Below are positions 1 to 64,000 of a stretch of 64,000 bases of DNA, piece after piece. The DNA is taken from positions 124,001-188,000 of the forward strand of contig NZ_JACHIR010000001.1 in the NCBI RefSeq assembly GCF_014203355.1, in the 5' to 3' direction. Each line of letters opens with the position of its first letter. The first letter of the stretch is position 1. The translations under genes and the position numbers were made by a program. The notes under the pieces were generated by a model. The model made no database searches, was not told the DNA's origin, and worked only from the letters and a program-made list of their open reading frames with translations. The stretch comes from Kutzneria kofuensis (GTDB lineage: Bacteria; Actinomycetota; Actinomycetes; Mycobacteriales; Pseudonocardiaceae).

Positions 1-1020
1 CCACTCGTGCTGGCCGCCGCGGCCGGCGACCTGCCGGGACTGCAACCGGAGATCACTCAGTTTCAGGTCGAGACGGCCACGCCCATCTGCCACACGATGG
101 CCGAGGTTCGCGAGAATCTTGTTGACAGCAGGGAGAAACTGGCCGTCGCCGCCCGCCGGCACGGGCTGCGGCTGGCCGCCACCGGCACTCCGGTGCTGGG
201 CCGGGCCGCGCCGCCGCCGCTCACCGACAGCGCCCGCTACCACCAGATGGCCGCCGAGTTCGGCGCCGTCACCGACGGGCTGTCCATCTGCGGATGTCAC
301 GTGCACGTCGGCATTCCCGGGCCGGAGGAAGGCATCCGGGCCAGCAACTACCTGCGGCCGTGGCTGCCGGTTCTGCTCGCGCTGAGCGCCAATTCCCCGT
401 TCTGGGAGGGACGCGACACCGGCTACGCCAGCTGGCGCTACCTGGTGTGGGCGCGCTGGCCCACCTCCGGGCCGCCGCCGGTGTTCGAGTCGCCCGAGCA
501 GTACGAGCACGCCGTGCGATCGCTGATGCAGGTCGGAGCGGCCATGGACCGGGCCATGGCGTACTGGGACATCCGCTTGTCGCAACAACATCCGACCATC
601 GAGATGCGGGTGTGCGACGTCGCCGCGACCGCCGACGAAGCCGTGCTGATCGCCGCGCTGACCCGCGCGATGGTCGCCACGGCGCTGGAGGACACCCGGC
701 CGCCGTTGACCATGCCGCAGCACCTGCTGCGGGCGGCCGGGTGGCGCGCCGCCCGTGACGGGCTCGGCGGCAGCTGCGTCAATCCCGTCACCGGGCACAC
801 ACTGCCCACTCCCGTGCTGGCGCGGCAGCTCATCGGCCGGATACGGCCGGCGCTGGAGGACTTCGGCGACCTCGACCTCGTGCTCGACCTGCTGGAGTCG
901 TTGGTGGCCAAGGGATGCGGGTCGACCCGCCAGCGCCGGGCGTTCGCACGCAACGGCAAGCTCACCGACGTGGTGGACCTGCTGACCGCGCAGACCGCCG
1001 GGGCCGACGAGCTGGTGTGA
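1..1020 (+). CDS. Carboxylate-amine ligase, YbdK/GCS2 family (5' end outside window)
   Basis: Glutamate-cysteine ligase-like ATP-dependent carboxylate-amine ligase of the YbdK type (cytoplasmic). The reading frame is open from the first base of the window, so the true start lies upstream; about 339 codons are visible against a usual length near 370, so only a short N-terminal piece is missing. Visible family features are CGCHVHVGIP in the middle of the protein, SANSPFWEGRDTGYASWR, and the PTIEMRVCD segment, all typical of the GCS2 fold. The in-frame GTG at base 7 is unlikely to be the start because the ATP-grasp-like core has already begun. The physiological substrate of this subfamily is not known; weak glutamate-cysteine ligase activity has been seen for YbdK. 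Confidence 0.88.
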   Translation, partial: PLVLAAAAGDLPGLQPEITQFQVETATPICHTMAEVRENLVDSREKLAVAARRHGLRLAATGTPVLGRAAPPPLTDSARYHQMAAEFGAVTDGLSICGCHVHVGIPGPEEGIRASNYLRPWLPVLLALSANSPFWEGRDTGYASWRYLVWARWPTSGPPPVFESPEQYEHAVRSLMQVGAAMDRAMAYWDIRLSQQHPTIEMRVCDVAATADEAVLIAALTRAMVATALEDTRPPLTMPQHLLRAAGWRAARDGLGGSCVNPVTGHTLPTPVLARQLIGRIRPALEDFGDLDLVLDLLESLVAKGCGSTRQRRAFARNGKLTDVVDLLTAQTAGADELV

Positions 1021-1023
1021 GCC

Positions 1024-1533
1024 TTACTCGCCGGTCGTCCCGTCGGCGAACTCCCTGAGCACGTCGAGGTGCCCGACGTGGCGCGCGGTCTCCTGCACCA
1101 CGTGCGTCAGCAGCCAGCGAACCGTCTTGTCGGCGTCCCCGGCCGACGGGTCGCCGGCGTTCCTGCCCTGCAGCGCCCGTCGGGAGAGTTCCCACTGCTC
1201 CTGGTACGCCGCGACAACGGAGTCCGGCGTGTCCTGTTCGGACAGTCGGAAGTCGATGTCCGGGTCGGGGCTGTCCCAGCGGTTCGGCACGTCCTGGCCG
1301 CCGCCGACGATGGACAGCCAGTAGCGCTCGACCGAGGTGAGGTGGCGGATCACGCCCAAAGCGCTGAACAGCGGCGACGCCGGGAACGGCGTCGCCGCCG
1401 CGGCCGCGCGGTCCAGGCCGGCCAGCTTGTTCACGGCCGTGATCCGCAGGAAGGTCAGGAACTCGGTGAGCAGCCTCAGCTCGTCGGTGGCGTTCGTCTC
1501 CGGCCACCGACGCGACAGTTCTCTCGAACTCAT
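1024..1533 (-). CDS. DinB/DUF664 family protein
   Basis: A 169-residue four-helix-bundle protein of the DinB/DUF664 superfamily, a fold used by putative metal-dependent thiol S-transferases. The conserved histidines are placed as expected for a metal site: IRHLTSVERYW in the first half and HVVQETARHVGHLDVLRE near the C terminus. It converges on the ligase gene (3-base gap) and is divergent from the AICAR formyltransferase gene. The ATG lies inside a perfect inverted repeat at 1524-1539, so transcription or translation could be controlled there. The substrate is not predictable from sequence. Confidence 0.85.
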   Translation of the reverse strand: MSSRELSRRWPETNATDELRLLTEFLTFLRITAVNKLAGLDRAAAAATPFPASPLFSALGVIRHLTSVERYWLSIVGGGQDVPNRWDSPDPDIDFRLSEQDTPDSVVAAYQEQWELSRRALQGRNAGDPSAGDADKTVRWLLTHVVQETARHVGHLDVLREFADGTTGE

Positions 1534-1539
1534 GTTCGA
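1524..1539. promoter_or_regulatory. Palindrome TCGAAC-N4-GTTCGA in divergent promoter
   Basis: A perfect 6-base inverted repeat with a TCAT centre that contains the ATG of the DinB gene on the minus strand. It sits just upstream of a TATCAT -10-like hexamer at 1545-1550 reading toward the purine gene. It may be an operator; no regulator is adjacent. Confidence 0.35.
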
Positions 1540-1553
1540 TAAGGTATCATTGC

Positions 1554-1657
1554 GGGAGGTCGTGACTGGCGAGGGTGGGCTACCACCGGGGAGCGGCCGG
1601 CACGTGATGCGAGCGTCGACCGCCTGGGCGTCTCCGTCAGCAGAGAAGCTGAGGAGG
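1554..1657 (+). promoter_or_regulatory. ZTP (pfl) riboswitch with SD-sequestering hairpin
   Basis: The untranslated leader of the AICAR formyltransferase gene carries the conserved blocks of the ZTP/ZMP riboswitch in order: GGTCGTGACTGGCG at 1558-1571, CCACCGGGGAGC near 1583-1594, and CCGCCTGGGC near 1620-1629. Immediately downstream, CTCC (1632-1635) and TCAGC (1637-1641) can pair with GCTGA (1648-1652) and GGAG (1653-1656) around an AGAGAA loop, which would hide the GGAGG ribosome site. This is a plausible translational expression platform. ZTP riboswitches are known to turn on purine and folate genes when ZMP/ZTP rises; here the controlled enzyme consumes ZMP (AICAR), so the logic fits. 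Assignment is by motif reading, not by a covariance search. Confidence 0.88.
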
Positions 1658-1662
1658 CAGCG

Positions 1663-2730
1663 ATGGAGTTCCGCTACGGCATCAACCCCCAGCAGGCCGC
1701 CGAGTTCGACGGGTCATCGGTCCGCGTCCTGAACGGGCAGCCCTCGTACATCAACATGCTGGACGCTCTCAACGCGTGGCAGCTGGTGCGGGAGGCGTCC
1801 CGGGCGCTCGGGCGGACCGTCGCCGCCTCGTTCAAGCACGTCTCCCCCGCCGGCGCCGCGCTGTCCGGGCCGATCGACCAGGTCACCGCCGACCTGTACG
1901 GGATGGACGACGTCGGCCCCGTCGCGAGCGCCTACCTGCGGGCCCGCGACGCCGACCCCAAGTCCTCGTACGGCGACTTCGCCGCCGTGTCCGCGCCCGT
2001 CGACGCCGAACTGGCCGAGCTGCTCAGCGCCGTCGTGTGCGACGGCATCGTCGCCCCCGGCTTCGAGCCCGGCACCGTCGGCACGCTCGGCGGCAAGAAG
2101 GGCGGCCGCTTCCTCGTCATCGAGGCCGACCCCGATTTCGTTCCCCCGCAACGGGAAACCCGCGAGGTCTTCGGCATGCGCCTGGTGCAGGACCGCGATC
2201 CCGTGCCGCTGACCCGCTCCCTGCTCGGCGACGACCTGCCGTCGTCGGCCGTCGACGACCTGCTGCTGGGCATGGCCGTGCTGCGCTACACCCAGTCCAA
2301 CTCCGTCTGCTACGTCAGGGACGGCGCCACGCTGGGCATCGGCGCCGGGCAGCAGTCCCGTGTGGACTGCACCCGGCTGGCCGGCAGCAAGGTCGACATC
2401 TGGTGGCTGCGCCGGCATCCCGCCGTGCGGGTGCTGCTCGACGTCGCCCCCGGCACGCGGCGGCAGGACCTGATCAACGAGCAGATCCGGTACATCGAGG
2501 AGGACCTCACCGCCATCGAGCGCGCCGAGTGGATGGAACGCCTGTCCGGCGTCTCCTTCGCCTCCGACGGCTACCTCCCGTTCCGCGACAACGTCGACCA
2601 CGCCGCGCGGCACGGCGTCCGGTACATCGCGGAGCCCGGCGGCTCGATTCGTTCCGACGACGTCGCCGAGGCCTGCCGCAAGCACGGCATCACCCTCGTG
2701 CGGACGGGGCTGCGGCTGTTCCACCACTGA
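1663..2730 (+). CDS. Stand-alone AICAR formyltransferase (PurH C-terminal type)
   Basis: Phosphoribosylaminoimidazolecarboxamide formyltransferase: transfers a formyl group from 10-formyl-tetrahydrofolate to AICAR to give FAICAR, the ninth step of IMP synthesis (cytoplasmic). The catalytic Lys-His pair is visible in ASFKHVSPAGAA at residues 58-59. At 355 residues it lacks the roughly 200-residue IMP cyclohydrolase domain that bifunctional PurH carries, so FAICAR would have to be cyclised by another protein. The start is ATG behind GAGGAGG. A ZTP riboswitch precedes the gene. It may supplement a normal bifunctional PurH elsewhere in the genome; that cannot be seen here. Confidence 0.9.
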   Translation: MEFRYGINPQQAAEFDGSSVRVLNGQPSYINMLDALNAWQLVREASRALGRTVAASFKHVSPAGAALSGPIDQVTADLYGMDDVGPVASAYLRARDADPKSSYGDFAAVSAPVDAELAELLSAVVCDGIVAPGFEPGTVGTLGGKKGGRFLVIEADPDFVPPQRETREVFGMRLVQDRDPVPLTRSLLGDDLPSSAVDDLLLGMAVLRYTQSNSVCYVRDGATLGIGAGQQSRVDCTRLAGSKVDIWWLRRHPAVRVLLDVAPGTRRQDLINEQIRYIEEDLTAIERAEWMERLSGVSFASDGYLPFRDNVDHAARHGVRYIAEPGGSIRSDDVAEACRKHGITLVRTGLRLFHH

Positions 2731-2748
2731 CTCCGTCGATTCCCCCGC

Positions 2749-2754
2749 TACGGT
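2749..2754 (+). promoter_or_regulatory. -10 element TACGGT, leaderless start
   Basis: TACGGT ends six bases before the ATG at 2761, so the transcript would begin at or next to the start codon. No Shine-Dalgarno sequence is needed or obvious. Confidence 0.45.
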
Positions 2755-2760
2755 GTAGCC

Positions 2761-3498
2761 ATGGGGGACTACGACTCACTTGTGGCCGCCGCCGAGGCGG
2801 TTCCGCTGCACGGCTGGGATTTCGGCTGGCTGGACGGGCGTGCCGTCACCGCGGAGCCGTCGTGGCGCTACCCGGACCTCGCCCGGGAACTGCTCCGCGA
2901 CGCCGGTGCGGTGCTGGACATCGACACCGGCGGCGGCGAGCTCCTGGCCACGCTCGGCCCGCCGGCCGGCCAGACGTGGGCGGCCGAGGGCTGGCCGCCG
3001 AACGTGTCCGTCGCCTCGGAGCGGTTGGCGTCGCTCGGCGTGACGGTGGTCGCGACCGAGGGACTTCCCTTTGCCGACGGGGAGTTCTCGCTCGTGCTCA
3101 ACCGGCACGGCCGCTTCGACGCCGCCGGCACCGCCCGGGTGTTGGCGCCCGGCGGCGTTCTGCTCACGCAGCAGGTCGGCGGCGACGACTGCGCCGACCT
3201 GAACCGGGCCCTCGGTGCGCCGGTCGCCGACCGTCGCTGGAACCTCGACATGGCAACCGAAGCGCTGACCTCCGTCGGGTTGGACATCGTCGACGCCGCC
3301 GAGGAGTGGCCGCTGCTGACGTTCCACGACGTCGGCGCGGTCGTGTACCAGCTGCGCATGGTTCCGTGGCAGGTGCCGGACTTCACCGTCGCCCGCTACG
3401 ACGACGCCCTGCGCCGGCTGCACGCCCGCATCGAGTCCGAGGGGTCCTTCGCGGTCCGCACGCACCGGTTCCTGGTCAGGGCCGCGAAGCGCGTTTGA
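2761..3498 (+). CDS. Class I SAM-dependent methyltransferase
   Basis: A 245-residue Rossmann-fold methyltransferase. Motif I is recognisable as AVLDIDTGGGELLATL near residue 50, and later strands follow the class I pattern (TEGLPFADGEFSLVLN, then RVLAPGGVLLTQQVGG). The second half has the extra C-terminal region seen in small-molecule methyltransferases of the UbiE/RlmA-like groups. The substrate cannot be inferred. The start is an ATG directly behind a TACGGT -10 element. It overlaps the 3' end of the convergent SRPBCC gene by 23 bases. Confidence 0.85.
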   Translation: MGDYDSLVAAAEAVPLHGWDFGWLDGRAVTAEPSWRYPDLARELLRDAGAVLDIDTGGGELLATLGPPAGQTWAAEGWPPNVSVASERLASLGVTVVATEGLPFADGEFSLVLNRHGRFDAAGTARVLAPGGVLLTQQVGGDDCADLNRALGAPVADRRWNLDMATEALTSVGLDIVDAAEEWPLLTFHDVGAVVYQLRMVPWQVPDFTVARYDDALRRLHARIESEGSFAVRTHRFLVRAAKRV

Positions 3499-3904
3499 TC
3501 GATGCCAGGAGGCGGCGGACCACAACCCGGTGGCCGCCGCTGCCGATCACCAGGCTGCGGTAGACAAACCCGTGTAGTCCGGGGAATTCGGCGTTGCTGC
3601 GGGCCGCGAGCACCGTCCCGCCGGGCTGCGCGGCGAGGGTGAAGGTCAGCTCGTAGCGGGAGAAGCGGTGGCGGCCGGTGAGGCGGAGCAGCCGCCCCGG
3701 CTCGGCCTCGGCCACGGCGAAGCCGGCGACCGTGCTGCCGGGTTCGAACGGCGTGCCGGAGGCGCGTCGCGGCTCCGTGCCGAGCACCAGGGCCAGCGGT
3801 TGCGGCGAGTCGAGGCTGCCGGCGTGGTCGACCAGCGCCCGCCAGACCTGTGCCGGCGGCGCCGCAACCAGCACCTCGTGCTCGTCGATGAACGGCAGAT
3901 CCAT
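3476..3904 (-). CDS. SRPBCC (START-like) family protein
   Basis: A 142-residue helix-grip protein of the polyketide cyclase/START-like superfamily. The N terminus reads as the usual first strand and helix (DEHEVLVAAPPAQVWRALVDHAG), followed by antiparallel strands. The family binds hydrophobic ligands; no ligand can be named here. It is on the same strand as the suf operon but separated from it by a strong hairpin terminator at 3922-3949, so it probably has its own promoter. A GGGGGAA ribosome site precedes the ATG. Confidence 0.75.
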   Translation of the reverse strand: MDLPFIDEHEVLVAAPPAQVWRALVDHAGSLDSPQPLALVLGTEPRRASGTPFEPGSTVAGFAVAEAEPGRLLRLTGRHRFSRYELTFTLAAQPGGTVLAARSNAEFPGLHGFVYRSLVIGSGGHRVVVRRLLASIKRASRP

Positions 3905-3921
3905 GGTTCCCCCGAAACGGC

Positions 3922-3949
3922 GGAAGGCCCCTCGCGTGAGGGGCCTTCC
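3922..3949 (-). terminator. Hairpin terminator after the suf operon
   Basis: Perfect 12-bp stem GGAAGGCCCCTC / GAGGGGCCTTCC with a GCGT loop, lying 7 bases past the sufT stop codon. There is no U-tract, which is common in actinomycetes. Confidence 0.8.
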
Positions 3950-3956
3950 TGGTGCG

Positions 3957-4343
3957 TCAGACCGTGAAGCCGAGGGCTCGCAGCTGGTCCCGGCCGTCGT
4001 CGGTGATCTTCTCCGGGCCCCACGGCGGCATCCACACCCAGTTGATGCGGAAGTCGCTCACCACGCCGCCGCCGGGACCACCGGTCAGCGCCGCGCGGGT
4101 CTGGTCCTCGATCACGTCGGTCAGCGGGCACGCCGCCGAGGTCAGCGTCATGTCCAGGGTGGCGACGTTGTCGTCGTCCAGGTGGATGTCGTAGACCAGG
4201 CCGAGGTCCACCACGTTGATGCCGAGCTCGGGGTCGACCACGTCGCGCATGGCCTCCTCGATGTCCTCCAGCGACGGCACATCGGCCTTGGCCGGCGCCT
4301 CGGGCAGGGCCTCGGCGGTCCGGGTCACGTCTTCCGCGCTCAC
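3957..4343 (-). CDS. sufT: SufT, DUF59 iron-sulfur assembly factor
   Basis: A 128-residue MIP18/DUF59 protein thought to help mature Fe-S proteins. DPELGINVVDLGLVYDI and the SAACPLTDVIEDQ segment with its conserved cysteine are diagnostic. It is the last gene of the operon. It starts at GTG overlapping the stop of the Uma2 gene (GTGA), so the two are translationally coupled. The N-terminal 30 or so residues are Ala/Glu-rich and probably flexible. Confidence 0.93.
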   Translation of the reverse strand: MSAEDVTRTAEALPEAPAKADVPSLEDIEEAMRDVVDPELGINVVDLGLVYDIHLDDDNVATLDMTLTSAACPLTDVIEDQTRAALTGGPGGGVVSDFRINWVWMPPWGPEKITDDGRDQLRALGFTV

Positions 4344-4936
4344 TGTTCCACTGTCCTCTCAGTGCGACCGCGCCGGGTGAGCAACGCGGGTAGGTCGATC
4401 GTCAGCGGGAACGGCTCCGATGTGGTGAAAGTGCCGGTCACCGCAGGCGCCTCCTGATAGCCGAACTCGCCGGCGAGGTGGTATGCGGTCAGTGAGATCG
4501 GCGACTCCAGGTCGATCACCCAGTAGTGCTGGATGCCGACGGTCGCGTACTCCGCGGGCTTGGTCACGGTGTCGGTGAGGTGCGATCCAGGCGAGACGAT
4601 TTCTACCGCGAGCAACACGTCGGCGCCCTCGACCCGGGCCAGATTGTCGTCGACCGCCTCGGTCGGCACGACCACGATGTCCGGCACGCGGACACTGCTG
4701 GGCGAACGGTGCCGAGTGATCACCTCGAACTCGCCCACCGGTTCCCAATCAACCGGCAGCTGCGCGTCGAGCTGGGTGAGCAACTGGAACAGGACCCGCT
4801 GGTGCAGCGCGACGGGGCGGGGGGTCACGATGAGAATGCCCTCTTGAAGCTCGTAACGACGGGTGTTGTCCTCCGGCAGAGCGGCGAACTCGTCCAGAGT
4901 CAACAGGTGATCAGGCCAGGAGGGCAGCGCGGTCAT
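4340..4936 (-). CDS. Uma2 (DUF820) family nuclease-like protein inside suf operon
   Basis: A 198-residue protein of the Uma2/DUF820 family, which has a PD-(D/E)XK restriction-endonuclease fold. The catalytic pattern is readable: PDIVVVP, then VLLAVEIVSPGS, then a lysine in TKPAEYATVGIQHYWVID. The start is set by an ATGA overlap with the sufU stop; the end overlaps the sufT start (GTGA), so it is coupled on both sides. Uma2 genes are abundant and mostly uncharacterised in actinomycetes, and are not normally part of the SUF operon. Whether it acts on DNA, and whether it has any role in Fe-S metabolism, is unknown. Confidence 0.88.
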   Translation of the reverse strand: MTALPSWPDHLLTLDEFAALPEDNTRRYELQEGILIVTPRPVALHQRVLFQLLTQLDAQLPVDWEPVGEFEVITRHRSPSSVRVPDIVVVPTEAVDDNLARVEGADVLLAVEIVSPGSHLTDTVTKPAEYATVGIQHYWVIDLESPISLTAYHLAGEFGYQEAPAVTGTFTTSEPFPLTIDLPALLTRRGRTERTVEQ

Positions 4937-5390
4937 GCTCCGTCTCCGTCCACGACGCGGGCGACCGCGTCCTTGAAAGCCATCCACCCGAGCAAAGCAC
5001 ACTTCACCCGCGCCGGGTACTTCGCCACTCCGGCGAAGGCGACGGCGTCCTCCAGCACGTCCTCGTCGGGCTCGATCTTGCCGCGGCCCTGCATGAGCTC
5101 CACGAACACGTCGAGGGTGCCGAAGGCGTCGCCGACGGTGCGGCCGATCACCAGGTCGGTCAGGACCGACGTGGAGGCCTGGCTGATGGAGCAGCCCTGC
5201 CCGTCGTAGGACACGTCGACGACCTTGGCGTCGGCGCCCTCGCCCTCCAGGTGCACCCGCACGGTCACCTCGTCACCGCAGGTCGGGTTGACGTGGTGCA
5301 CCTCGGCCTCGAAGGGATCGCGCAGGCCGCGGTGGTGCGGGTTCTTGTAGTGATCCAGGATGATCTCCTGGTACATCTGCTGCAGCTGCA

Positions 5391-5391
<1 letters not shown>
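4933..5391 (-). CDS. sufU: SufU, sulfur-transfer protein
   Basis: A 152-residue zinc-dependent SufU, which accepts persulfide sulfur from SufS for the SufBCD scaffold in Gram-positive bacteria. The zinc and sulfur ligands are present: C38 and D40 in NPTCGDEV, C67 in GQGCSISQ, and C131 in ARVKCALLGW. The 20-residue insertion between the first two cysteine regions that distinguishes SufU from IscU is consistent with the spacing. It starts at ATG sharing one base with the sufS stop (TGATG). Confidence 0.96.
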
Positions 5392-6707
<1,316 letters not shown>

Positions 6708-6722
6708 TCAACTAGTGCAACG

Positions 6723-7496
6723 TCAGCCGACCTGCGCAGCTTCCTGCTTGCCGGTGTACTTCACGTAACCCTCGTCCTCCAGGCGCGCGGCCAGCTCGGC
6801 GCCGCCCGACTCGACGATGCGGCCACCGGCGAAGACGTGCACGAAGTCGGGGGTGATGTGCTTGAGGATCCGGGTGTAGTGCGTGATCAGCATGACGCCG
6901 GACTCGCCGTTGGCGCGGAACCGGTTCACGCCCTCGGACACCACGCGCAGCGCGTCCACGTCCAGGCCGGAGTCGGTCTCGTCCAGGATGGCGATCTTCG
7001 GGTTGAGCAGGGCCAGCTGCAGGATCTCGTGCCGCTTCTTCTCACCGCCGGAGAAGCCCTCGTTCACGCTGCGCTCGGCGAACGACGGGTCGATCTCCAG
7101 CTCGGACATGGCGGTCTTGACTTCCTTGACCCAGTGCCGGACCTGCGGCGCCTCGCCGCGGACCGCGGTCGCGGCGGTGCGCAGGAAGTTCGACATGGAC
7201 ACGCCGGGAACCTCGACCGGGTACTGCATGGCCAGGAAGATGCCGGCGCGGGCGCGCTCGTCGACGGCCATGCCCAGGACGTCCTCACCGTCGAGCAACA
7301 CCGAGCCCGAGGTGACCTCGTACTTGGGGTGGCCGGCGATCGCGTAGGACAGCGTGGACTTGCCGGAGCCGTTGGGGCCCATGATGGCGTGCGTCTCGCC
7401 GGCCTTGATCGTCAGGTCCACGCCCTTGAGGATCTCCTTGGGGGCGTCGTCGGTGACGACCGAGACGTGCAGGTCCTTGATCTCCAGGGTGGCCAT
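6723..7496 (-). CDS. sufC: SufC, ATPase of the SufBCD scaffold
   Basis: A 257-residue ABC-type ATPase that drives Fe-S assembly on the SufBCD complex (cytoplasmic, not a transporter). Walker A is [10 protein letters not shown], the signature is FSGGEKKR, and Walker B is [12 protein letters not shown]. It lies 36 bases downstream of the Rieske gene, the largest gaps in this operon being on either side of sufC. Confidence 0.97.
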
Positions 7497-7532
7497 CGGT
7501 TCTTCGTTCTCCTGTGTGGCGGTTAGTTCAAG

Positions 7533-7853
7533 TCAGTTTGTTCGGTTGTCCGGGTCGACGAGCACGTCGTCGCCGGCCACGGTCACCGCGTACACGGCCA
7601 CCGGCTCGGTGGCGGGCGGCGAGGACGGGGCGCCGGTGCGCAGGTCGAAGCACGACCCGTGCAGCCAGCACTCCAGTCCCTTGCGGGTCAGCTCGCCCTC
7701 GGCCAGGGCGATCTCGGCGTGCGTGCACTCGTCGCGCAGCGCGTGCACCTCGTCGCCCTTGCGCACGAGCACGATCGGCGTGTCCGCGAGCTCGACCGGG
7801 AACGGCTTGCCGTCCTCCAGGTCGGCCAGCGAACACGCCCGCAGCATCGTCAC
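7533..7853 (-). CDS. Rieske-type [2Fe-2S] ferredoxin in the suf operon
   Basis: A 106-residue Rieske protein of the non-heme-oxygenase ferredoxin type. The cluster ligands are C-x-H in DECTHAEIALAEGEL and C-x2-H in ECWLHGSCFDL. It starts at GTG overlapping the sufD stop. The position between sufD and sufC is also seen in other actinomycete suf operons; it may supply electrons for cluster assembly, but this has not been shown. Confidence 0.92.
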   Translation of the reverse strand: MTMLRACSLADLEDGKPFPVELADTPIVLVRKGDEVHALRDECTHAEIALAEGELTRKGLECWLHGSCFDLRTGAPSSPPATEPVAVYAVTVAGDDVLVDPDNRTN

Positions 7854-9028
7854 GCCCCCACGGCCTGGAGCTCGGCCTCGATGGCGGCCTCCAGCCGGTC
7901 CCGCACCTCGGGCACGCCGATCTTCTGCAGCACCTCGTGGAAGAAGCCGCGCACGACCAGCCGCCGCGCCTGCTCCACCGGGATGCCCCGGGCCTGCAGG
8001 TAGAACAGCTGCTCGTCGTCGAACCGGCCGGTGGCGCTGGCGTGGCCGGCGCCCTCGATCTCGCCGGTCTCGATCTCCAGGTTGGGCACGGAGTCAGCCC
8101 GGGCGCCGTCGGTGAGCACCAGGTTCCGGTTCAGCTCGTAGGTGTTCGTGCCCTCGGCCGCGGCGCGGATCAGCACGTCGCCGATCCACACCGTGTGCGC
8201 GCCATCGCCCTGCAGCGCGCCCTTGTAGACGACGTTGCTACGGCAGTTGGGCACCGCGTGGTCGACGAAGGTGCGGTGCTCCAGGTGCTGGTCGGCGTCG
8301 GCGAAGTACAGGCCGGCCAGGTCGGCGTCGCCGCCCTTGTCGCCGTAGGTGACGGTCGGGCTGACCCGGACCAGGCTGCCGCCGATGGTGACCACGGTGT
8401 GCTTGAGCACCGCGTCCCGGCCCAGCTTGGCCAGGTGCGCGCCGACGTGCACGGCGTCGTCGCTCCAGTCGTGCACGACGACGACGGTGAGCCGGGAGCC
8501 GTCGAGGGCGACGATCTCCAGGTTGTCCGCGTACGTGCCGGAGCCGCGGTAGTCGACGACCACCACGGCCTCGGCGAACGCCTCGGCCCGCAGCTGCACG
8601 TGCCCGAAGGCCACACCGCCCTCGCCGGGGCCGGTCACCGTGACGATGGTCGGCCGGGCGGTCTTCGTCTCCTTGGGGAAGGTGACGACCGTGGCCTGGG
8701 TGAAGGACGACCACGCCTGGGCGGACACGCGGTCCGCCGGCACGCCGCCCGCACCGATGCGCTCGTCGTCACGGGCGACGCGCTCGACCCGCACCTCCGG
8801 CGACTCGCTCACGTCCACAGTGGCCGAACCGCTGGCCACCGCCGTGCCGTTGTGCAGGCCGTTCAGCCGCTTGAGCGGGGTGAACCGCCAGTCCTCCTCG
8901 CGCCCGCCCGGAACCTCGAAGGCGTCCACGTCGTAGGAGGTGAACCGGTCGCCGCGCGAGCTCTGCGGAACAACCGCTCCGCCGTGCGAGTGCTCGGTCA
9001 ACCCGTGCTGCGTCGTTGGGGTGGCCAT
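7850..9028 (-). CDS. sufD: SufD, Fe-S scaffold subunit
   Basis: A 392-residue SufD that forms the scaffold heterodimer with SufB and binds SufC. The beta-helix core and the C-terminal helical segment (DEQLFYLQARGIPVEQARRL, then VRGFFHEVL) match the family. One base separates it from sufB. Its stop codon is shared with the GTG of the Rieske gene. Confidence 0.96.
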   Translation of the reverse strand: MATPTTQHGLTEHSHGGAVVPQSSRGDRFTSYDVDAFEVPGGREEDWRFTPLKRLNGLHNGTAVASGSATVDVSESPEVRVERVARDDERIGAGGVPADRVSAQAWSSFTQATVVTFPKETKTARPTIVTVTGPGEGGVAFGHVQLRAEAFAEAVVVVDYRGSGTYADNLEIVALDGSRLTVVVVHDWSDDAVHVGAHLAKLGRDAVLKHTVVTIGGSLVRVSPTVTYGDKGGDADLAGLYFADADQHLEHRTFVDHAVPNCRSNVVYKGALQGDGAHTVWIGDVLIRAAAEGTNTYELNRNLVLTDGARADSVPNLEIETGEIEGAGHASATGRFDDEQLFYLQARGIPVEQARRLVVRGFFHEVLQKIGVPEVRDRLEAAIEAELQAVGA

Positions 9029-9029
9029 G

Positions 9030-10487
9030 TCAGCCGACGGCCCCTTCCATCTGGAGTTCGATCAGGCGGTTCAGTTCGAGCGCGTACTCCATGGGCAGCT
9101 CGCGGGCGATCGGCTCGACGAAGCCGCGCACCACCATGGCCATCGCCTCGTCCTCGGTCAGGCCCCGGGACATCAGGTAGAACAGCTGGTCCGCGCTCAC
9201 CTTGGAGACGGTCGCCTCGTGGCCCATGGACACGTCGTCCTCGCGGACGTCCACGTACGGGTAGGTGTCCGACCGGCTGATCTGGTCCACCAGCAGCGCG
9301 TCGCACTTCACCGTGGAGGCGGAGTGGTGCGCGCCCTTGTTCACCCGGACCAGGCCGCGGTAGGAGGTGCGGCCGCCGCCGCGGGCCACCGACTTCGACA
9401 CGATGGTCGAGGAGGTGTGCGGCGCCAGGTGCACCATCTTCGCGCCGGCGTCCTGGTGCTGGCCCTCGCCGGCGAACGCGATGGACAGCACCTCGCCCTT
9501 GGCGTGCTCGCCCATCAGGAACACCGAGGGGTACTTCATGGTGACCTTGGAGCCGATGTTGCCGTCGATCCACTCCATGGTCGCGCCCTCTTCGGCCTTG
9601 GCGCGCTTGGTGACCAGGTTGTAGACGTTGTTCGACCAGTTCTGGATGGTCGTGTAGCGGCAGCGGCCGCCCTTCTTGACGATGATCTCCACGACCGCCG
9701 AGTGCAGCGAGTCTGAGGAGTAGATCGGCGCGGTGCAGCCCTCGACGTAGTGCACGTACGCGCCCTCGTCGACGATGATCAGCGTCCGCTCGAACTGGCC
9801 CATGTTCTCGGTGTTGATCCGGAAGTAGGCCTGCAGCGGGATCTCGACGTGCACGCCCTTGGGGACGTAGATGAACGAGCCGCCGGACCACACCGCGGAG
9901 TTCAGCGCGGAGAACTTGTTGTCGCCGGACGGGATCACCGAGCCGAAGTACTCCTGGAACAGCTCCGGGTGCTCCTTGAGGCCGGTGTCGGTGTCCAGGA
10001 AGATGACGCCCTGGCGCTCCAGCTCCTCGTTGATCTTGTGATAGACCACCTCGGACTCGTACTGGGCGGCCACACCGGCGACCAGGCGCTGCTTCTCCGC
10101 CTCCGGGATGCCCAGCTTGTCGTAGGTGTTCTTGATGTCCTCGGGCAGGTCGTCCCAGGTGGCGGCCTGCTTCTCGGTCGAGCGCACGAAGTACTTGATC
10201 GAGTCGAAGTCGATGCCGGACAGGTCGGAACCCCAGTTCGGCATGGGCTTGCGCTCGAAGAGCTTGAGGCCCTTCAGGCGGTGCTCGAGCATCCACTCGG
10301 GCTCGCCCTTCTTGGCCGAGATGTCCCGGACGACATCCTCGTTCAGGCCTCGGCGAGCGCTCGCGCCCGCAGCGTCGGGGTCGGCCCAGCCGTACTCGTA
10401 GTTCCCGAGCGTCGCCAGGGTCTGTTCCTGGGTCAACGGCTCGGCCTGCGGCGTGGTGGGCGTGCGCTGCTCGGCAGCGGCAGTCAT
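9030..10487 (-). CDS. sufB: SufB, Fe-S scaffold subunit
   Basis: A 485-residue SufB, the main scaffold on which the nascent [Fe-S] cluster is built. Diagnostic stretches are [18 protein letters not shown]-like (here [20 protein letters not shown]), [20 protein letters not shown] and [17 protein letters not shown]. The ATG at 10487 is chosen because it overlaps the sufR stop (ATGA); an in-frame upstream ATG would lie inside sufR. No intein is present, unlike the sufB of several mycobacteria. Confidence 0.97.
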
Positions 10488-11227
10488 GCGAGCTCCCCTC
10501 CGTCCGGGGTGGGTGGTGTCGTGTTCGGGGTCTTCTTGCCTTGGCTCGGGAGCACCGGCACGTGGGTCGTGCACGCCGCGTCACCGCGGGCGATCGTCGC
10601 CAGCCGCTGCACGTGGACGCCGAGCATGTCGGCGAACGCCGCCGTCTCGGCCTCGCACAGCTGCGGGAACTCGGCCGCGACGTGTGCCACCGGGCAGTGG
10701 TGCTGACACAGCTGCTCCCCGGCGCCGACGTGCCGTGACGACGAAGCGTAACCCTCGCGGGTCAGCGCGGCGGCGAGGGCCTTGGCCCGCTCCGCCGGCT
10801 GCGCCGGCTCCGTCACGGCGTCCCGGTGCCGTTCGATCATGGCTTCGACCCTGCGCTCGGCGAACGCCCGGACCGCCTGCTCCCCGCCGCTCTCGGCCAG
10901 GAAGCGCAGCGCCGCGACCGCCAGGTCGTCGTAGGCGTGGCCGAAACGGGACCGGCCCGTCTCGGTGAGCAGGAAGAGCTTGGCCGGGCGGCCGCGCCCC
11001 CTGCGCCCACGCGTCGGAGCGTCCCTGGTGGTTGCCTCGCCGTCGGCGAGCAGGGCGTCCAGGTGCCTGCGCACGGCTACGTGGCTCAGCCCCAGCTCGT
11101 CGGCGACGTCGGCCGCGGTGACCGGTCCCCGTTCGAGCAGCAGCCTCGCCACCGCCTGCCGGGTGCGGCCGTCAGCCGGCTGCGGCGGCGCCGCACCCAG
11201 CTGCTGATCGCTCCCGACGTTTTTCAC
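10484..11227 (-). CDS. sufR: SufR, Fe-S-sensing repressor of the suf operon
   Basis: A 247-residue ArsR/DeoR-like regulator. An N-terminal winged helix ([24 protein letters not shown]) is followed by a C-terminal cluster-binding region with C-x3-C-x12-C (C174, C178, C191, in [20 protein letters not shown]). The same spacing is known for the [4Fe-4S] ligands of Streptomyces SufR. The GTG at 11227 is preferred because it starts at the end of the operator and gives VKNVGSDQQ as N terminus; an in-frame ATG at 11251 would place the operator inside the gene. SufR with a cluster represses its own operon, giving feedback on Fe-S supply. Confidence 0.93.
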
Positions 11228-11240
11228 AACACAAGTGTTG
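11227..11240. promoter_or_regulatory. SufR operator CAAC-N6-GTTG
   Basis: CAACACAAGTGTTG is a 14-base palindrome with 6-bp perfect arms and matches the CAAC-N6-GTTG box described for SufR of Streptomyces avermitilis. It ends on the first base of the sufR start codon, so a bound repressor would cover the transcription start. A TAGGCA -10-like hexamer lies just upstream (11244-11239, minus strand). Confidence 0.85.
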
Positions 11241-11326
11241 CCTATTTCCATCGGTACAGCAAAGCCAGGGGCCACGTCCCGGCACTCTTAGTGACTCGCT
11301 TCACACCCATCCGAGTGTCCGTTGGC

Positions 11327-11446
11327 CACGTGAGTGGCTCATTTGCCCCCGACAGCCACCTGAGCCACTCACGTGCATCCGAGGAGCGGAGGAGCGGCAC
11401 GTGAGTGGCTTAGGTGGGGTTGGAAGGCACATGAGCCACTCACGTG
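11327..11446. repeat. Four alternating copies of CACGTGAGTGGCTC
   Basis: A 14-base word and its reverse complement alternate four times: 11327-11340 (+), 11362-11375 (-), 11398-11410 (+, 13 of 14 bases) and 11433-11446 (-). Each + copy can fold with the next - copy, giving two adjacent stem-loops in the sufR-mptB divergent intergenic region. Their role is unknown; they may insulate the two promoters or be a dispersed repeat family. Confidence 0.8.
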
Positions 11447-11477
11447 GCCGGAGACCGGGAGCTCACCCGGGCCTCGC

Positions 11478-11483
11478 TACTCT
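11478..11483 (+). promoter_or_regulatory. -10 element TACTCT, leaderless start of mptB
   Basis: TACTCT is followed by six bases and then the GTG at 11490, downstream of the stem-loop repeats. Confidence 0.4.
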
Positions 11484-11489
11484 GCTCGG

Positions 11490-13157
11490 GTGTTGGCCGC
11501 CAAACTGCGAGAGCTGGTGACCGGAACGGTCGGTGAGACCGCGCCGCCGGGGCTGGTTCCGGTCGAGGACGCGCCGCTGCGGCTGGACCGGACCGAGCGC
11601 CGCCAGCTGCAGGTGATCCGGCGGTTCGGCACGATCGGCTCGCTGCTGCTGGCCTGCGGCGGCCTGGGCGCGGGGGCGTCGCCGACGATCAACCCGCTGC
11701 TCGACACGCCCATCCTCGGGGTGTTCGCCCGGATCCCGACGGTGGCGATGGCCAGCGCGTTCTCCGGGATGCTGATGATGGTGCTGGCCTGGCTGTGGCT
11801 GGGCCGGCTGGTGTGGCCGGGCCGCCCGCGCATGCTGTCCCGCGCGCAGATGGACCGCACGCTGGTGATGTGGACGATCCCGCTGATCCTGGTGCCGCCC
11901 ATGTTCAGCCAGGACGTCTACAGCTACCTGGCGCAGAGCGCGGTCGTGCAGCGCGGCATGGACCCGTACACGATCGGCGCGGCGCAGGCGCTGGGCCCCG
12001 ACAACATCCTGGCCCGCAGCGTGCCGACGCTGTGGCGGGAGACGCCCTCCCCGTACGGACCGCTGTTCCTCACGGTCGGCCGCGCGATCACCGGCATCGC
12101 CGGCGACAACGTGGTGGTCGGCATCCTGCTCGAGCGGGTGCTGGCGCTGATCGGGCTGGGCCTGATCGTGTGGGCGCTGCCCCGCCTGGCCCGCCGCTTC
12201 CACGTCCCGCCGGTGGCGGCGATCTGGATCGGCGCCGCCAACCCGCTGGTGATCTTCCACCTGGTCGTCGGCGTGCACAACGAGGCCCTGGCCATCGGCC
12301 TGATGCTGGCCGGCTTCCAGGTCGCCATCAGCCGCCTGCCCAGGATCGGCCCCGGCGACCCGATACCGCCCTGGTCGCGCGAGGAGTTCTGGCGCATCCT
12401 CGCCGGCGCGACCCTGATCACGATGGGCGGCGGCGTCAAGGTGCTGGCCCTGGTGGCGCTGGGCTTCGTCGGCGTGATGATCGCCCGGCGCTGGGGCGGC
12501 GGCCTGCCCCAGCTGCTCAAGGCGGCCGGCGCGATGCTGGTGGTCGGCGTCGTCGTGATGACGTTGATCACGGTCGCGAGCGGGCTGGGCTGGGGCTGGC
12601 TCAAGACGCTCAACGGCGGCACGATCATCTACACCTGGCTGTCCCCGGTCACGTTGGTCGCGCTCGGCGGCGTCGGCCTGGGCATCCTGTTCCAGCTGGG
12701 CAACCACATCGACGCCACGGTCGGCACCGCCCGCGCGATCGGCTGGATCGGCTTCGCCTGCTCCGGCGTGATCCTGCTGTGGCGGTCCTACCGCGGCCAC
12801 TTCTCGGCCATGGCCGGGCTGGGCCTGTTCCTGGTCTGGTTCGTCGTGCTCGGCCCCGTTGTGCAGCCCTGGTACCCGCTGTGGGCGATCATTCCGCTGG
12901 CCACGGCCAAGGCCAGCAAGCGGTTCCGGACCTGGGTCACGGTGTTCAGCGCGCTGATCGCGCTGGTCACCCCGCCGACCGGGTCCACGTTCGACGGCCG
13001 GGCGTTCCTCATCCCGACCGCCGCGGTCGCCGCGCTCATCCTGGTCGGCCTGCTGCTGTTGGTCGTCCGGGGCAAACTCCCCGAACGCGAACCCCGAGGT
13101 GAACTGACCGTGACCCCCGCCACGTCCGAACCGCTCAGTTCGGGGCCGCTCGGATGA
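11490..13157 (+). CDS. mptB: MptB-like polyprenyl-phosphomannose alpha-1,6-mannosyltransferase
   Basis: A 555-residue, multi-spanning GT-C glycosyltransferase of the MptB family, which elongates the mannan core of lipomannan/lipoarabinomannan at the outer face of the membrane using polyprenyl-phosphate mannose. FSQDVYSYLAQS near the first extracytoplasmic loop carries the DxY-type acidic residue expected of GT-C enzymes; PSPYGPLF and VQPWYPLW are further family blocks. The N-terminal 30 residues and the C-terminal tail are cytoplasmic and charged. Gene order next to sufR is the same as in Mycobacterium (sufR-Rv1459c). GTG 11490 is chosen from the leaderless promoter. Confidence 0.88.
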   Translation: MLAAKLRELVTGTVGETAPPGLVPVEDAPLRLDRTERRQLQVIRRFGTIGSLLLACGGLGAGASPTINPLLDTPILGVFARIPTVAMASAFSGMLMMVLAWLWLGRLVWPGRPRMLSRAQMDRTLVMWTIPLILVPPMFSQDVYSYLAQSAVVQRGMDPYTIGAAQALGPDNILARSVPTLWRETPSPYGPLFLTVGRAITGIAGDNVVVGILLERVLALIGLGLIVWALPRLARRFHVPPVAAIWIGAANPLVIFHLVVGVHNEALAIGLMLAGFQVAISRLPRIGPGDPIPPWSREEFWRILAGATLITMGGGVKVLALVALGFVGVMIARRWGGGLPQLLKAAGAMLVVGVVVMTLITVASGLGWGWLKTLNGGTIIYTWLSPVTLVALGGVGLGILFQLGNHIDATVGTARAIGWIGFACSGVILLWRSYRGHFSAMAGLGLFLVWFVVLGPVVQPWYPLWAIIPLATAKASKRFRTWVTVFSALIALVTPPTGSTFDGRAFLIPTAAVAALILVGLLLLVVRGKLPEREPRGELTVTPATSEPLSSGPLG

Positions 13158-13201
13158 GCCCCACGAGCCTGCGTTCCGGCCACCCCCTAGGCTCGGCGGA
13201 C

Positions 13202-14140
13202 GTGACCGCACACCCGACCACCCCGGCTGTCGAGGTGTCGGGCCTGGTGAAGCGCTACGGGTCCACCGTCGCGGTGAACGGCCTGGACCTGCGGATGGAC
13301 CGCGGCACCGTGCTCGCCCTGCTCGGCCCGAACGGCGCCGGCAAGACCACCACCGTCGAGCTCTGCGAGGGCTTCCTGCGCGCCGACGACGGCACGGTCC
13401 GGGTGCTCGGCCTCGACCCCGCCCGCGACGGCGCCGCGCTACGGGCCCGGATCGGCGTGATGCCGCAGGGCGGCGGCGCCTACCCGGGCGTGCGCACCGA
13501 GGAGATGCTGCGGCTGGTGGCGGCGTGCGCGGCGAATCCGTTGGATCCCGAGTGGCTGCTGGATGTGCTGGGCCTGGCGACCGCGCGCCGCACGCCGTAC
13601 AAGCGGCTGTCCGGCGGGCAGCAGCAGCGGCTGTCGCTGGCGTGCGCGCTGGTGGGCCGGCCGGAGCTGGTGTTCCTGGACGAGCCGACGGCCGGGCTGG
13701 ACCCGCAGGCCCGTCGCCTGGTCTGGGACCTGGTGCAGGCCCTGCGTTCCGACGGCGTCGGCGTGCTGCTGACCACGCACCTGATGGACGAGGCGGAGAC
13801 GCTGGCCGACCAGGTCGTGATCGTCGACCACGGGCGGGTGGTCGCCAGCGGCACCCCGCACGAGCTGACCAGCAGCGGCTCCGCCGAGCAGCAGCTGCGC
13901 TTCCGCGCCCGGCCCGGCCTGGACACGAAGCTGCTGGTGGACGCGCTGCCGGAGAACCTCAAGGTGGACGAGGTCGGTCCCGGCTCGTACCTGGTGGCCG
14001 GCTGCATCGACCCGCAGGTCGTCTCCACGGTCACGGCCTGGTGCGCGCAGCAGGGCGTGCTGGCCGAGGAGCTCCGCGTCGCCCGGCGCAGCCTGGAGGA
14101 CGTCTTCCTGGAACTGACCGGACGGGAGCTCCGCTCGTGA
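13202..14140 (+). CDS. ABC transporter ATP-binding protein
   Basis: A 312-residue ATPase of the DrrA/CcmA-like drug-export family. Walker A is GPNGAGKTTT, the signature is LSGGQQQRLS, and Walker B is ELVFLDEPTAGLDP, with a C-terminal extension of about 80 residues. GTG 13202 is supported by TAGGCT at 13188-13193; an alternative ATG at 13154 overlaps the mptB stop (ATGA) and would add 16 residues. It pairs with the permease that follows. The same sufR-mptB-ABC order occurs in mycobacteria; the substrate is unknown. Confidence 0.92.
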   Translation: MTAHPTTPAVEVSGLVKRYGSTVAVNGLDLRMDRGTVLALLGPNGAGKTTTVELCEGFLRADDGTVRVLGLDPARDGAALRARIGVMPQGGGAYPGVRTEEMLRLVAACAANPLDPEWLLDVLGLATARRTPYKRLSGGQQQRLSLACALVGRPELVFLDEPTAGLDPQARRLVWDLVQALRSDGVGVLLTTHLMDEAETLADQVVIVDHGRVVASGTPHELTSSGSAEQQLRFRARPGLDTKLLVDALPENLKVDEVGPGSYLVAGCIDPQVVSTVTAWCAQQGVLAEELRVARRSLEDVFLELTGRELRS

Positions 14141-14928
14141 CAGCGTCGATTCCCCGGACTTTCCCACCCGGCACGTTCACCCCGGCCCCGGGCCGAGGCC
14201 GCCTCGGCCGCATGCTGCTGGCGCAGGCCCGTACCGAGACGGCGCTGGCGCTGCGCCACGGCGAGCAGGTGCTGCTGACCCTGCTGATCCCGCTGGCGCT
14301 GCTGATCGGCCTGACGCTGCTGAAGATCGTGCCGCTGCCGGAGCCGCGGGTGAACGAGGTGACGCCGCGCATCCTCGCGCTGGCGGTGATGTCCTCGGCG
14401 TTCACCGGGCAGGCCATCGCGCTCGGCTTCGACCGCCGCTACGGCGTGCTCAAACGCCTTGCGGCGACGGCGATCCCGCGCTGGGTGCTCGGCGCCGGCC
14501 GGGTGCTGGCGGCGTTGACGGTCGTCGCGATCCAGGTGGTGATCCTGGGCGTCGTCGCCGCGCTGCTGGGCTGGCAGCCCGACGCCGGCGGCATCGCGTG
14601 GGCGATCGTGCTGGTGCTGCTGGGCACGACTTCCTTCGGCGCGCTGGGTGTGCTGCTGGGCGGCGCGCTGCGGGCGGAGATCGTGTTGGCGGTGGCCAAC
14701 ATCGTGTGGTTCGTGCTCCTGCTGGCCGGCGGCATCGCGCTGCCGCCGGGCTCGCTGCCGGGCGGGCTGGGCGCGATCGTGGAACTGCTGCCGTCCGGCG
14801 CGCTCGCGGAAGCGCTGCACACCGTGCTCACCCAGGGTGGCGCGCCGGGCTGGCAGCCGGTGCTGGTATTGATCATCTGGGCTGCCGCCGCCGGCGGCGT
14901 CGCCACCAGGACCACCCGGCTGACCTGA
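14137..14928 (+). CDS. ABC-2 type permease
   Basis: A 263-residue membrane protein with about six hydrophobic spans, of the ABC-2 family. It starts at GTG overlapping the ATPase stop (GTGA), so the two subunits are made together. The first 30 residues are Pro/Gly/Arg-rich and cytoplasmic. The cargo is unknown; drug or lipid export is typical of the family. Confidence 0.9.
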   Translation: MTASIPRTFPPGTFTPAPGRGRLGRMLLAQARTETALALRHGEQVLLTLLIPLALLIGLTLLKIVPLPEPRVNEVTPRILALAVMSSAFTGQAIALGFDRRYGVLKRLAATAIPRWVLGAGRVLAALTVVAIQVVILGVVAALLGWQPDAGGIAWAIVLVLLGTTSFGALGVLLGGALRAEIVLAVANIVWFVLLLAGGIALPPGSLPGGLGAIVELLPSGALAEALHTVLTQGGAPGWQPVLVLIIWAAAAGGVATRTTRLT

Positions 14929-14950
14929 CCCCGAGAGGGCCCTCCCCGAC

Positions 14951-16591
14951 TTGAGCACGACTACTGTGGACCAACAACAAGACGAAGAACCGTCACTGGC
15001 CCGAGCCAGCGGCTCGATGGCCGTGGCCACCCTGGTCAGCCGCATCACCGGCTTCGTGTCGAAGCTGCTGCTCGCCGCCGTCATCGGCTTCAGCGCCAAG
15101 GCGATCAACGATTCGTACACGGTGGCCAACACCGTGCCGAACATCATCTACGAGCTGCTGCTCGGCGGCGTGCTCACCAGCGTGGTGGTGCCGCTGCTGG
15201 TGCGGGCACGGCACGAGGACGCCGACGGCGGCGAGGAGTACACGCACCGGCTGCTCACCGTCAGCCTCACCATGCTGCTCGGCATGACCGCGCTCGCGGT
15301 CGCCGCCGCGCCGCTGCTGACCAAGCTGTTCGTGGACAGCAGCAGCGGCAACGCCAATCCGGCGCTGGTGACCGCGTTCGCGTACCTGCTGCTGCCGGAG
15401 ATCCTGTTCTACGGCATGTTCGCGATGCTGGGCGCGATCCTCAACACCCGCAACGTGTTCGCGGCGCCGGCGTGGGCGCCGGTGCTGAACAACGTGGTGC
15501 TGCTGGCCACCATCGCGGCGTACTTCGTGCTGCCGGGCGACATCTCCACCGACCCGGTCCGCATCACCGACTTCAAGCTGCTGCTGCTCGGCCTCGGCAC
15601 CACGCTCGGCATCGTGATCCAGGCGCTGGTGCTCATCCCGCCGCTGCTGCGCAGCGGCTACCGGCCGCGCTGGCACTGGGGCTGGGACCGGCGGCTGGGC
15701 GAGTTCGGCGGGCTGGCGCTGTGGGTCGTCGGCTACGTGGTGGTCAGCCAGATCGGCTACATCACGATCACCCGGGTCGCCACCAACGGCGCCGCCGGCG
15801 GCATCTCCATCTACACGTACTCGTGGCTGCTGGTGCAGATGCCGTACGGGGTGCTGGGCGTGTCGCTGCTGACGGCGATCATGCCGAGGATGAGCAAGGC
15901 CGCCGCCACCAAGAACATCCCGGCACTGCTGGACGACCTGTCGCTGGGCAGCCGGATGTCGGCGGTGATGCTGGCCCCGATCAGCGCCCTCATGACCGTG
16001 CTGGGGCCGGCCCTCGCGGTGGCCATCACCGTGTTCGGCAAGGGCGGCGCGGACGCCCCCCGGCTCGGGCTGGCGATCACCGCCTCGTCGTTCGGGCTGC
16101 TGCCGTACGCGCTGACCATGCTGCAGATGCGCGTGTTCTACGCGATGAAGGACGCCCGCACGCCGACCCTGATCAACGCGGTGATGATCGCGTTGAAGGT
16201 GCCGGTGTGCCTGCTGGCGGCGGCGGTGCTGCCGGCCAACCAGGTCGTGTTCGGCCTCACCTTCTCCGACGCGATCAGCTTCACGCTCGGCACGATCGTC
16301 GGGGAACTGTTGCTGCGCAAGCGGTTCGGGCGGCTGGGTAGCAGGCGCGTGGTCCGCACGTACGTGAAGGTCGCGGTTGCCGCCGTGTGGGGCGCGGCGG
16401 TGGCGCTGGTGGTCGAGCTCGGCGTCCGCTCGTACGTGCCGGGCGGCGTGCACGGGGCCCTCGGCGCGTGGCTTTCCCTTGTGGTGGGCGGGATCCTGGG
16501 CCTGCTGGCGGCGTTCGGCATGATGGCGCTGCTGCGGGTGCACGAGCTGCGGCCGGCCCTGGACAAGATCGGTTCCTTCGTCCGGCGCTGA
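14951..16591 (+). CDS. murJ: MurJ/MviN-family lipid II flippase
   Basis: A 546-residue MATE/MOP-superfamily integral membrane protein of the MurJ family, which flips lipid II across the cytoplasmic membrane for peptidoglycan synthesis. About 14 hydrophobic spans are visible, with the first cytoplasmic segment LVSRITGFVSKLLLAAVIG typical of the family. It lacks the pseudokinase extension of mycobacterial MviN (Rv3910), so it may be a second MurJ-like paralogue. The start is probably TTG 14951; GTG 14966 is an alternative. It ends at a hairpin terminator. Confidence 0.85.
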   Translation: MSTTTVDQQQDEEPSLARASGSMAVATLVSRITGFVSKLLLAAVIGFSAKAINDSYTVANTVPNIIYELLLGGVLTSVVVPLLVRARHEDADGGEEYTHRLLTVSLTMLLGMTALAVAAAPLLTKLFVDSSSGNANPALVTAFAYLLLPEILFYGMFAMLGAILNTRNVFAAPAWAPVLNNVVLLATIAAYFVLPGDISTDPVRITDFKLLLLGLGTTLGIVIQALVLIPPLLRSGYRPRWHWGWDRRLGEFGGLALWVVGYVVVSQIGYITITRVATNGAAGGISIYTYSWLLVQMPYGVLGVSLLTAIMPRMSKAAATKNIPALLDDLSLGSRMSAVMLAPISALMTVLGPALAVAITVFGKGGADAPRLGLAITASSFGLLPYALTMLQMRVFYAMKDARTPTLINAVMIALKVPVCLLAAAVLPANQVVFGLTFSDAISFTLGTIVGELLLRKRFGRLGSRRVVRTYVKVAVAAVWGAAVALVVELGVRSYVPGGVHGALGAWLSLVVGGILGLLAAFGMMALLRVHELRPALDKIGSFVRR

Positions 16592-16597
16592 GAACAC

Positions 16598-16623
16598 GTG
16601 CGCTCCCCGACCGGGGAGCGCAC
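16598..16623. terminator. Bidirectional hairpin terminator
   Basis: Perfect 11-bp stem GTGCGCTCCCC / GGGGAGCGCAC with a GACC loop between the convergent flippase and peptidase genes. Confidence 0.85.
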
Positions 16624-16631
16624 GCGTCGGG

Positions 16632-17801
16632 TCAGAACGCGCCGAGGCCGTTCGGCGTGCCCAGGCCGGTCGGGCCGTCGTAGCTGGCCTTCGCGGTGCA
16701 CAGGTAGCTGCCGCTGCAGCTGCCGTTGGAGCCGCTGGTCACGTCGAACAGCGATCCGGTGTGCGAGTACGCCAGCGACGCCGGGACGCTGCCCGCCGCC
16801 GGGCGGCCGGCGAGCGCGTACACGCCGGCGACGATCGGCGACGAGACGCTGGTGCCGCCGAACACCAGCCAGCCGCCGACGCCGTAGGTGTCGTAGACGG
16901 CGACGCCGGTCGCCGGGTCGGCCACCGCGGAGACGTCGGCGACTGTGCGCCGGGTGCAGCCGGTGTCGTGCTGCCAGCTCGGCTTGGTCTCGTACCGCGA
17001 ACAGCCGGAACCCGCGCCGCTCCACACGGTTTCGCTCCAACCACGCGCCGTGGACGCGGTGCGCAGGCTGGTGCCGCCGACGGCCGTGACGTAGCGGGAC
17101 GCGGCCGGATACTCCACGCCGTAACCGGAGTCACCGGAGCTCACGGTGATCGCCACGCCTGGGTGGTTGTAGTACGTGTCGGCCGACGCCTCGGTGGAGA
17201 ACTCCGCGCCGCCGTAGCTGTTCGAGACGGCGACCGCGCCGAGCCGCACGGCCGTGTTCACCGCGGTCCCGAGGTTGGCGATGGACGCGGAAGTGGCCTC
17301 CACCAACAGGATGTGGCAGCTGGGGCAGACCGCCGACACCATGTCGATGTCCAGCGAGATCTCCTCCGCCCAGCCGGTGTTGCCCGCCGGCAGCGGGCTC
17401 GCGGCGCCGCTCTGGTTCACCTTCTTGAAGCAGCCGTTGGCCGTGGTGCAGGCCGGCAGGCCGAAGGTGGACCGGTAGGTCGCCAGGTCCTTCTCGGCGT
17501 TCGGATCGTCATAGGCGTCGACGATCGCCACCGTCAGGCCGGCGCCGCCGGTCGTGGGCAGCTTGTAGGCGGCGCGCAGGTTCGCCGGGCTCAGGCCGGA
17601 CGGAGCCGCCGGGGAGAACGTGCGGGCGCCGGAATCGGTGCGTACCAAGGCTTTGCACGCCGCGAAGCCGGGTGCGGGCTGCTCGGCGCAGGACCGAGCG
17701 GTGGTGATGGTCTGGGCCTGTGCCGTTGTCGTGCCGCCGAGCGCCGTCACGCCGGCCCACAGCGCGACGACGGCAAGGATTCTCAGGGGGATCTTGGTCA
17801 C
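16632..17801 (-). CDS. Secreted S53-type (sedolisin-like) peptidase, copy 1
   Basis: A 389-residue secreted serine-carboxyl peptidase. A signal peptide ends near TTTAQAQ (residue 30). The sedolisin signature residues are visible: E147-x3-D151 in EEISLDID, D224 in SSGDSGYG, and S318 in FGGTSVSSP. The classical S53 pro-domain of about 180 residues is missing; only about 40 residues lie between the signal peptide and the catalytic core. The GTG at 17801 has GGAGG eight bases upstream. It is a close tandem paralogue of the next gene. Protease activity is inferred. Confidence 0.85.
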   Translation of the reverse strand: MTKIPLRILAVVALWAGVTALGGTTTAQAQTITTARSCAEQPAPGFAACKALVRTDSGARTFSPAAPSGLSPANLRAAYKLPTTGGAGLTVAIVDAYDDPNAEKDLATYRSTFGLPACTTANGCFKKVNQSGAASPLPAGNTGWAEEISLDIDMVSAVCPSCHILLVEATSASIANLGTAVNTAVRLGAVAVSNSYGGAEFSTEASADTYYNHPGVAITVSSGDSGYGVEYPAASRYVTAVGGTSLRTASTARGWSETVWSGAGSGCSRYETKPSWQHDTGCTRRTVADVSAVADPATGVAVYDTYGVGGWLVFGGTSVSSPIVAGVYALAGRPAAGSVPASLAYSHTGSLFDVTSGSNGSCSGSYLCTAKASYDGPTGLGTPNGLGAF

Positions 17802-17903
17802 CGATACCTCCACAGGGAGCGGGACGAAGCTCCCCGACGGTAGGCAACCGGTCACTGTGCGCCAATAGGCAGAATGCGGGACCCTACCCTTGGAACGGAC
17901 AAA

Positions 17904-17932
17904 ACGCCGGGCGGGATGACCCCGCCCGGCGT
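17904..17932 (-). terminator. Hairpin terminator between the two peptidase genes
   Basis: Perfect 12-bp stem ACGCCGGGCGGG / CCCGCCCGGCGT, loop ATGAC, six bases past the stop of the second peptidase gene. The two paralogues are therefore probably transcribed separately. Confidence 0.85.
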
Positions 17933-17938
17933 CGTCCG

Positions 17939-19096
17939 TCAGAAGGCCCCTGTTCCGTTCGGGCTACCGAGACCCGTGGGCCCGTCGTAGCCCGTCTTCG
18001 CGGTGCACAGGTAGGTGCCGCCGCAGCTACCGTTGGAGCCGCTCGTCACGTCGAACAGCGACGAGGTGTGCGAGTACGCCAGCGACGCCGGCACGCTCGT
18101 GCCGCTGAAGTTGCCGGCCAGGGCGTACACCGCGGCGACGATCGGCGACGCGACGCTGGTGCCGCCGAAGACCAGCCAGCCCGACTCGCCGTAGGTGTCG
18201 TAGACGGCGACACCCGTGGCCGGGTCGGCGACCGCGGACACGTCCGCGACCGTGCGGCGGGTGCAGCTGGTGTCGTGCTGCCAGCTGGGCTTCGCCTCGT
18301 ACGCCGAGCAGCCGGAACCCGCGCCGTTCCAAGCGGTTTCCGTCCAGCCCCGGGTGGTGGAGCTGGTCCTCAGGCTGGTGCCGCCGACCGCCGTGACGTA
18401 GCGGGAGGCCGCCGGGTACTCCACGCCGTAACCGGAGTCACCGGAGCTGACCGTGATCGCCACGCCGGGGTGGTTGTAGTAGCTGTCGTAGCTGGTCTCG
18501 GCGGAGGACTCGCCGCCGCCGTAGCTGTTGGAGACCGCGGTCGCGCCGAGGCGGACCGCCGTGTTCACCGCCGTGCCGAGGTTGGCGTACGACGGGGAAG
18601 TGGCCTCCACCAACAGGATGTGGCAGCTGGGGCAGACCGCCGACACCATGTCGATGTCCAGCGAGATCTCCTCGCTCCAGCCGGTGTCGCCGGTCGGGTA
18701 ACTGGTGCCGCCGGTCTGGTTCACCTTCTTGAAGCAGCCGTTGGCCGTGGTGCAGGCCGGCAGGCCGTAGGTGGACCGGTAGGTCGCCAGGTCCTTCTCG
18801 GCGTTCGGGTCGTCATAGGCGTCGACGATCGCGACCGTCTGGCCGGAACCGCCCGCGGTCGGCAGCTTGTACGCCGACTGCAGGTTGGCCGGGGACAGGC
18901 CGGACGGGGCCGCCGGCGAGAACGACCTCGCCGCCGAGTCGGTGCGGCGCAGCGCCGTACAGGCCGCGTAGCCGGGCGCCGGTTTCGTCGCACAGGAGTG
19001 GACCGTCGTGACGCCGGTCTGCGCCATCGCCGTGCCGGACATCGCCAAGGCCGTCGCCGCCATCGCGGCGGCAGCGAGCAGGGACGTGATTTTCAC
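17939..19096 (-). CDS. Secreted S53-type (sedolisin-like) peptidase, copy 2
   Basis: A 385-residue paralogue of the preceding gene product, with the same layout: signal peptide (LLAAAAMAATALAMSGTAMAQ), short spacer, then EEISLDIDMVSAVCPSCHIL, SSGDSGYG and FGGTSVASP. The proteins are collinear and alike over their full length, so a recent tandem duplication is likely. The GTG at 19096 has GGAGG seven bases upstream. It has its own terminator and is divergent from ctaA. Confidence 0.85.
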   Translation of the reverse strand: MKITSLLAAAAMAATALAMSGTAMAQTGVTTVHSCATKPAPGYAACTALRRTDSAARSFSPAAPSGLSPANLQSAYKLPTAGGSGQTVAIVDAYDDPNAEKDLATYRSTYGLPACTTANGCFKKVNQTGGTSYPTGDTGWSEEISLDIDMVSAVCPSCHILLVEATSPSYANLGTAVNTAVRLGATAVSNSYGGGESSAETSYDSYYNHPGVAITVSSGDSGYGVEYPAASRYVTAVGGTSLRTSSTTRGWTETAWNGAGSGCSAYEAKPSWQHDTSCTRRTVADVSAVADPATGVAVYDTYGESGWLVFGGTSVASPIVAAVYALAGNFSGTSVPASLAYSHTSSLFDVTSGSNGSCGGTYLCTAKTGYDGPTGLGSPNGTGAF

Positions 19097-19260
19097 AGGG
19101 ACCTCCACGCAGGGAGTGGGGGTGTCAGCGCCCCTTCGGGGCGCCTCCCGAACGTAACCACGCGATTCCGGACAGCCAACGCGGGAAAACCCTCGGTCCG
19201 ATGACCCGACCCCTGCATCCGGACAAACGGGCCGGTGCCGGGCAGCCCGGCCGCCGGTCC

Positions 19261-19266
19261 TACCAT
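19261..19266 (+). promoter_or_regulatory. -10 element TACCAT, leaderless start of ctaA
   Basis: TACCAT is followed by CGAGTC and the GTG at 19273. Confidence 0.45.
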
Positions 19267-19272
19267 CGAGTC

Positions 19273-20244
19273 GTGTCAACCCCCTCGCTGCTGTCCCGCG
19301 TCCCGTCCCCCAGCCGCGCCGTGCAGCGCCTCATCGCCGGGGCCGCGGTCGTCGGACAGGCCGGCATCGCCGTCACCGGGGCGGTCGTGCGGGTCACCGA
19401 GTCCGGGCTGGGCTGCACCACGTGGCCGCAGTGCCAGCCGGGCAGTCTCGTGCCCGTGGCCGACCCCGTCGGCGGGCAGGTGCACCAGTGGATCGAGTTC
19501 GGCAACCGCCTGCTCGGCGGCGGCCTCGGCGTGGTGTCCGCGCTGTGCGTGCTGATGGCGCTGTTCGCCCGGCCCCGTCGCCGCCGGGTCATCGTGCTCG
19601 CACTCATGATGCCGCTGGGTGTCGTGGCACAGGCCGTGATCGGCGGCATCACCGTCCTCACCGGACTGCAGTGGTGGAGCGTCGCCCCGCACTTCCTGGC
19701 GTCCATGCCGTTGATCTGGTTGGCCGTGCTGCTGTTCCGCGCCGTCGGCGAGGGCGACGAGCCCGCCCGGCCGCTGCTCCCCCGCCCGCTGCTGGCGCTC
19801 CAGCTCGCCCAGGCCATTTCCGTCGGCGTGATCCTCATCGCCGGCACCCTCGTCACCGCCGCCGGCCCGCACGCCGGCGACATCCGCACTCCTCGGCTCG
19901 ACGTTCCCGTGTCGACGCTGGCCCAGCTGCACGCCGACCTCGTGTTCCTGCTGATCGGCTCGCTGTTCGCCTTGGGCTTCGGCATGCGGATCAAGGACGC
20001 GACGGCCGTGCAGTGGCGCCGCTACTGGACGCTGGTCGGCGTGGTCCTGGCGCAGGCGCTGATCGGGTTGGTGCAGTACTGGACCGGCGTTCCCGACGTG
20101 TTGGTGCTGGTCCACGTGCTCGGCGCCACCCTGGTGCTCATCGCCGGCGCCTCCCTGTGGACCGCCAGCCGCGACCGCGGCCCGGAGCCTCGGCAGCCCG
20201 AACAGCTCACGACCCCCACCCGAGAACTCGCGAGTCACGCCTAG
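19273..20244 (+). CDS. ctaA: Heme A synthase (COX15/CtaA)
   Basis: A 323-residue integral membrane monooxygenase that converts heme O to heme A for aa3-type cytochrome oxidase. Eight hydrophobic spans are expected and visible. Family residues include ESGLGCTTWPQC with the paired cysteines of the first loop, the HQWIEFGNRLLGG helix with its heme-ligand histidine and conserved glutamate, and later single histidines in APHFLAS and AQLHADLVF. GTG 19273 is chosen from the leaderless promoter. In mycobacteria ctaA lies near the same mptB-ABC block, so this is the far end of an interrupted conserved neighbourhood. Confidence 0.92.
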   Translation: MSTPSLLSRVPSPSRAVQRLIAGAAVVGQAGIAVTGAVVRVTESGLGCTTWPQCQPGSLVPVADPVGGQVHQWIEFGNRLLGGGLGVVSALCVLMALFARPRRRRVIVLALMMPLGVVAQAVIGGITVLTGLQWWSVAPHFLASMPLIWLAVLLFRAVGEGDEPARPLLPRPLLALQLAQAISVGVILIAGTLVTAAGPHAGDIRTPRLDVPVSTLAQLHADLVFLLIGSLFALGFGMRIKDATAVQWRRYWTLVGVVLAQALIGLVQYWTGVPDVLVLVHVLGATLVLIAGASLWTASRDRGPEPRQPEQLTTPTRELASHA

Positions 20245-20291
20245 CGTCACACCGAATGCGTGAATCCGTTTCAGGCATTCGGTGTGACGCT
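20243..20291. terminator. Long hairpin between ctaA and the GbsR gene
   Basis: Arms of 17 bases (20243-20259 and 20275-20291) are perfectly complementary around a 15-base loop. The element lies at the end of ctaA and before the convergent regulator gene. It may act as a bidirectional terminator. Confidence 0.75.
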
Positions 20292-20311
20292 GAGCGGGAC
20301 TCGCCGGGGTG

Positions 20312-20773
20312 CTAGTTCTTCGGCGGGGCGGGGCGGCGTTGCCAGACGGCCGGCAGCTCGTCGGCCAGCCAGCCGTACATCTCGTCGATGTTGCGCAGGC
20401 GCTGGGCCCGCTGCGGGTCGCCGCTGAGCAGGCGCAGGCCGGCGGCGGTGAGCTCGCGGGTGCCGGCCAGGGCCCGCAGCCGGCGGTCGATCATGTCGTT
20501 CCAGCCCTGCTCGTTGAGCTTGTACTCGGCGGCCTGCCGCCCCCGCCGGGTGGTCTTGGTGACGACGCCGAGGTTCATCAGCAGGCGGACGTTGGTGCTG
20601 ATGGAGCCGCTGCTGGCCTCCAGCTCCTCGGACAGCTCGGCGGCGGTGCGCTCGACCGGGTCGCACACCAGCAGGTAGGCCAGGATCCGGCCGCCGATGA
20701 GCGGAATGCCCTCCGGCACGAAGTGCGCCGCCATCCGTTCGATCCACGCCGACAGCTGGCTCTGCGTCGCCAC
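20312..20773 (-). CDS. GbsR/MarR family transcriptional regulator
   Basis: A 153-residue winged-helix regulator of the GbsR subgroup of MarR. The recognition region reads RTAAELSEELEASSGSISTNVRLLMNLGVV, followed by the wing TRRGRQAAEYKL. GTG 20773 is preferred over upstream TTG/GTG codons because GGTGAGGTGG lies just ahead of it. The gene follows the MFS exporter on the same strand with a 60-base gap that contains an inverted repeat, so it may control the exporter, itself, or both. Confidence 0.85.
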   Translation of the reverse strand: MATQSQLSAWIERMAAHFVPEGIPLIGGRILAYLLVCDPVERTAAELSEELEASSGSISTNVRLLMNLGVVTKTTRRGRQAAEYKLNEQGWNDMIDRRLRALAGTRELTAAGLRLLSGDPQRAQRLRNIDEMYGWLADELPAVWQRRPAPPKN

Positions 20774-20793
20774 GACACCCACCTCACCGATCA

Positions 20794-20813
20794 ACTTCAA
20801 TCGACACTGAAGT
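20794..20813. promoter_or_regulatory. Inverted repeat ACTTCA-N8-TGAAGT
   Basis: A perfect 6-bp-arm palindrome of 20 bases immediately upstream of the GbsR/MarR gene, of the size bound by MarR dimers. It is a candidate autoregulatory operator. Confidence 0.5.
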
Positions 20814-20833
20814 CCCAGTGTAGGAGGTGAAAG

Positions 20834-22240
20834 CTAACCGCGGTCGGCGACACGCTCACGCGGCTTCATGGTGGGGGCGGCGTCGGCGTCCCGCGTGGTC
20901 AAGGCGACGGCCGCCGCGAGCAGGGCGACGGTGGCAGCGGTGAAGAAGCCGGCACGGTAGGCGACCAGGCCGGGACCGTCGCCGTCGGAGCCGAGTGCGG
21001 CGACGACGGTGCTCAGCCCCGCCACCCCGGCGGCGGATCCGAGCTGCCGGCCGACGTTGTACAACGCGGACGCCTGCCCCAGCTCCTCGGCCGGCATGCT
21101 GGCGAACGCGGCGGTCTGCGTCGGCATGAAGACAAACCCCATGCTCACGCCGGACAGGAACATCAGCACCACGATCTGCCAGCGCGGCGTGTCGAGGCCG
21201 ATCAGCGCCATGCAGCCGACGATCACGGCCAAGGCGACGAGGCCGGTCAGCTGCAGCCGGCGCGGGCCGATCCGCGGATAGACCCGGGCGATGATCTGCA
21301 GGGTGATCACGACGCCGACCGCCTCGGGAAACGTCGTCAGGCCCGACTCCAGCGGGTCGAAACCTCGGACCGTCTGCAGGAACTGCGGCATCAGATAGAG
21401 AATGCCGAGAAACGACGCCGAGGTCAGGACCGTCAGCGAGGAATTGGTGCGGAACGGCCGGTTGCCCAGCAGCCGCAGGTTCAGCAGCGGCCCGGCGGCA
21501 CGCAGCTCCACTCGTACGAGCGCGATCAGCAACCCGAAGCCCAGCACGCCGGTGGCGATCACGTCCGGCTGCGTCCATCCGCGGTCCGGGCCCTCGCTCA
21601 GCGCGTACACGGCCGCGCCGAAACCGCAGCCCGACAACAGGAATCCCGTCACGTCGAAGCGCCGCACCACGGCGTCCGACTTCTGTGTCAGGAACAGCAG
21701 CCCGAACAGGAACGCCAGCACCCCGATCGGGACGTTGACCAGGAACACGTACCGCCAGGACAGCTGGACGGTGAGCAGACCGCCGAGCACCGGGCCGGAC
21801 GCCGGGGCGATGATCGTGGCGAGGTTCATCAGCCGGGTGGCCCTCGGCCGCTCGATCGGCGGGAACGCGCGCAGCACCATCGCCATGCCCACCGGCACCA
21901 CCAGTCCGCCGCCCGCGCCCTGCACGATCCGGAAGCCCACCAGCTCCGGCAGGCTCCGCGCCAGCCCGCACAGCCCGGACGCCACCACGAACAGAGCCAA
22001 CGCCGTGAGGAACACGCGCTTCACGCCGAACCGGTCGGCCAGCCAGCCCGACGCCGGCATGAAGACGGCCAGGCTGAGCAGATAGCCGATGACCACGGCG
22101 TGGCCCTGCTCCGGCTGCACGTCGAACCGCCGGGCGATCACCGGCAGCGTCACGTTGACGACCGTGCTGTCCAGGATCGACATGAACACCGCGGCGACGT
22201 AGACCACGGGCACGACGATCTTCTGACTCAGCTGCGGCAC
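20834..22240 (-). CDS. MFS drug exporter, DHA2 (EmrB/QacA) family
   Basis: A 468-residue major-facilitator antiporter with about 14 spans. Motif D1 is LDSTVVNVTLP, motif A is GWLADRFGVKRVF, and motif C of exporters is IIAPASGPVLGG. GTG 22240 is preferred over the ATG at 22258 because GGAGGGGGA lies just upstream of it. It probably exports hydrophobic compounds with proton exchange. The GbsR/MarR gene downstream suggests ligand-induced control. The divergent neighbour is a thioesterase. Confidence 0.92.
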   Translation of the reverse strand: MPQLSQKIVVPVVYVAAVFMSILDSTVVNVTLPVIARRFDVQPEQGHAVVIGYLLSLAVFMPASGWLADRFGVKRVFLTALALFVVASGLCGLARSLPELVGFRIVQGAGGGLVVPVGMAMVLRAFPPIERPRATRLMNLATIIAPASGPVLGGLLTVQLSWRYVFLVNVPIGVLAFLFGLLFLTQKSDAVVRRFDVTGFLLSGCGFGAAVYALSEGPDRGWTQPDVIATGVLGFGLLIALVRVELRAAGPLLNLRLLGNRPFRTNSSLTVLTSASFLGILYLMPQFLQTVRGFDPLESGLTTFPEAVGVVITLQIIARVYPRIGPRRLQLTGLVALAVIVGCMALIGLDTPRWQIVVLMFLSGVSMGFVFMPTQTAAFASMPAEELGQASALYNVGRQLGSAAGVAGLSTVVAALGSDGDGPGLVAYRAGFFTAATVALLAAAVALTTRDADAAPTMKPRERVADRG

Positions 22241-22320
22241 CGCTCCCCCTCCGACCATCCCTCGTCTGGCACCTTACGCACCGGGACAGCGTCCGCGGAC
22301 CAGCCGAAGGAGTGGGCACA

Positions 22321-22746
22321 GTGAGTGAGCAGGAACGCGTCCGGGCCAGCTTCGACCGCCAGGGGCTGATGGCCCATCTCGGCGCGCGCCTGGGTCATGT
22401 CGGCCCTGGTGTGGTGCACATCCTGCTGCCGGCCCGCCCCGAGGTGACCCAACAGCACGGCTACTTCCACGCCGGCGCCACCAGTGCCATCGCCGACAGC
22501 GCCGGCGGTTACGCGGCGTACACCCTGTTTCCCGAGGGCACCTCGGTGCTCACCGTGGAGTTCAAGATCAACCTGCTCGCGCCGGCCGTCGGAGAACACC
22601 TGGAGGCCGTCGGCACGGTGCTCAAACCCGGCCGCACGCTCACCGTGTGTCGCCTGGACGTCTTCGCCGTCCAGGGCGAGCAGCGGACGCTGGTCGCCGC
22701 CGGCCAGCAGACCCTCATCCAGGTCGCCGCCAGGCCCGAACGCTGA
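22321..22746 (+). CDS. PaaI-type hotdog-fold thioesterase
   Basis: A 141-residue hotdog thioesterase of the PaaI/DUF4442-like group. The catalytic region QQHGYFHAGATSAIADSAGGYAA contains the usual HG motif at the start of the hotdog helix and an acidic residue in it. GTG 22321 has GAAGGAG eight bases upstream. The acyl-CoA substrate is unknown; phenylacetyl-CoA-like or short-chain substrates are usual. Confidence 0.88.
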   Translation: MSEQERVRASFDRQGLMAHLGARLGHVGPGVVHILLPARPEVTQQHGYFHAGATSAIADSAGGYAAYTLFPEGTSVLTVEFKINLLAPAVGEHLEAVGTVLKPGRTLTVCRLDVFAVQGEQRTLVAAGQQTLIQVAARPER

Positions 22747-22832
22747 CCTGCGCATTGCGGAAACTCGCAAGGAATCCACAAGGCCGATCCAGCACCGTAG
22801 CCCCCGACCGCCGCCGACGACGAGGGGAACCG

Positions 22833-23327
22833 ATGATCAAGAAGACGATCGGCGCGAGCGTGCTGGCCGGTCTGCTGGTGCTGGCCCAGGCTCCGTCGGC
22901 CTCGGCCGCCGTGCACGCCTGGACGTCGCCCCCGGACACCTCGACCCTGCCCTGCCACTACAACATCGTCGAGGACCTCCAGGTGGAGTCCTGCCTGATC
23001 GCACGCACCCAGGCCGGCGTCCCCGGCTTCCAGGCCGTCATGGTCCTGGAGAACATGGGCACCACCGGCATACAGCTGCACTCCGCAGTGATCAACATGT
23101 GGGCGCTGCCCAGCCCGTCGAAGCAGATCCGCGGCGACAGCTGCCCCGACACCGGACTGTCCTCCGGCTACGGCGCCGCCTGCTACGGCACGTTCGCGTC
23201 CCGGGCCCAGGTGTGCGCGGCCAAGCCCGACGCGAGGAGCGTCACCGCGAACGCCGCGATCAACGCGCCGAGCGAGAGCACCAACCGCATCGCGGTCACC
23301 AGCACGGCCCTCGCGATCAGCTGCTGA
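22833..23327 (+). CDS. Secreted protein of unknown function
   Basis: A 164-residue exported protein. An N-terminal signal peptide (MIKKTIGASVLAGLLVLAQA, cleavage likely after SASA near residue 26) is followed by a mature part with six cysteines, which could form disulfides outside the cell. No known domain was recognised. The ATG is preceded by GAGGGG. The reading frame is consistent with high-GC codon use throughout. Confidence 0.75.
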   Translation: MIKKTIGASVLAGLLVLAQAPSASAAVHAWTSPPDTSTLPCHYNIVEDLQVESCLIARTQAGVPGFQAVMVLENMGTTGIQLHSAVINMWALPSPSKQIRGDSCPDTGLSSGYGAACYGTFASRAQVCAAKPDARSVTANAAINAPSESTNRIAVTSTALAISC

Positions 23328-23382
23328 TCTTCGCGCCGGAACCATGACACGAGATGTCAGGGTTCGGGGCGAGCGTGGTCCC

Positions 23383-23881
23383 ATGCGCGAAACACCGGAA
23401 GAGCTGGCCGAGCTTCAAGCCCTCCTCGACGCCTCGCTCGCCCGCTCCACCTCTCACCTCCGCTCCATCATCACCACCGAGCGCACCCTCACCGCAGAAC
23501 AGCTCACGCAGGCCCTCACCGGCATGTGCACCCTCGCGTTGTCCACCGTGACGGCAAAGGGCGAGCCACGGGTCAGCGGCGTGGACGGGCACTTCCTCCA
23601 TGGCCGGTGGCACTTCGGCACGGCACGCACCGCCGCCAAGGCCCGTCACCTCGCCGCCCGGCCCGCCGCCAGCGTCGCGCACATGCGCGGCGAGGATCTC
23701 GGCGTGTTCACGCACGGCACCGTGGAGGTCCTCAACCCTCACGGCGGCACGCCGGCCGCGGGCTGGCCGGAGCTGCTCGCGTACGTCAAGGACTGCTACG
23801 GCGCAGACGCCTTCGACTGGGACAACGACGTCTTCTACTACCGGCTGCAGCCACGCTGGATGACGGTGTACGCCTCCGGCA

Positions 23882-23898
<17 letters not shown>
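23383..23898 (+). CDS. Pyridoxamine 5'-phosphate oxidase family protein
   Basis: A 171-residue protein with the split-barrel flavin-binding fold of the PNPOx-like superfamily. CTLALSTVTAKGEPRVSGVDG is the typical first beta hairpin, followed by HFGTARTAAKARHLAARPAASV, in which the conserved basic residues contact the flavin phosphate in relatives. Actual cofactor (FMN or F420) and substrate are not resolvable. An upstream in-frame ATG at 23344 would add 13 residues. Its 3' end overlaps the convergent monooxygenase gene by 17 bases. Confidence 0.8.
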
Positions 23899-25391
<1,493 letters not shown>

Positions 25392-25393
<2 letters not shown>

Positions 25394-25429
25394 GAACACC
25401 GTTCTAGTTACGAACGTCGTTCGTGTCAA
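25392..25429. promoter_or_regulatory. Divergent promoter with paired TetR-type operators
   Basis: On the minus strand, TTGACA (25429-25424) and TAGAAC (25406-25401) are 17 bases apart and form the monooxygenase promoter. ACGAAC-N3-GTTCGT (25410-25424) lies between these boxes. A second, imperfect copy ACGAAC-ACC-GTTCTA occupies 25392-25406. On the plus strand TAGAGT at 25432-25437 precedes the TetR GTG by six bases. A bound repressor would block both genes. Confidence 0.75.
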
Positions 25430-25443
25430 GCTAGAGTGGTCGC

Positions 25444-26163
25444 GTGGACCCGAGAGAGCGACGCGCGACCCGCCACCAGCTGCCGAATCCCGACGTCACG
25501 ATCGTTCCCAGGCGCCGGCGCAAGACCGTGTTCACGGTCGAGCAGGTCGTCGACACCGCGCTGGGCGTCGTCGCCACCGAGGGCTACGAGGCGCTGACCA
25601 TGCGCCGGCTGGCCGGCGAGCTCGACACCGGACCCGCCTCGCTCTACGCCCACGTCGTCAACAAGGCGGACCTCGACGAGCTGCTGATCGGGCGGCTGTG
25701 CGCCGAGCTCGTGCTGCCCGAGCCCGATCCCGCGGCCTGGCGGGAGCAGATCCGTGGCGTGTGCGTCCAGATGCGCGACCAGTACCTCAAGTACCCGGGG
25801 ATCTCCCGCGCCGCGCTCGCCATGGTCCCCACCGACCTGGAGATCGTGCGGGTCAACGAGGGAATGCTGGCGATCCTGCTCGCCGGCGGCGTCGCGCCGC
25901 AGGCCGCCGCGTGGGCCATCGACGCGCTCCTGCTGTACGTGGCCGCCTACTGCCTGGAGGCGTCGATCGCACGCCAGCGAGCGGCCGACGACGACGTCGC
26001 CTGGGTGCTCGACCGCGACGAACTGCTGCGCCGATTCGCCGCCCTGCCAACGGAAACCTTCCCCCACACCACCCGGCACGCCGCCGAGCTCACCGCCGGC
26101 GAGGGCCACGACCGGTTCGACTTCACCCTCGGCTTGATGATCGACGGCCTGGGCCGCCGCTAG
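25444..26163 (+). CDS. TetR family regulator with TetR_C domain
   Basis: A 239-residue regulator. The N-terminal HTH reads GYEALTMRRLAGELDTGPASLYAHVVNKADL, and the rest matches the tetracycline-repressor-type C-terminal ligand domain. Its first 25 residues are an Arg-rich extension before the HTH. GTG 25444 is leaderless behind TAGAGT. It is divergent from the monooxygenase, with two operators between; it probably represses both genes until a substrate-like ligand binds. Confidence 0.92.
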   Translation: MDPRERRATRHQLPNPDVTIVPRRRRKTVFTVEQVVDTALGVVATEGYEALTMRRLAGELDTGPASLYAHVVNKADLDELLIGRLCAELVLPEPDPAAWREQIRGVCVQMRDQYLKYPGISRAALAMVPTDLEIVRVNEGMLAILLAGGVAPQAAAWAIDALLLYVAAYCLEASIARQRAADDDVAWVLDRDELLRRFAALPTETFPHTTRHAAELTAGEGHDRFDFTLGLMIDGLGRR

Positions 26164-26177
26164 GGCAGGATGGTGTG

Positions 26178-26621
26178 GTGCTGAAGATCGACCTCGTCAC
26201 CGAATCCGACCGCGTCGACTGGGAAACGCTGTCCCGCGGCCATCACGCGCACTTCGATGCCGACCATCCCGACGACAGCTACGACCGAGCCTGGCGCCGC
26301 GTGCTCGACGCCGACCCGGTGCGCGCCGTCCTCGCCCGGCTCGACGGCAAGGCCGTCGGCGTCGCGAACTACCTGTTCCACGCCAGCATCTGGTACGTCG
26401 GAAAGTGTTATCTGGCCGACCTGTTCGTGCTGCCGGAGCTCCGGCGGCAGGGCATCGCGACGGCGGTGATCGAGTGGATTGCCCGGGACGCCAAGGACCA
26501 CGGGTTCCCCGGCCTGTACTGGAACACCCTGGAGGACGCCCCGGCTCGCGCGCTGTACGACAAGGTGGCCGTGCACCGGGAGGGACTCGTCACGTACGGC
26601 TACCGACGCTCGGTCAGGTGA
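26178..26621 (+). CDS. GNAT family N-acetyltransferase
   Basis: A 147-residue GNAT protein. The acetyl-CoA pyrophosphate loop is visible in LFVLPELRRQGIATAVIEW (R/Q-x-x-G-x-A type), and the C-terminal strand and helix NTLEDAPARALYDKV follows. The acceptor is unknown. GTG 26178 begins 15 bases past the TetR stop codon, so it may be co-transcribed with tetR; GTG 26175 is an alternative. It overlaps the convergent lipoprotein gene by eight bases. Confidence 0.85.
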   Translation: MLKIDLVTESDRVDWETLSRGHHAHFDADHPDDSYDRAWRRVLDADPVRAVLARLDGKAVGVANYLFHASIWYVGKCYLADLFVLPELRRQGIATAVIEWIARDAKDHGFPGLYWNTLEDAPARALYDKVAVHREGLVTYGYRRSVR

Positions 26622-27543
26622 CCGCTCCGCCGGCCGCGATGATCCGGTCCGCCCGGGCCACCTGGGCGTCGATCTGGTTCCGGTACTGCGTCAACTGTGC
26701 CGTGTGCGAGGCGATGTACTGCCGGTCGTAGGCGGTCTCGACCGCGAGGACGACACCCATGAGGTTCGTGGCCTGCTTGCAGTCCATGTCGGCGACTGCG
26801 GTCGCGATCTCGTCCGGGCTGTGCGTCGGCTGGGCCGATGGCGAGCGGGGCCGCCATTTCGGATCGATGTAGGCGTCCGCCGGAGTCGCGTAGACGAACC
26901 CCTTCGTCTTCATGCAGCTGCTCCACCGGCTGTTGACGTCGACGAGCCTGGGGTCGGTCAACGGGATCCGCGGGCCGGAGTCGGGAAGGTCCGACGCGCT
27001 GCCCGGGAACGGAGGGCGTCCTCCGACGGCGTCCTGGGCCAGCTTCCGGCACCCGCCGGGTGGGACCGCCTTGCCGTTGTGGGCGAGCACGGGCTGTCCG
27101 GACTTGTCACGGCCGTTCAGCACACTTTGGGCGATCTCCGGGAGGCCGGCGTCGCCGGATCCGGGATCGACGCCGACCACCGCGTCGTAGCCCTTCGCGC
27201 TCACATCGGCGGGATCGTAGAACCCGTATATCTCGGATCGCATCCTCAACTGTCGCACCGAATCCGAGAGGGCGTCGGGATCCGATGGGGGAGCGGCCAA
27301 GCCGAAGCCCTTCATGCACCAGGCGGTCGCGGCATCAGTGGCCGCGAGCAGCTTCGCCACTTGCGGATAGGTGACCTCGAAGCGGTCGATCGGGCGGTCG
27401 AGCTGGTCGACGCGCGTGACCGTGGAAATCGGGCCCAGCAGCGGCACTGGTTGCTGGGCGGCGGGCTCGCCGCTGCCGCATCCCGCGCCGGCAATCAAGA
27501 CGCCGAACAGCGTCAGAGCTTTCGCGGTGTTCTTCAACGTCAT
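26614..27543 (-). CDS. Putative lipoprotein of unknown function
   Basis: A 309-residue exported protein. The signal peptide ends in a lipobox-like LIAGAGC, with glycine rather than leucine at the usual -3 position, so lipidation is likely but not certain. The mature part is mixed alpha/beta with four further cysteines and no recognised domain. The ATG at 27543 has GAAGG upstream. It lies upstream-facing to the small secreted protein gene on the same strand, with an 86-base gap. Confidence 0.7.
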   Translation of the reverse strand: MTLKNTAKALTLFGVLIAGAGCGSGEPAAQQPVPLLGPISTVTRVDQLDRPIDRFEVTYPQVAKLLAATDAATAWCMKGFGLAAPPSDPDALSDSVRQLRMRSEIYGFYDPADVSAKGYDAVVGVDPGSGDAGLPEIAQSVLNGRDKSGQPVLAHNGKAVPPGGCRKLAQDAVGGRPPFPGSASDLPDSGPRIPLTDPRLVDVNSRWSSCMKTKGFVYATPADAYIDPKWRPRSPSAQPTHSPDEIATAVADMDCKQATNLMGVVLAVETAYDRQYIASHTAQLTQYRNQIDAQVARADRIIAAGGAVT

Positions 27544-27629
27544 CTCATGGACCTTCGGCACAAGGGCGGCTCGGGACGGCGCCGGGGTGGCGGAGGCCAG
27601 GTGCTTGCCGTCCGCCACCCCCGCGTTGA

Positions 27630-27959
27630 TCAGCCGTTGTAGATTTCGACGGCCCACGTGTAGCCCTTGTTGAGGGTCAGCCAGTCGCCGGGATAGATTT
27701 CACGGTTCGGCCCGTCGATGTAGCCGTGGTTCCAGCCGGAATGGGCCTGGTAGGAGCCGGGAATCGCGGCTCCGGCGCTGCCGGGGGTGCCGGCGAAGCA
27801 GAACTTGCCGTTGGTGCCCCAGACCTCGATGCCGTTGCTCACTCCGGACGACGGGCACTGGACCTGGTCGACGGCGTTCGCCGGCGCGGCCAGCGCGATA
27901 CCGCCGGTGAGAATGGCCCCCGTGACGACGGCCGCTGCGATCTTCTTGCGAATGTTCAA
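27630..27959 (-). CDS. Small secreted beta/gamma-crystallin-like protein
   Basis: A 109-residue exported protein: signal peptide (IRKKIAAAVVTGAILTGGIALAAPANA) followed by about 80 residues. VQCPSSGVSNGIEVWGTNGKFCFAGTPG resembles the start of Streptomyces killer-toxin-like beta/gamma-crystallin domains, and two cysteines could form one disulfide. The start is taken as TTG 27959 behind GAAAGG; no better codon lies before the signal peptide. The domain call is by resemblance only. Such proteins are often secreted structural or antimicrobial proteins; no function is claimed. Confidence 0.65.
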   Translation of the reverse strand: MNIRKKIAAAVVTGAILTGGIALAAPANAVDQVQCPSSGVSNGIEVWGTNGKFCFAGTPGSAGAAIPGSYQAHSGWNHGYIDGPNREIYPGDWLTLNKGYTWAVEIYNG

Positions 27960-28174
27960 GGCCTTACCTTTCGATGGTCCACATATCCGCCTGCCTCTGG
28001 TGGCGGCGAATACCCCGTGTGAAATCCGGTGAAGACGACGGCTCGATGTCGGCCGACAACGGTCAGCTTGTCCGTGCCCGGTACCCGACCGGTACCCGAC
28101 GGGTTCCCTCGCCCGGCCCGATTCGCCGACCCGTGGGACCGGGCAGTCCCCGTCGACGAAACCGACCGGACGCC

Positions 28175-28261
28175 TGTCCGGCCCCACCGGCTTGCCCCGC
28201 CGGTGTCCGGCCCCACCGGCTTGCCTCGCCGGTGTCCGGCCGCACCGGCTTGCCCCGCCGG
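28175..28261 (+). repeat. Three 29-bp tandem repeats
   Basis: Head-to-tail units at 28175-28203, 28204-28232 and 28233-28261, each beginning TGTCCGGCC and ending CCCGCCGG or a one-base variant. Units 2 and 3 each differ from unit 1 at a single base or two. There are no spacers, so this is not a CRISPR array. The third unit contains the likely -35 (TTGCCC) of the downstream promoter. Confidence 0.9.
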
Positions 28262-28279
28262 GTTGCTTTGTTCTATAAC
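28250..28279 (+). promoter_or_regulatory. Promoter of the GntR-DUF1648 operon
   Basis: TTGCCC (28250-28255, inside the last tandem repeat) and TATAAC (28274-28279) are separated by 18 bases. TGTT (28269-28272) and AACA (28286-28289) flank the -10 as inverted half-sites that could bind the GntR protein. AAGGAGGGGGG precedes the GTG. Confidence 0.5.
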
Positions 28280-28311
28280 TACTACAACAGCTCACCAAGG
28301 AGGGGGGTCAC

Positions 28312-28704
28312 GTGATCATCAGCCTCGACCTGTCCAGCGACGTGCCGATCTACCAGCAGCTGCGGGACCGCATCGTGGAGGGCATCGCGGCCGGCACGCT
28401 GCCGGACGGGGAGTCGCTGCCATCCACCCGACAGCTCGCGGCGGACTTCGGCATCAACTTCCACACGGTGAACAAGGCGTACGACCTGTTGAGGCAGCAG
28501 GGATTCGTGCGACTGAACCGGAAGACCGGCGCGGTGGTCGGCGCCACGGCGTCGGACGAGGCGTTCGTGGCCGACTGGACCGCGCGGGCACGCACGCTGC
28601 TCGCGGAGGCGGTGGCCAAGGGGGTGCACGCGGACGAGGTGCTGGCGACGTGCCGGGCCGTGCTCGCGGGCTTCGACAACCAACAAGGGGATGAGTCATC
28701 GTGA
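28312..28704 (+). CDS. GntR family regulator, YtrA subgroup
   Basis: A 130-residue GntR regulator with the short C-terminal domain of the YtrA subfamily. The HTH is PSTRQLAADFGINFHTVNKAYDLLRQQGFV, preceded by the typical SSDVPIYQQLRDRIVEGIAAG. YtrA-type regulators usually control adjacent membrane proteins; here the next gene encodes a DUF1648 membrane protein coupled by a GTGA overlap. It starts at GTG behind a strong ribosome site. Confidence 0.92.
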   Translation: MIISLDLSSDVPIYQQLRDRIVEGIAAGTLPDGESLPSTRQLAADFGINFHTVNKAYDLLRQQGFVRLNRKTGAVVGATASDEAFVADWTARARTLLAEAVAKGVHADEVLATCRAVLAGFDNQQGDESS

Positions 28705-29789
28705 CCACGACCGGTGTTGTGGTGCATCTGGTGTTGACGGCGCTGCTGCTCTACCTGGCCTGGCTCACGCCGTCGCTGTCGGCCCGGACGGTGCGCTTCG
28801 GCGTCCGCGTGCCCGACGACCGCGTCGACGACCCTGTGGTGCAGCGGGAAACCACCCGGTTCCGCACGGCCCTGCTGATCTCGGGAGTGATCATCGCGGC
28901 GGCGGGCCTCGGGCTGATCTTCACGGCCGGCGTGGCACTGGTGCCGGCGCCGGTGCTGGCCCAGGTCATCGTCTGGTACCTGCTGTACTTCCGGGCCAAC
29001 CGCGCGATCACCGCGGCCAAACAGGACCAGAACTGGTACGCGGGCAAGCGGCAGGGCGTCACCGCGGACACCTCCCTGCGCAGCGACCCGCCGCGGTTCC
29101 CGTGGGCCTGGCTGCTGCTGCCGATCCTCGTCGTCGCGGTGAGCGCGGTGCTCGGCATCATCCGCTACCCCGACCTGCCGGACCCGATGCCGGTGCACTT
29201 CGACGCCGCCGGCAACGCCAACCGGTACGCGCCGAAGTCGGTCGGCAGCGTGTTCACGGTCGTGTTCCTGCAGGCCGGGCTGACGCTGGTGCTGGGCGCG
29301 ATCGGCGTGCTGGTCTTCCGCGGCCCCGCCGACGTCGATCCCTCGCGGCCGGCCGCCTCGGTGCGGGCCCACCGGGAGTTCGTCGCCCGCCTGGGCCGGG
29401 GATTCATCGTCTTCGCCACGCTGCTCGACCTCGGGCTGCTCGCCACCGACTGGGCGATGTGGAGCGGCGCCCCGCAGGTTGGCGTGCTGCTGCCGCTGAC
29501 CCTCGGGCCCGTCCTCGTCGGCATCGCGATGCTGGTGATCATCGTGGTGCAACGCAACCGGGATCCCGAACCCGACGAGCACACCGGACTGTCCCATCGG
29601 GACGACGACAGCAACTGGATCGGCGGCGTCCTCTACCGCAATCCGAACGATCCGTCCTGGTTCGTGCAGCGCCGCTTCGGGTTCGGGTGGACGGTCAACA
29701 TCGGCAACCGTGTCGCACTGGTCACCTGCGCCGGCCTGACCGTCGTGGTCCTCGCACTCGGCCTGCTCATGCCGCTGATTCTTCGCTGA
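28701..29789 (+). CDS. DUF1648 / DUF5808 membrane protein
   Basis: A 362-residue integral membrane protein with about eight spans. The central PDLPDPMPVHFDAAGNANRYAPKS is the DUF1648 signature (also seen in SdpI-like immunity proteins). The C-terminal segment DSNWIGGVLYRNPNDPSWFV followed by RRFGFGWTVNIGN is the DUF5808 signature. It overlaps the GntR stop (GTGA). SdpI relatives protect against toxins or sense the envelope; the role here is unproven. Confidence 0.88.
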   Translation: MTTTGVVVHLVLTALLLYLAWLTPSLSARTVRFGVRVPDDRVDDPVVQRETTRFRTALLISGVIIAAAGLGLIFTAGVALVPAPVLAQVIVWYLLYFRANRAITAAKQDQNWYAGKRQGVTADTSLRSDPPRFPWAWLLLPILVVAVSAVLGIIRYPDLPDPMPVHFDAAGNANRYAPKSVGSVFTVVFLQAGLTLVLGAIGVLVFRGPADVDPSRPAASVRAHREFVARLGRGFIVFATLLDLGLLATDWAMWSGAPQVGVLLPLTLGPVLVGIAMLVIIVVQRNRDPEPDEHTGLSHRDDDSNWIGGVLYRNPNDPSWFVQRRFGFGWTVNIGNRVALVTCAGLTVVVLALGLLMPLILR

Positions 29790-29801
29790 GGGGGAATTCC
29801 C

Positions 29802-30782
29802 ATGCACAGCCTCGTCGTCGCGGCCCTGGTCGCCGCGACCGTCACGCCCGCCAACGCCGTTCCGGCCGTGGACCGGGAGATCACGTTCCAGTCCGACGGC
29901 GTCACCGCGTACGGCACGCTGCACGTGCCCGCGCACCGGCGCGGCGACCGCCTCGCGGCCGCCCTGCTGTTACCCGGCAGCGGCCCGACCGATCGGAACG
30001 GTAACCAGGCCAGCATCCACCCCGACACCCTGGCGCTGCTCGCCGACGCCCTGGGGCAGGACGGCATCATCACGTTCCGGTTCGACAAGTACGGCAGCGG
30101 TCCCAGCCACACGCTGCCGCCGGCCGGCACCGACTACAGCGTTTTCATCCGCCAGGCCGACGCCGCGTACGCGACCCTGCGCGAGCAGCCCGAGACGAAC
30201 CCGTTCGCGATGCTCGTGGTCGGCCACAGCGAGGGCGGCATGAACGCCATGCTCGTCGACACGTCCGTGTGGCCGCGGCCGGCCGGGCTGGCGCTGCTGG
30301 CCCCGCAGGACGGCCGGATCCTCGACATGATCGCCATGCAGGTCGGCGCGCAGCTCGACGCCGCGCTGCCGCCGGATCAGGCCGCCGCCCAGAAGGACCT
30401 GATCGCCGCCTGGATCTCCGACTACCGGGCCGGCCGGCCCGTCAGCACGGCCGGCATGCTGCCGTCGATCGCGTCGCTGTTCCAGGTTCTGCAGGCCCAG
30501 GGCGACTTTCTGCGTACCGACGACGCCATCTACCCGCCGGACGTCGCCCGCGAGGTGCCGGCCGGCACGAGGATCCTGGTGACGTGCGGGACCGCCGACG
30601 CCAACGTGCCGTGCGACACCACTCCCCCGCTGCTGCGGGCATTGCGTGGGGAGCACCTGGCCACCCTCGACGGGATCGACCACTTCCTGCACCCGGCCGG
30701 CAGCCCCGTCGACGACCAGCCGCTGGCCCCGGCCGCGCTCGCCGCGCTGCGCCAGTGGACCCGCCCCTGGACCTCACACTGA
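29802..30782 (+). CDS. Secreted alpha/beta hydrolase
   Basis: A 326-residue hydrolase with a signal peptide (MHSLVVAALVAATVTPANA). The nucleophile elbow is GHSEGG, the acid is probably the aspartate in CGTADANVP, and the histidine is in DGIDHFLHP, in the canonical order. LLPGSGPTDRNGN near residue 55 is typical of the BAAT/dienelactone-like group (oxyanion region). It is 12 bases downstream of the DUF1648 gene, so it probably belongs to the GntR operon. The substrate is unknown. Confidence 0.87.
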   Translation: MHSLVVAALVAATVTPANAVPAVDREITFQSDGVTAYGTLHVPAHRRGDRLAAALLLPGSGPTDRNGNQASIHPDTLALLADALGQDGIITFRFDKYGSGPSHTLPPAGTDYSVFIRQADAAYATLREQPETNPFAMLVVGHSEGGMNAMLVDTSVWPRPAGLALLAPQDGRILDMIAMQVGAQLDAALPPDQAAAQKDLIAAWISDYRAGRPVSTAGMLPSIASLFQVLQAQGDFLRTDDAIYPPDVAREVPAGTRILVTCGTADANVPCDTTPPLLRALRGEHLATLDGIDHFLHPAGSPVDDQPLAPAALAALRQWTRPWTSH

Positions 30783-30837
30783 GGTTCGGAACGGACCATT
30801 CCTCTACTCGGAGTTGAGGAATGGTCCGTTCCGAACC
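30783..30837. terminator. 22-bp hairpin, end of the GntR operon
   Basis: Perfectly complementary arms at 30783-30804 and 30816-30837 around an 11-base loop. The outer stem (TTCGGAA ... TTCCGAA) and inner ATTCC/GGAAT resemble the two identical hairpins at 33798 and 43400. Confidence 0.85.
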
Positions 30838-30843
30838 GATTCG

Positions 30844-31137
30844 TCAGACCTTCGGGGCGGCCATGCGGCGGCGGTGGCGGGGACCGATCTTGGCGGCGGC
30901 GACGGTGTCGCGGTCCCACTCCGCCGCGTGCGCGCCGGCCGCCTCGACCACGGCCTCGCCGGTCGCCACGTCCGGCACCACGATGTCGCCCATGGCGCCG
31001 TCGTTGCCGACCAGCACGACACGCGCGCCGGCCCGGCCGATGCGCTCCACCACGGCCCGGGTGGGCCGGCCGTGCGCGGCGACGAAGGCCTTGGCCGAGG
31101 ACACCGCCCGGCCCGGAATCCTGGTCTGCTCCGACAT
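30844..31137 (-). CDS. Small conserved-looking protein of unknown function
   Basis: A 97-residue protein with a hydrophobic core segment ARVVLVGNDGAMGDIVVPD and a strongly basic C terminus (KIGPRHRRRMAAPKV). No domain was recognised. GGTGGGGGA precedes the ATG, codon use is normal for the window, and it is divergent from the DUF885 gene with a short promoter region, all of which support a real gene. Confidence 0.65.
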   Translation of the reverse strand: MSEQTRIPGRAVSSAKAFVAAHGRPTRAVVERIGRAGARVVLVGNDGAMGDIVVPDVATGEAVVEAAGAHAAEWDRDTVAAAKIGPRHRRRMAAPKV

Positions 31138-31148
31138 TCCCCCACCTT

Positions 31149-31191
31149 AACGAGCGTTCCCACGACTACATTGGGCGCAGTGACGCTCGTT
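31149..31191. promoter_or_regulatory. Divergent promoter with 9-bp inverted repeat
   Basis: AACGAGCGT (31149-31157) and ACGCTCGTT (31183-31191) flank the -10 element TACATT (31167-31172), which ends seven bases before the GTG of the DUF885 gene. The spacing between half-sites is wide, so operator function is uncertain. Confidence 0.35.
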
Positions 31192-32790
31192 ACCCCCTTC
31201 CTCGACTGGTACCTGTCCGCGCACCCGATGCTCGCGACGCTCCTCGGCCAGACGGAGCACGAGGGCACGCTGGACGACTTCTCCGAGGCCGGCTTCCTGG
31301 CCAAGGAGCGGACGCACGCCGAGTGGCTGGCCAAGTTCACCGAGGCGACGCCGCCGACCGGGTTCAGCGACCGCATCGACCACGAGTTGGTGCTGTCCCA
31401 CCTGCGCCGCGAGCGGGCGATGGCGGACTGGCCGGTGTGGCGCCGCGATCCCGCGCCGTACGTGGGCTTCCCGCTGCAGGGCCTGTTCCAGACGTTCCTG
31501 CTGCGGTTGCGCCCCGAGCCGGAGCTGGTCGGGTCGGCGCTGAGCCGGCTGGCCGACCTGCCCGGCGTGTACGCGGCGTGCCGCGCGAACCTGGATCCGG
31601 AGCTGGCTTCGCCGCTGCTGGTCCGCCGCGGCCTCAACCAGCTGCGCACGACCCGCGGCTTCCTCACGCAGGTGCTGCCGGCGGCCGTCGAGAACGAGGC
31701 CGACCGGGCTCGCGTCGTCGAAGCCGGCGAGCGGGCCGCGGACGCCGCCGACGAGCTCGCCGCGTACCTGGAGGACTTCGCGAACCGGGCGACCGGCGAC
31801 TGGCGGATGGGCGAGAAGCTGTACTCGACGCTGCTGACGGAGGCCGAGATGCTCGGCTACGGGGCATCCGAGCTGCACACCCGCGGCCAGGCCGCCTACG
31901 CCGAGCTGGACGCCGAGGCCACCGCGCTGGCCGGCGGCGACTGGCGGGCGGCGGTGCGGGCGTTGCAGGACGACCACGCGGAGTCGATGGAGGAGCTGCT
32001 CGCCACCGTCGCCGACGAGACGGAGCGGGCCCGGCAGTTCCTCAAGGACCACGACCTGGTCACCTTCGCCGAGGGCGAGGAGTGCCGGGTCGTGCCGTCG
32101 CCGTCGTTCCTGCGACCGCTGTACGTGGTGCCGTTCTACATGGGCCCGCCCGCGATGACCGCGTCCCGGGTCGGCCACCACTTCGTGCCGTACACGCCGG
32201 ACGACGCCACCCCCGAACAGGTGGAGCAGCGGCTGCGCACCAACGGGCGGTCCGTGCTGCCGAGCATCGCCGTGCACGAGGCGTACCCCGGCCACCACTG
32301 GCATCTCTCCTGGCTCGCCGGCAATCCGCGGCCGGTGCGCAAGGTGGTCCGCACCTCGTACTTCATCGAGGGCTGGGCCCTGTACACCGAGCGCATGATG
32401 CGGCAGCAGGGCTACTTCACCACCGTCGGCCAGGAGCTGGCGCACCTGGACTTCCGGCTGTTCCGGGCCGCGCGGATCATCGTGGACACCGAGCTGCACT
32501 GCGGCGACATGACCGTCGAGCAGGCCGAGGAGTTCATGACCACGAAGTACACGCTGACCGCCGGCACCGCCAAGGGCGAGGTCGACCGGTACTGCGCCTG
32601 GCCGACGCAGGCGCCGTCCTACCTGACCGGGGCGATGGAGATCGAGGCCATCCGGGACGAGTTCGTGGCCCGCGGGCTGGGCAGCCTCAAGTCGTTCCAC
32701 GACCGGATCGCCGGCTCCGGCATGCTGCCGCTGGGGCTGGCCCGCCGAGTGGTGCTGGAACAACCCGGGGAGCAGGCTGGTTGGCGCTGA
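31180..32790 (+). CDS. DUF885 family zinc metallopeptidase-like protein
   Basis: A 536-residue DUF885 protein. The zinc motif is HEAYPGHHWH, followed by the downstream glutamate-containing helix in FIEGWALYTERMM, as in the gluzincin-like DUF885 family. TKYTLTAGTAKGEVDRYCAWPTQAPSY is another family block. No signal peptide is seen, so it should act in the cytoplasm. GTG 31180 is leaderless behind TACATT. Peptidase activity is inferred from the motif only. Confidence 0.9.
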   Translation: MTLVTPFLDWYLSAHPMLATLLGQTEHEGTLDDFSEAGFLAKERTHAEWLAKFTEATPPTGFSDRIDHELVLSHLRRERAMADWPVWRRDPAPYVGFPLQGLFQTFLLRLRPEPELVGSALSRLADLPGVYAACRANLDPELASPLLVRRGLNQLRTTRGFLTQVLPAAVENEADRARVVEAGERAADAADELAAYLEDFANRATGDWRMGEKLYSTLLTEAEMLGYGASELHTRGQAAYAELDAEATALAGGDWRAAVRALQDDHAESMEELLATVADETERARQFLKDHDLVTFAEGEECRVVPSPSFLRPLYVVPFYMGPPAMTASRVGHHFVPYTPDDATPEQVEQRLRTNGRSVLPSIAVHEAYPGHHWHLSWLAGNPRPVRKVVRTSYFIEGWALYTERMMRQQGYFTTVGQELAHLDFRLFRAARIIVDTELHCGDMTVEQAEEFMTTKYTLTAGTAKGEVDRYCAWPTQAPSYLTGAMEIEAIRDEFVARGLGSLKSFHDRIAGSGMLPLGLARRVVLEQPGEQAGWR

Positions 32791-32824
32791 CGGAGAGTCT
32801 TTCCGGCGAACAGGAGACAGTCAC

Positions 32825-33793
32825 ATGCGGGCGGTAGTGGTCGAGAGCTTCGGCGGTCCCGAGGTCCTCAAGGCGGCCGAGGCGGCCGATCCGACGCCGG
32901 GCGCGGGCGAGCTGCTCGTCCGGGTCGCGGCCGCCGGCGTGAACTACATCGACACCTATCACCGGACCGGCGCCTACTCGATGCCGACGCCGTTCGTGCC
33001 GGGTCTGGAGGGCGCCGGCGAGGTCGTGGCCGTCGGCGACGGCGTCAGCCGGTTCAAGGTCGGCGACCGGGTGGCCTGGGCCGCGGCGATCGGCAGCTAC
33101 GCCGAGCTGACCCGGGTGCCCGAGGCCGGCGCGGTCGCCGTGCCCGACGGCGTCGGGTTGGACGTCGCCGCCGGCGCGATGCTGCAGGGCATGACCGCGC
33201 ACTACCTGACCCGGTCGACCTATCCCGTGCAGGCCGGCGACACCGTTCTCGTGCACGCCGCCGCCGGCGGCATGGGGCTGCTGCTCACCCAGCAGGTCAA
33301 GGCGCTGGGCGGGCGGGTCATCGGCACCGTGTCCACCGCCGAGAAGGAGAAGTTGGCCCGCGAGGCCGGCGCCGACGAGATCATCCGGTACACCGAGACC
33401 GAGATCGCGCCGGAGGTCCGCCGGCTCACCGACGGGCAGGGCGTGGCCGTGGTCTACGACGGCGTCGGCAAGGACACCTTCGACGCCAGCCTGGAGAGCC
33501 TGCGCATCCGCGGCACCCTCGCCCTGTACGGCGCCGCCAGCGGTCCCGTGCCGCCGTTCGACCTGCAGCGCCTCAACGCCGCCGGCTCGCTGTTCGTCAC
33601 CCGGCCCACCCTCGGCCACCACGTCCTCACCCGTGAGGAGCTGGACTGGCGTTCCGGCGAGGTCTTCGCCGGCATCAAGTCCGGCAAGCTCACCATCCGC
33701 ATCAGCGGCCGCTACCCGCTCGCCGACGCGGCCAAGTCCCACGAGGATCTCCAGGCCCGCCGCACCACCGGCAAGCTCCTGCTGATCCCCTGA
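32825..33793 (+). CDS. NADPH:quinone oxidoreductase (Qor, zinc-free MDR family)
   Basis: A 322-residue medium-chain reductase. The N-terminal GroES-like domain (AAAGVNYIDTYHRTGAY) lacks the zinc-ligand cysteines, and the NADP-binding motif is HAAAGGMGLLLTQQVKALG, characteristic of QOR1-type enzymes. It reduces quinones or other activated alkenes, one electron or hydride at a time depending on subclass. The ATG has GGAGACAG upstream. It ends just before a 51-base perfect hairpin. Confidence 0.92.
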   Translation: MRAVVVESFGGPEVLKAAEAADPTPGAGELLVRVAAAGVNYIDTYHRTGAYSMPTPFVPGLEGAGEVVAVGDGVSRFKVGDRVAWAAAIGSYAELTRVPEAGAVAVPDGVGLDVAAGAMLQGMTAHYLTRSTYPVQAGDTVLVHAAAGGMGLLLTQQVKALGGRVIGTVSTAEKEKLAREAGADEIIRYTETEIAPEVRRLTDGQGVAVVYDGVGKDTFDASLESLRIRGTLALYGAASGPVPPFDLQRLNAAGSLFVTRPTLGHHVLTREELDWRSGEVFAGIKSGKLTIRISGRYPLADAAKSHEDLQARRTTGKLLLIP

Positions 33794-33797
33794 GTCG

Positions 33798-33848
33798 TTC
33801 GGAAGGGGGCATTCCTGGCGTTGAACGCCAGGAATGCCCCCTTCCGAA
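33798..33848. terminator. 51-base perfect hairpin, copy A
   Basis: Arms of 25 bases (33798-33822 and 33824-33848) are perfectly complementary around one central base. It lies between the convergent quinone oxidoreductase and a secreted protein gene. The whole 51-base element is identical to the one at 43400-43450. Confidence 0.9.
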
Positions 33849-33852
33849 TGTT

Positions 33853-34350
33853 TCAGCGCCGGAAGTGGATCTCACCGTGGCCGGTGCCGGTGGAGCCGGG
33901 GCAGCGCTGGTCGAAGCTGCCGTCGAAGGCGGCCAGCAGGCCGGTCGACGGATCCACCTCGATGCGGTCGACGGTGATGCCGCCCTGCTCGGCGTAGCAG
34001 CCGAGGCCGTCCGAGATCACCAGGACGCTGGCCAGCTCGGGGTGCGACCGCGGGTCGCCGACGGTGTCGTACGTGCCGGCCTGCAGCGGCGCGGCGTTCG
34101 GGCCGCGCAGTTCCACGGCGACGTTGGCGAAGCCCGCATCCGCCACCACCCTGATCGTGTTCTGGCGGTCGCTGATCAGCACCTCCTGGTCCGGCTCGGC
34201 CCAGTGCACGCTGGTCTTCGCCGGGAACGAGCCGGGCTCGGCGGTGAAGTCGAGGCTGCTCACGGGCGTGGTGTCGGCGAAGGCCGTCGGCACGGCCAGC
34301 ACGGCGACGGCGGCGGCCACGGGCAGAGCGGCGATAACTCGTCCGATCAT
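33853..34350 (-). CDS. Secreted protein of unknown function
   Basis: A 165-residue exported protein: signal peptide (IGRVIAALPVAAAVAVLAVPTAFA) then a beta-rich mature part with two cysteines (GLGCYAE and DQRCPGS) that could pair. SLDFTAEPGSFPAKTSVHW at the start of the mature chain is unusual for known domains; none was recognised. The ATG has GGGAGG upstream. Confidence 0.75.
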   Translation of the reverse strand: MIGRVIAALPVAAAVAVLAVPTAFADTTPVSSLDFTAEPGSFPAKTSVHWAEPDQEVLISDRQNTIRVVADAGFANVAVELRGPNAAPLQAGTYDTVGDPRSHPELASVLVISDGLGCYAEQGGITVDRIEVDPSTGLLAAFDGSFDQRCPGSTGTGHGEIHFRR

Positions 34351-34533
34351 CGATTTCCCTCCCTGGAATCGTGGTCGATCGTGTCGCACTCCGTGACCGA
34401 TCGGCTACAAGGCGAACCTCACAGCAACGCCGCCCGCCGCCGTGCGTCGCCCCGTCGGCAGTCATCACCCGATGGGATGAAGTGCCCTGCTCACTGCCCC
34501 TGGTCACAGGGTTGAACCGACTGCACAACCATA

Positions 34534-34543
34534 TGCACGTGCA
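34534..34543. promoter_or_regulatory. Palindrome TGCACGTGCA, upstream copy
   Basis: Perfect 10-base palindrome over the expected -35 position, 11 bases before TACGGT. The second copy is at 34581-34590. Confidence 0.5.
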
Positions 34544-34554
34544 CGATTAGCTGG

Positions 34555-34560
34555 TACGGT
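34555..34560 (+). promoter_or_regulatory. -10 element TACGGT
   Basis: It is followed by seven bases and then the ATG of the 14-codon reading frame, the same spacing as the leaderless genes in this window. Confidence 0.5.
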
Positions 34561-34567
34561 TCGCCGT

Positions 34568-34612
34568 ATGCACGCGCCCCTGCACGTGCATGTGCACTGG
34601 AACCGCTACTGA
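34568..34612 (+). CDS. Possible His-rich leader peptide (14 aa)
   Basis: ATG placed seven bases after TACGGT opens a frame encoding MHAPLHVHVHWNRY and then TGA, 12 bases before the DUF397 start. Four of fourteen residues are histidine. The leaderless position is what supports it; the palindrome TGCACGTGCA (34581-34590) overlaps the LHVH codons, so the histidines could be a by-product of a DNA-binding site. It could act as an attenuator or upstream ORF. Too short for statistical support. Confidence 0.35.
   Translation: MHAPLHVHVHWNRY
34581..34590. promoter_or_regulatory. Palindrome TGCACGTGCA, downstream copy
   Basis: Second copy, 47 bases after the first and downstream of the -10 element. 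The two copies bracket the promoter, as expected for a repressor that loops or binds cooperatively. Confidence 0.5.
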
Positions 34613-34624
34613 CCGGGAGGGGTC

Positions 34625-34867
34625 ATGGCACACCAGATCGACATCCACAACGGCATGTCCGCAACAGACCTGACGGGCGTCGCCTGGCGCAAGAGCCGCC
34701 GCAGCGGCGCGGTCGGGAACTGCGTCGAGGTCGCGCGGCTGGCCAACGGCGACATCGCGGTCCGGAACTCCCGGTTCCCGGACGGTCCGGCGCTGGTCTA
34801 CACGCAGGCCGAGATCACGGCCTTCGTCGGCGGCGTCAAGGACGGCGAGTTCGACGACCTGGCCTGA
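34625..34867 (+). CDS. DUF397 domain protein (orphan)
   Basis: An 80-residue DUF397 protein with the family pattern: WRKSRRSGAVGNCVEVARL, then DIAVRNSRFPDGPALVYT, then ITAFVGGVKDGEF. Such proteins usually sit next to a helix-turn-helix (XRE) regulator in actinomycetes and antagonise it in development and antibiotic control; no such partner lies in the neighbourhood here. GGGAGGGG precedes the ATG. A hairpin terminator follows. Confidence 0.92.
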   Translation: MAHQIDIHNGMSATDLTGVAWRKSRRSGAVGNCVEVARLANGDIAVRNSRFPDGPALVYTQAEITAFVGGVKDGEFDDLA

Positions 34868-34884
34868 GCGCCCATATACGGCGG

Positions 34885-34914
34885 GGTGGCCTCCTGCGTC
34901 AACAGGAGGCCACC
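34885..34914. terminator. Hairpin terminator after DUF397
   Basis: Perfect 12-bp stem GGTGGCCTCCTG / CAGGAGGCCACC with a CGTCAA loop between the convergent DUF397 and GH92 genes. Confidence 0.85.
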
Positions 34915-34956
34915 GATGGCCCGCCCAGGAACCCGGGACTCGAGCCGTAAACGAGC

Positions 34957-37900
34957 CTAGCTCACGGAAACCGCGAACACGTGCGCCACGCCGCCGGAGG
35001 TACCCGCCGGCAGCGTGACGCCGCGGACCTGCTTGCCCGCCGCCAGCGTGATCGGCGCGGTGGCGAACAGGTAGGACGTGTACGGCCGGTGCACTCGGAA
35101 CCCGTAGCGCGGGAACGCCGAGTTGATGTACGGCGTGCTCGTCACCACGGTGTTGCCGAACCGGGGCTGCTCCTTGCCCCCTTGCAGCAGCCATTCGGAC
35201 AGCCCGAGATCGGACGTCTGTGTGCTGCCGTCGGTGTAGGTGATCGTGACCTGGCCGGAGGCATCGCCGCCCGTCGCCGCGCCCAAGAACGCCAGCTTGG
35301 TCGCGGTGGCGGGCGCGCTCAGTTGCAGCGTCTGTCCATTCGCGACTATGTTGTCCGGTGCGCCGGTGCCGGCCGACACCGGCCAGGTGAAGCCGCCGAC
35401 CTGGCCGCCGGGCGTGATTCCCTTGGCCGCCAACTGCTGCGCGGAGTAGGAGAAGCCGCCCGGGTACAGGCTGGTCCCGCCGAACTTGCCCAGCCACACC
35501 GTGTTGTCGTCGCTCACGCCGACGTTGTCGGCCGCGGCGGCGAAGGTTCCCGGCTTCGCCGCGTCGACGGCCAGCTGTGCCGGTAGCTGCTGCGCGCCGG
35601 ATCCGGTGAAGGTGAACGGAACCGTCGCGTAGGTCTCCTTGGCGGCGGTGACCTTGACGTCCTGTGTGGACTTTCCGTTCGGGCCGACCGTGAGTGTGCC
35701 GCTGGACGGCGTGACGGTGATGCCGGCGGGCGGATTCGCCTGCCACTTCACGGTTCCCGCCCCGGTGATGCCCTCGGCCCGCACGGTTGCCGTCGCCGCT
35801 GTGCCGATTCCCTCCGGGCCGGGCGCCACCCGCACCGGGCCGGAAACCGCGCCCCGCACCGGGACCTCGCCGTCACGGAACGAAGGCGGCGCGTCCTTCG
35901 GGTCGGTGCCCCAGGTCGGGCTGGGCGTGCCGGCGAGGGTGTAGTCCAGCCGGCCGCCGTTGACCGCGAACGACTCCGGCACCCACGGCTTGGTGCTGGC
36001 CTTCCCGTTGAGCCGCAACGACTGCACGTACTTGGTGGACGAGGAAGCGCCGGGCGCGGTGATCTCGATGCGCTGCCCGCCCTCCCGGGTGACGGTGATC
36101 CTCGGGAACAGCGGGCTGGCCAGCACGAGCTCGGCCCGTCCCGGAGCCTCCGGGTACATGCCCAGCGCCGCCCACACGTACCAGGAGGAGGTGGCGCCGA
36201 GATCGTCGTTGCCGGGCAGGCCGTCCTCGGTCGGCTTGAACAGCTGCTCGGCGCTGCGCCGCACCACGTCGGCGGTCTTGGCCGGTGCGCCGGCGTAGGA
36301 GTACTCCCACGGCACCTCGAACGACGGCTCGTTGGCCATCCACGCGTACGGCTGGTCGGCGGAGCTGTTCAGCTCGGTGAAGAAGTAGTCCAGCCGCTTG
36401 ATCGTCGCCGCCGGGCCGCCCATCGCCGCGACCAGACCGGACACGTTGTACGGCACCATCCAGGTGTACTGCGCGGCGTTGCCTTCCTGGTACTGGAACT
36501 CCTGGTAGGCGGCGGGGTCGAACGGCGTGGCGAACTGGCCGGTACGGTCCCGCGTCTGCAGGTAACCGGTGTCGGGGTTGTAGACGTTCTCCCAGTACTG
36601 GGCGCGGGTCATGAACTGCCGCTGCACGTCGCGCTGCCCGAGCCGGCCGGCCAGCTGCGCGATGCCGAAGTCGGCGGTGGTCTCCTCCAGCATGTCCGAC
36701 ACGTTGTCGGCGTGGTAGCCGAGCGTCTCATAGTCCCACAGGCCGGGCCGCTCCAGCGCCCGCTCCCCCGGCTGCTGGATCCGGGTCGCCCCCCGCACCA
36801 TGGACGCCAGCGCGCCGCGGACGTCGAAGTCCCTGGCGCCGAAGGCATAGGCGCTGGCGATCATCGAGTGGTACGGGTCGCCGCCCATGACACCCATGAA
36901 GTCGTTGTTCTGCGACCAGCGGTCCCAGATGCCGCCGGCCTGGGTGGCCTGGTTGTACATCGACTGCGCGATGTCCGAGGTCTCGTGCGGGGCCAGCAGC
37001 GCGAGCAGCTGGATCTCGTCGCGGTAGACGTCCCAGCCGGAGAAGTTGGCGTACTGGGCGTGGCCCCGGGGCTGCTGGTGGATCTTGTTGTCGAAGCCGG
37101 TGTAGCGGCCGTCGACATCGGAGAACACGTTGGGCTGCAACAGGGTGTGGTACAGGGCGGTGTAGAACGTGGTCAGCTGGTCCTTGCTGCCGCCGCCGAT
37201 CCGGACCTGGTTCAGCCGGTCGTTCCAGGCCCGCCGCGCCTGCCTGACGAGCTGGTCGAAGCCCTTGCCGCCTTGCTCGGTGCGCACGTTGTTCGCGGCA
37301 CCATCCGCGTCCACATAGGACAGGCCGACCCGAGCCCGCACGGTGCTGCCCGGCGCGAACGTCACGAAGGCGCCGGAACCGCCGTCGGGCGTGACAACCT
37401 GCTTGTCCCAGGTGGTGTTGCTGAGGTTGCCGCCGCGCGCCTGGGTGCCGCCGGGCGTGACGGTACCGTTCTGCCAGGTGCCGACACTGGCGAAGGGCTG
37501 GTCGAAGGTGGCGGTGAAGTAGACCTTGTACTTGTTCGGCCCGGCGCAGAAGTGGCCGCTGGCGACCCAGCCGGAGATGGTGTGCCCGGCCGCGTCCACG
37601 GTGACGGACGCGTCGTCGCTACCCATCGCGGAGTCGGCGGTGTCCACGAGCAGTGTGGCGGGACCGGTGGCGGGGAAGGTGAATCGGCCCAGGCCGGAGT
37701 GCTGGGTGGTGGTCAGCTCGGTGGTGATGCCGGCGTCGGTGGTGACCTTGTAGTAGCCCGGGGACGCGGACTCGTTGGTGTGCTTGAAGGTCGAGTAGTA
37801 GTGCGCCTGGTCGGCGGCCGGCGACACAGTGACCTGGCCCGCGTACGGGATGAACGGCAGGTCGCCGGCCGCGCCGCCGCAGCCCGCGCCGTTGAAGTGG

Positions 37901-38244
37901 GTCAGGCTGAAGCCTCTGAGCCGGTTCTCCTCCCACGCGTAGCCGCTGTCCCGGTCACGGACGTAGTACCGGCCGACGCCGTCCGGCGCCTTGGGTTCGA
38001 GCGGGTTGTCCGGACTCCACTGGACCATGCCGAACGGGACGTCGGCGCCCGGAAACGTGTCGCCGGCATAGCTGTTGCTCTCCGGGAACTGGCCGGCGGC
38101 CGCGCCGACGAACGGGTTCACGTAGGCGGCGAGGTCCTGGCCCGGACTGTGGTCGATGTTGCCGGCGTCGGCGTTGGCGGGCCCGGCGGCGAGCGCCCCG
38201 GCCGCTAACGCGAGAGGAAGGACCAGCCCCAGGGTTCGACGCAT
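34957..38244 (-). CDS. Secreted GH92 alpha-mannosidase, multidomain
   Basis: A 1095-residue exported glycoside hydrolase of family 92 (calcium-dependent exo-alpha-mannosidases). A signal peptide (LGLVLPLALAAGALAAGPANA) is followed by the N-terminal beta-sandwich (YVNPFVGAA, GDTFPGADVPFGMVQWSP), then the (alpha/alpha)6 catalytic domain with GWDVYRDEIQLLALL, GGDPYHSMIA and NDDLGATSSWYVWAALGMYP, the last carrying the usual catalytic-region acidic residues. The C-terminal third (from about residue 780) holds beta-sandwich domains, including an NEW3/NPCBM-like region, probably for binding polysaccharide. GGGAG lies upstream of the ATG. A LacI-type palindrome covers its promoter, which suggests induction by mannosides. 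Confidence 0.93.
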   Translation of the reverse strand: MRRTLGLVLPLALAAGALAAGPANADAGNIDHSPGQDLAAYVNPFVGAAAGQFPESNSYAGDTFPGADVPFGMVQWSPDNPLEPKAPDGVGRYYVRDRDSGYAWEENRLRGFSLTHFNGAGCGGAAGDLPFIPYAGQVTVSPAADQAHYYSTFKHTNESASPGYYKVTTDAGITTELTTTQHSGLGRFTFPATGPATLLVDTADSAMGSDDASVTVDAAGHTISGWVASGHFCAGPNKYKVYFTATFDQPFASVGTWQNGTVTPGGTQARGGNLSNTTWDKQVVTPDGGSGAFVTFAPGSTVRARVGLSYVDADGAANNVRTEQGGKGFDQLVRQARRAWNDRLNQVRIGGGSKDQLTTFYTALYHTLLQPNVFSDVDGRYTGFDNKIHQQPRGHAQYANFSGWDVYRDEIQLLALLAPHETSDIAQSMYNQATQAGGIWDRWSQNNDFMGVMGGDPYHSMIASAYAFGARDFDVRGALASMVRGATRIQQPGERALERPGLWDYETLGYHADNVSDMLEETTADFGIAQLAGRLGQRDVQRQFMTRAQYWENVYNPDTGYLQTRDRTGQFATPFDPAAYQEFQYQEGNAAQYTWMVPYNVSGLVAAMGGPAATIKRLDYFFTELNSSADQPYAWMANEPSFEVPWEYSYAGAPAKTADVVRRSAEQLFKPTEDGLPGNDDLGATSSWYVWAALGMYPEAPGRAELVLASPLFPRITVTREGGQRIEITAPGASSSTKYVQSLRLNGKASTKPWVPESFAVNGGRLDYTLAGTPSPTWGTDPKDAPPSFRDGEVPVRGAVSGPVRVAPGPEGIGTAATATVRAEGITGAGTVKWQANPPAGITVTPSSGTLTVGPNGKSTQDVKVTAAKETYATVPFTFTGSGAQQLPAQLAVDAAKPGTFAAAADNVGVSDDNTVWLGKFGGTSLYPGGFSYSAQQLAAKGITPGGQVGGFTWPVSAGTGAPDNIVANGQTLQLSAPATATKLAFLGAATGGDASGQVTITYTDGSTQTSDLGLSEWLLQGGKEQPRFGNTVVTSTPYINSAFPRYGFRVHRPYTSYLFATAPITLAAGKQVRGVTLPAGTSGGVAHVFAVSVS

Positions 38245-38264
38245 CAAACCGCGCTCCCTTCGGT

Positions 38265-38278
38265 TGACAACGTTGTCA
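38265..38278. promoter_or_regulatory. LacI-type operator TGACAACGTTGTCA
   Basis: Perfect 14-base palindrome with a central CG, typical of LacI-family repressor sites, 21 bases upstream of the GH92 start codon. No LacI gene is in the window. Confidence 0.65.
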
Positions 38279-38325
38279 CCGCCGCAGCCGGTGGGTGACC
38301 GCATGGAGACAATCAGTAGCGACAG

Positions 38326-38838
38326 GTGCCGTCAAGGGCCGTTCCGCGCACGCCCGCCGGGAACGGTCCGAACGGTCGCAGGCTACGCTGGCTGGCCGCC
38401 CATGCCCGGGCCGTGCTGGTTGTCGCGCTCGGCGCCGCCCTGGTGATGTACGCGCTGTGGTCCGGCGGCGGGCTGATCGACATGCAGGTCTACCGGGCCG
38501 GAGCCCAGGCGTGGCTCGGCCTGGTCGGCCTGACCGCCGCCGCGGTGTCGCCGTTCTCCTGGGAGCACCACTGGGTGTGGTTCGTGCCGGTGGTCGTCGC
38601 GCTGGCCGCCCGGCTGCCCTGGTACGTGTCGGCGCTCGTTTTCGTTGCCACGGCGGCGGTTCCCACCGCTCTGCCGCCCGTTGACCTCGGCCGCCACGGC
38701 ATGCCGACCGGGATCATCTCGATCGACTTCGAGGGCCCGCCGGCCTTCGTGATCCGCAACAGCTACCCGTTGACGATCACCGTGCTGTTGGCCGGGCTGG
38801 GCGTGCACCTGTTGCGGCGTCGGCGGATTCCGGCGTGA
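38326..38838 (+). pseudogene. Internally deleted GT87/DUF2029 mannosyltransferase remnant
   Basis: The 170-codon open frame joins two parts that lie far apart in full-length DUF2029/GT87 membrane glycosyltransferases (about 400 residues). The first is the N-terminal helix plus catalytic-loop start (MYALWSGGGLIDMQVYRAGAQAWL). The second is the late VSPFSWEHHWVWFVPVVVALAA segment and last helices. About 200 residues including the middle transmembrane helices seem to be missing at AQAWLG/LVGL. The frame is intact, so a short product may still be made, but glycosyltransferase activity is unlikely. Family recognition is from motif order only. Confidence 0.6.
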
Positions 38839-38935
38839 CCGGCTCGGGCGCTGGCGGCTCCGTCCGATCGACCGGGACCGAGAAGATGTCGATGAGCCAG
38901 CTCATGCCCTTCTTGTCGGGTTGGGCCGAAAAGCG

Positions 38936-39457
38936 TTACGGCCGCTCGGCAATGCGCCGAGTGGCCTCCTCCGACCAGCCCAGCATCGCCTCGGTCAGCC
39001 GCAGGTTCAGGTCCAGCGACAGGTTGTGCGGGCCGTGCGGCGGGGAGATCGCGGCACTGCGGGCCATCACCGCCAGCACGCCGTCGCGTTGTTCCCGCAG
39101 CACCTGGATGTCCCGCTCCAGCACGCCCAGCGCGTCCTCCCGGCTCAGCACCGCCGACAGCAGCCAGGCGCGCAGGTACGTCTCGCTGCGCATGGTGCGG
39201 TCCGGCTCCACCTCGACCAGCCAGCGCCGCAGCTCGGCACGGCCCTCGTCGGTGATCGCGTACGTGCGCTTGCCGCGGGCGCCCTCCTCGACGCACTCGA
39301 CGTGCCCGTCGGCGGACAGCCGCGCCAGCTCGGGATAGAGCTGGTGGTTGCGGGCGTTCCAGATCTGCCGCAGCGTGTTCTGGAAGATCTGGGCCAGCTG
39401 GTAGCCGCTGTTGGGGCTGAGCGTGAGCAGCCCCAACAGCGCGTGCCGCAAGGACAT
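38936..39457 (-). CDS. PadR family transcriptional regulator
   Basis: A 173-residue PadR regulator with a winged helix (SLRHALLGLLTLSPNSGYQLAQIF, then the wing near GKRTYAITDEGRAELRRWL) and a C-terminal dimerisation helix bundle (Vir_C-type). It starts at an ATG sharing one base with the ABC exporter stop (TGATG), so exporter and regulator are made together. PadR proteins often repress neighbouring exporters until bound by the exported drug. Confidence 0.92.
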   Translation of the reverse strand: MSLRHALLGLLTLSPNSGYQLAQIFQNTLRQIWNARNHQLYPELARLSADGHVECVEEGARGKRTYAITDEGRAELRRWLVEVEPDRTMRSETYLRAWLLSAVLSREDALGVLERDIQVLREQRDGVLAVMARSAAISPPHGPHNLSLDLNLRLTEAMLGWSEEATRRIAERP

Positions 39458-41454
39458 CAGACCCTCCGCTCCGGAGCGTCGAGGTACGCCGACGCCTGCA
39501 GCGTGAACAGGTGCGCGTAGCCCTCGTCGGCGGCCATCAGCTCGTCGTGGGTGCCGTACTCGGCCAGCTTTCCGTTGTCCAGCAGCAGAATGCGGTCGGC
39601 CTGGCGCACGGTGGAGAACCGGTGCGAGATGTAGAGCGTGGTCCGGCCGTGCGAGAGGTTGCGGAGCCGGGCGAACAGGTCGTGCTCGGCCTGCGCGTCC
39701 AGCGCGGACGTCGGCTCGTCCAGTATCAGCAGCGGCGCGTCCCGCATGAACGCCCGGCTCAGCGCGATCTTCTGCCACTCGCCGCCGGACAGGTTCGCGC
39801 CCTCGTTGAACCAGCGGCCCAGCGGCGTGTCCAGGCCCATCGACATGCCGGCGATCAGCTCGTCGGCGCCGCCGGCCGCCGCGGACTTCTCGATCAGCGG
39901 CCGGTCGGTGATGTGCTCGATGTCGCCGACGCCGATGTTCTCCGAGGCGCTCGCCTGGTACGTCACGTAGTCCTGGAACATGGCGCTGATCCGCCGGCGC
40001 AGCGCGTCCGGGTCGAACTCGCGGATGTCGATGCCGTCCAACAGGATCCGGCCGGCCGTCGGGTCGTACAGCCGGCACAGCAGCTTGAACAGCGTGGACT
40101 TGCCGGCGCCGTTGCGGCCGACGACCGCCGTGGTCTGGCCGGGCAGGATCTCGAAGCTGACCCCGTCCAGCGCCACCGAATCCGTGCCCGGGTAGGCGAA
40201 CGTGACGTCCTCGAAGACGACGTGGCCACGTACGGGATTCGGCAGCGGACGCGGACGCGCCGGCGCCACCACCGCCGGTTCGGTGGCCAGCAGCTTGTAC
40301 AGGTTGTCCAGGTAGAGGTTGTTCTCGTACATGCCGGTGAAGCCGGAGAACAGCTGGGACACCGACTGCTGCACCGCGGTCGAGGCCTGGGTGAACAGCA
40401 GCAGGTCGCCGACGGTGAGCCGGCCGTTGACCGCCTCCAGCGCGATGTACAGGTAGGTCAGCGAGGCGGTGATCGTGGTGATCAGACCCCAGCCGGTGCC
40501 GCGCAGGTTCCGCTCGGTCACCAGCTTGCGCTGCCGTCCGAAGTAGACGGCGCTGATCCGGCGGAACCGGTCGACGAGGTAGTCGCCGAGACCGAAGAGC
40601 TTGATCTCCTTGGCATACGTGTCCGTGGTGACCAAGGACGACAGGTAGTCCATCCGGCGGCGGATCGGCGAGGTCCACACCGCGTAGACGTAGCTGCGGG
40701 CGCCGTAGCGGGAGTCCGCGATGAACGCCGGGATCGGCGAGAGCACCGCGACCAGCGCCAGCCATGGGTTGATCGACAGCAGCAGCGCGATCATCGAGGT
40801 GAACGTGATGCCGGTGCGGATCAGGCCGAACACCGAGGTCAGCATCGCGACCGGCCGGGACGGCGCCTCGTCCTGCGCCTGCCGGATCAGGTCGTAGGAC
40901 GACGAGCCCTCGAAGAAGGCGAGGTCGAGCCGGCTGGCGTGGGCCATCACCCGCAGCCTGATCGTCTGCGACACCCGGTCGTTCAGCAGCTGCTGGCTGA
41001 TCGTGGAGACCGCCGTCATCAGCGCGTTCAGCGCGTACACCACGAGCTGCAGGCCGGCGACCGCGATGATCACCTGCACCGTGGTGAGCTCGACCGGGCC
41101 GATCCGCACCGCGTCGGGCAGGTGCCCGGCGTGCACCCGGATCGCGTTGGTCACGGAGTCGATCAGCAGCTTGGAGATGTACGCCGTCGCCGTCGGCGTG
41201 AGACCGGCGATCACCGTGGCGAACACCAGCCACAGCGTCGGCCAGCGGCCGGCGTCCCAGGCCAGCTTGATCACCCTCGGCAGCCCCTTGACCAGGCCGC
41301 CCATCGACCGGCGCAGCCGCCGCAGCCGGGACCTGAGGTCCTTCGGCTCGTCCGCGGGCTCCGGATCGGGAATGTCCACCGAACCGGTCAGTCCGCTGTC
41401 CGGCACCGTCGTCGCCCTGGCGCGGGCCCCGCGCCGGCCACCACCCGGTAACAT
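39457..41454 (-). CDS. ABC exporter, fused permease-ATPase
   Basis: A 665-residue half-transporter of the MsbA/multidrug type. Residues about 90-400 contain six hydrophobic spans. The ATPase domain has Walker A GRNGAGKST, signature LSGGEWQ and Walker B LLILDEPTSALD. The ATG at 41454 follows a GGGGGG ribosome site; upstream in-frame codons would enter the promoter. The N-terminal 75 residues are Arg/Pro-rich and cytoplasmic. It is coupled to padR. It probably acts as a homodimer. Confidence 0.92.
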   Translation of the reverse strand: MLPGGGRRGARARATTVPDSGLTGSVDIPDPEPADEPKDLRSRLRRLRRSMGGLVKGLPRVIKLAWDAGRWPTLWLVFATVIAGLTPTATAYISKLLIDSVTNAIRVHAGHLPDAVRIGPVELTTVQVIIAVAGLQLVVYALNALMTAVSTISQQLLNDRVSQTIRLRVMAHASRLDLAFFEGSSSYDLIRQAQDEAPSRPVAMLTSVFGLIRTGITFTSMIALLLSINPWLALVAVLSPIPAFIADSRYGARSYVYAVWTSPIRRRMDYLSSLVTTDTYAKEIKLFGLGDYLVDRFRRISAVYFGRQRKLVTERNLRGTGWGLITTITASLTYLYIALEAVNGRLTVGDLLLFTQASTAVQQSVSQLFSGFTGMYENNLYLDNLYKLLATEPAVVAPARPRPLPNPVRGHVVFEDVTFAYPGTDSVALDGVSFEILPGQTTAVVGRNGAGKSTLFKLLCRLYDPTAGRILLDGIDIREFDPDALRRRISAMFQDYVTYQASASENIGVGDIEHITDRPLIEKSAAAGGADELIAGMSMGLDTPLGRWFNEGANLSGGEWQKIALSRAFMRDAPLLILDEPTSALDAQAEHDLFARLRNLSHGRTTLYISHRFSTVRQADRILLLDNGKLAEYGTHDELMAADEGYAHLFTLQASAYLDAPERRV

Positions 41455-41469
41455 CCGTCCCCCCACAAG

Positions 41470-41504
41470 TCGTACTCGATATGTCGAACTCGATAGGTGA
41501 GTAC
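41470..41504. promoter_or_regulatory. Direct and inverted repeats in the ABC-PadR promoter
   Basis: TCGTACTCGATA (41470-41481) and TCGAACTCGATA (41484-41495) are direct repeats 14 bases apart, and GTACTC (41472) pairs with GAGTAC (41499-41504). They lie just upstream of the exporter start and are good candidates for PadR binding. Confidence 0.5.
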
Positions 41505-41556
41505 GGTACACCGGATCGGACGCCGAAGTCACCGGAATAGCCCGCCGCCGCGGCCC

Positions 41557-41562
41557 TACCGT
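41557..41562 (+). promoter_or_regulatory. -10 element TACCGT, leaderless start
   Basis: It is followed by seven bases and the GTG of the phosphopantetheinyl transferase at 41570. Confidence 0.4.
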
Positions 41563-41569
41563 GGCTGAC

Positions 41570-42289
41570 GTGGCTGCTGATCAGTTGCTCGACGACGAGT
41601 GCCAGATCTGGTGGGCCCGTCCTGACCAGGTCCCCGACGACCAGCTCGCGGCCGTCGTGCCGGAGGCGGAGCAGCGCCGCGCCGGCCGGTACCGCCAACG
41701 GGTGGACCGGCAGCGGTCACTCACGGGCGCGTGGTTGCTGCGGACCGCCGTCGCCGCGCAGACCGGCGAACACCCCGACGAGGTGTTGCTGGATCGCACC
41801 TGCGCCGACTGCGGCCAGCAGCACGGGCGGCCGCGGCTGCCCGCCGGCGTCGGCATCGAGGTGTCCGTGTCGCACGCCGGCGACCGCGTCGCTGTCGCGC
41901 TGACCCGCCTCGGCGAGGTCGGCGTGGACGTCGGATTCGCGCCCCTGATCGGGCAGTTCGACCGCGACCTGGCGGAGAACACGTTGAGCGCCAAGGAACT
42001 CGCCGCGCTGGAGACGTCCGACAACCCCGGCGCGGCCTTCCTTCAGCTGTGGGTGCGCAAGGAGGCGCTGCTCAAGGCCACCGGCCACGGGCTGCGGATG
42101 CCGATGAGCCGGATCGAGGTGTCGCCCGCCGGCGAGCCGCCGGCGCTGGTGGCCTGGCCGCTGGACATCCCCGTCGACGGCGTGCGGCTGGCGATGCTGA
42201 ACCCCGGGCCGCGACATCACGCCGCCGTCGCCGTGCTCACCGGCCAGCCGCTGCGGATCCGGGAACTCGACGCCGACCTGCTGCTGTGA
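41570..42289 (+). CDS. 4'-phosphopantetheinyl transferase, Sfp type
   Basis: A 239-residue Sfp-family enzyme that transfers the phosphopantetheine arm of CoA to carrier proteins of polyketide, peptide or fatty-acid synthases. The magnesium aspartate is in GEVGVDVGFAP, and the W-x-x-K-E-A-x-x-K signature is LWVRKEALLKATGHGL. CADCGQQHGRPRL is the usual substrate-site loop. GTG 41570 is preferred (leaderless); GTG 41561 would add three residues. No synthase genes are in the window. Confidence 0.93.
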   Translation: MAADQLLDDECQIWWARPDQVPDDQLAAVVPEAEQRRAGRYRQRVDRQRSLTGAWLLRTAVAAQTGEHPDEVLLDRTCADCGQQHGRPRLPAGVGIEVSVSHAGDRVAVALTRLGEVGVDVGFAPLIGQFDRDLAENTLSAKELAALETSDNPGAAFLQLWVRKEALLKATGHGLRMPMSRIEVSPAGEPPALVAWPLDIPVDGVRLAMLNPGPRHHAAVAVLTGQPLRIRELDADLLL

Positions 42290-42321
42290 CCAGTCGCGTT
42301 AACCGGAGCGGGCACTCCGAG

Positions 42322-42327
42322 TAGGGT
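42322..42327 (+). promoter_or_regulatory. -10 element TAGGGT before the dienelactone hydrolase
   Basis: The start codon lies 31 bases further, so this transcript would have a leader with a GGAGGG ribosome site. Confidence 0.35.
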
Positions 42328-42358
42328 GGTGGCGTCACGAACGACGGAGGGACTGGAC

Positions 42359-43108
42359 GTGTCCGACGCGATGCTGGCCGAGACCATCACCATCACCGGC
42401 GACGGCGGTGACGAGATCGAGGCGTATCTGGCAAGGCCGCTCGACACCGCGCCGCGCGGCGGCGTGCTGGTGATCCACCACATGCCCGGTTACGACGAGG
42501 GCACCAAGGAGATCGTGCGCAGGTTCGCGGTCAACGGCTACAACGCCATCGCGCCCAACCTGTTCCACCGGGTCGCCCCCGGCGCCAGCCCGGACGACGC
42601 CGCCGCGGCGGCCCGCGCGCAGGGCGGCGTGCCGGACTCGCAGGTGGTGGGCGACGCGGACGGGGCGATCAGGCACCTGAAGTCGCTGGAGTCCAGCAAT
42701 GGCAAGGTCGGCGTGATCGGCTACTGCTCCGGCGGCCGGCACACCTTCCTGGTGGCCTGCTCGCTGCCGGTCGACGCCGCCGTCGACTGCTACGGCGCGT
42801 TCGTCGTCCGCAGCCCCGACCCGGCGCTGGGCATGCCCGCCACCATGAAGCCGCTGATGGACATCGCGCCCAACCTGTCCTCCCCGCTGCTGGGCCTGTT
42901 CGGCGCGGACGACAGGTTCCCCACCCCGGAGGAGACCGCCGAGCTGGAGGCGGAGCTCAAGCGGCTGGGCAAGACCACCGAGTTCCACACCTACGAGGGC
43001 GCGGGCCACGCCTTCTTCTCCGTGGAGCGGCCCAGCTACCGGTCCGAGGCCGCCGCCGACGGCTGGCAGAAGGTGTTCGACTTCTACGGCCGCCACCTCG
43101 CATCCTGA
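42359..43108 (+). CDS. Dienelactone hydrolase family protein
   Basis: A 249-residue alpha/beta hydrolase with the family cysteine nucleophile in IGYCSGGRHTF, an aspartate in GADDRFPTPEE and the histidine in EGAGHAFF. VLVIHHMPGYDEGTKEIVRRFAVNGYN is the usual start of the fold. GTG 42359 has GGAGGG upstream. Dienelactone hydrolases act in aromatic ring catabolism, but no pathway genes lie nearby. The small DUF6295-like gene follows by 12 bases and is probably in the same transcript. Confidence 0.9.
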   Translation: MSDAMLAETITITGDGGDEIEAYLARPLDTAPRGGVLVIHHMPGYDEGTKEIVRRFAVNGYNAIAPNLFHRVAPGASPDDAAAAARAQGGVPDSQVVGDADGAIRHLKSLESSNGKVGVIGYCSGGRHTFLVACSLPVDAAVDCYGAFVVRSPDPALGMPATMKPLMDIAPNLSSPLLGLFGADDRFPTPEETAELEAELKRLGKTTEFHTYEGAGHAFFSVERPSYRSEAAADGWQKVFDFYGRHLAS

Positions 43109-43120
43109 AAGGACTGTCCC

Positions 43121-43396
43121 ATGTGCACGTACCTGACCGAGAAGATCGTCCTGGACGGCGCGGGCAAGGGCGCGAACGGCTGGTTCAAGCTGACCGACGG
43201 GTCGGTCTACGTGGACCACCCCACGCACGCCCGCTACACGCACACGTTGAACATCGACTTCCTCAACCCGGCCGACGGCCCGGGCGCGCGGGTGGCGGTG
43301 GAGCTGACCGAGGAGGCCGCTCGCGCGCTCGCGGCGGCCATCACCGCGGCGCTGGACCACGCCCCGGCCGGCATCGCCTCGGAGAACCAGCCGTGA
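43121..43396 (+). CDS. Small DUF6295-like protein
   Basis: A 91-residue protein starting MCTYLTEKIVLDGAGKGANG, with HTLNIDFLNPADGPGARVAVEL in the middle and an Ala-rich C-terminal helix. This matches a small, widely seen actinomycete family (DUF6295). The function is unknown. It follows the dienelactone hydrolase and ends before a 51-base hairpin. Confidence 0.75.
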   Translation: MCTYLTEKIVLDGAGKGANGWFKLTDGSVYVDHPTHARYTHTLNIDFLNPADGPGARVAVELTEEAARALAAAITAALDHAPAGIASENQP

Positions 43397-43399
43397 ACG

Positions 43400-43450
43400 T
43401 TCGGAAGGGGGCATTCCTGGCGTTGAACGCCAGGAATGCCCCCTTCCGAA
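43400..43450. terminator. 51-base perfect hairpin, copy B
   Basis: Identical in all 51 bases to the element at 33798-33848, again between convergent genes. Arms 43400-43424 and 43426-43450. One further base pair (43399/43451) extends the stem here. Confidence 0.9.
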
Positions 43451-43454
43451 CACC

Positions 43455-43934
43455 TCACTGGAAGTGGTTGTCGTGCCGGAGAAAGAACTCCAACCGCTCC
43501 TGGTCGGACAGCTCGGACACGGTCTTCAGCCCCTCGAAGTAGTCCTCACGCGGGGCGCCGGGCGTGAACAGGAGCAGCATCGACACCGGGTCGTCGGACT
43601 CGTTGTGGAAACCGTGCCGGCCGCCCGGCGGGACGTGCAGGAAGTCGCCCTCCCGCCCGTCCACCCACTCGGTGCCGTTGAACAGCTTGACGGTCCCCGA
43701 CAGCACGAAGAAGGACTCGGTGATGGTGCGGTGGAAATGGTCCGCCGCGCCCCGCGTCCGAGGGGGCATGTCCGTCCGGTACAGCCCGAAGTCGCCGCCG
43801 GTCTGCGGCCCCTTCGCCAGGTAGCTGAACTGCGTGCCGGCGTTGCTGGTCAGGTCCGGCGGTGTGGCGGCGGGGCGCAGCCAGGCGCTGACCTCGCCGC
43901 CCTCGCGGTCGTACCTGACCTCCGGGTAGGACAT
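43455..43934 (-). CDS. Cupin domain protein
   Basis: A 159-residue single-cupin protein. Cupin motif 1 is DHFHRTITESFFVLSGTVKLFNG, with H-x-H and the downstream Glu as metal ligands, and motif 2 is PPGGRHGFHN. The family includes dioxygenases, isomerases and storage-like proteins; function is not predictable. Its ATG has GGGGG upstream. It follows gcvP on the same strand with a 14-base gap, so it may be read through from the glycine riboswitch transcript. Confidence 0.88.
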   Translation of the reverse strand: MSYPEVRYDREGGEVSAWLRPAATPPDLTSNAGTQFSYLAKGPQTGGDFGLYRTDMPPRTRGAADHFHRTITESFFVLSGTVKLFNGTEWVDGREGDFLHVPPGGRHGFHNESDDPVSMLLLFTPGAPREDYFEGLKTVSELSDQERLEFFLRHDNHFQ

Positions 43935-43948
43935 GCCGATCCCCCTTC

Positions 43949-46840
<2,892 letters not shown>

Positions 46841-46884
46841 GCGTCGGGCCTCCGGGGCGTGGGCATACGGGCGCGGGCCGTTGC

Positions 46885-47100
46885 CCTCCCCCTCTGTCCC
46901 CGCCCATGACGGGCACCTGAGAGCTTCACCCGCCCAATGTCTGTCGACACAGCGCGGGCTTGCACCGTCGGCGGGACGCGAGTGACCCCACGCCCTCTTT
47001 CCAGAGGCGTCTGTCCCGTACGGTCCTGGTGCCTGAGAGGTTCCGGGGAGGATTTGCTCCTTCGGCGCCGAACCTGCCGGTCCGGACTCTCCCGCACGGG
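46885..47100 (-). promoter_or_regulatory. Tandem glycine riboswitch
   Basis: Read on the minus strand, two glycine aptamers lie in series ahead of gcvP. Aptamer 1 begins GGGAGAGTCC and contains CCGAAGGAGCAA and CTCTCAGGCACC, ending near GGACAGACGCCTCTGG. Aptamer 2 contains the GTGCAAGCCCG and AAGCTCTCAGGTGCC blocks and ends in GGGGACAGAGGGGG. These are the hallmark CTCTCAGG and GGACAGA motifs of the class. Such riboswitches turn on glycine cleavage genes when glycine is abundant. No covariance search was run. Confidence 0.93.
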
Positions 47101-47103
47101 ATG

Positions 47104-47313
47104 TGCGACTACACGCGAGAGTTTACCCCGGCCGGGTTACCAGCCCCAGAGTTGACCGCGGCGTGTCACCTCGATCACGTTCGGCGGCCGGCCCATCCTC
47201 GTGGCCTGGCCATGCGGCGGCCCGATCCCCGCGGCCAGCCAGGCTACAGCCGGATCCTGTGGCCAGCCGAGCAGCGGCCCGATCCCGTGGCCGGCGGCCC
47301 AGCCCATCCGTGG
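47104..47313. other. Intergenic region with degenerate repeats
   Basis: It lies between the MerR gene and the glycine riboswitch; the riboswitch promoter must be at its left-hand part (47101-47150). Bases 47195-47297 hold the repeats listed separately. No gene is recognised. Confidence 0.5.
47195..47297. repeat. Four degenerate ~29-bp tandem repeats
   Basis: Units with a core like GATCCYGTGGCCAGCC begin near 47195, 47224, 47253 and 47281, a period of 28-30 bases. A 13-base word GCGGCCCGATCCC is exact in two units (47217-47229, 47274-47286). They differ from the 29-base repeats at 28175 in sequence. Confidence 0.6.
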
Positions 47314-47880
47314 TCAGCCGGTGCGGCGGGCCCGCCGGCGCTGCGAGAGGTCGTCCTCGACCTGCGGCTCCAGCTCCAGGCCGTCCGCGCGCTCCGCCTG
47401 GAACTCGTGGATGGTGCCGCTGATCTCGCGCATGGCCCCGCTGACCGCGATGCCGAACACCCCCTGCCCGCCCTGCAGCAGGTCGACGACCTCTTCGGGT
47501 GAGGTGCACTCGTAGACGGTGGTGCCGTCGCTGAACAGGGTGATTTTGGCCAGGTCGGCGACGCCGCGGCGGCGCAGGTGGTCGACGGCGACCCTGATGT
47601 TCTGCAGCGAGACGCCCGTGTCGAGCAGGCGTTTCACCACCTTGAGCACCAGCAGGTCCTTGAACGAGTACAGCCGCTGGCTGCCGGAGCCGTGCGCGCT
47701 GCGGATCGTCGGCGCGACCAGGTCGGTGCGGGCCCAGTAGTCCAGCTGCCGGTAGGTGATGCCGGCGATCTGGCACGCGGCGGGCCCCCGATAGCCGACG
47801 AGCTCGTCGGGCACCGACGCGTCCGGGAACAGGGCTCCCTGTTCACCGGCGCCGGCGTGCGCGGGCGCACCCTCCACCAC
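47314..47880 (-). CDS. MerR family regulator, Rv1830 (ResR/McdR) type
   Basis: A 188-residue MerR regulator. The HTH and wing run ACQIAGITYRQLDYWARTDLVAPTIRSAHGSGSQRLYSF (residues about 30-75), and a conserved helical and C-terminal part follows (VYECTSPEEVVDLLQGGQGVFG). The layout and position next to gcvP match the mycobacterial regulator Rv1830, implicated in growth and drug resilience. GTG 47880 is chosen for the GGGGAGG just upstream; an alternative GTG at 47979 would add 33 low-complexity residues. Confidence 0.88.
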   Translation of the reverse strand: MVEGAPAHAGAGEQGALFPDASVPDELVGYRGPAACQIAGITYRQLDYWARTDLVAPTIRSAHGSGSQRLYSFKDLLVLKVVKRLLDTGVSLQNIRVAVDHLRRRGVADLAKITLFSDGTTVYECTSPEEVVDLLQGGQGVFGIAVSGAMREISGTIHEFQAERADGLELEPQVEDDLSQRRRARRTG

Positions 47881-48144
47881 GACAGCCTCCCCTCGACCGG
47901 CCTGACGACCGGCGACCGGAACCGACGGTCCTCCGTCCGGGGAACCGCCGGTCACAAGGTCGCAACGATGGGGGTTCACACCGTCACGACCGACTCCCCT
48001 CTGACGGTAAGTCCGCCCATGGGACGGGTCAACGCGACGCGCGGGGCGGCGAAACCGTCATGTGGAGGCGGTCGTCACGGTGACGACTGCGTGTCACTGA
48101 ACCGATGACAGCGTTGACACAAAGTGTCTGACGGCCCGAGACAG
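47881..48144. other. Regulatory region upstream of the MerR gene
   Basis: It contains GTCGTCAC-G-GTGACGAC (48071-48087), a perfect palindrome around one base, and GACAC-AAA-GTGTC (48116-48128). Either could be bound by the MerR protein or another regulator. No gene is seen. Confidence 0.45.
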
Positions 48145-48855
48145 CTATCGGCCAGAGATCTGCACGTGCAGGATGTCGACCGGCAGGTTGGGGAAGCCGT
48201 CGCCCGGGTTGTTCTGGTCGTCCTCGCCGCCGGCCGCGATCTTGCGCAGCACGTCCTGGCCGCCGGTGACGCGCCCGAACGGGGTGTAGTTCGGCGCCAG
48301 CTTGGTGTCCTCGGTGCAGAAGAAGAACTGGGAGCCGTTGGTGCTCGGGCCGGCGTTGGCCATCGCCACCGTGCCGGCCGGGTAGGTGGCGCCGGTCAGG
48401 TTCTCGTCCGGGAACGAGTAGCCCGGGCCGCCGCTGCCGGTGCCGGTCGGGTCGCCGCACTGCAGCACGTATATCCGCTGGGTGACAAGCCGGTGACAGT
48501 GCGTGAAGTCGTAGTAGTTGTGCTCCGCGAGGAAGCGGAACGAGTTCGTGGTGCACGGCGCCTTGTCGGTCAGCGCCTGGAAGGTGATCAGGCCCTGGTC
48601 GGTGACCAGGCGGGCGGTGTACGGCTTGGCCGCCTTGGCCGGGTCGAACGGGGGCAGCCCCTTGAATCTGTCGGCCGGCACCGCCTTCGTGTACACGCAG
48701 GCGGGATTGTCGGCGGCGGGCCTGGTCGCGGCGGCCTTGGGCTTGGCCGGCACGTCGAGCGTGTTGACGGACGGCGCCGCGCTGGCCGTGACGATCCCGG
48801 ACAGGCACAGGACGGCGGCGGAAGCGGCGATCGCGAGAACCCGACTGGAGATCAT
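48145..48855 (-). CDS. Exported cyclophilin-type peptidyl-prolyl isomerase
   Basis: A 236-residue cyclophilin with a signal peptide (ISSRVLAIAASAAVLCLSGIVTASA) and a 35-residue linker. The catalytic core has the arginine in FTHCHRLVTQ, the QCGDPTGTGSGGPGY loop and FFFCTEDT, where typical enzymes have FFI. It probably folds exported proteins. ATG 48855 is leaderless behind TAGGGT (48867-48862). This gene is an insertion relative to the mycobacterial merR-bfn order. Confidence 0.9.
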   Translation of the reverse strand: MISSRVLAIAASAAVLCLSGIVTASAAPSVNTLDVPAKPKAAATRPAADNPACVYTKAVPADRFKGLPPFDPAKAAKPYTARLVTDQGLITFQALTDKAPCTTNSFRFLAEHNYYDFTHCHRLVTQRIYVLQCGDPTGTGSGGPGYSFPDENLTGATYPAGTVAMANAGPSTNGSQFFFCTEDTKLAPNYTPFGRVTGGQDVLRKIAAGGEDDQNNPGDGFPNLPVDILHVQISGR

Positions 48856-48861
48856 CGGCAC

Positions 48862-48867
48862 ACCCTA
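48862..48867 (-). promoter_or_regulatory. -10 element TAGGGT of the cyclophilin gene
   Basis: Six bases separate TAGGGT from the ATG at 48855 on the minus strand. Confidence 0.45.
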
Positions 48868-48885
48868 GAGGCTGGCCCGTGACCT

Positions 48886-49067
48886 CGCCGCCTACGAAAG
48901 TCGGTAGCAAAGCCGCCGCGAGGCCGCGCCGCCTACGAAAGTCGGTGCCGAACGGAATGTCGCCAACAGCGCGAGGCCGCGCCGGTGCTTCGCACGGTTG
49001 CTGGATTTCGATCGCCGCCACCCGAAGCACACACCACCGAGCCGATGCGGCGGTCGAAATCCAGCAA
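48886..49067. repeat. Complex repeat region between cyclophilin and bfn
   Basis: Direct copies of CGCCGCCTACGAAAGTCGGT lie at 48886-48905 and 48927-48946. GCGAGGCCGCGCCG recurs near 48917 and 48971. An inverted repeat with 21-base arms and one mismatch lies at 48998-49018 and 49047-49067 (core TTGCTGGATTTCGA). Together they suggest a miniature mobile element or repeated insertion remnants. No open frame was credible. Confidence 0.7.
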
Positions 49068-49120
49068 GGGCGAGGCACCGGTCACGAGCGGCCTCGCCCG
49101 CCGCGGAACGCGGCGCAAAG

Positions 49121-49594
49121 TTACTGTTCCGCTCCGCGGAAGTCCTCGGGCGAAACCGAGTCCAGGAACTCGCGGAACTTCTCCACCTCGTCCTCCTGCT
49201 CGTCCGGGATGACGAGGCCGGCCTCGGCCAGCACGGATTCCTCGGCGTGGATGGGCACGCCCGCACGCAGGGCGAGCGCGACCGAGTCGCTCGGCCGGGC
49301 GGACACCTTGATTCCGCCGTCGAACACGAGCTCGGCGAAGTAGGTGCCCTCCTGCAGGTCGGTGATGCGGACCTGGGTCAGCTCCCGGCCGAGGGCGGCG
49401 ATCACCTCTTTGAGCAGGTCATGGGTCAGCGGCCGGGCCGGCCGCACGCCCTGCTGTTCGATGGCGATGGCGGTGGCTTCCGCGTTCCCGATCCAGATCG
49501 GCAGGTAGCGGTCCCCATCGGTCTCGCGCAGCAACAGGATCGGGCTGTTCGCGGGCAGCTCGACCCGAACTCCGACGACGCGCATCTCGCTCAT
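49121..49594 (-). CDS. Bifunctional nuclease family protein (BFN/DUF151)
   Basis: A 157-residue protein of the DUF151 family, named for bifunctional nucleases in plants. ILLLRETDGDRYLPIWIGNAEATAI and the RPSDSVALALRAGVPI segment are the conserved blocks; a C-terminal acidic tail follows. It matches Rv1829 in mycobacteria and lies in the same garA-ftsR-bfn-merR order. Its biological role in bacteria is unsettled. Confidence 0.92.
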   Translation of the reverse strand: MSEMRVVGVRVELPANSPILLLRETDGDRYLPIWIGNAEATAIAIEQQGVRPARPLTHDLLKEVIAALGRELTQVRITDLQEGTYFAELVFDGGIKVSARPSDSVALALRAGVPIHAEESVLAEAGLVIPDEQEDEVEKFREFLDSVSPEDFRGAEQ

Positions 49595-49717
49595 CGGGTA
49601 TCGCCTCCCTCAGCGGGCTGAACCTTGGCGTCCCCGCACCTACGAGGATCCCCCACGGACTGTCTCGACGCTACCCGCCATGCGGGCACGACGCTTGCGG
49701 GCGGCACGTAGTCAAGA

Positions 49718-50425
49718 TCACCCGCCGGCCACGCCGCGCAGTCCGGTCTTGACCAGAAGTGTATGGAGCGCAACCGAGAGCGACGCCAGTTCGCGCACGA
49801 TCTCGTCCGCCCGCTCCCGCGCGTCCGGGTCGCGCTGCCGGTACATCGGGCCGACGATCTGGTGCAGCAGCCCCACCTCGCGGTCCGCGGACACCTTGAA
49901 GGTGCGCAGGTGGCGGGGCTCGATGCCGAACTCCCCCATGGCCACCACGATGCGGGCGACCAGCATGGCGTCCTGGTCGTAGAAGCCGGCCGCGCCGGAC
50001 CGGACCAGGCCGTAGTTCTCCAACTCGGTCAGCAGCCGCTGATCGATGCCGGTCTCGGCGAAGAGTTCCTCACGGGTCATCCGCACCTCGTGGCCGGCGG
50101 CGAAGTCCTCTGGCGTGGGTAAGCGATCGACCCCGACCAGGGCGCGAGCCGGCTGGTCGGGGTCGGATGCCGCGTCGAGCTGTTCCTTGATCACCTTCAA
50201 CGGCAGGTAGTGATCGCGCTGGGCGGCCAGCACGTAACGGAGCCGGTCCACGTCCACCTGCGTGAACTGCCGGTAGCCCGACGGCGTGCGCGCCGGACGC
50301 AGCAGCCCCTCCGACTCGAGGAACCGGATCTTGGAGATGGTCACGTCCGGGAACTCGGGGCGCAGCTGCGCCAGCACCGCCCCGATGCTCAGCCCGTCGC
50401 GCTGTGGCCGCCCGGCCGACGTCAC
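49718..50425 (-). CDS. ftsR: FtsR-type MerR family regulator (Rv1828-like)
   Basis: A 235-residue regulator with an N-terminal MerR HTH (SIGAVLAQLRPEFPDVTISKIRFLESEGLLRPARTPSGYR) and a second helical domain. It resembles Rv1828 and FtsR of Corynebacterium, an activator of the division gene ftsZ. It starts at GTG overlapping the garA stop (GTGA). Division-gene control is known for the family, inferred here. Confidence 0.9.
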   Translation of the reverse strand: MTSAGRPQRDGLSIGAVLAQLRPEFPDVTISKIRFLESEGLLRPARTPSGYRQFTQVDVDRLRYVLAAQRDHYLPLKVIKEQLDAASDPDQPARALVGVDRLPTPEDFAAGHEVRMTREELFAETGIDQRLLTELENYGLVRSGAAGFYDQDAMLVARIVVAMGEFGIEPRHLRTFKVSADREVGLLHQIVGPMYRQRDPDARERADEIVRELASLSVALHTLLVKTGLRGVAGG

Positions 50426-50886
50426 TGGCCCCCCTGGCCCCCGGATCCCGGGCCGGTGAGGAACACCAGGCGGAACTTGCCGATCTGCACCTCGTCGCCG
50501 TTGGCCAGCACGGCCTGGTCGACCGGCTCGCGGTTGACGTAGGTGCCGTTGAGGCTGCCGACGTCGATCACCACGAACTCGCCGCCCTCGCGCCGGAACT
50601 CGGCGTGCCGGCGGGAGACGGTGACGTCGTCGAGGAAGATGTCGCTGTCGGGGTGCCGACCCGCACTGGTGGTGTCCTGGTCGAGCAGGAAGCGCGAACC
50701 GGCGTTGGGGCCGCGCTTGACCACCAGCAGGGCGGACCCGGCGGGCAGTGCGTCGACACCGGCGACCGCCGGCTCCTGGACTGGGGCCTCGACGCCCTCG
50801 GCGTCGGTGAGGAAGTCGGCCCGGAAGACAGTGGTCCGCTCCGGGGACTGCTCCGGCGGAACACCGGGCCCGTCGTTCGTGCTCAC
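50422..50886 (-). CDS. garA: GarA, FHA-domain metabolic regulator
   Basis: A 154-residue FHA protein. The forkhead-associated core has GRHPDSD, VSRRHAEF and GSLNGTYVN, which bind phosphothreonine. The N-terminal SPERTTVFRADF carries the Thr-Thr (residues 18-19) that Ser/Thr kinases phosphorylate in mycobacterial GarA and Corynebacterium OdhI, which control 2-oxoglutarate use and glutamate metabolism. GTG 50886 is chosen by SD (AGGAGG) and by similarity to mycobacterial GarA. An in-frame ATG at 51000 overlapping the gcvH stop would add 38 residues. Confidence 0.92.
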   Translation of the reverse strand: MSTNDGPGVPPEQSPERTTVFRADFLTDAEGVEAPVQEPAVAGVDALPAGSALLVVKRGPNAGSRFLLDQDTTSAGRHPDSDIFLDDVTVSRRHAEFRREGGEFVVIDVGSLNGTYVNREPVDQAVLANGDEVQIGKFRLVFLTGPGSGGQGGQ

Positions 50887-50999
50887 CTGAGCTCGCCTCC
50901 TGCTGGTGGATCCTTCGGGACCGCTCAAACCTACCGTGCTGGACTGACCGCGCCCCTGGCGGCTCCCCAACCAGCCGAAGAGCCTCTGGAAGATCGACA

Positions 51000-51383
51000 T
51001 CAGCCCTGCTCCGTGAGTTCCGTGTAGTCGGCCGGCGTCAGCAACTGCTCGACCGCGGCCGGGTCCGCGACCGTCAGCTCGACGAGCCAGCCCTTGCCGT
51101 ACGGGTCGGAGTTGATCAGCTCCGGCGTGCCGTCGAGCTCGTCGTTGCGAGCGGTGACCTCGCCGTCGAGCGGCGCGTAGATGTCGGACACGCTCTTGGT
51201 GGACTCCACCTCGCCCAGCGTCTGACCGGCGGCGACCTGCGCGCCGAGATCGGGCAGTTGGACGAACACCACGTCGCCGAGCTGCTGCTGGGCGTAGCCG
51301 GTGATGCCGATGCGCACCGTGCTCGGCGCGGTCACCTGCACCCACTCGTGCTCACGGGTGTACCTGAGGTCCTGTGGAACCAC
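51000..51383 (-). CDS. gcvH: Glycine cleavage system H protein
   Basis: A 127-residue lipoyl carrier protein that shuttles the aminomethyl group between P, T and L proteins. The lipoylated lysine is K63 in GEVESTKSVSDIYAPLDGEV. It starts at GTG. Its stop shares a base with an ATG in frame with garA (TGATG). gcvH heads the garA-ftsR-bfn group here, as in mycobacteria. Confidence 0.96.
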   Translation of the reverse strand: MVPQDLRYTREHEWVQVTAPSTVRIGITGYAQQQLGDVVFVQLPDLGAQVAAGQTLGEVESTKSVSDIYAPLDGEVTARNDELDGTPELINSDPYGKGWLVELTVADPAAVEQLLTPADYTELTEQG

Positions 51384-51581
51384 CTAACGAGCCTTCCTTC
51401 TTCCTGGTCATCGCCGCGTCGGCCGCACCGACGAGGATGTCACCCGGCGCCGCCGGACCGCCGCTGAGGGTGCCCACCGTACCTGGATCGTGATCAAACG
51501 GAGGCGAAGGAACAACACTGAGAGTGTTCCCGTCACCGCCCGTCCGGAGCAGTGACCCGGGACCTGCGTGAGCTCACGGCG

Positions 51582-51593
51582 GAGAGCGCTCTC
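51582..51593. promoter_or_regulatory. LacI-type box GAGAGCGCTCTC, distal
   Basis: Perfect 12-base palindrome with the central GC of LacI-family sites, 113 bases centre to centre from the proximal box. Confidence 0.6.
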
Positions 51594-51693
51594 TCTACTA
51601 CTCGTTCGCATGGGCGCTTGGTCCGCAATGCCGGGTTGTCGGACGTGGGTGAACACCATTGACAGCACCGAAACGGCCGTGGACGATGCTGTG

Positions 51694-51707
51694 GGAGAGC
51701 GCTCTCC
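51694..51707. promoter_or_regulatory. LacI-type box GGAGAGCGCTCTCC, proximal
   Basis: Perfect 14-base palindrome, resembling CebR-type sugar operators. It lies downstream of TTGACA (51659-51664) near the expected transcription start of the discoidin gene. Confidence 0.7.
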
Positions 51708-51770
51708 GAGCTCGGAATCCGCCGGGCGCTCCGGCTTCGTTCCCTGTTCCCCCTCTCGAGGAGCGTCCCC

Positions 51771-54341
51771 ATGCACGTGTCAGCGCGGTCGGGACCGCAC
51801 GGCCGAGTCGCCGCACTGCTGTTGTCCTTGCTCGTCGGCCTGACGCTGGTGACGTCGGCGGGCCCCGCCCATGCCGCCGCAACCCTGCTGTCCCAGGGCA
51901 AACCCGTCACGGCGTCCAGCCAGGAGAACGCCGGCACTCCCCCGTCGGCGGCCGTCGACGGCGACCCGAACACCCGGTGGTCCAGCGCGTTCTCGGATCC
52001 GCAGTGGCTCCAGGTCGACCTCGGCTCGGTCGAAGCCGTCGGCCAGGTGGTCGTGAAGTGGGAGGCCGCGTACGCGAAGGCGTACCAGATCGCGCTCTCC
52101 AGCGACGGCGCCAACTGGACGACCGCGTACTCCACGACCGCCGGCGCCGGCGGCACGGAAACCCTTGTCGTCGCCGGGAATGCCCGGTACGTCCGGCTCA
52201 CCGGCACCCAGCGCGCCACCGGCTACGGCTACTCGCTGTTCGAGTTCCAGGTGTACGGCGACACCGGCGGCTCCGGCTCCGGCTGCGGCACCGACAACGC
52301 GGCCAAGGGCCGTCCGGCGACGGCCTCCAGCCAGGAGAACGGCGGCACGCCGCCCTCCGCGGCCGTCGACGGCGACGCGACCACCCGGTGGTCGAGCGCG
52401 GCCGCGGACCCGCAGTGGCTCCAGGTCGACCTCGGCTCGACGGCGACCGTCTGCCAGGTCGTACTGCAGTGGGAAGCCGCGTACGCCAAGGCGTATCAGA
52501 TAGCCCTCTCCACCGACGGCGCCAACTGGACCACCGCCTACTCCACGACCACCGGGGCCGGCGGCACCGAAACCCTGGCCGTCAACGGAACCGCTCGCTA
52601 CCTCCGCCTCACCGGCACCCAGCGCGCCACCGGCTACGGCTACTCGCTGTTCGAGTTCCAGGTGCACACGAGCGGCGGCTCCACGCCGCCGCAGCAGGGC
52701 GGCGGCGACCTCGGCCCGAACGTGCTGGTCCTCGACCCGTCCACGCCGAACATCCAGGGCCAGCTGGACGCGATCTTCCAGCGCCAGGAGTCGGCCCAGT
52801 TCGGCGCCGGCCGCTACCAGATCCTGCTCAAGCCCGGCACCTACAACGGCATCAACGCCCAGATCGGCTTCTACACCTCCATCTCCGGCCTCGGCCAGGA
52901 CCCCGACGACGTCGTGATCAACGGTGACATCACCGTCGACGCCGGCTGGAACGCCGGCAACGCCACGCTCAACTTCTGGCGTTCGGCGGAGAACATGGCG
53001 CTCAACCCGGTCAGCGGCACCGACCGGTGGGCGGTCGCGCAGGCGGCCCCGTTCCGGCGGATGGACGTGCGGGGCGGGCTGAACCTGGACTCGGCCAGCT
53101 ACGGCTGGGCCAGCGGCGGCTACATCGCCGACAGCCGGATCTCCGGGCAGGTCGGCAACTACGCGCAGCAGCAGTTCTACACGCGCGACAGCTCGATCGG
53201 CGGCTGGAGCAACGGCGTGTGGAACCAGGTGTTCTCCGGCGTGCAGGGCGCGCCCGCGCAGGGCTTCCCCAACCCGACCTACACCACGCTCGACACCACC
53301 CCCGTTTCCGTTGAGAAGCCGTACCTGTACCTCGACGGCACCGGCAACTACGCCGTGTTCGTGCCGTCCAAGCGGACCACCGTGCGTGGCGTGTCCTGGG
53401 CGAACGGGCACACGCCCGGCACGTCCCTGCCGCTGAGCCGGTTCTACGTCGTCAAGGCCGGCGCGACCGCCGCCACCATCAACGCGGCCCTGGCGCAGGG
53501 CCTGAACCTGCTGTTCACGCCGGGCATCTACCACGTCGACCAGACGATCAACGTCACCCGGCCGGACACCGTCGTGCTCGGCCTGGGCGAGGCCACTGTC
53601 GTGCCGGACAACGGCGTCGTGCCGCTCAAGGTGGCCGACGTGGACGGCGTCCGTGTCGCCGGCCTGCTGCTCGACGCCGGCCCCGTGTCGTCACCGCAGA
53701 TGATCCAGCTCGGCGCCCCGGGTTCAACCGCGAGCCACACCTCCGATCCGACCGTGGTCCAGGACGTCTACGTGCGCATCGGCGGCGCCGGCCGGGCCGC
53801 CGCCGGCACGGCGATGGAGATCAACAGCAACGACGCCGTCGTCGACCACACCTGGCTGTGGCGGGCCGACCACGGCGACGGCGTCGGCTGGAACGACAAT
53901 CCCGCCGACTACGGACTGGTCGTGCGCGGTAACAACGTCCTGGCCACCGGCCTGTTCAGCGAGCACTTCAAGAAGTACGACGTCGACTGGTTCGGCAACG
54001 GCGGCCGCACCATCTTCTTCCAGAACGAGAAGGCCTACGACGCCCCGAACCAGGCCGCCGTCCAGAACGGCCCCACCCTGGGCTTCGCGGCGTACAAGGT
54101 GGAGAACTCCGTGACCAGCCACGAGGCGTGGGGTCTCGGCAGCTACTGCAACTACACCGCCGACAAGACCATCCGCCAGGACCACGGCTTCGAGGTGCCC
54201 ACCACCGCCGGGGTCCGCATGCACGACCTGACCGTCGTCTCCCTCGCCGGTGACGGCGAGTTCAACCACGTGATCAACGACGTCGGGCCGCCGACCGTCG
54301 GCACGGCGACGGTCCCGTCCACCGTGACGAACTACCCGTGA
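51771..54341 (+). CDS. Secreted protein: two F5/8-type C (CBM32-like) domains plus beta-helix
   Basis: An 856-residue exported protein. A signal peptide ends near GPAHA (residue 35). Two discoidin/F5-8 type C domains follow at about 37-165 and 177-303; they are nearly identical (both contain GDxxTRWSSAxxDPQWLQVDLGS and the GTQRATGYGYSLFEFQV end), so a recent internal duplication is likely. Residues about 315-856 form a right-handed beta-helix of the pectate-lyase/GH55-like kind, common in Streptomyces proteins annotated as coagulation factor 5/8 domain proteins. Polysaccharide binding and cleavage are inferred; the substrate is unknown. GAGGAG precedes the ATG. Confidence 0.88.
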   Translation: MHVSARSGPHGRVAALLLSLLVGLTLVTSAGPAHAAATLLSQGKPVTASSQENAGTPPSAAVDGDPNTRWSSAFSDPQWLQVDLGSVEAVGQVVVKWEAAYAKAYQIALSSDGANWTTAYSTTAGAGGTETLVVAGNARYVRLTGTQRATGYGYSLFEFQVYGDTGGSGSGCGTDNAAKGRPATASSQENGGTPPSAAVDGDATTRWSSAAADPQWLQVDLGSTATVCQVVLQWEAAYAKAYQIALSTDGANWTTAYSTTTGAGGTETLAVNGTARYLRLTGTQRATGYGYSLFEFQVHTSGGSTPPQQGGGDLGPNVLVLDPSTPNIQGQLDAIFQRQESAQFGAGRYQILLKPGTYNGINAQIGFYTSISGLGQDPDDVVINGDITVDAGWNAGNATLNFWRSAENMALNPVSGTDRWAVAQAAPFRRMDVRGGLNLDSASYGWASGGYIADSRISGQVGNYAQQQFYTRDSSIGGWSNGVWNQVFSGVQGAPAQGFPNPTYTTLDTTPVSVEKPYLYLDGTGNYAVFVPSKRTTVRGVSWANGHTPGTSLPLSRFYVVKAGATAATINAALAQGLNLLFTPGIYHVDQTINVTRPDTVVLGLGEATVVPDNGVVPLKVADVDGVRVAGLLLDAGPVSSPQMIQLGAPGSTASHTSDPTVVQDVYVRIGGAGRAAAGTAMEINSNDAVVDHTWLWRADHGDGVGWNDNPADYGLVVRGNNVLATGLFSEHFKKYDVDWFGNGGRTIFFQNEKAYDAPNQAAVQNGPTLGFAAYKVENSVTSHEAWGLGSYCNYTADKTIRQDHGFEVPTTAGVRMHDLTVVSLAGDGEFNHVINDVGPPTVGTATVPSTVTNYP

Positions 54342-54350
54342 TCTGACCGG

Positions 54351-54383
54351 GCGGCGCACACCGGCCTACTCGGTGTGCGCCGC
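54351..54383. terminator. Hairpin between the discoidin and protease genes
   Basis: Perfect 13-bp arms (54351-54363, 54371-54383) with a 7-base loop. The right arm overlaps the last codons of the convergent protease gene. Confidence 0.75.
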
Positions 54384-55121
54384 GATCCAGTCGGCGTAGA
54401 ACGGCACACTCGTGTAGATGCCGGCCTTCTCCACGCACGGGTGGCTCTGGCCGTGGCTGGTGGCGCCGACCAGCAGCCACCGGCCACCGGCCTCGACCAC
54501 TGCCGGCCCGCCCGAGTCGCCGTAGCACGCGTTCGCCGTGCCGCCCTTGTTGTCCGTGCACAGCTGGCGCTCCGAATCGAAGCCCGCGCCGCAGGCCGAC
54601 GGGTCGGCCGTGGTGGTGTCGAGTTGCTGGAGCGTCACCGGGTCGTCGCAGCCGTGCGTCATGCAGGTGCTCCCCCAGCCCATTTCGCGGATTTTCGCGC
54701 CGGTCGGCGGCCCCGCGCCGATCGCGATGGGCGTGGCATGGACCGGTTTCGCCAGGTGCACGAGGGCGATGTCGTTGTGCAAGTTGGTGTCCCAGCCCTC
54801 ATGCCGGACGAACCTGTCCGCCTCGACCAGCTCGCCGCCCTGTGTTCGGTCGGTGGAGCCGATCCGGAACTGCCACTGCGCGGGATTCTCCACCCCGAGC
54901 GTGTCCGGATCGGTCACGCAGTGCCCGGCCGTGACGAGCCATCGCGGGCTGATCAGCGACGCGCCGCAGTGGTGGTTGCCGTTCTTGCTCTGCATGGACG
55001 CCATGAAGCCGTAGGTCTCGGTCGCGTCCGTGCCGCCGACGATCGCCGCCGCGGGCGCCGTCGATCCCAGCGTGGCCGCCGCGCCGACCAACAAGGCAAA
55101 GGTGAGGCATCGTTTCCTCAT
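54366..55121 (-). CDS. Secreted trypsin-fold (S1) serine protease
   Basis: A 251-residue S1 peptidase. After a signal peptide (RKRCLTFALLVGAAATLGSTAPA), the mature N terminus is IVGGTDATETYG, so almost no propeptide is present. The triad is His in VTAGHC, Asp in HNDIALV and Ser in CYGDSGGP. The residue six before the catalytic Ser, Asp189 in trypsin, is Asn here (NACYGDSGG), so trypsin-like Arg/Lys preference is not expected. The ATG has GAAGGGAAG upstream. An upstream GTG would add five residues. Confidence 0.9.
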   Translation of the reverse strand: MRKRCLTFALLVGAAATLGSTAPAAAIVGGTDATETYGFMASMQSKNGNHHCGASLISPRWLVTAGHCVTDPDTLGVENPAQWQFRIGSTDRTQGGELVEADRFVRHEGWDTNLHNDIALVHLAKPVHATPIAIGAGPPTGAKIREMGWGSTCMTHGCDDPVTLQQLDTTTADPSACGAGFDSERQLCTDNKGGTANACYGDSGGPAVVEAGGRWLLVGATSHGQSHPCVEKAGIYTSVPFYADWIAAHTE

Positions 55122-55188
55122 AGCGCTTCCCTTCACGAGGTCCTGCGGCGATCATGCCCAGGAACGGCTGAACGGTTCCTGAAGCAAC

Positions 55189-55204
55189 CTGAAGAATGCT
55201 TCAG
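55189..55204. promoter_or_regulatory. Inverted repeat CTGAAG-N4-CTTCAG
   Basis: Perfect 6-bp-arm palindrome; a further CCTGAAG lies ten bases upstream as a direct repeat. It precedes TACATT (55209-55214) and the methyltransferase gene, and may be an operator. Confidence 0.45.
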
Positions 55205-55246
55205 TGAGTACATTGTGGACATCCAGTCCCCGGCGAAAGGCGTGCG

Positions 55247-56245
55247 GTGACCCAGGAACGAGTGGCACTGGCCATGCAGGCCCGGCAGCGGCTGGAGGAC
55301 CTGCGCGCCGGGGCGCAGTTCCTGAGCCTGCTGACGGCCGTGCACGAGAAGGGCTGGACGGAGTTCCTCGCCCAGTCACGGACCGTGGACGAACTGGCCG
55401 ATTTCGCCGGACTGCCGGGGGCGCGCGTGCAGGACGTGCTGACGGCGCTGGAAGCGAACGGCGTGGTCGAGCAGGAGGACGGCAAGGCGCGGCTGACCGA
55501 CCCGTTCGCGGCCGTCACGGCCGACGACGCCTGGATCCCGCTCGGCGACGAGCTGGCACAGATCAAGTTGGAGGCTCGGCAGGTCCGTGCCGCGGTCGAG
55601 GAGCCCGGGCCGCTGTCGCTGACCGAGGACGACGCGCTCGTGGTCGCCAACGCCGTCGGCGGCCACGCCACCGACGTCAGCCGGGCGCTGTACGCGCAGC
55701 TCCTGGCCCAGGTGCCCGAGATGCCGGAGATGGTTCGCGCCGGCCGGTGGCTGGATGTGGGGTGCGGCGTCGCCTGTGCCACCTTCACGCTCGCCACGAC
55801 ATTCCCGGAGATGCGGTCCGTGGCGGTCGAGCTGGTGCCGCCGGTCGCCGCCGAGGCCGTGCGCCGGGCCGAGGCCCACGGCGTGGCCGACCGCGTCGAG
55901 ATCCGCCGGATGGACGCCCGTGACGTGCCGGAGCGGGACGAGTTCGTCGGCGCCTTCTGGGCGCAGCCGTTCTTCCCGGAGGCGAGCCGGCCCGCCGTGC
56001 TGGCGATGATCCTCCGTGCGCTCAAGCCCGGCGGGGTGTTGTTCCTGCAGGAGCTGGAGGCCGTGCCGACCGAGGAGGGCCGGCCCGCCTACGCCGTCCG
56101 CCGCCTGATCGGCCGCGGCCTGGGTGCGCGGTTCGGTCCGACCGCGGAGGACCTGGCCGAGGAGGCCGAGGCCGCCGGCTTCGCGCTGGACCGCATCGCC
56201 GACACCGATTTCGGCCGGATGGTGATCCTGCGCAAGCCGGCGTGA
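55247..56245 (+). CDS. SAM-dependent methyltransferase with N-terminal winged helix
   Basis: A 332-residue protein: residues 1-85 form the winged-helix dimerisation domain found in O-methyltransferases (TVDELADFAGLPGARVQDVLTALEANGVV), and residues about 160-300 the class I methyltransferase domain (motif I WLDVGCGVACATFTLA; RALKPGGVLFLQELEA). The layout suits small-molecule methylation. It starts at GTG 55247. It is divergent from the protease and convergent with the cupin gene. The substrate is unknown. Confidence 0.87.
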   Translation: MTQERVALAMQARQRLEDLRAGAQFLSLLTAVHEKGWTEFLAQSRTVDELADFAGLPGARVQDVLTALEANGVVEQEDGKARLTDPFAAVTADDAWIPLGDELAQIKLEARQVRAAVEEPGPLSLTEDDALVVANAVGGHATDVSRALYAQLLAQVPEMPEMVRAGRWLDVGCGVACATFTLATTFPEMRSVAVELVPPVAAEAVRRAEAHGVADRVEIRRMDARDVPERDEFVGAFWAQPFFPEASRPAVLAMILRALKPGGVLFLQELEAVPTEEGRPAYAVRRLIGRGLGARFGPTAEDLAEEAEAAGFALDRIADTDFGRMVILRKPA

Positions 56246-56251
56246 GGCCAC

Positions 56252-56767
56252 TCAGTGGTTCGGCGGGGTCAGGCCGTAGCGGGCGACGATGTCGTCGAGC
56301 CACTCGGGGTTGCCGTACGTGAGGCCGTAGCGGGAAGCCAGCTCGGCGAACTCGGCCGTCTCGTGCAGCGCCGTCCCGGCCGGGGGCCGCACGGTGACGA
56401 GCAGCTCGCCGAGCTCTCGGAAGTAGCTCTCGAAGCCGCCCGGGGCGATGACCTCGAGGATGCGGCCGGGCTTGTCGGTGGCGTTCCACATGGCGTGCAT
56501 CTGGCCGCGGGGCTTGGTGATGAAGCCGCCGGGGCCGAGCACGACCTCGGTGTCATCGGAGCGGAAGCCGATCTGGCCTTCGAGCACGAAGGAGTGCTCG
56601 TCCTCGCGGCTGTGCCGGTGCGGCGCGGTGATCGTGCCGACGGCGAACGGGTGCTCGACGATGGCGACGCTGCCGCCGTCCTTGCTCTCCAGCTTGAACG
56701 TGGCCCCGAAGCCGGGGATCGTCACGGATTCCCCGTCGCCGGGCTTGAGCGCGCGTGCGATGTCCAT
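56252..56767 (-). CDS. Cupin domain protein
   Basis: A 171-residue cupin with motif 1 APHRHSREDEHSFVLEGQIGFR (metal ligands His, His, Glu) and motif 2 KPRGQMHAMWN with the third His. It resembles quercetinase-like/ethylene-forming cupins with a C-terminal helical part. It starts at ATG overlapping the dsbA-like stop (TGATG), so the two are co-expressed under the TetR-type operators upstream. Function is unknown. Confidence 0.87.
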   Translation of the reverse strand: MDIARALKPGDGESVTIPGFGATFKLESKDGGSVAIVEHPFAVGTITAPHRHSREDEHSFVLEGQIGFRSDDTEVVLGPGGFITKPRGQMHAMWNATDKPGRILEVIAPGGFESYFRELGELLVTVRPPAGTALHETAEFAELASRYGLTYGNPEWLDDIVARYGLTPPNH

Positions 56768-57375
56768 CAGTTGGCCCCCAGGTTCTCGGCGTGCGGGTTC
56801 TCGGCGTGCAGGTTCTCGGCGAGCCGGTCGAATTCGGCGGGCGGCAGCAGGCCCGAGATCAGCCGACCGCCGATGAGCCAGCTGGGCGTGGCCCGAACGC
56901 CGGCTTCCGCGCCGGCGAGTTCGGCCTCGGCCAGCCAGGTCTCGGCGGTGCCGTCGGAGAGCGCTTCCCGAAGCGCGTCGACATCGATGTCGGCCCGGGC
57001 GGCGTGCCGCTCGATCACGGCGGGGTCGCCGAGGTCCTGGCCGTCGACGAAGTAGGCGTGGAACATGCGGCGGTTGAAGTCGCCGGACTTGTCGGGCGCG
57101 GTGCGCCGGATCCACTCGGCCACGGAGAGCGCTCTCCGCGTGGTGGACAGCCGCGCCGGCCAGTTCAGGGCCAGCCCGGCGGCGGCCGCCTCCCGCTCCA
57201 GGTTCTCGTACATCGGCCCCACTCGCGGACCGGCCCGCAGGCCACCCTCCGGGATCTCGGGATGGATCTGGAACGGCAGGTGCACGACCTCGATCCCGTG
57301 CCGCTCCAGGATTCCGTTGCGGTGCTGCGCGATGTAGCAGAACGGGCACATGAAGTCGAACCAGTGCCGGACCAT
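56767..57375 (-). CDS. DsbA/FrnE-like thioredoxin-fold oxidoreductase
   Basis: A 202-residue cytoplasmic DsbA-family protein of the FrnE/HCCA-isomerase-like group. The active site CPFC is in HWFDFMCPFCYIAQ at residues 10-13; the cis-proline loop is ATPSW. The C terminus has an odd NLHAENPHAENLGAN repeat, encoded by three 15-base repeats (56781-56825). It is upstream of and coupled to the cupin gene, and divergent from tetR with two operators between. It may reduce disulfides or isomerise a small substrate. Confidence 0.88.
   Translation of the reverse strand: MVRHWFDFMCPFCYIAQHRNGILERHGIEVVHLPFQIHPEIPEGGLRAGPRVGPMYENLEREAAAAGLALNWPARLSTTRRALSVAEWIRRTAPDKSGDFNRRMFHAYFVDGQDLGDPAVIERHAARADIDVDALREALSDGTAETWLAEAELAGAEAGVRATPSWLIGGRLISGLLPPAEFDRLAENLHAENPHAENLGAN
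56781..56825 (-). repeat. Three 15-base repeats in the dsbA-like 3' end
   Basis: Units GGTTCTCGGCGTGCG, GGTTCTCGGCGTGCA and GGTTCTCGGCGAGCC lie head to tail and encode the repeated AEN(L/P) tail. The period is a multiple of three, so copy number could change without a frameshift. Confidence 0.85.
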
Positions 57376-57399
57376 CGCGCCGCCTCCCGTCGAGGTTTC

Positions 57400-57455
57400 G
57401 TTACAAGTAACGACTGTAACCTAACCGAATCCGAGTTACAAGCAAGAGCTGTAAC
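57400..57455. promoter_or_regulatory. Two TetR-type operators GTTACA-N9-TGTAAC
   Basis: Perfect-arm 21-base palindromes at 57400-57420 and 57435-57455, 35 bases centre to centre (about 3.3 helical turns), in the divergent dsbA-tetR promoter. TACGGT at 57464-57469 is the -10 of the leaderless tetR gene. The GGAG/GGGAGG ribosome site of the dsbA-like gene lies on the other side. Confidence 0.8.
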
Positions 57456-57463
57456 CTATCCGG

Positions 57464-57469
57464 TACGGT
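57464..57469 (+). promoter_or_regulatory. -10 element TACGGT, leaderless tetR start
   Basis: Six bases separate it from the ATG at 57476. Confidence 0.5.
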
Positions 57470-57475
57470 AGGCCC

Positions 57476-58093
57476 ATGCCCCGAGCGCAGGACGACAGCG
57501 ACCGCAACGTCGGCGGGCGGCCCCGGGACGCGGCCATCGACGAGGCCATCATCCTGGCCACCCGGGACCGGCTGGTGCGGGACGGCTACTCGCGGATGAC
57601 CATCGGCGACATCGTGGCCGACGCCGGCGTGACCCGGCCGACGCTGTACCGCCGCTGGGCCACCAAGTTCGACCTCGTGGTGGACGCGCTCGACTACGGC
57701 TTCCGCCGGCAGCGCGACATGTACACCGTCGATCTGGCCGGGCTGGAGCCGCGGGAGGCGCTGGTCGAGGCGGTGAGGCGGCTCGATCCAACCTACTTCA
57801 ACCCCGATGCCATGGTGCTGATGGGCAACTTCGCCGGCGAGGCCATCCGCACCCCCGAGCTGCTCGACATCCTGCGCACGCACGCCGTCGAGCCCCGCGT
57901 CTCGCTGGTCGAGGACGTGCTGGCCCAGCTCCAGGAGCGCGGCGCCGTCCGCGACGGCATCGACCCGCACACCATCGCGATCATGTGTTTCGGCAGCTAC
58001 TTCGCCGCCTTCTACCGCGGCGAGCCGACCAAGGACCTTCCCGACCGCGTGGTGGCCGTGCTGTGGCCGGCGATCGCCGCCGACCAGGGGTGA
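57476..58093 (+). CDS. TetR family transcriptional regulator
   Basis: A 205-residue TetR regulator. The HTH is MTIGDIVADAGVTRPTLYRRWATKFDLVVDAL; the C-terminal domain is of the TetR_C type seen in many actinomycete regulators of unknown ligand. Two operators lie upstream; it probably represses itself (with the nitroreductase and hydrolase) and the divergent dsbA-cupin pair. Confidence 0.92.
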   Translation: MPRAQDDSDRNVGGRPRDAAIDEAIILATRDRLVRDGYSRMTIGDIVADAGVTRPTLYRRWATKFDLVVDALDYGFRRQRDMYTVDLAGLEPREALVEAVRRLDPTYFNPDAMVLMGNFAGEAIRTPELLDILRTHAVEPRVSLVEDVLAQLQERGAVRDGIDPHTIAIMCFGSYFAAFYRGEPTKDLPDRVVAVLWPAIAADQG

Positions 58094-58095
58094 TC

Positions 58096-58761
58096 ATGGA
58101 CGTGCGCGAGGCGCTCTACACCACCCGCATGATGCGCCGGATGCGGCCGGACCCGATTCCGGTCGACGTGCAGGGCCGCATCCTCGACGCCGCGATCCGC
58201 GCCCCCAACGGCGGCAACGCCCAGCGCTGGCACTTCCTCGCCGTGGACGATCCGGCGCTGAAGGCCGAGCTCGCGACCCTGTACCGGACCGCCCGGGAGC
58301 GCGAATACGCCGAGATCGACGCCGGCACGCTCGGCCGGACCCGGCACGACCCCGTCGCGCACGCCGAGACGCTCGGCCGGATCAAGAAGTCCGGCGACTA
58401 CTTCACCGAGCACTTCGAGGAGATCCCGCTGCTGCTGTTCGTGTTCGCCATCGACGACCACGGCGGCGCCAACATCTACCCCGCCATCTGGAGCGCCCTG
58501 CTCGCCGCCCGTGCCGAGGGTGTCGGCGGCACGATCACCACCGTGCTGCGGTACCAGGCCGACGAGGTCGTCAAGCTGCTCGGCGTGCCCACGGACGAGG
58601 GCTGGCAGATGACCGCCATGCTCGCGCTCGGCTACCCCCTCGGCCGCTGGGGCGTCGCCGCCAATCGCCGCCCCGTGCACGAGGTGAGCAGCCGCAACCG
58701 GTGGGATCGCCCGTACACGCCGGAAATCCCGTCGCCGCTGTGGGGGACGTCCGGTGATTGA
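58096..58761 (+). CDS. Nitroreductase family protein
   Basis: A 221-residue FMN-dependent nitroreductase-fold protein. TTRMMRRMRPDPIP is the usual N-terminal FMN-phosphate-binding stretch (paired arginines), and RAPNGGNAQRWHFLAVDD follows; GYPLGRWG is near the C terminus. It reduces nitro, quinone or flavin-like substrates with NAD(P)H. ATG 58096 has AGGGG upstream. An alternative GTG at 58090 overlaps the tetR stop. It is in the tetR operon. Confidence 0.9.
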   Translation: MDVREALYTTRMMRRMRPDPIPVDVQGRILDAAIRAPNGGNAQRWHFLAVDDPALKAELATLYRTAREREYAEIDAGTLGRTRHDPVAHAETLGRIKKSGDYFTEHFEEIPLLLFVFAIDDHGGANIYPAIWSALLAARAEGVGGTITTVLRYQADEVVKLLGVPTDEGWQMTAMLALGYPLGRWGVAANRRPVHEVSSRNRWDRPYTPEIPSPLWGTSGD

Positions 58762-59500
58762 GCTCTCCCGCACCCTCGACCTCTACCCTGCCCCCGATCC
58801 CGATGCGCCGCTCGTCCTCTACATCCACGGCGGCGGTTGGCAGCACGGAGACAAGGCCGACGACGCCGCGAACCGGTTGGCCCCCATGGCGGCGTTGGGG
58901 GTGAACGTGGCATCGGTGAACTACCGTTTGGCCCCCGGGACCACGTTTCCGGGGCCGGTGCACGACGTGAAGGGCGCCGTCCGCTGGCTACGGGCCAACG
59001 GCGAGAAGTTCGGGCTCCGTACCGAGAAGATCGGGGTCTGGGGCGCGTCGGCCGGGGCGTACCTGGGCTCGCTGCTGGCGCTGACGCCGGGACGGTTCGA
59101 AGGCGAAGGCAACCTGGACCGGTCGAGCGCGGTGCAGGCGGCCGTGCACTGGTTCGGCCAGGCCGACCTGGCGGTGTCGGCGTCACGGAGCGCCATCGAG
59201 GCCCGGCTGCTGCCTTTCGCGTTCGAGCAGGCCTTCCTGGGCGGCGACACGGCCAAGGCGGCGGACCTGAGCCTGCTGCGACACGTGTCCCCTCAGGCGC
59301 CGCCGTTCCTGATCTCCCACGGCGACCGGGACCGGATCATCCCGCCGTCGGAGAGCCAGGCGCTGCACGACGCGCTGAGCCGGTCCGGTGTGGACAGTCG
59401 TTTCCTGCTGCTGGGCGGCGCGGGCCATGAGGACCCGGCATTCGACAGTCCGGCCTCCCTGGCCATGACGGCCGCCTGGCTGCGGACCATGCTGGGCTAG
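58754..59500 (+). CDS. Alpha/beta hydrolase (carboxylesterase/BD-FAE type)
   Basis: A 248-residue hydrolase of the HSL/BD-FAE group. The oxyanion motif is YIHGGGWQHGD, the nucleophile GASAG, the acid in HGDRDRIIP and the His in GGAGHEDP. GTG 58754 overlaps the nitroreductase end by eight bases, so it belongs to the tetR operon. Its 3' end overlaps the convergent membrane protein gene by four bases. Confidence 0.9.
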   Translation: MIELSRTLDLYPAPDPDAPLVLYIHGGGWQHGDKADDAANRLAPMAALGVNVASVNYRLAPGTTFPGPVHDVKGAVRWLRANGEKFGLRTEKIGVWGASAGAYLGSLLALTPGRFEGEGNLDRSSAVQAAVHWFGQADLAVSASRSAIEARLLPFAFEQAFLGGDTAKAADLSLLRHVSPQAPPFLISHGDRDRIIPPSESQALHDALSRSGVDSRFLLLGGAGHEDPAFDSPASLAMTAAWLRTMLG

Positions 59501-60570
59501 TCGGCCAGCCAGCGTCGCCAGACGGCCACGTGCAGGATCACGGCCAGGCTCAAGGCGTTCAGGGTGGCGTGCGTGGACCAGCTCAGCGCCTGCCGCTCCG
59601 GCACACCAAGCGAGCCAGCGACGACAGGCAGAACCGACGACAGCACGGCCGTAGACACGACCACCAACACCAGGACAAGGCTGCGGCCAGGGACCTCGGT
59701 GAGCCGGATCGCCGGCCACGCCTCGAAAAGCATCGCCACCACGAGAATGGACCCGATCGCGGCGCCGGACACCTCGGCGATCCGACCGGGCTCCCAGCCG
59801 AGAACGTGCTCGGCGAACAGGTAGCTGACCCAGCCGCAGGCGACGACGGAGAGGTGGGCGGTCGCCAGGCGGAGGCCACGCCGGCGGATCCGGGCGAACG
59901 GCCAGCCGCGCAAGGCCACGTACCAGACCATCTGCCAGACCCCGAGCGCCGCGAACCAGCTGGCGTACGACTCGCCGGCCACCACACCGGCCGTCACGAG
60001 TCCACTGTAGAGCGCATAGCCGACGACCCCGCAGAGGACCAACGCCGCGACACCGGACCCGATCCGGCCGAACCCGCGCAGCGGCCAGCACTCGCCGACC
60101 AGCGTGAGCTGGAGGATGGCCCCGAAGATGCCGACCGCCAGGGGCACGGTCTCCGACAGCGACGGATGCCCCGGAGCGGGCGCGAAAATCCCTTGCAGGT
60201 CAACGCCTTCGACCAACGCCTGGCCGACGGTCGCCAACAGCACGCCGCCGACGGCGACGATCACCGTGTCGCCCAACCCCGACCAGCCGCCGGTCAGCAA
60301 CGAGCCCGGCCAGTCCTGCCACCAGAACGCGATCATGGCGACGACGGGCAGCGCGAACGTCAGCAGCGGACCGAGCACCGTCAGCGAGTGCACCGGCCCG
60401 CCCCAGCCGACGGCCAGCAACACCGACGCCGGAATCACGAACAGCAGGCCCAGCAGCCCGCGCCGCGGCTGGGCCCGCCGGGCCTCGGCGAGCGCCTCGG
60501 GACTCATCGCGTCCGGGGCGCTCACCGAGGGGCGACTCGCGACCTCGGCTTCGACGACGTCAGATGACAT
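59497..60570 (-). CDS. Integral membrane protein of unknown function
   Basis: A 357-residue protein with about nine hydrophobic spans after a charged 35-residue N terminus. The segments GWGGPVHSLTVLGPLLTFALP and VVACGWVSYLFAEHVLGWEPG are notable, but no family was recognised. Its start lies inside the 3' end of the molybdopterin-subunit gene (11-base overlap), so it is the last gene of that operon and may serve it or simply be co-transcribed. Confidence 0.8.
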   Translation of the reverse strand: MSSDVVEAEVASRPSVSAPDAMSPEALAEARRAQPRRGLLGLLFVIPASVLLAVGWGGPVHSLTVLGPLLTFALPVVAMIAFWWQDWPGSLLTGGWSGLGDTVIVAVGGVLLATVGQALVEGVDLQGIFAPAPGHPSLSETVPLAVGIFGAILQLTLVGECWPLRGFGRIGSGVAALVLCGVVGYALYSGLVTAGVVAGESYASWFAALGVWQMVWYVALRGWPFARIRRRGLRLATAHLSVVACGWVSYLFAEHVLGWEPGRIAEVSGAAIGSILVVAMLFEAWPAIRLTEVPGRSLVLVLVVVSTAVLSSVLPVVAGSLGVPERQALSWSTHATLNALSLAVILHVAVWRRWLAD

Positions 60571-62713
60571 GCTCGATCCGGATCGGCAGTCTGTGGTGCC
60601 GCTTGCCGGTCGCGTGGTGCACGGCGTTGGCCACGGCCGCCGCCGCGCCGACCATCGACACCTCGCCCAGCCCCTTCACCCCCACCGGGTTGAACTGGTA
60701 GTCCGGCTTGTCGATGAAGTCCACGTCGATCCGGTGCACGTCGGCGTTCACCATCACCGGGTACTCCTCCAGCGTGGAGTTCAGGAACCCGCCGAACCGG
60801 TCATCCACCATGGTTTCCTCACGCAGTGCGGCGCCGATGCCCCAGATCACGCCGCCGCGTACCTGGCTGGCGGCGGTCACCGGGCTGGCGACCCGGCCGC
60901 AGTCGGCGACGCTGACCACCCGCGGCACGCGAATGCGGCACGTGGTCGGCTCCACGTGGACCTCGACGAAGTGCGCGATCCAGCTGAACGTGACGAAGCC
61001 GGGGAACACCGGTCCGGCGATGGCCAGGTGGCCGACCTTGGACTGCGCCAACGCATCCGCCGTCTGGCCGGGGCCGAGCGACTCCACCGACACCTGCACC
61101 GGGTGCCCGACGTGGGCGACGGCCGTGGCGACGTCGACGTCACCGGTGTCGGAGACGTTGAGGTGCTTGCGCAGCTCCTGCAGTCCGGAGTGGACGGCCG
61201 GCAGCGCGGTCGCCGTGCCCCACGAACCGGCCGTGAGGTGCTGGGTGCCGACCGTGGTGTCGCCGACCTGCACGGTCACGTCGGTCACGGGGATGCCGAG
61301 ATCACGGGCCACGAGGAGCGCGATGGTGGACCGGATGCCTTGCCCCATCTCGTGTCCGTCGACGGCGACGGTCACCCGGCCGTCGGTGTCGGCGGTGAGC
61401 GTCGCGACGGCGGCGGCCACGTTGCCGGGGTAGTTGCCGATGGCCACGCCCCAACCCACGAGCGACCCGTCCTCGGCCCGCATCGAACCCGGCTCGGGGT
61501 TGCGACCCGACCAACCGAACAGCTCCGCGCCGCGGCGCAGACAGTCGCCGACGTGGCGGCTGGAGAACGGCAAGCCGGTGATCGGGTCCGTCTCGGTGTC
61601 ATTGGCCAGCCGCAGTTCGACCGGATCCCGGCCGACGGCGTGGGCGAGTTCGTCCACCGCTTGCTCGAACGCGAACATCGACGGACTCTCGAACGGCGCC
61701 CGCATGTAGCCCGGCGTCTGGACGTCGGTCTGCACGAGGCGTTGCCGCCCGCGGAAGGCCGAGTAGCCGTACAGCCGACCGGTGACCTCGGTGTGCATGG
61801 CGATGAACAGGTCGTGGCGGGAGGTCTGCTGGTCGACCTCGTGCACGGCGGCCAGGATCTTGCCGGTCGCGTCCGCGCCGAGCCGGATCCGGTGCTTGCT
61901 GGCCGGCCGGAAGCTGCCGTTGTGGAAGGTCTGGGTGCGGGCCAGCACGAGCTTCACCGGGCGGCCCAGCCGGCGCGACACCGCCGCCAGCGGTGCGATG
62001 TGGACCAGCAGCGAGTTCTTCTGGCCGAAACCGCCGCCGACGTACGGCGACCGCACCTCGACGTTCGCCGCGTCGATGCCGAGCTGCTGGGCCAGCCCGA
62101 ACCGCAGGGCGTTGGCGTTCTGGGTGCCTTCGTGCACGACCAGCGTGTCGCCCTGCCACTCCACGACGCCGCCGTTGAGCTCCATCGGCACGGCGTGCTG
62201 CGGCGGGTGCTCGAAGGTGCTGTCGATCCGCACCGCGCTGTTCTCGATCACCGCGTCCGCGTCGCCGACCCGGATGTCGGCCAGGAACGGCAGCGGGATC
62301 GCCTCCTCCTGGACGAGCGTGGTCGCGCCCTCGGCGTCCAGGTGCAGGGCGAACGGCTCCGGCTCGTACTCGGCGGTGATCGCCTCGGCGGCCTCGGTGG
62401 CGGCGACCGGCGTCTCCGCGACCACGATGGCGATCGGCTGGCCGCGGTAGGCGATGTGGTCGTCGGTCATCGGCTGCAGGCTCTGGAAGCCGAAGCCACC
62501 GCCCATCACGAAGCCGGGACCGGTCAGTTCGTCGAACTTCGTCTCCACGAGCAGCACGCCCGGCACGGCCCGCGCCGCGCTGGTGTCCACACGGGACAGC
62601 CGCCCGCGGCCGACCTTGGCCAGCGCCAGGGCGGCGAAGGCCATCCCGGGCAGCACGCGGTCGGCCCCGTAGAGCGCTTTCCCGGTGACCTTCTCGTACG
62701 CGTCGACCCTCAT
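60560..62713 (-). CDS. Molybdopterin-binding subunit, xanthine dehydrogenase family
   Basis: A 717-residue large subunit of a molybdenum hydroxylase. KVTGKALYGADRVLPGMAFA opens the family region; YVGGGFGQKNSLLVH is the Mo-cofactor region with the Gly-Gly-Phe-Gly loop, GSWGTATALPAVHSG follows, and the catalytic glutamate is in VKGLGEVSMVG near the C terminus. It resembles YagR/PaoC. ATG 62713 overlaps the FAD subunit stop (ATGA). Probable function is aldehyde or N-heterocycle oxidation; the substrate is unknown. Confidence 0.93.
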   Translation of the reverse strand: MRVDAYEKVTGKALYGADRVLPGMAFAALALAKVGRGRLSRVDTSAARAVPGVLLVETKFDELTGPGFVMGGGFGFQSLQPMTDDHIAYRGQPIAIVVAETPVAATEAAEAITAEYEPEPFALHLDAEGATTLVQEEAIPLPFLADIRVGDADAVIENSAVRIDSTFEHPPQHAVPMELNGGVVEWQGDTLVVHEGTQNANALRFGLAQQLGIDAANVEVRSPYVGGGFGQKNSLLVHIAPLAAVSRRLGRPVKLVLARTQTFHNGSFRPASKHRIRLGADATGKILAAVHEVDQQTSRHDLFIAMHTEVTGRLYGYSAFRGRQRLVQTDVQTPGYMRAPFESPSMFAFEQAVDELAHAVGRDPVELRLANDTETDPITGLPFSSRHVGDCLRRGAELFGWSGRNPEPGSMRAEDGSLVGWGVAIGNYPGNVAAAVATLTADTDGRVTVAVDGHEMGQGIRSTIALLVARDLGIPVTDVTVQVGDTTVGTQHLTAGSWGTATALPAVHSGLQELRKHLNVSDTGDVDVATAVAHVGHPVQVSVESLGPGQTADALAQSKVGHLAIAGPVFPGFVTFSWIAHFVEVHVEPTTCRIRVPRVVSVADCGRVASPVTAASQVRGGVIWGIGAALREETMVDDRFGGFLNSTLEEYPVMVNADVHRIDVDFIDKPDYQFNPVGVKGLGEVSMVGAAAAVANAVHHATGKRHHRLPIRIEHVI

Positions 62714-63708
62714 CGGACGGCTCGCTCCCCGGCAGTGCGCACGGCGTCGGCGACCGTGCGAATGCCCAGCTCGACTCGGAATCCGTTGGCGCGGCCGGGC
62801 CGCGCGGCCGCGAACGCGATCTCGCCGGCCCGCCGCGCCGCCTCGGCGGTGAGCGGTCGTCCCAGCAGCGACTGCTCGGCCTCGACCGCCCGCCACGGCC
62901 GGGTGGCCACGCCGCCGAGCGCGATCCGGCTCTCGGTGACGACGCCATGGCCGTCGATCACGAGCCCGACCGCCGCCGAGGCCAGCGCGAAGGCGTAGGA
63001 CTCGCGGTCCCGGATCTTCAGGTAGGTGGAGCCCCGGCCGGCGGCGCTCAGCGGGACCCGGATGCGGACGATCAGCTCGTCCGGACCCAGGACGTGTTCC
63101 CGGCTCGGGTCGTCGCCCGGCTCGACGTGCAGGTCGGCCAGTGCGATGGAGCGCTCTCCCGCCGGCCCGACCACGTCCACGACGGCGTCGAAGGCGATCA
63201 ACGCGATGGCGAAGTCGCCCGCGTACGTCGCGCTGCACAAAGAACTGGCGCCCAGCAGCGCGTGGTGCCGGTCGTGGCCCTCCATCGCGGCGCACCCACT
63301 GCCGGGATTCCGCTTGTTGCACGCGAACTCCGTGCCCCGGAAGTAGCCACACCTCGTGCGCTGCAACAGGTTTCCGCCCAGCGTGGCCATGTTGCGCAGC
63401 TGCTGCGACGCCGCCCGCCAGATCGACTCGGCCAGCGCCGTGTACTCGTCGCGAACCACGGGATGGTCGGAGACATCGGCCATTCGGACGCCGGCGCCGA
63501 AGACCAGCTCCGAGTCGGTGACCGAGATGCCGGTCAGCTCGGGCAGCCGGTGCACGTCGATCACGGCCGGCGGCGCCTCGACGCCGAGCTTCATCAAGTC
63601 GTACAGGGTGGTTCCGCCGGCCAGGATCTTGGTGCCCGGCCGGGCGGTGCGCAGCGCCTCGACGACAGCGTCGACGCTGCCCGGCGCGGCGTAGGCGAAA
63701 GGTCGCAT
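62710..63708 (-). CDS. FAD-binding subunit with [4Fe-4S], xanthine dehydrogenase family (PaoB/YagS-like)
   Basis: A 332-residue medium subunit. FAD-binding stretches are ILAGGTTLYDLMKLGV and NMATLGGNLLQRTRC. RCGYFRGTEFACNKRNPGSG with the following cysteine matches the [4Fe-4S] insertion of PaoB/YagS, found in periplasmic-type aldehyde oxidoreductases and 4-hydroxybenzoyl-CoA reductase but not in xanthine dehydrogenase proper. It starts at ATG, four bases past the small subunit stop. Confidence 0.92.
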   Translation of the reverse strand: MRPFAYAAPGSVDAVVEALRTARPGTKILAGGTTLYDLMKLGVEAPPAVIDVHRLPELTGISVTDSELVFGAGVRMADVSDHPVVRDEYTALAESIWRAASQQLRNMATLGGNLLQRTRCGYFRGTEFACNKRNPGSGCAAMEGHDRHHALLGASSLCSATYAGDFAIALIAFDAVVDVVGPAGERSIALADLHVEPGDDPSREHVLGPDELIVRIRVPLSAAGRGSTYLKIRDRESYAFALASAAVGLVIDGHGVVTESRIALGGVATRPWRAVEAEQSLLGRPLTAEAARRAGEIAFAAARPGRANGFRVELGIRTVADAVRTAGERAVR

Positions 63709-63712
63709 GGGG

Positions 63713-64000
63713 TCAGCCCTCCCGCGCCGCTGAGGCGGCCTGCCGCACGGCGGCGACGATGCCCACGTACGCGCCGCAGCGGCAGACGTTTCCGCTGAGG
63801 TACTCGCGAATCTGGTCGTCGTCGGCGGTGTGCCCCTCGGCGATACAGGCCAGGCCCGACATGATCTGGCCGGGGGTGCAGTAGCCGCACTGCAGGGCGT
63901 CGTTGTCGACGAAGGCCTGCTGCAGCGGGTGCAGCGTGCCGTCCGGGCCGGCGACGCTCTCGATGGTGCGGATCTCCTGGCCGTCGGCCTGCACGGCCGG
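63713..64000 (-). CDS. (2Fe-2S)-binding subunit, xanthine dehydrogenase family (5' end outside window)
   Basis: The last 95 or so residues of the small electron-transfer subunit. The second 2Fe-2S cluster ligands are visible as QCGYCTPGQIMSG and NVCRCGAYVGIV. The plant-type ferredoxin domain and start codon lie beyond the window. It is the first of three subunit genes with 4-base gaps or overlaps. Whether a Tat signal is present, as in PaoA, cannot be seen. Confidence 0.9.
   Translation of the reverse strand, partial: PAVQADGQEIRTIESVAGPDGTLHPLQQAFVDNDALQCGYCTPGQIMSGLACIAEGHTADDDQIREYLSGNVCRCGAYVGIVAAVRQAASAAREG

Follow-up and report, generated by a model that had tools for sequence, protein, structure and literature searches.

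The 64,000-nucleotide stretch of Kutzneria kofuensis DNA analysed here (the window) carries an aptamer of the ZMP/ZTP riboswitch class directly ahead of a gene for a stand-alone, ATIC-type AICAR formyltransferase. Between the two lies a hairpin that pairs the Shine–Dalgarno (SD) sequence with bases shared by aptamer helix P3, an overlap that is also seen in comparison with related leaders, and the same genome holds a full-length PurH. We read this arrangement as a translational ON switch of the ZTP class governing an accessory, ZMP-induced AICAR formyltransferase, with a probability of about 0.82. On this reading, the leader RNA would bind ZMP or ZTP, binding would raise translation, the encoded protein would be active on AICAR, and its physiological role would be that of an addition to PurH that is called upon when ZMP builds up. 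A first-pass annotation of this DNA had already proposed the riboswitch class, the target gene and an SD-blocking hairpin, an interpretation that our analysis supports.

The aptamer lies at 1552–1636 on the forward strand. A search with the Rfam covariance model of the ZMP/ZTP class (RF01750), which had been suggested as a check on the conserved blocks readable in the letters, gives a match over the full model length (1–86) whose 48.2 bits exceed the gathering score (39), at an E value of 8.7e-05 over the whole window, and confirms the riboswitch; the span initially called, 1554–1657, takes in the aptamer and most of the SD hairpin. The conserved blocks ACUGGCG, CCACCGGGGAGC and CGCCUGGG and the two subdomains are present in the RF01750 alignment, and the blocks are identical in three Kutzneria relatives. 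In that alignment, with positions counted by hand, P1 and the P2 that it encloses occupy 1554–1602 (+), where P1 pairs 1554–1563 with 1593–1602, three of the four outermost pairs being non-standard, and P2 contains a GUGG/CCAC stem (1575–1578 with 1583–1586). The letters of the expected J1/2–L3 pseudoknot are also present, with GGCG at 1568–1571 (+) as its 5′ side and CGCC at 1621–1624 as the partner, in what we take to be the exact register. Such a pseudoknot is described as a feature of ZTP aptamers in the part of the source covered (PMC10907184). The formyltransferase gene starts 26 nt downstream of the aptamer match, which gives the aptamer a purine and one-carbon gene context. On the other side, a divergent mycothiol-S-transferase-like (DinB) gene (1024–1533, reverse strand) has its start only 18 nt upstream of the aptamer match. 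The promoter of the leader must therefore sit in or very near the start of that gene; a consensus scan of 1400–2800 found no sigma-70-like promoter. Elsewhere in the window, a tandem glycine riboswitch (RF00504, 67.3 and 34.2 bits) at 46884–47104 on the reverse strand lies upstream of a glycine decarboxylase P-protein gene (43949–46840, reverse strand).

The gene at 1663–2730 (+) encodes a protein of 355 aa without an IMP cyclohydrolase domain, and the initial call of a stand-alone, IMPCH-less AICAR formyltransferase holds. The protein scores 439.5 bits with family NF005492 (curated cut-off 415), reaches only 218 of the 528 bits that the bifunctional PurH model TIGR00355 requires (aligned from position 208), and has PF01808 as its sole Pfam match (profile positions 78–311), with no PF02142. 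Its nearest named relatives belong to Kutzneria species, at 92–93% protein identity. The best PDB relatives are ATIC chains (320–330 bits by sequence and 391–399 with a profile), from organisms that we take to be eukaryotic, with the best bacterial PurH chain, 3zzm (presumably mycobacterial), far behind at 118 and 123 bits. In sequence, ATIC-type chains are closer relatives of the enzyme than bacterial PurH is.

The source genome has two PF01808 genes, the one at 1663–2730 and one for a full-length PurH (PF02142 and PF01808 from position 1). The simple pairing of switch and enzyme pictured in the first-pass annotation is thereby refined, in that the stand-alone enzyme comes on top of a normal PurH. 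The PurH gene directly follows a purN-like PF00551 gene, forming a purN–purH pair, and no ZTP match was found near it in the 16-kb locus. Two ZTP matches occur in the genome, at 1552–1636 of the window and at C1:792747–792836 on the opposite strand, and the second (50.0 bits; 8001–8090 of locus L005, reverse strand) lies directly ahead of the serine hydroxymethyltransferase gene glyA (PF00464). Given this second riboswitch, one signal would raise both glyA, on the side of folate one-carbon supply, and the formyltransferase that spends it.

Stand-alone proteins above the NF005492 cut-off were found in 4 of 296 genomes of the class, source genome included, and all four genes have a ZTP match 26–34 nt before the gene match. 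In the same 296 genomes, at least 17 bifunctional purH genes have a ZTP match just upstream (17 pairs checked, with the cyclohydrolase length assumed to be about 600 nt). The remark made at first pass that pairing with a stand-alone enzyme is less usual is thus right by raw count, while per gene the linkage is the rule in this sample, with every one of the stand-alone genes linked. Among the relatives in a wider sample (the best 80 of 243), the riboswitch is directly upstream in 59, at 10–68 nt before the gene match, and a full PurH is present in the same genome in all 59. Seventeen of the 21 unlinked relatives come from genomes without a full PurH, the exceptions being L088 and L109, which are actinobacterial stand-alone genes without a ZTP match, and L122 and L142, where both enzymes are in the genome and no riboswitch is upstream; RF01750 searches over more than 40 genomes used stricter filters, which makes an absent match weaker evidence. 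The label of a full PurH was assigned by reading match lists, with G367 (three stops) taken as not full and G371 (1–295) as full. A phylogeny-aware pair test over the 80 loci yields only 3–4 independent pairs (means of 1.3 in the same direction, 0 opposite and 1.7 without difference), too few for a sign test to reach significance, and related rows inflate the PurH statistics.

The association was also put as a prediction for Paenibacillaceae (148 genomes), set before testing: a riboswitch upstream of the stand-alone gene if a second, bifunctional PurH is present, and otherwise none. The stand-alone gene is above cut-off in 19 of these genomes, and in one more, G429, it is split over two frames. 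The riboswitch is present in 8 of 8 cases with PurH and in 0 of 12 without, where “no PurH” means a single NF005492 match, 4 of these 12 also showing a single PF01808 match; five of the 20 had already come up before the prediction, and without them the figures are 7 of 7 against 0 of 8, the rows being related to one another.

These counts bear on the alternative that survives best, in which the stand-alone gene is the main AICAR formyltransferase, placed under the riboswitch, and PurH mostly supplies the cyclohydrolase. The family does appear capable of such work. In a PurH-less Paenibacillus (L128), the same-family gene is the sole PF01808 match in the genome and stands in the order purM (PF02769), purN (PF00551), stand-alone gene, PurO-like IMP cyclohydrolase (PF07826) and purD (PF02844), where it is very likely the housekeeping AICAR formyltransferase. 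However, it is the sole copies in Paenibacillaceae that lack an upstream riboswitch, the riboswitch-linked copies accompany a full PurH throughout, and the PurH of the source genome retains the checked catalytic and AICAR-site residues, except for E in place of D at human position 339. We consider a housekeeping role for the window gene improbable, and an accessory enzyme beside a full-length PurH remains the preferred reading.

A second alternative concerns the substrate, and here the residues and the neighbourhood are informative. Human K266, H267, N431, D546, R207 and Y208 correspond to K58, H59, N213, D309, R4 and Y5 of the 1663–2730 protein, and are, in part by our own assumption, the catalytic Lys/His and AICAR-site residues. 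These roles are otherwise drawn from the part of a published account covered here, whose numbering is one higher (PMC3261824). All six residues are invariant in the 60 riboswitch-linked proteins, and human R588 is matched in 59 of the 60. The position of human F541, which we presume to lie on the folate side, is variable among the same proteins (A 32, Y 13, F 11, S 3, T 1; n = 60), whereas 19 of 21 unlinked stand-alone proteins have F there; this hints that the linked enzyme may be tuned for low 10-formyl-THF. The linked enzymes of Kribbella loci L117, L119–L121, L124, L130, L131 and L140 have about 300 aa, some 80 aa below most others, and in 11 riboswitch-linked proteins human N489 is aligned to a gap. 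Across 56 loci, each neighbour family (from stop-to-stop ORFs of at least 120 codons within about 4 kb, some loci being shorter) occurs in at most 3 of 22 genus labels (21 genera and “unknown”). A shared operon or biosynthetic cluster was rejected on this count, and riboswitch and gene therefore look like a self-contained unit. The sporadic occurrence of the gene and its variable F541 position could be taken to mean that the protein formylates another substrate, for example in a secondary pathway, with ZMP serving as a stress cue only. However, the checked AICAR-site positions are invariant, no common neighbourhood was found, and this class of switch senses the classical substrate itself. All of this argues against a different substrate, and we regard it as very unlikely when set beside an enzyme acting on ZMP.

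The proposed output of the switch rests on the segment between aptamer and start codon. The SD, GGAGG at 1653–1657 (+), lies 5 nt ahead of the ATG and is the same in the window and three Kutzneria leaders. It is taken up in a hairpin (1628–1661, +) in which 1628–1635 pair with 1653–1661 (A1659 unpaired) and 1637–1641 with 1648–1652, G1636 being bulged. The CTCC-G-TCAGC/GCTGA-GGAG pairing noted at first pass is present, within a helix that is longer than had been stated. The minimum free energy (MFE) of the segment 1626–1665 is −19.8 kcal/mol, whereas its dinucleotide shuffles average −10.8 (z −4.25) and 0 of 200 of them fold as well. The whole leader (1545–1680) is not unusually stable (z −0.21, 83 of 200 shuffles as good), so the signal comes from the aptamer model and from the hairpin itself rather than from the stability of the leader as a whole; the full aptamer was not seen in free MFE folds of the leader and its 5′ pieces.

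Part of the 5′ strand of the hairpin, 1628–1634, doubles as the 3′ strand of P3, which makes the two helices rivals for these bases. The 5-bp Rfam core of P3 (1613–1617 with 1627–1631) was rejected as the sole basis of switching: with this core locked in constrained folding, the SD stays paired, with a probability of being unpaired of about 0.01 at four of its five bases and 0.51 at the fifth. Because the core still permits the SD hairpin, we propose an extended P3 (1611–1634, +), in which 1611–1617 pair with 1627–1630 and 1632–1634 and U1631 is bulged. Locking the extended helix gives unpaired probabilities of 0.95, 0.08, 0.99, 0.52 and 0.33 at 1653–1657, compared with 0.003–0.05 in the unconstrained leader, and so is needed for most of the SD to come free, although some of its bases (1654, 1656 and 1657) remain paired to a considerable degree. 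The SD hairpin is also the more stable of the two (−19.8 against −11.2 kcal/mol for the P3 hairpin, the latter computed without ligand or pseudoknot), and switching must therefore depend on the ligand or on folding kinetics.

Comparative support for this competition comes from 59 leaders, namely that of the window, those of 56 actinobacterial loci, and L008 and L009. The SD test left out three Firmicutes leaders and also L007, whose coordinates match those in the genome of L099. With SD positions assigned from our own motif list, at least three SD bases pair with the P3 3′ region in 55 of the 59 leaders (mean 32 and maximum 41 in mononucleotide shuffles of the spacer) and at least four do so in 38 (mean 21, maximum 30), the exceptions with fewer than three being L080, L091, L008 and L009. 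The hairpin halves fold better with their own partners than with swapped ones (means of −17.4 against −13.1 kcal/mol, 0 of 5000 permutations as low), and the same holds after thinning to 41 dissimilar leaders (−16.9 against −12.8 kcal/mol, again 0 of 5000), although kinship among the leaders inflates these statistics and remains a reservation even after the thinning. The SD letters differ between leaders (GGAGG, AGGAG, GGGAG, GGGG and others), and the partner strand follows in the leaders inspected. The arms of P3 show a like preference for their own partners over swapped ones, which 0 of 5000 permutations equalled. P3 has at least 6 bp in 50 leaders, 3 bp in six (L094, L096, L099 and L118, from Frankiaceae and Micromonosporaceae, with L008 and L009) and 2 bp in L085; its reach overlaps the SD-pairing bases in 53 of the 59, so that the expression platform competes with P3. 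An origin of the SD hairpin as a chance GC-rich fold was rejected by the shuffles, the swapped halves and the thinning, with the leaders being related and not independent. Folding and comparison together thus bear out the SD-blocking hairpin first proposed from the letters.

Hiding of the SD is a known kind of riboswitch output. Given that the SD lies in the competing hairpin and that no intrinsic-terminator-like site was found in 1400–2800, a translational switch is plausible. Control of transcription by rho or by a missed terminator is highly improbable, as its main encouragement comes from the Firmicutes leaders L125, L126 and L146 of the same gene, where a terminator-like hairpin of 11–13 pairs and a T run at the end of the aptamer indicates that riboswitch and gene occur together with either type of platform, and it is opposed by the lack of such a site here, by the position of the SD itself and by a pairing kept across leaders with differing letters.

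The anatomy of this leader fits ON control, the SD taking the position that a terminator has in other ZTP switches. When 10-formyl-THF is scarce, ZMP and ZTP would accumulate and the aptamer would be bound, stabilizing the pseudoknot and P3. With P3 extended into CUC at 1632–1634, the anti-SD strand would be held, most of GGAGG would be free and the enzyme would be made. The accessory enzyme would then turn ZMP into FAICAR, which the resident PurH would close to IMP. Without ligand, GCUGA-GGAGG would displace the 3′ strand of P3 and hide the SD. The ON direction is our inference from anatomy, since a tandem ZTP arrangement is predicted to be OFF in the part of one report covered here (PMC9481103). 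The first-pass annotation had treated ZMP as the precursor of the ligand, which does not hold if only the precursor is meant, as ZMP is itself a ligand of the class in the sections of the source available to us (PMC7484762).

The Firmicutes cases also inform the history of the pair. The linked proteins of L125, L126 and L146 cluster with 12 unlinked Paenibacillaceae proteins (SH-aLRT 100, 15 rows) and do not group with the actinobacterial riboswitch-linked ones in the same tree. A single origin, with all linked proteins in one clade, was rejected (AU p 3.7e-6) on a quick tree with a very long outgroup branch (7.4), an unsure rooting and a group not fixed before the data were seen. Given this placement of the Firmicutes proteins, the riboswitch–gene pair probably arose at least twice. 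We tentatively suggest, with rather less than even confidence, that ZTP riboswitch and stand-alone ATIC-type formyltransferase are the two parts of a portable unit for “ZMP relief”. This unit would have been put together on at least two occasions, with SD hairpins as the platform in Actinomycetota and terminator-like hairpins in Bacillota, and in all linked cases seen it supplements a PurH already resident in the genome (59 of 59 in the relatives, the best 80 of 243, and 8 of 8 in Paenibacillaceae, with one genome common to both). Two genomes show further arrangements. In a Paenibacillus (G374, the genome of L145), a ZTP riboswitch at C1:33851–34169 lies together with, and ahead of, a formyltransferase-family fragment with a 78-aa open frame and one stop inside the match. 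Separately from the fragment, this genome encodes a stand-alone enzyme, but it gave no full PurH match, and the fragment is possibly a decaying riboswitch-linked copy. In Bacillus sp. 03113 (G375, the genome of L146), the stand-alone formyltransferase gene is present twice, and each of the two copies has a ZTP riboswitch of its own; the genome also encodes a full PurH, and a further family match, the fourth, is weaker.

In the alarmone idea of ZTP, cells answer missing 10-formyl-THF by making more of it. The switch described here is also placed on a second, ZMP-consuming enzyme despite PurH being already present, probably as a backup enzyme that PurH-carrying bacteria switch on when folate is short. 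If so, a kinetic difference between the two formyltransferases is predicted, and the two enzymes, one riboswitch-linked and one not, would be a natural pair for testing the cost of ZMP accumulation. Our results also suggest that some “purH” records downstream of ZTP riboswitches may be the accessory stand-alone gene.

The class and its ligand logic are already known. For its consistent attachment to an accessory enzyme of the ATIC type, the literature covered offered no precedent: among the matches listed in open-licence PMC, by titles and the starts of abstracts, no account of a ZTP riboswitch with such an enzyme was found, the founding study (Kim 2015) lying outside that scope. ZTP (pfl) riboswitches are listed upstream of purH, glyA, folD, fhs and pfl in the part of the source covered (PMC2864571). 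The window leader resembles RF01750 riboswitches in its covariance match, its purine and one-carbon logic and a P3 that competes with the platform; it differs in that its target is a stand-alone ATIC-type enzyme, extra to a PurH that has no ZTP riboswitch, and in that its platform hides the SD rather than ending transcription. Published ZTP switches, in the portions of the reports covered, work by strand displacement, in which the ligand protects P3 from the expression platform and expression is turned ON (PMC10907184, PMC10085676, PMC7484762). With the Clostridium beijerinckii pfl and Fusobacterium ulcerans ZTP riboswitches, as partly covered here (PMC10085676, PMC7484762), the likeness lies in a ligand-gated strand displacement at P3; these two end in intrinsic terminators, whereas none was found in the window leader. 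As a member of NF005492 (PRK07106), the enzyme shares with its family a score above the curated cut-off and the lack of a cyclohydrolase part. In PurH-less Paenibacillaceae, the family member is the sole enzyme and has no upstream riboswitch (12 of 12), standing beside a PurO-like gene in the one such locus checked, whereas the window copy is extra and riboswitch-linked. Archaeal isolated PurH1 domains likewise set the formyltransferase apart from the cyclohydrolase, and isolated PurH domains are frequent only in archaea according to the part of the source covered (PMC3261824); unlike them, the window enzyme is a bacterial addition to PurH.
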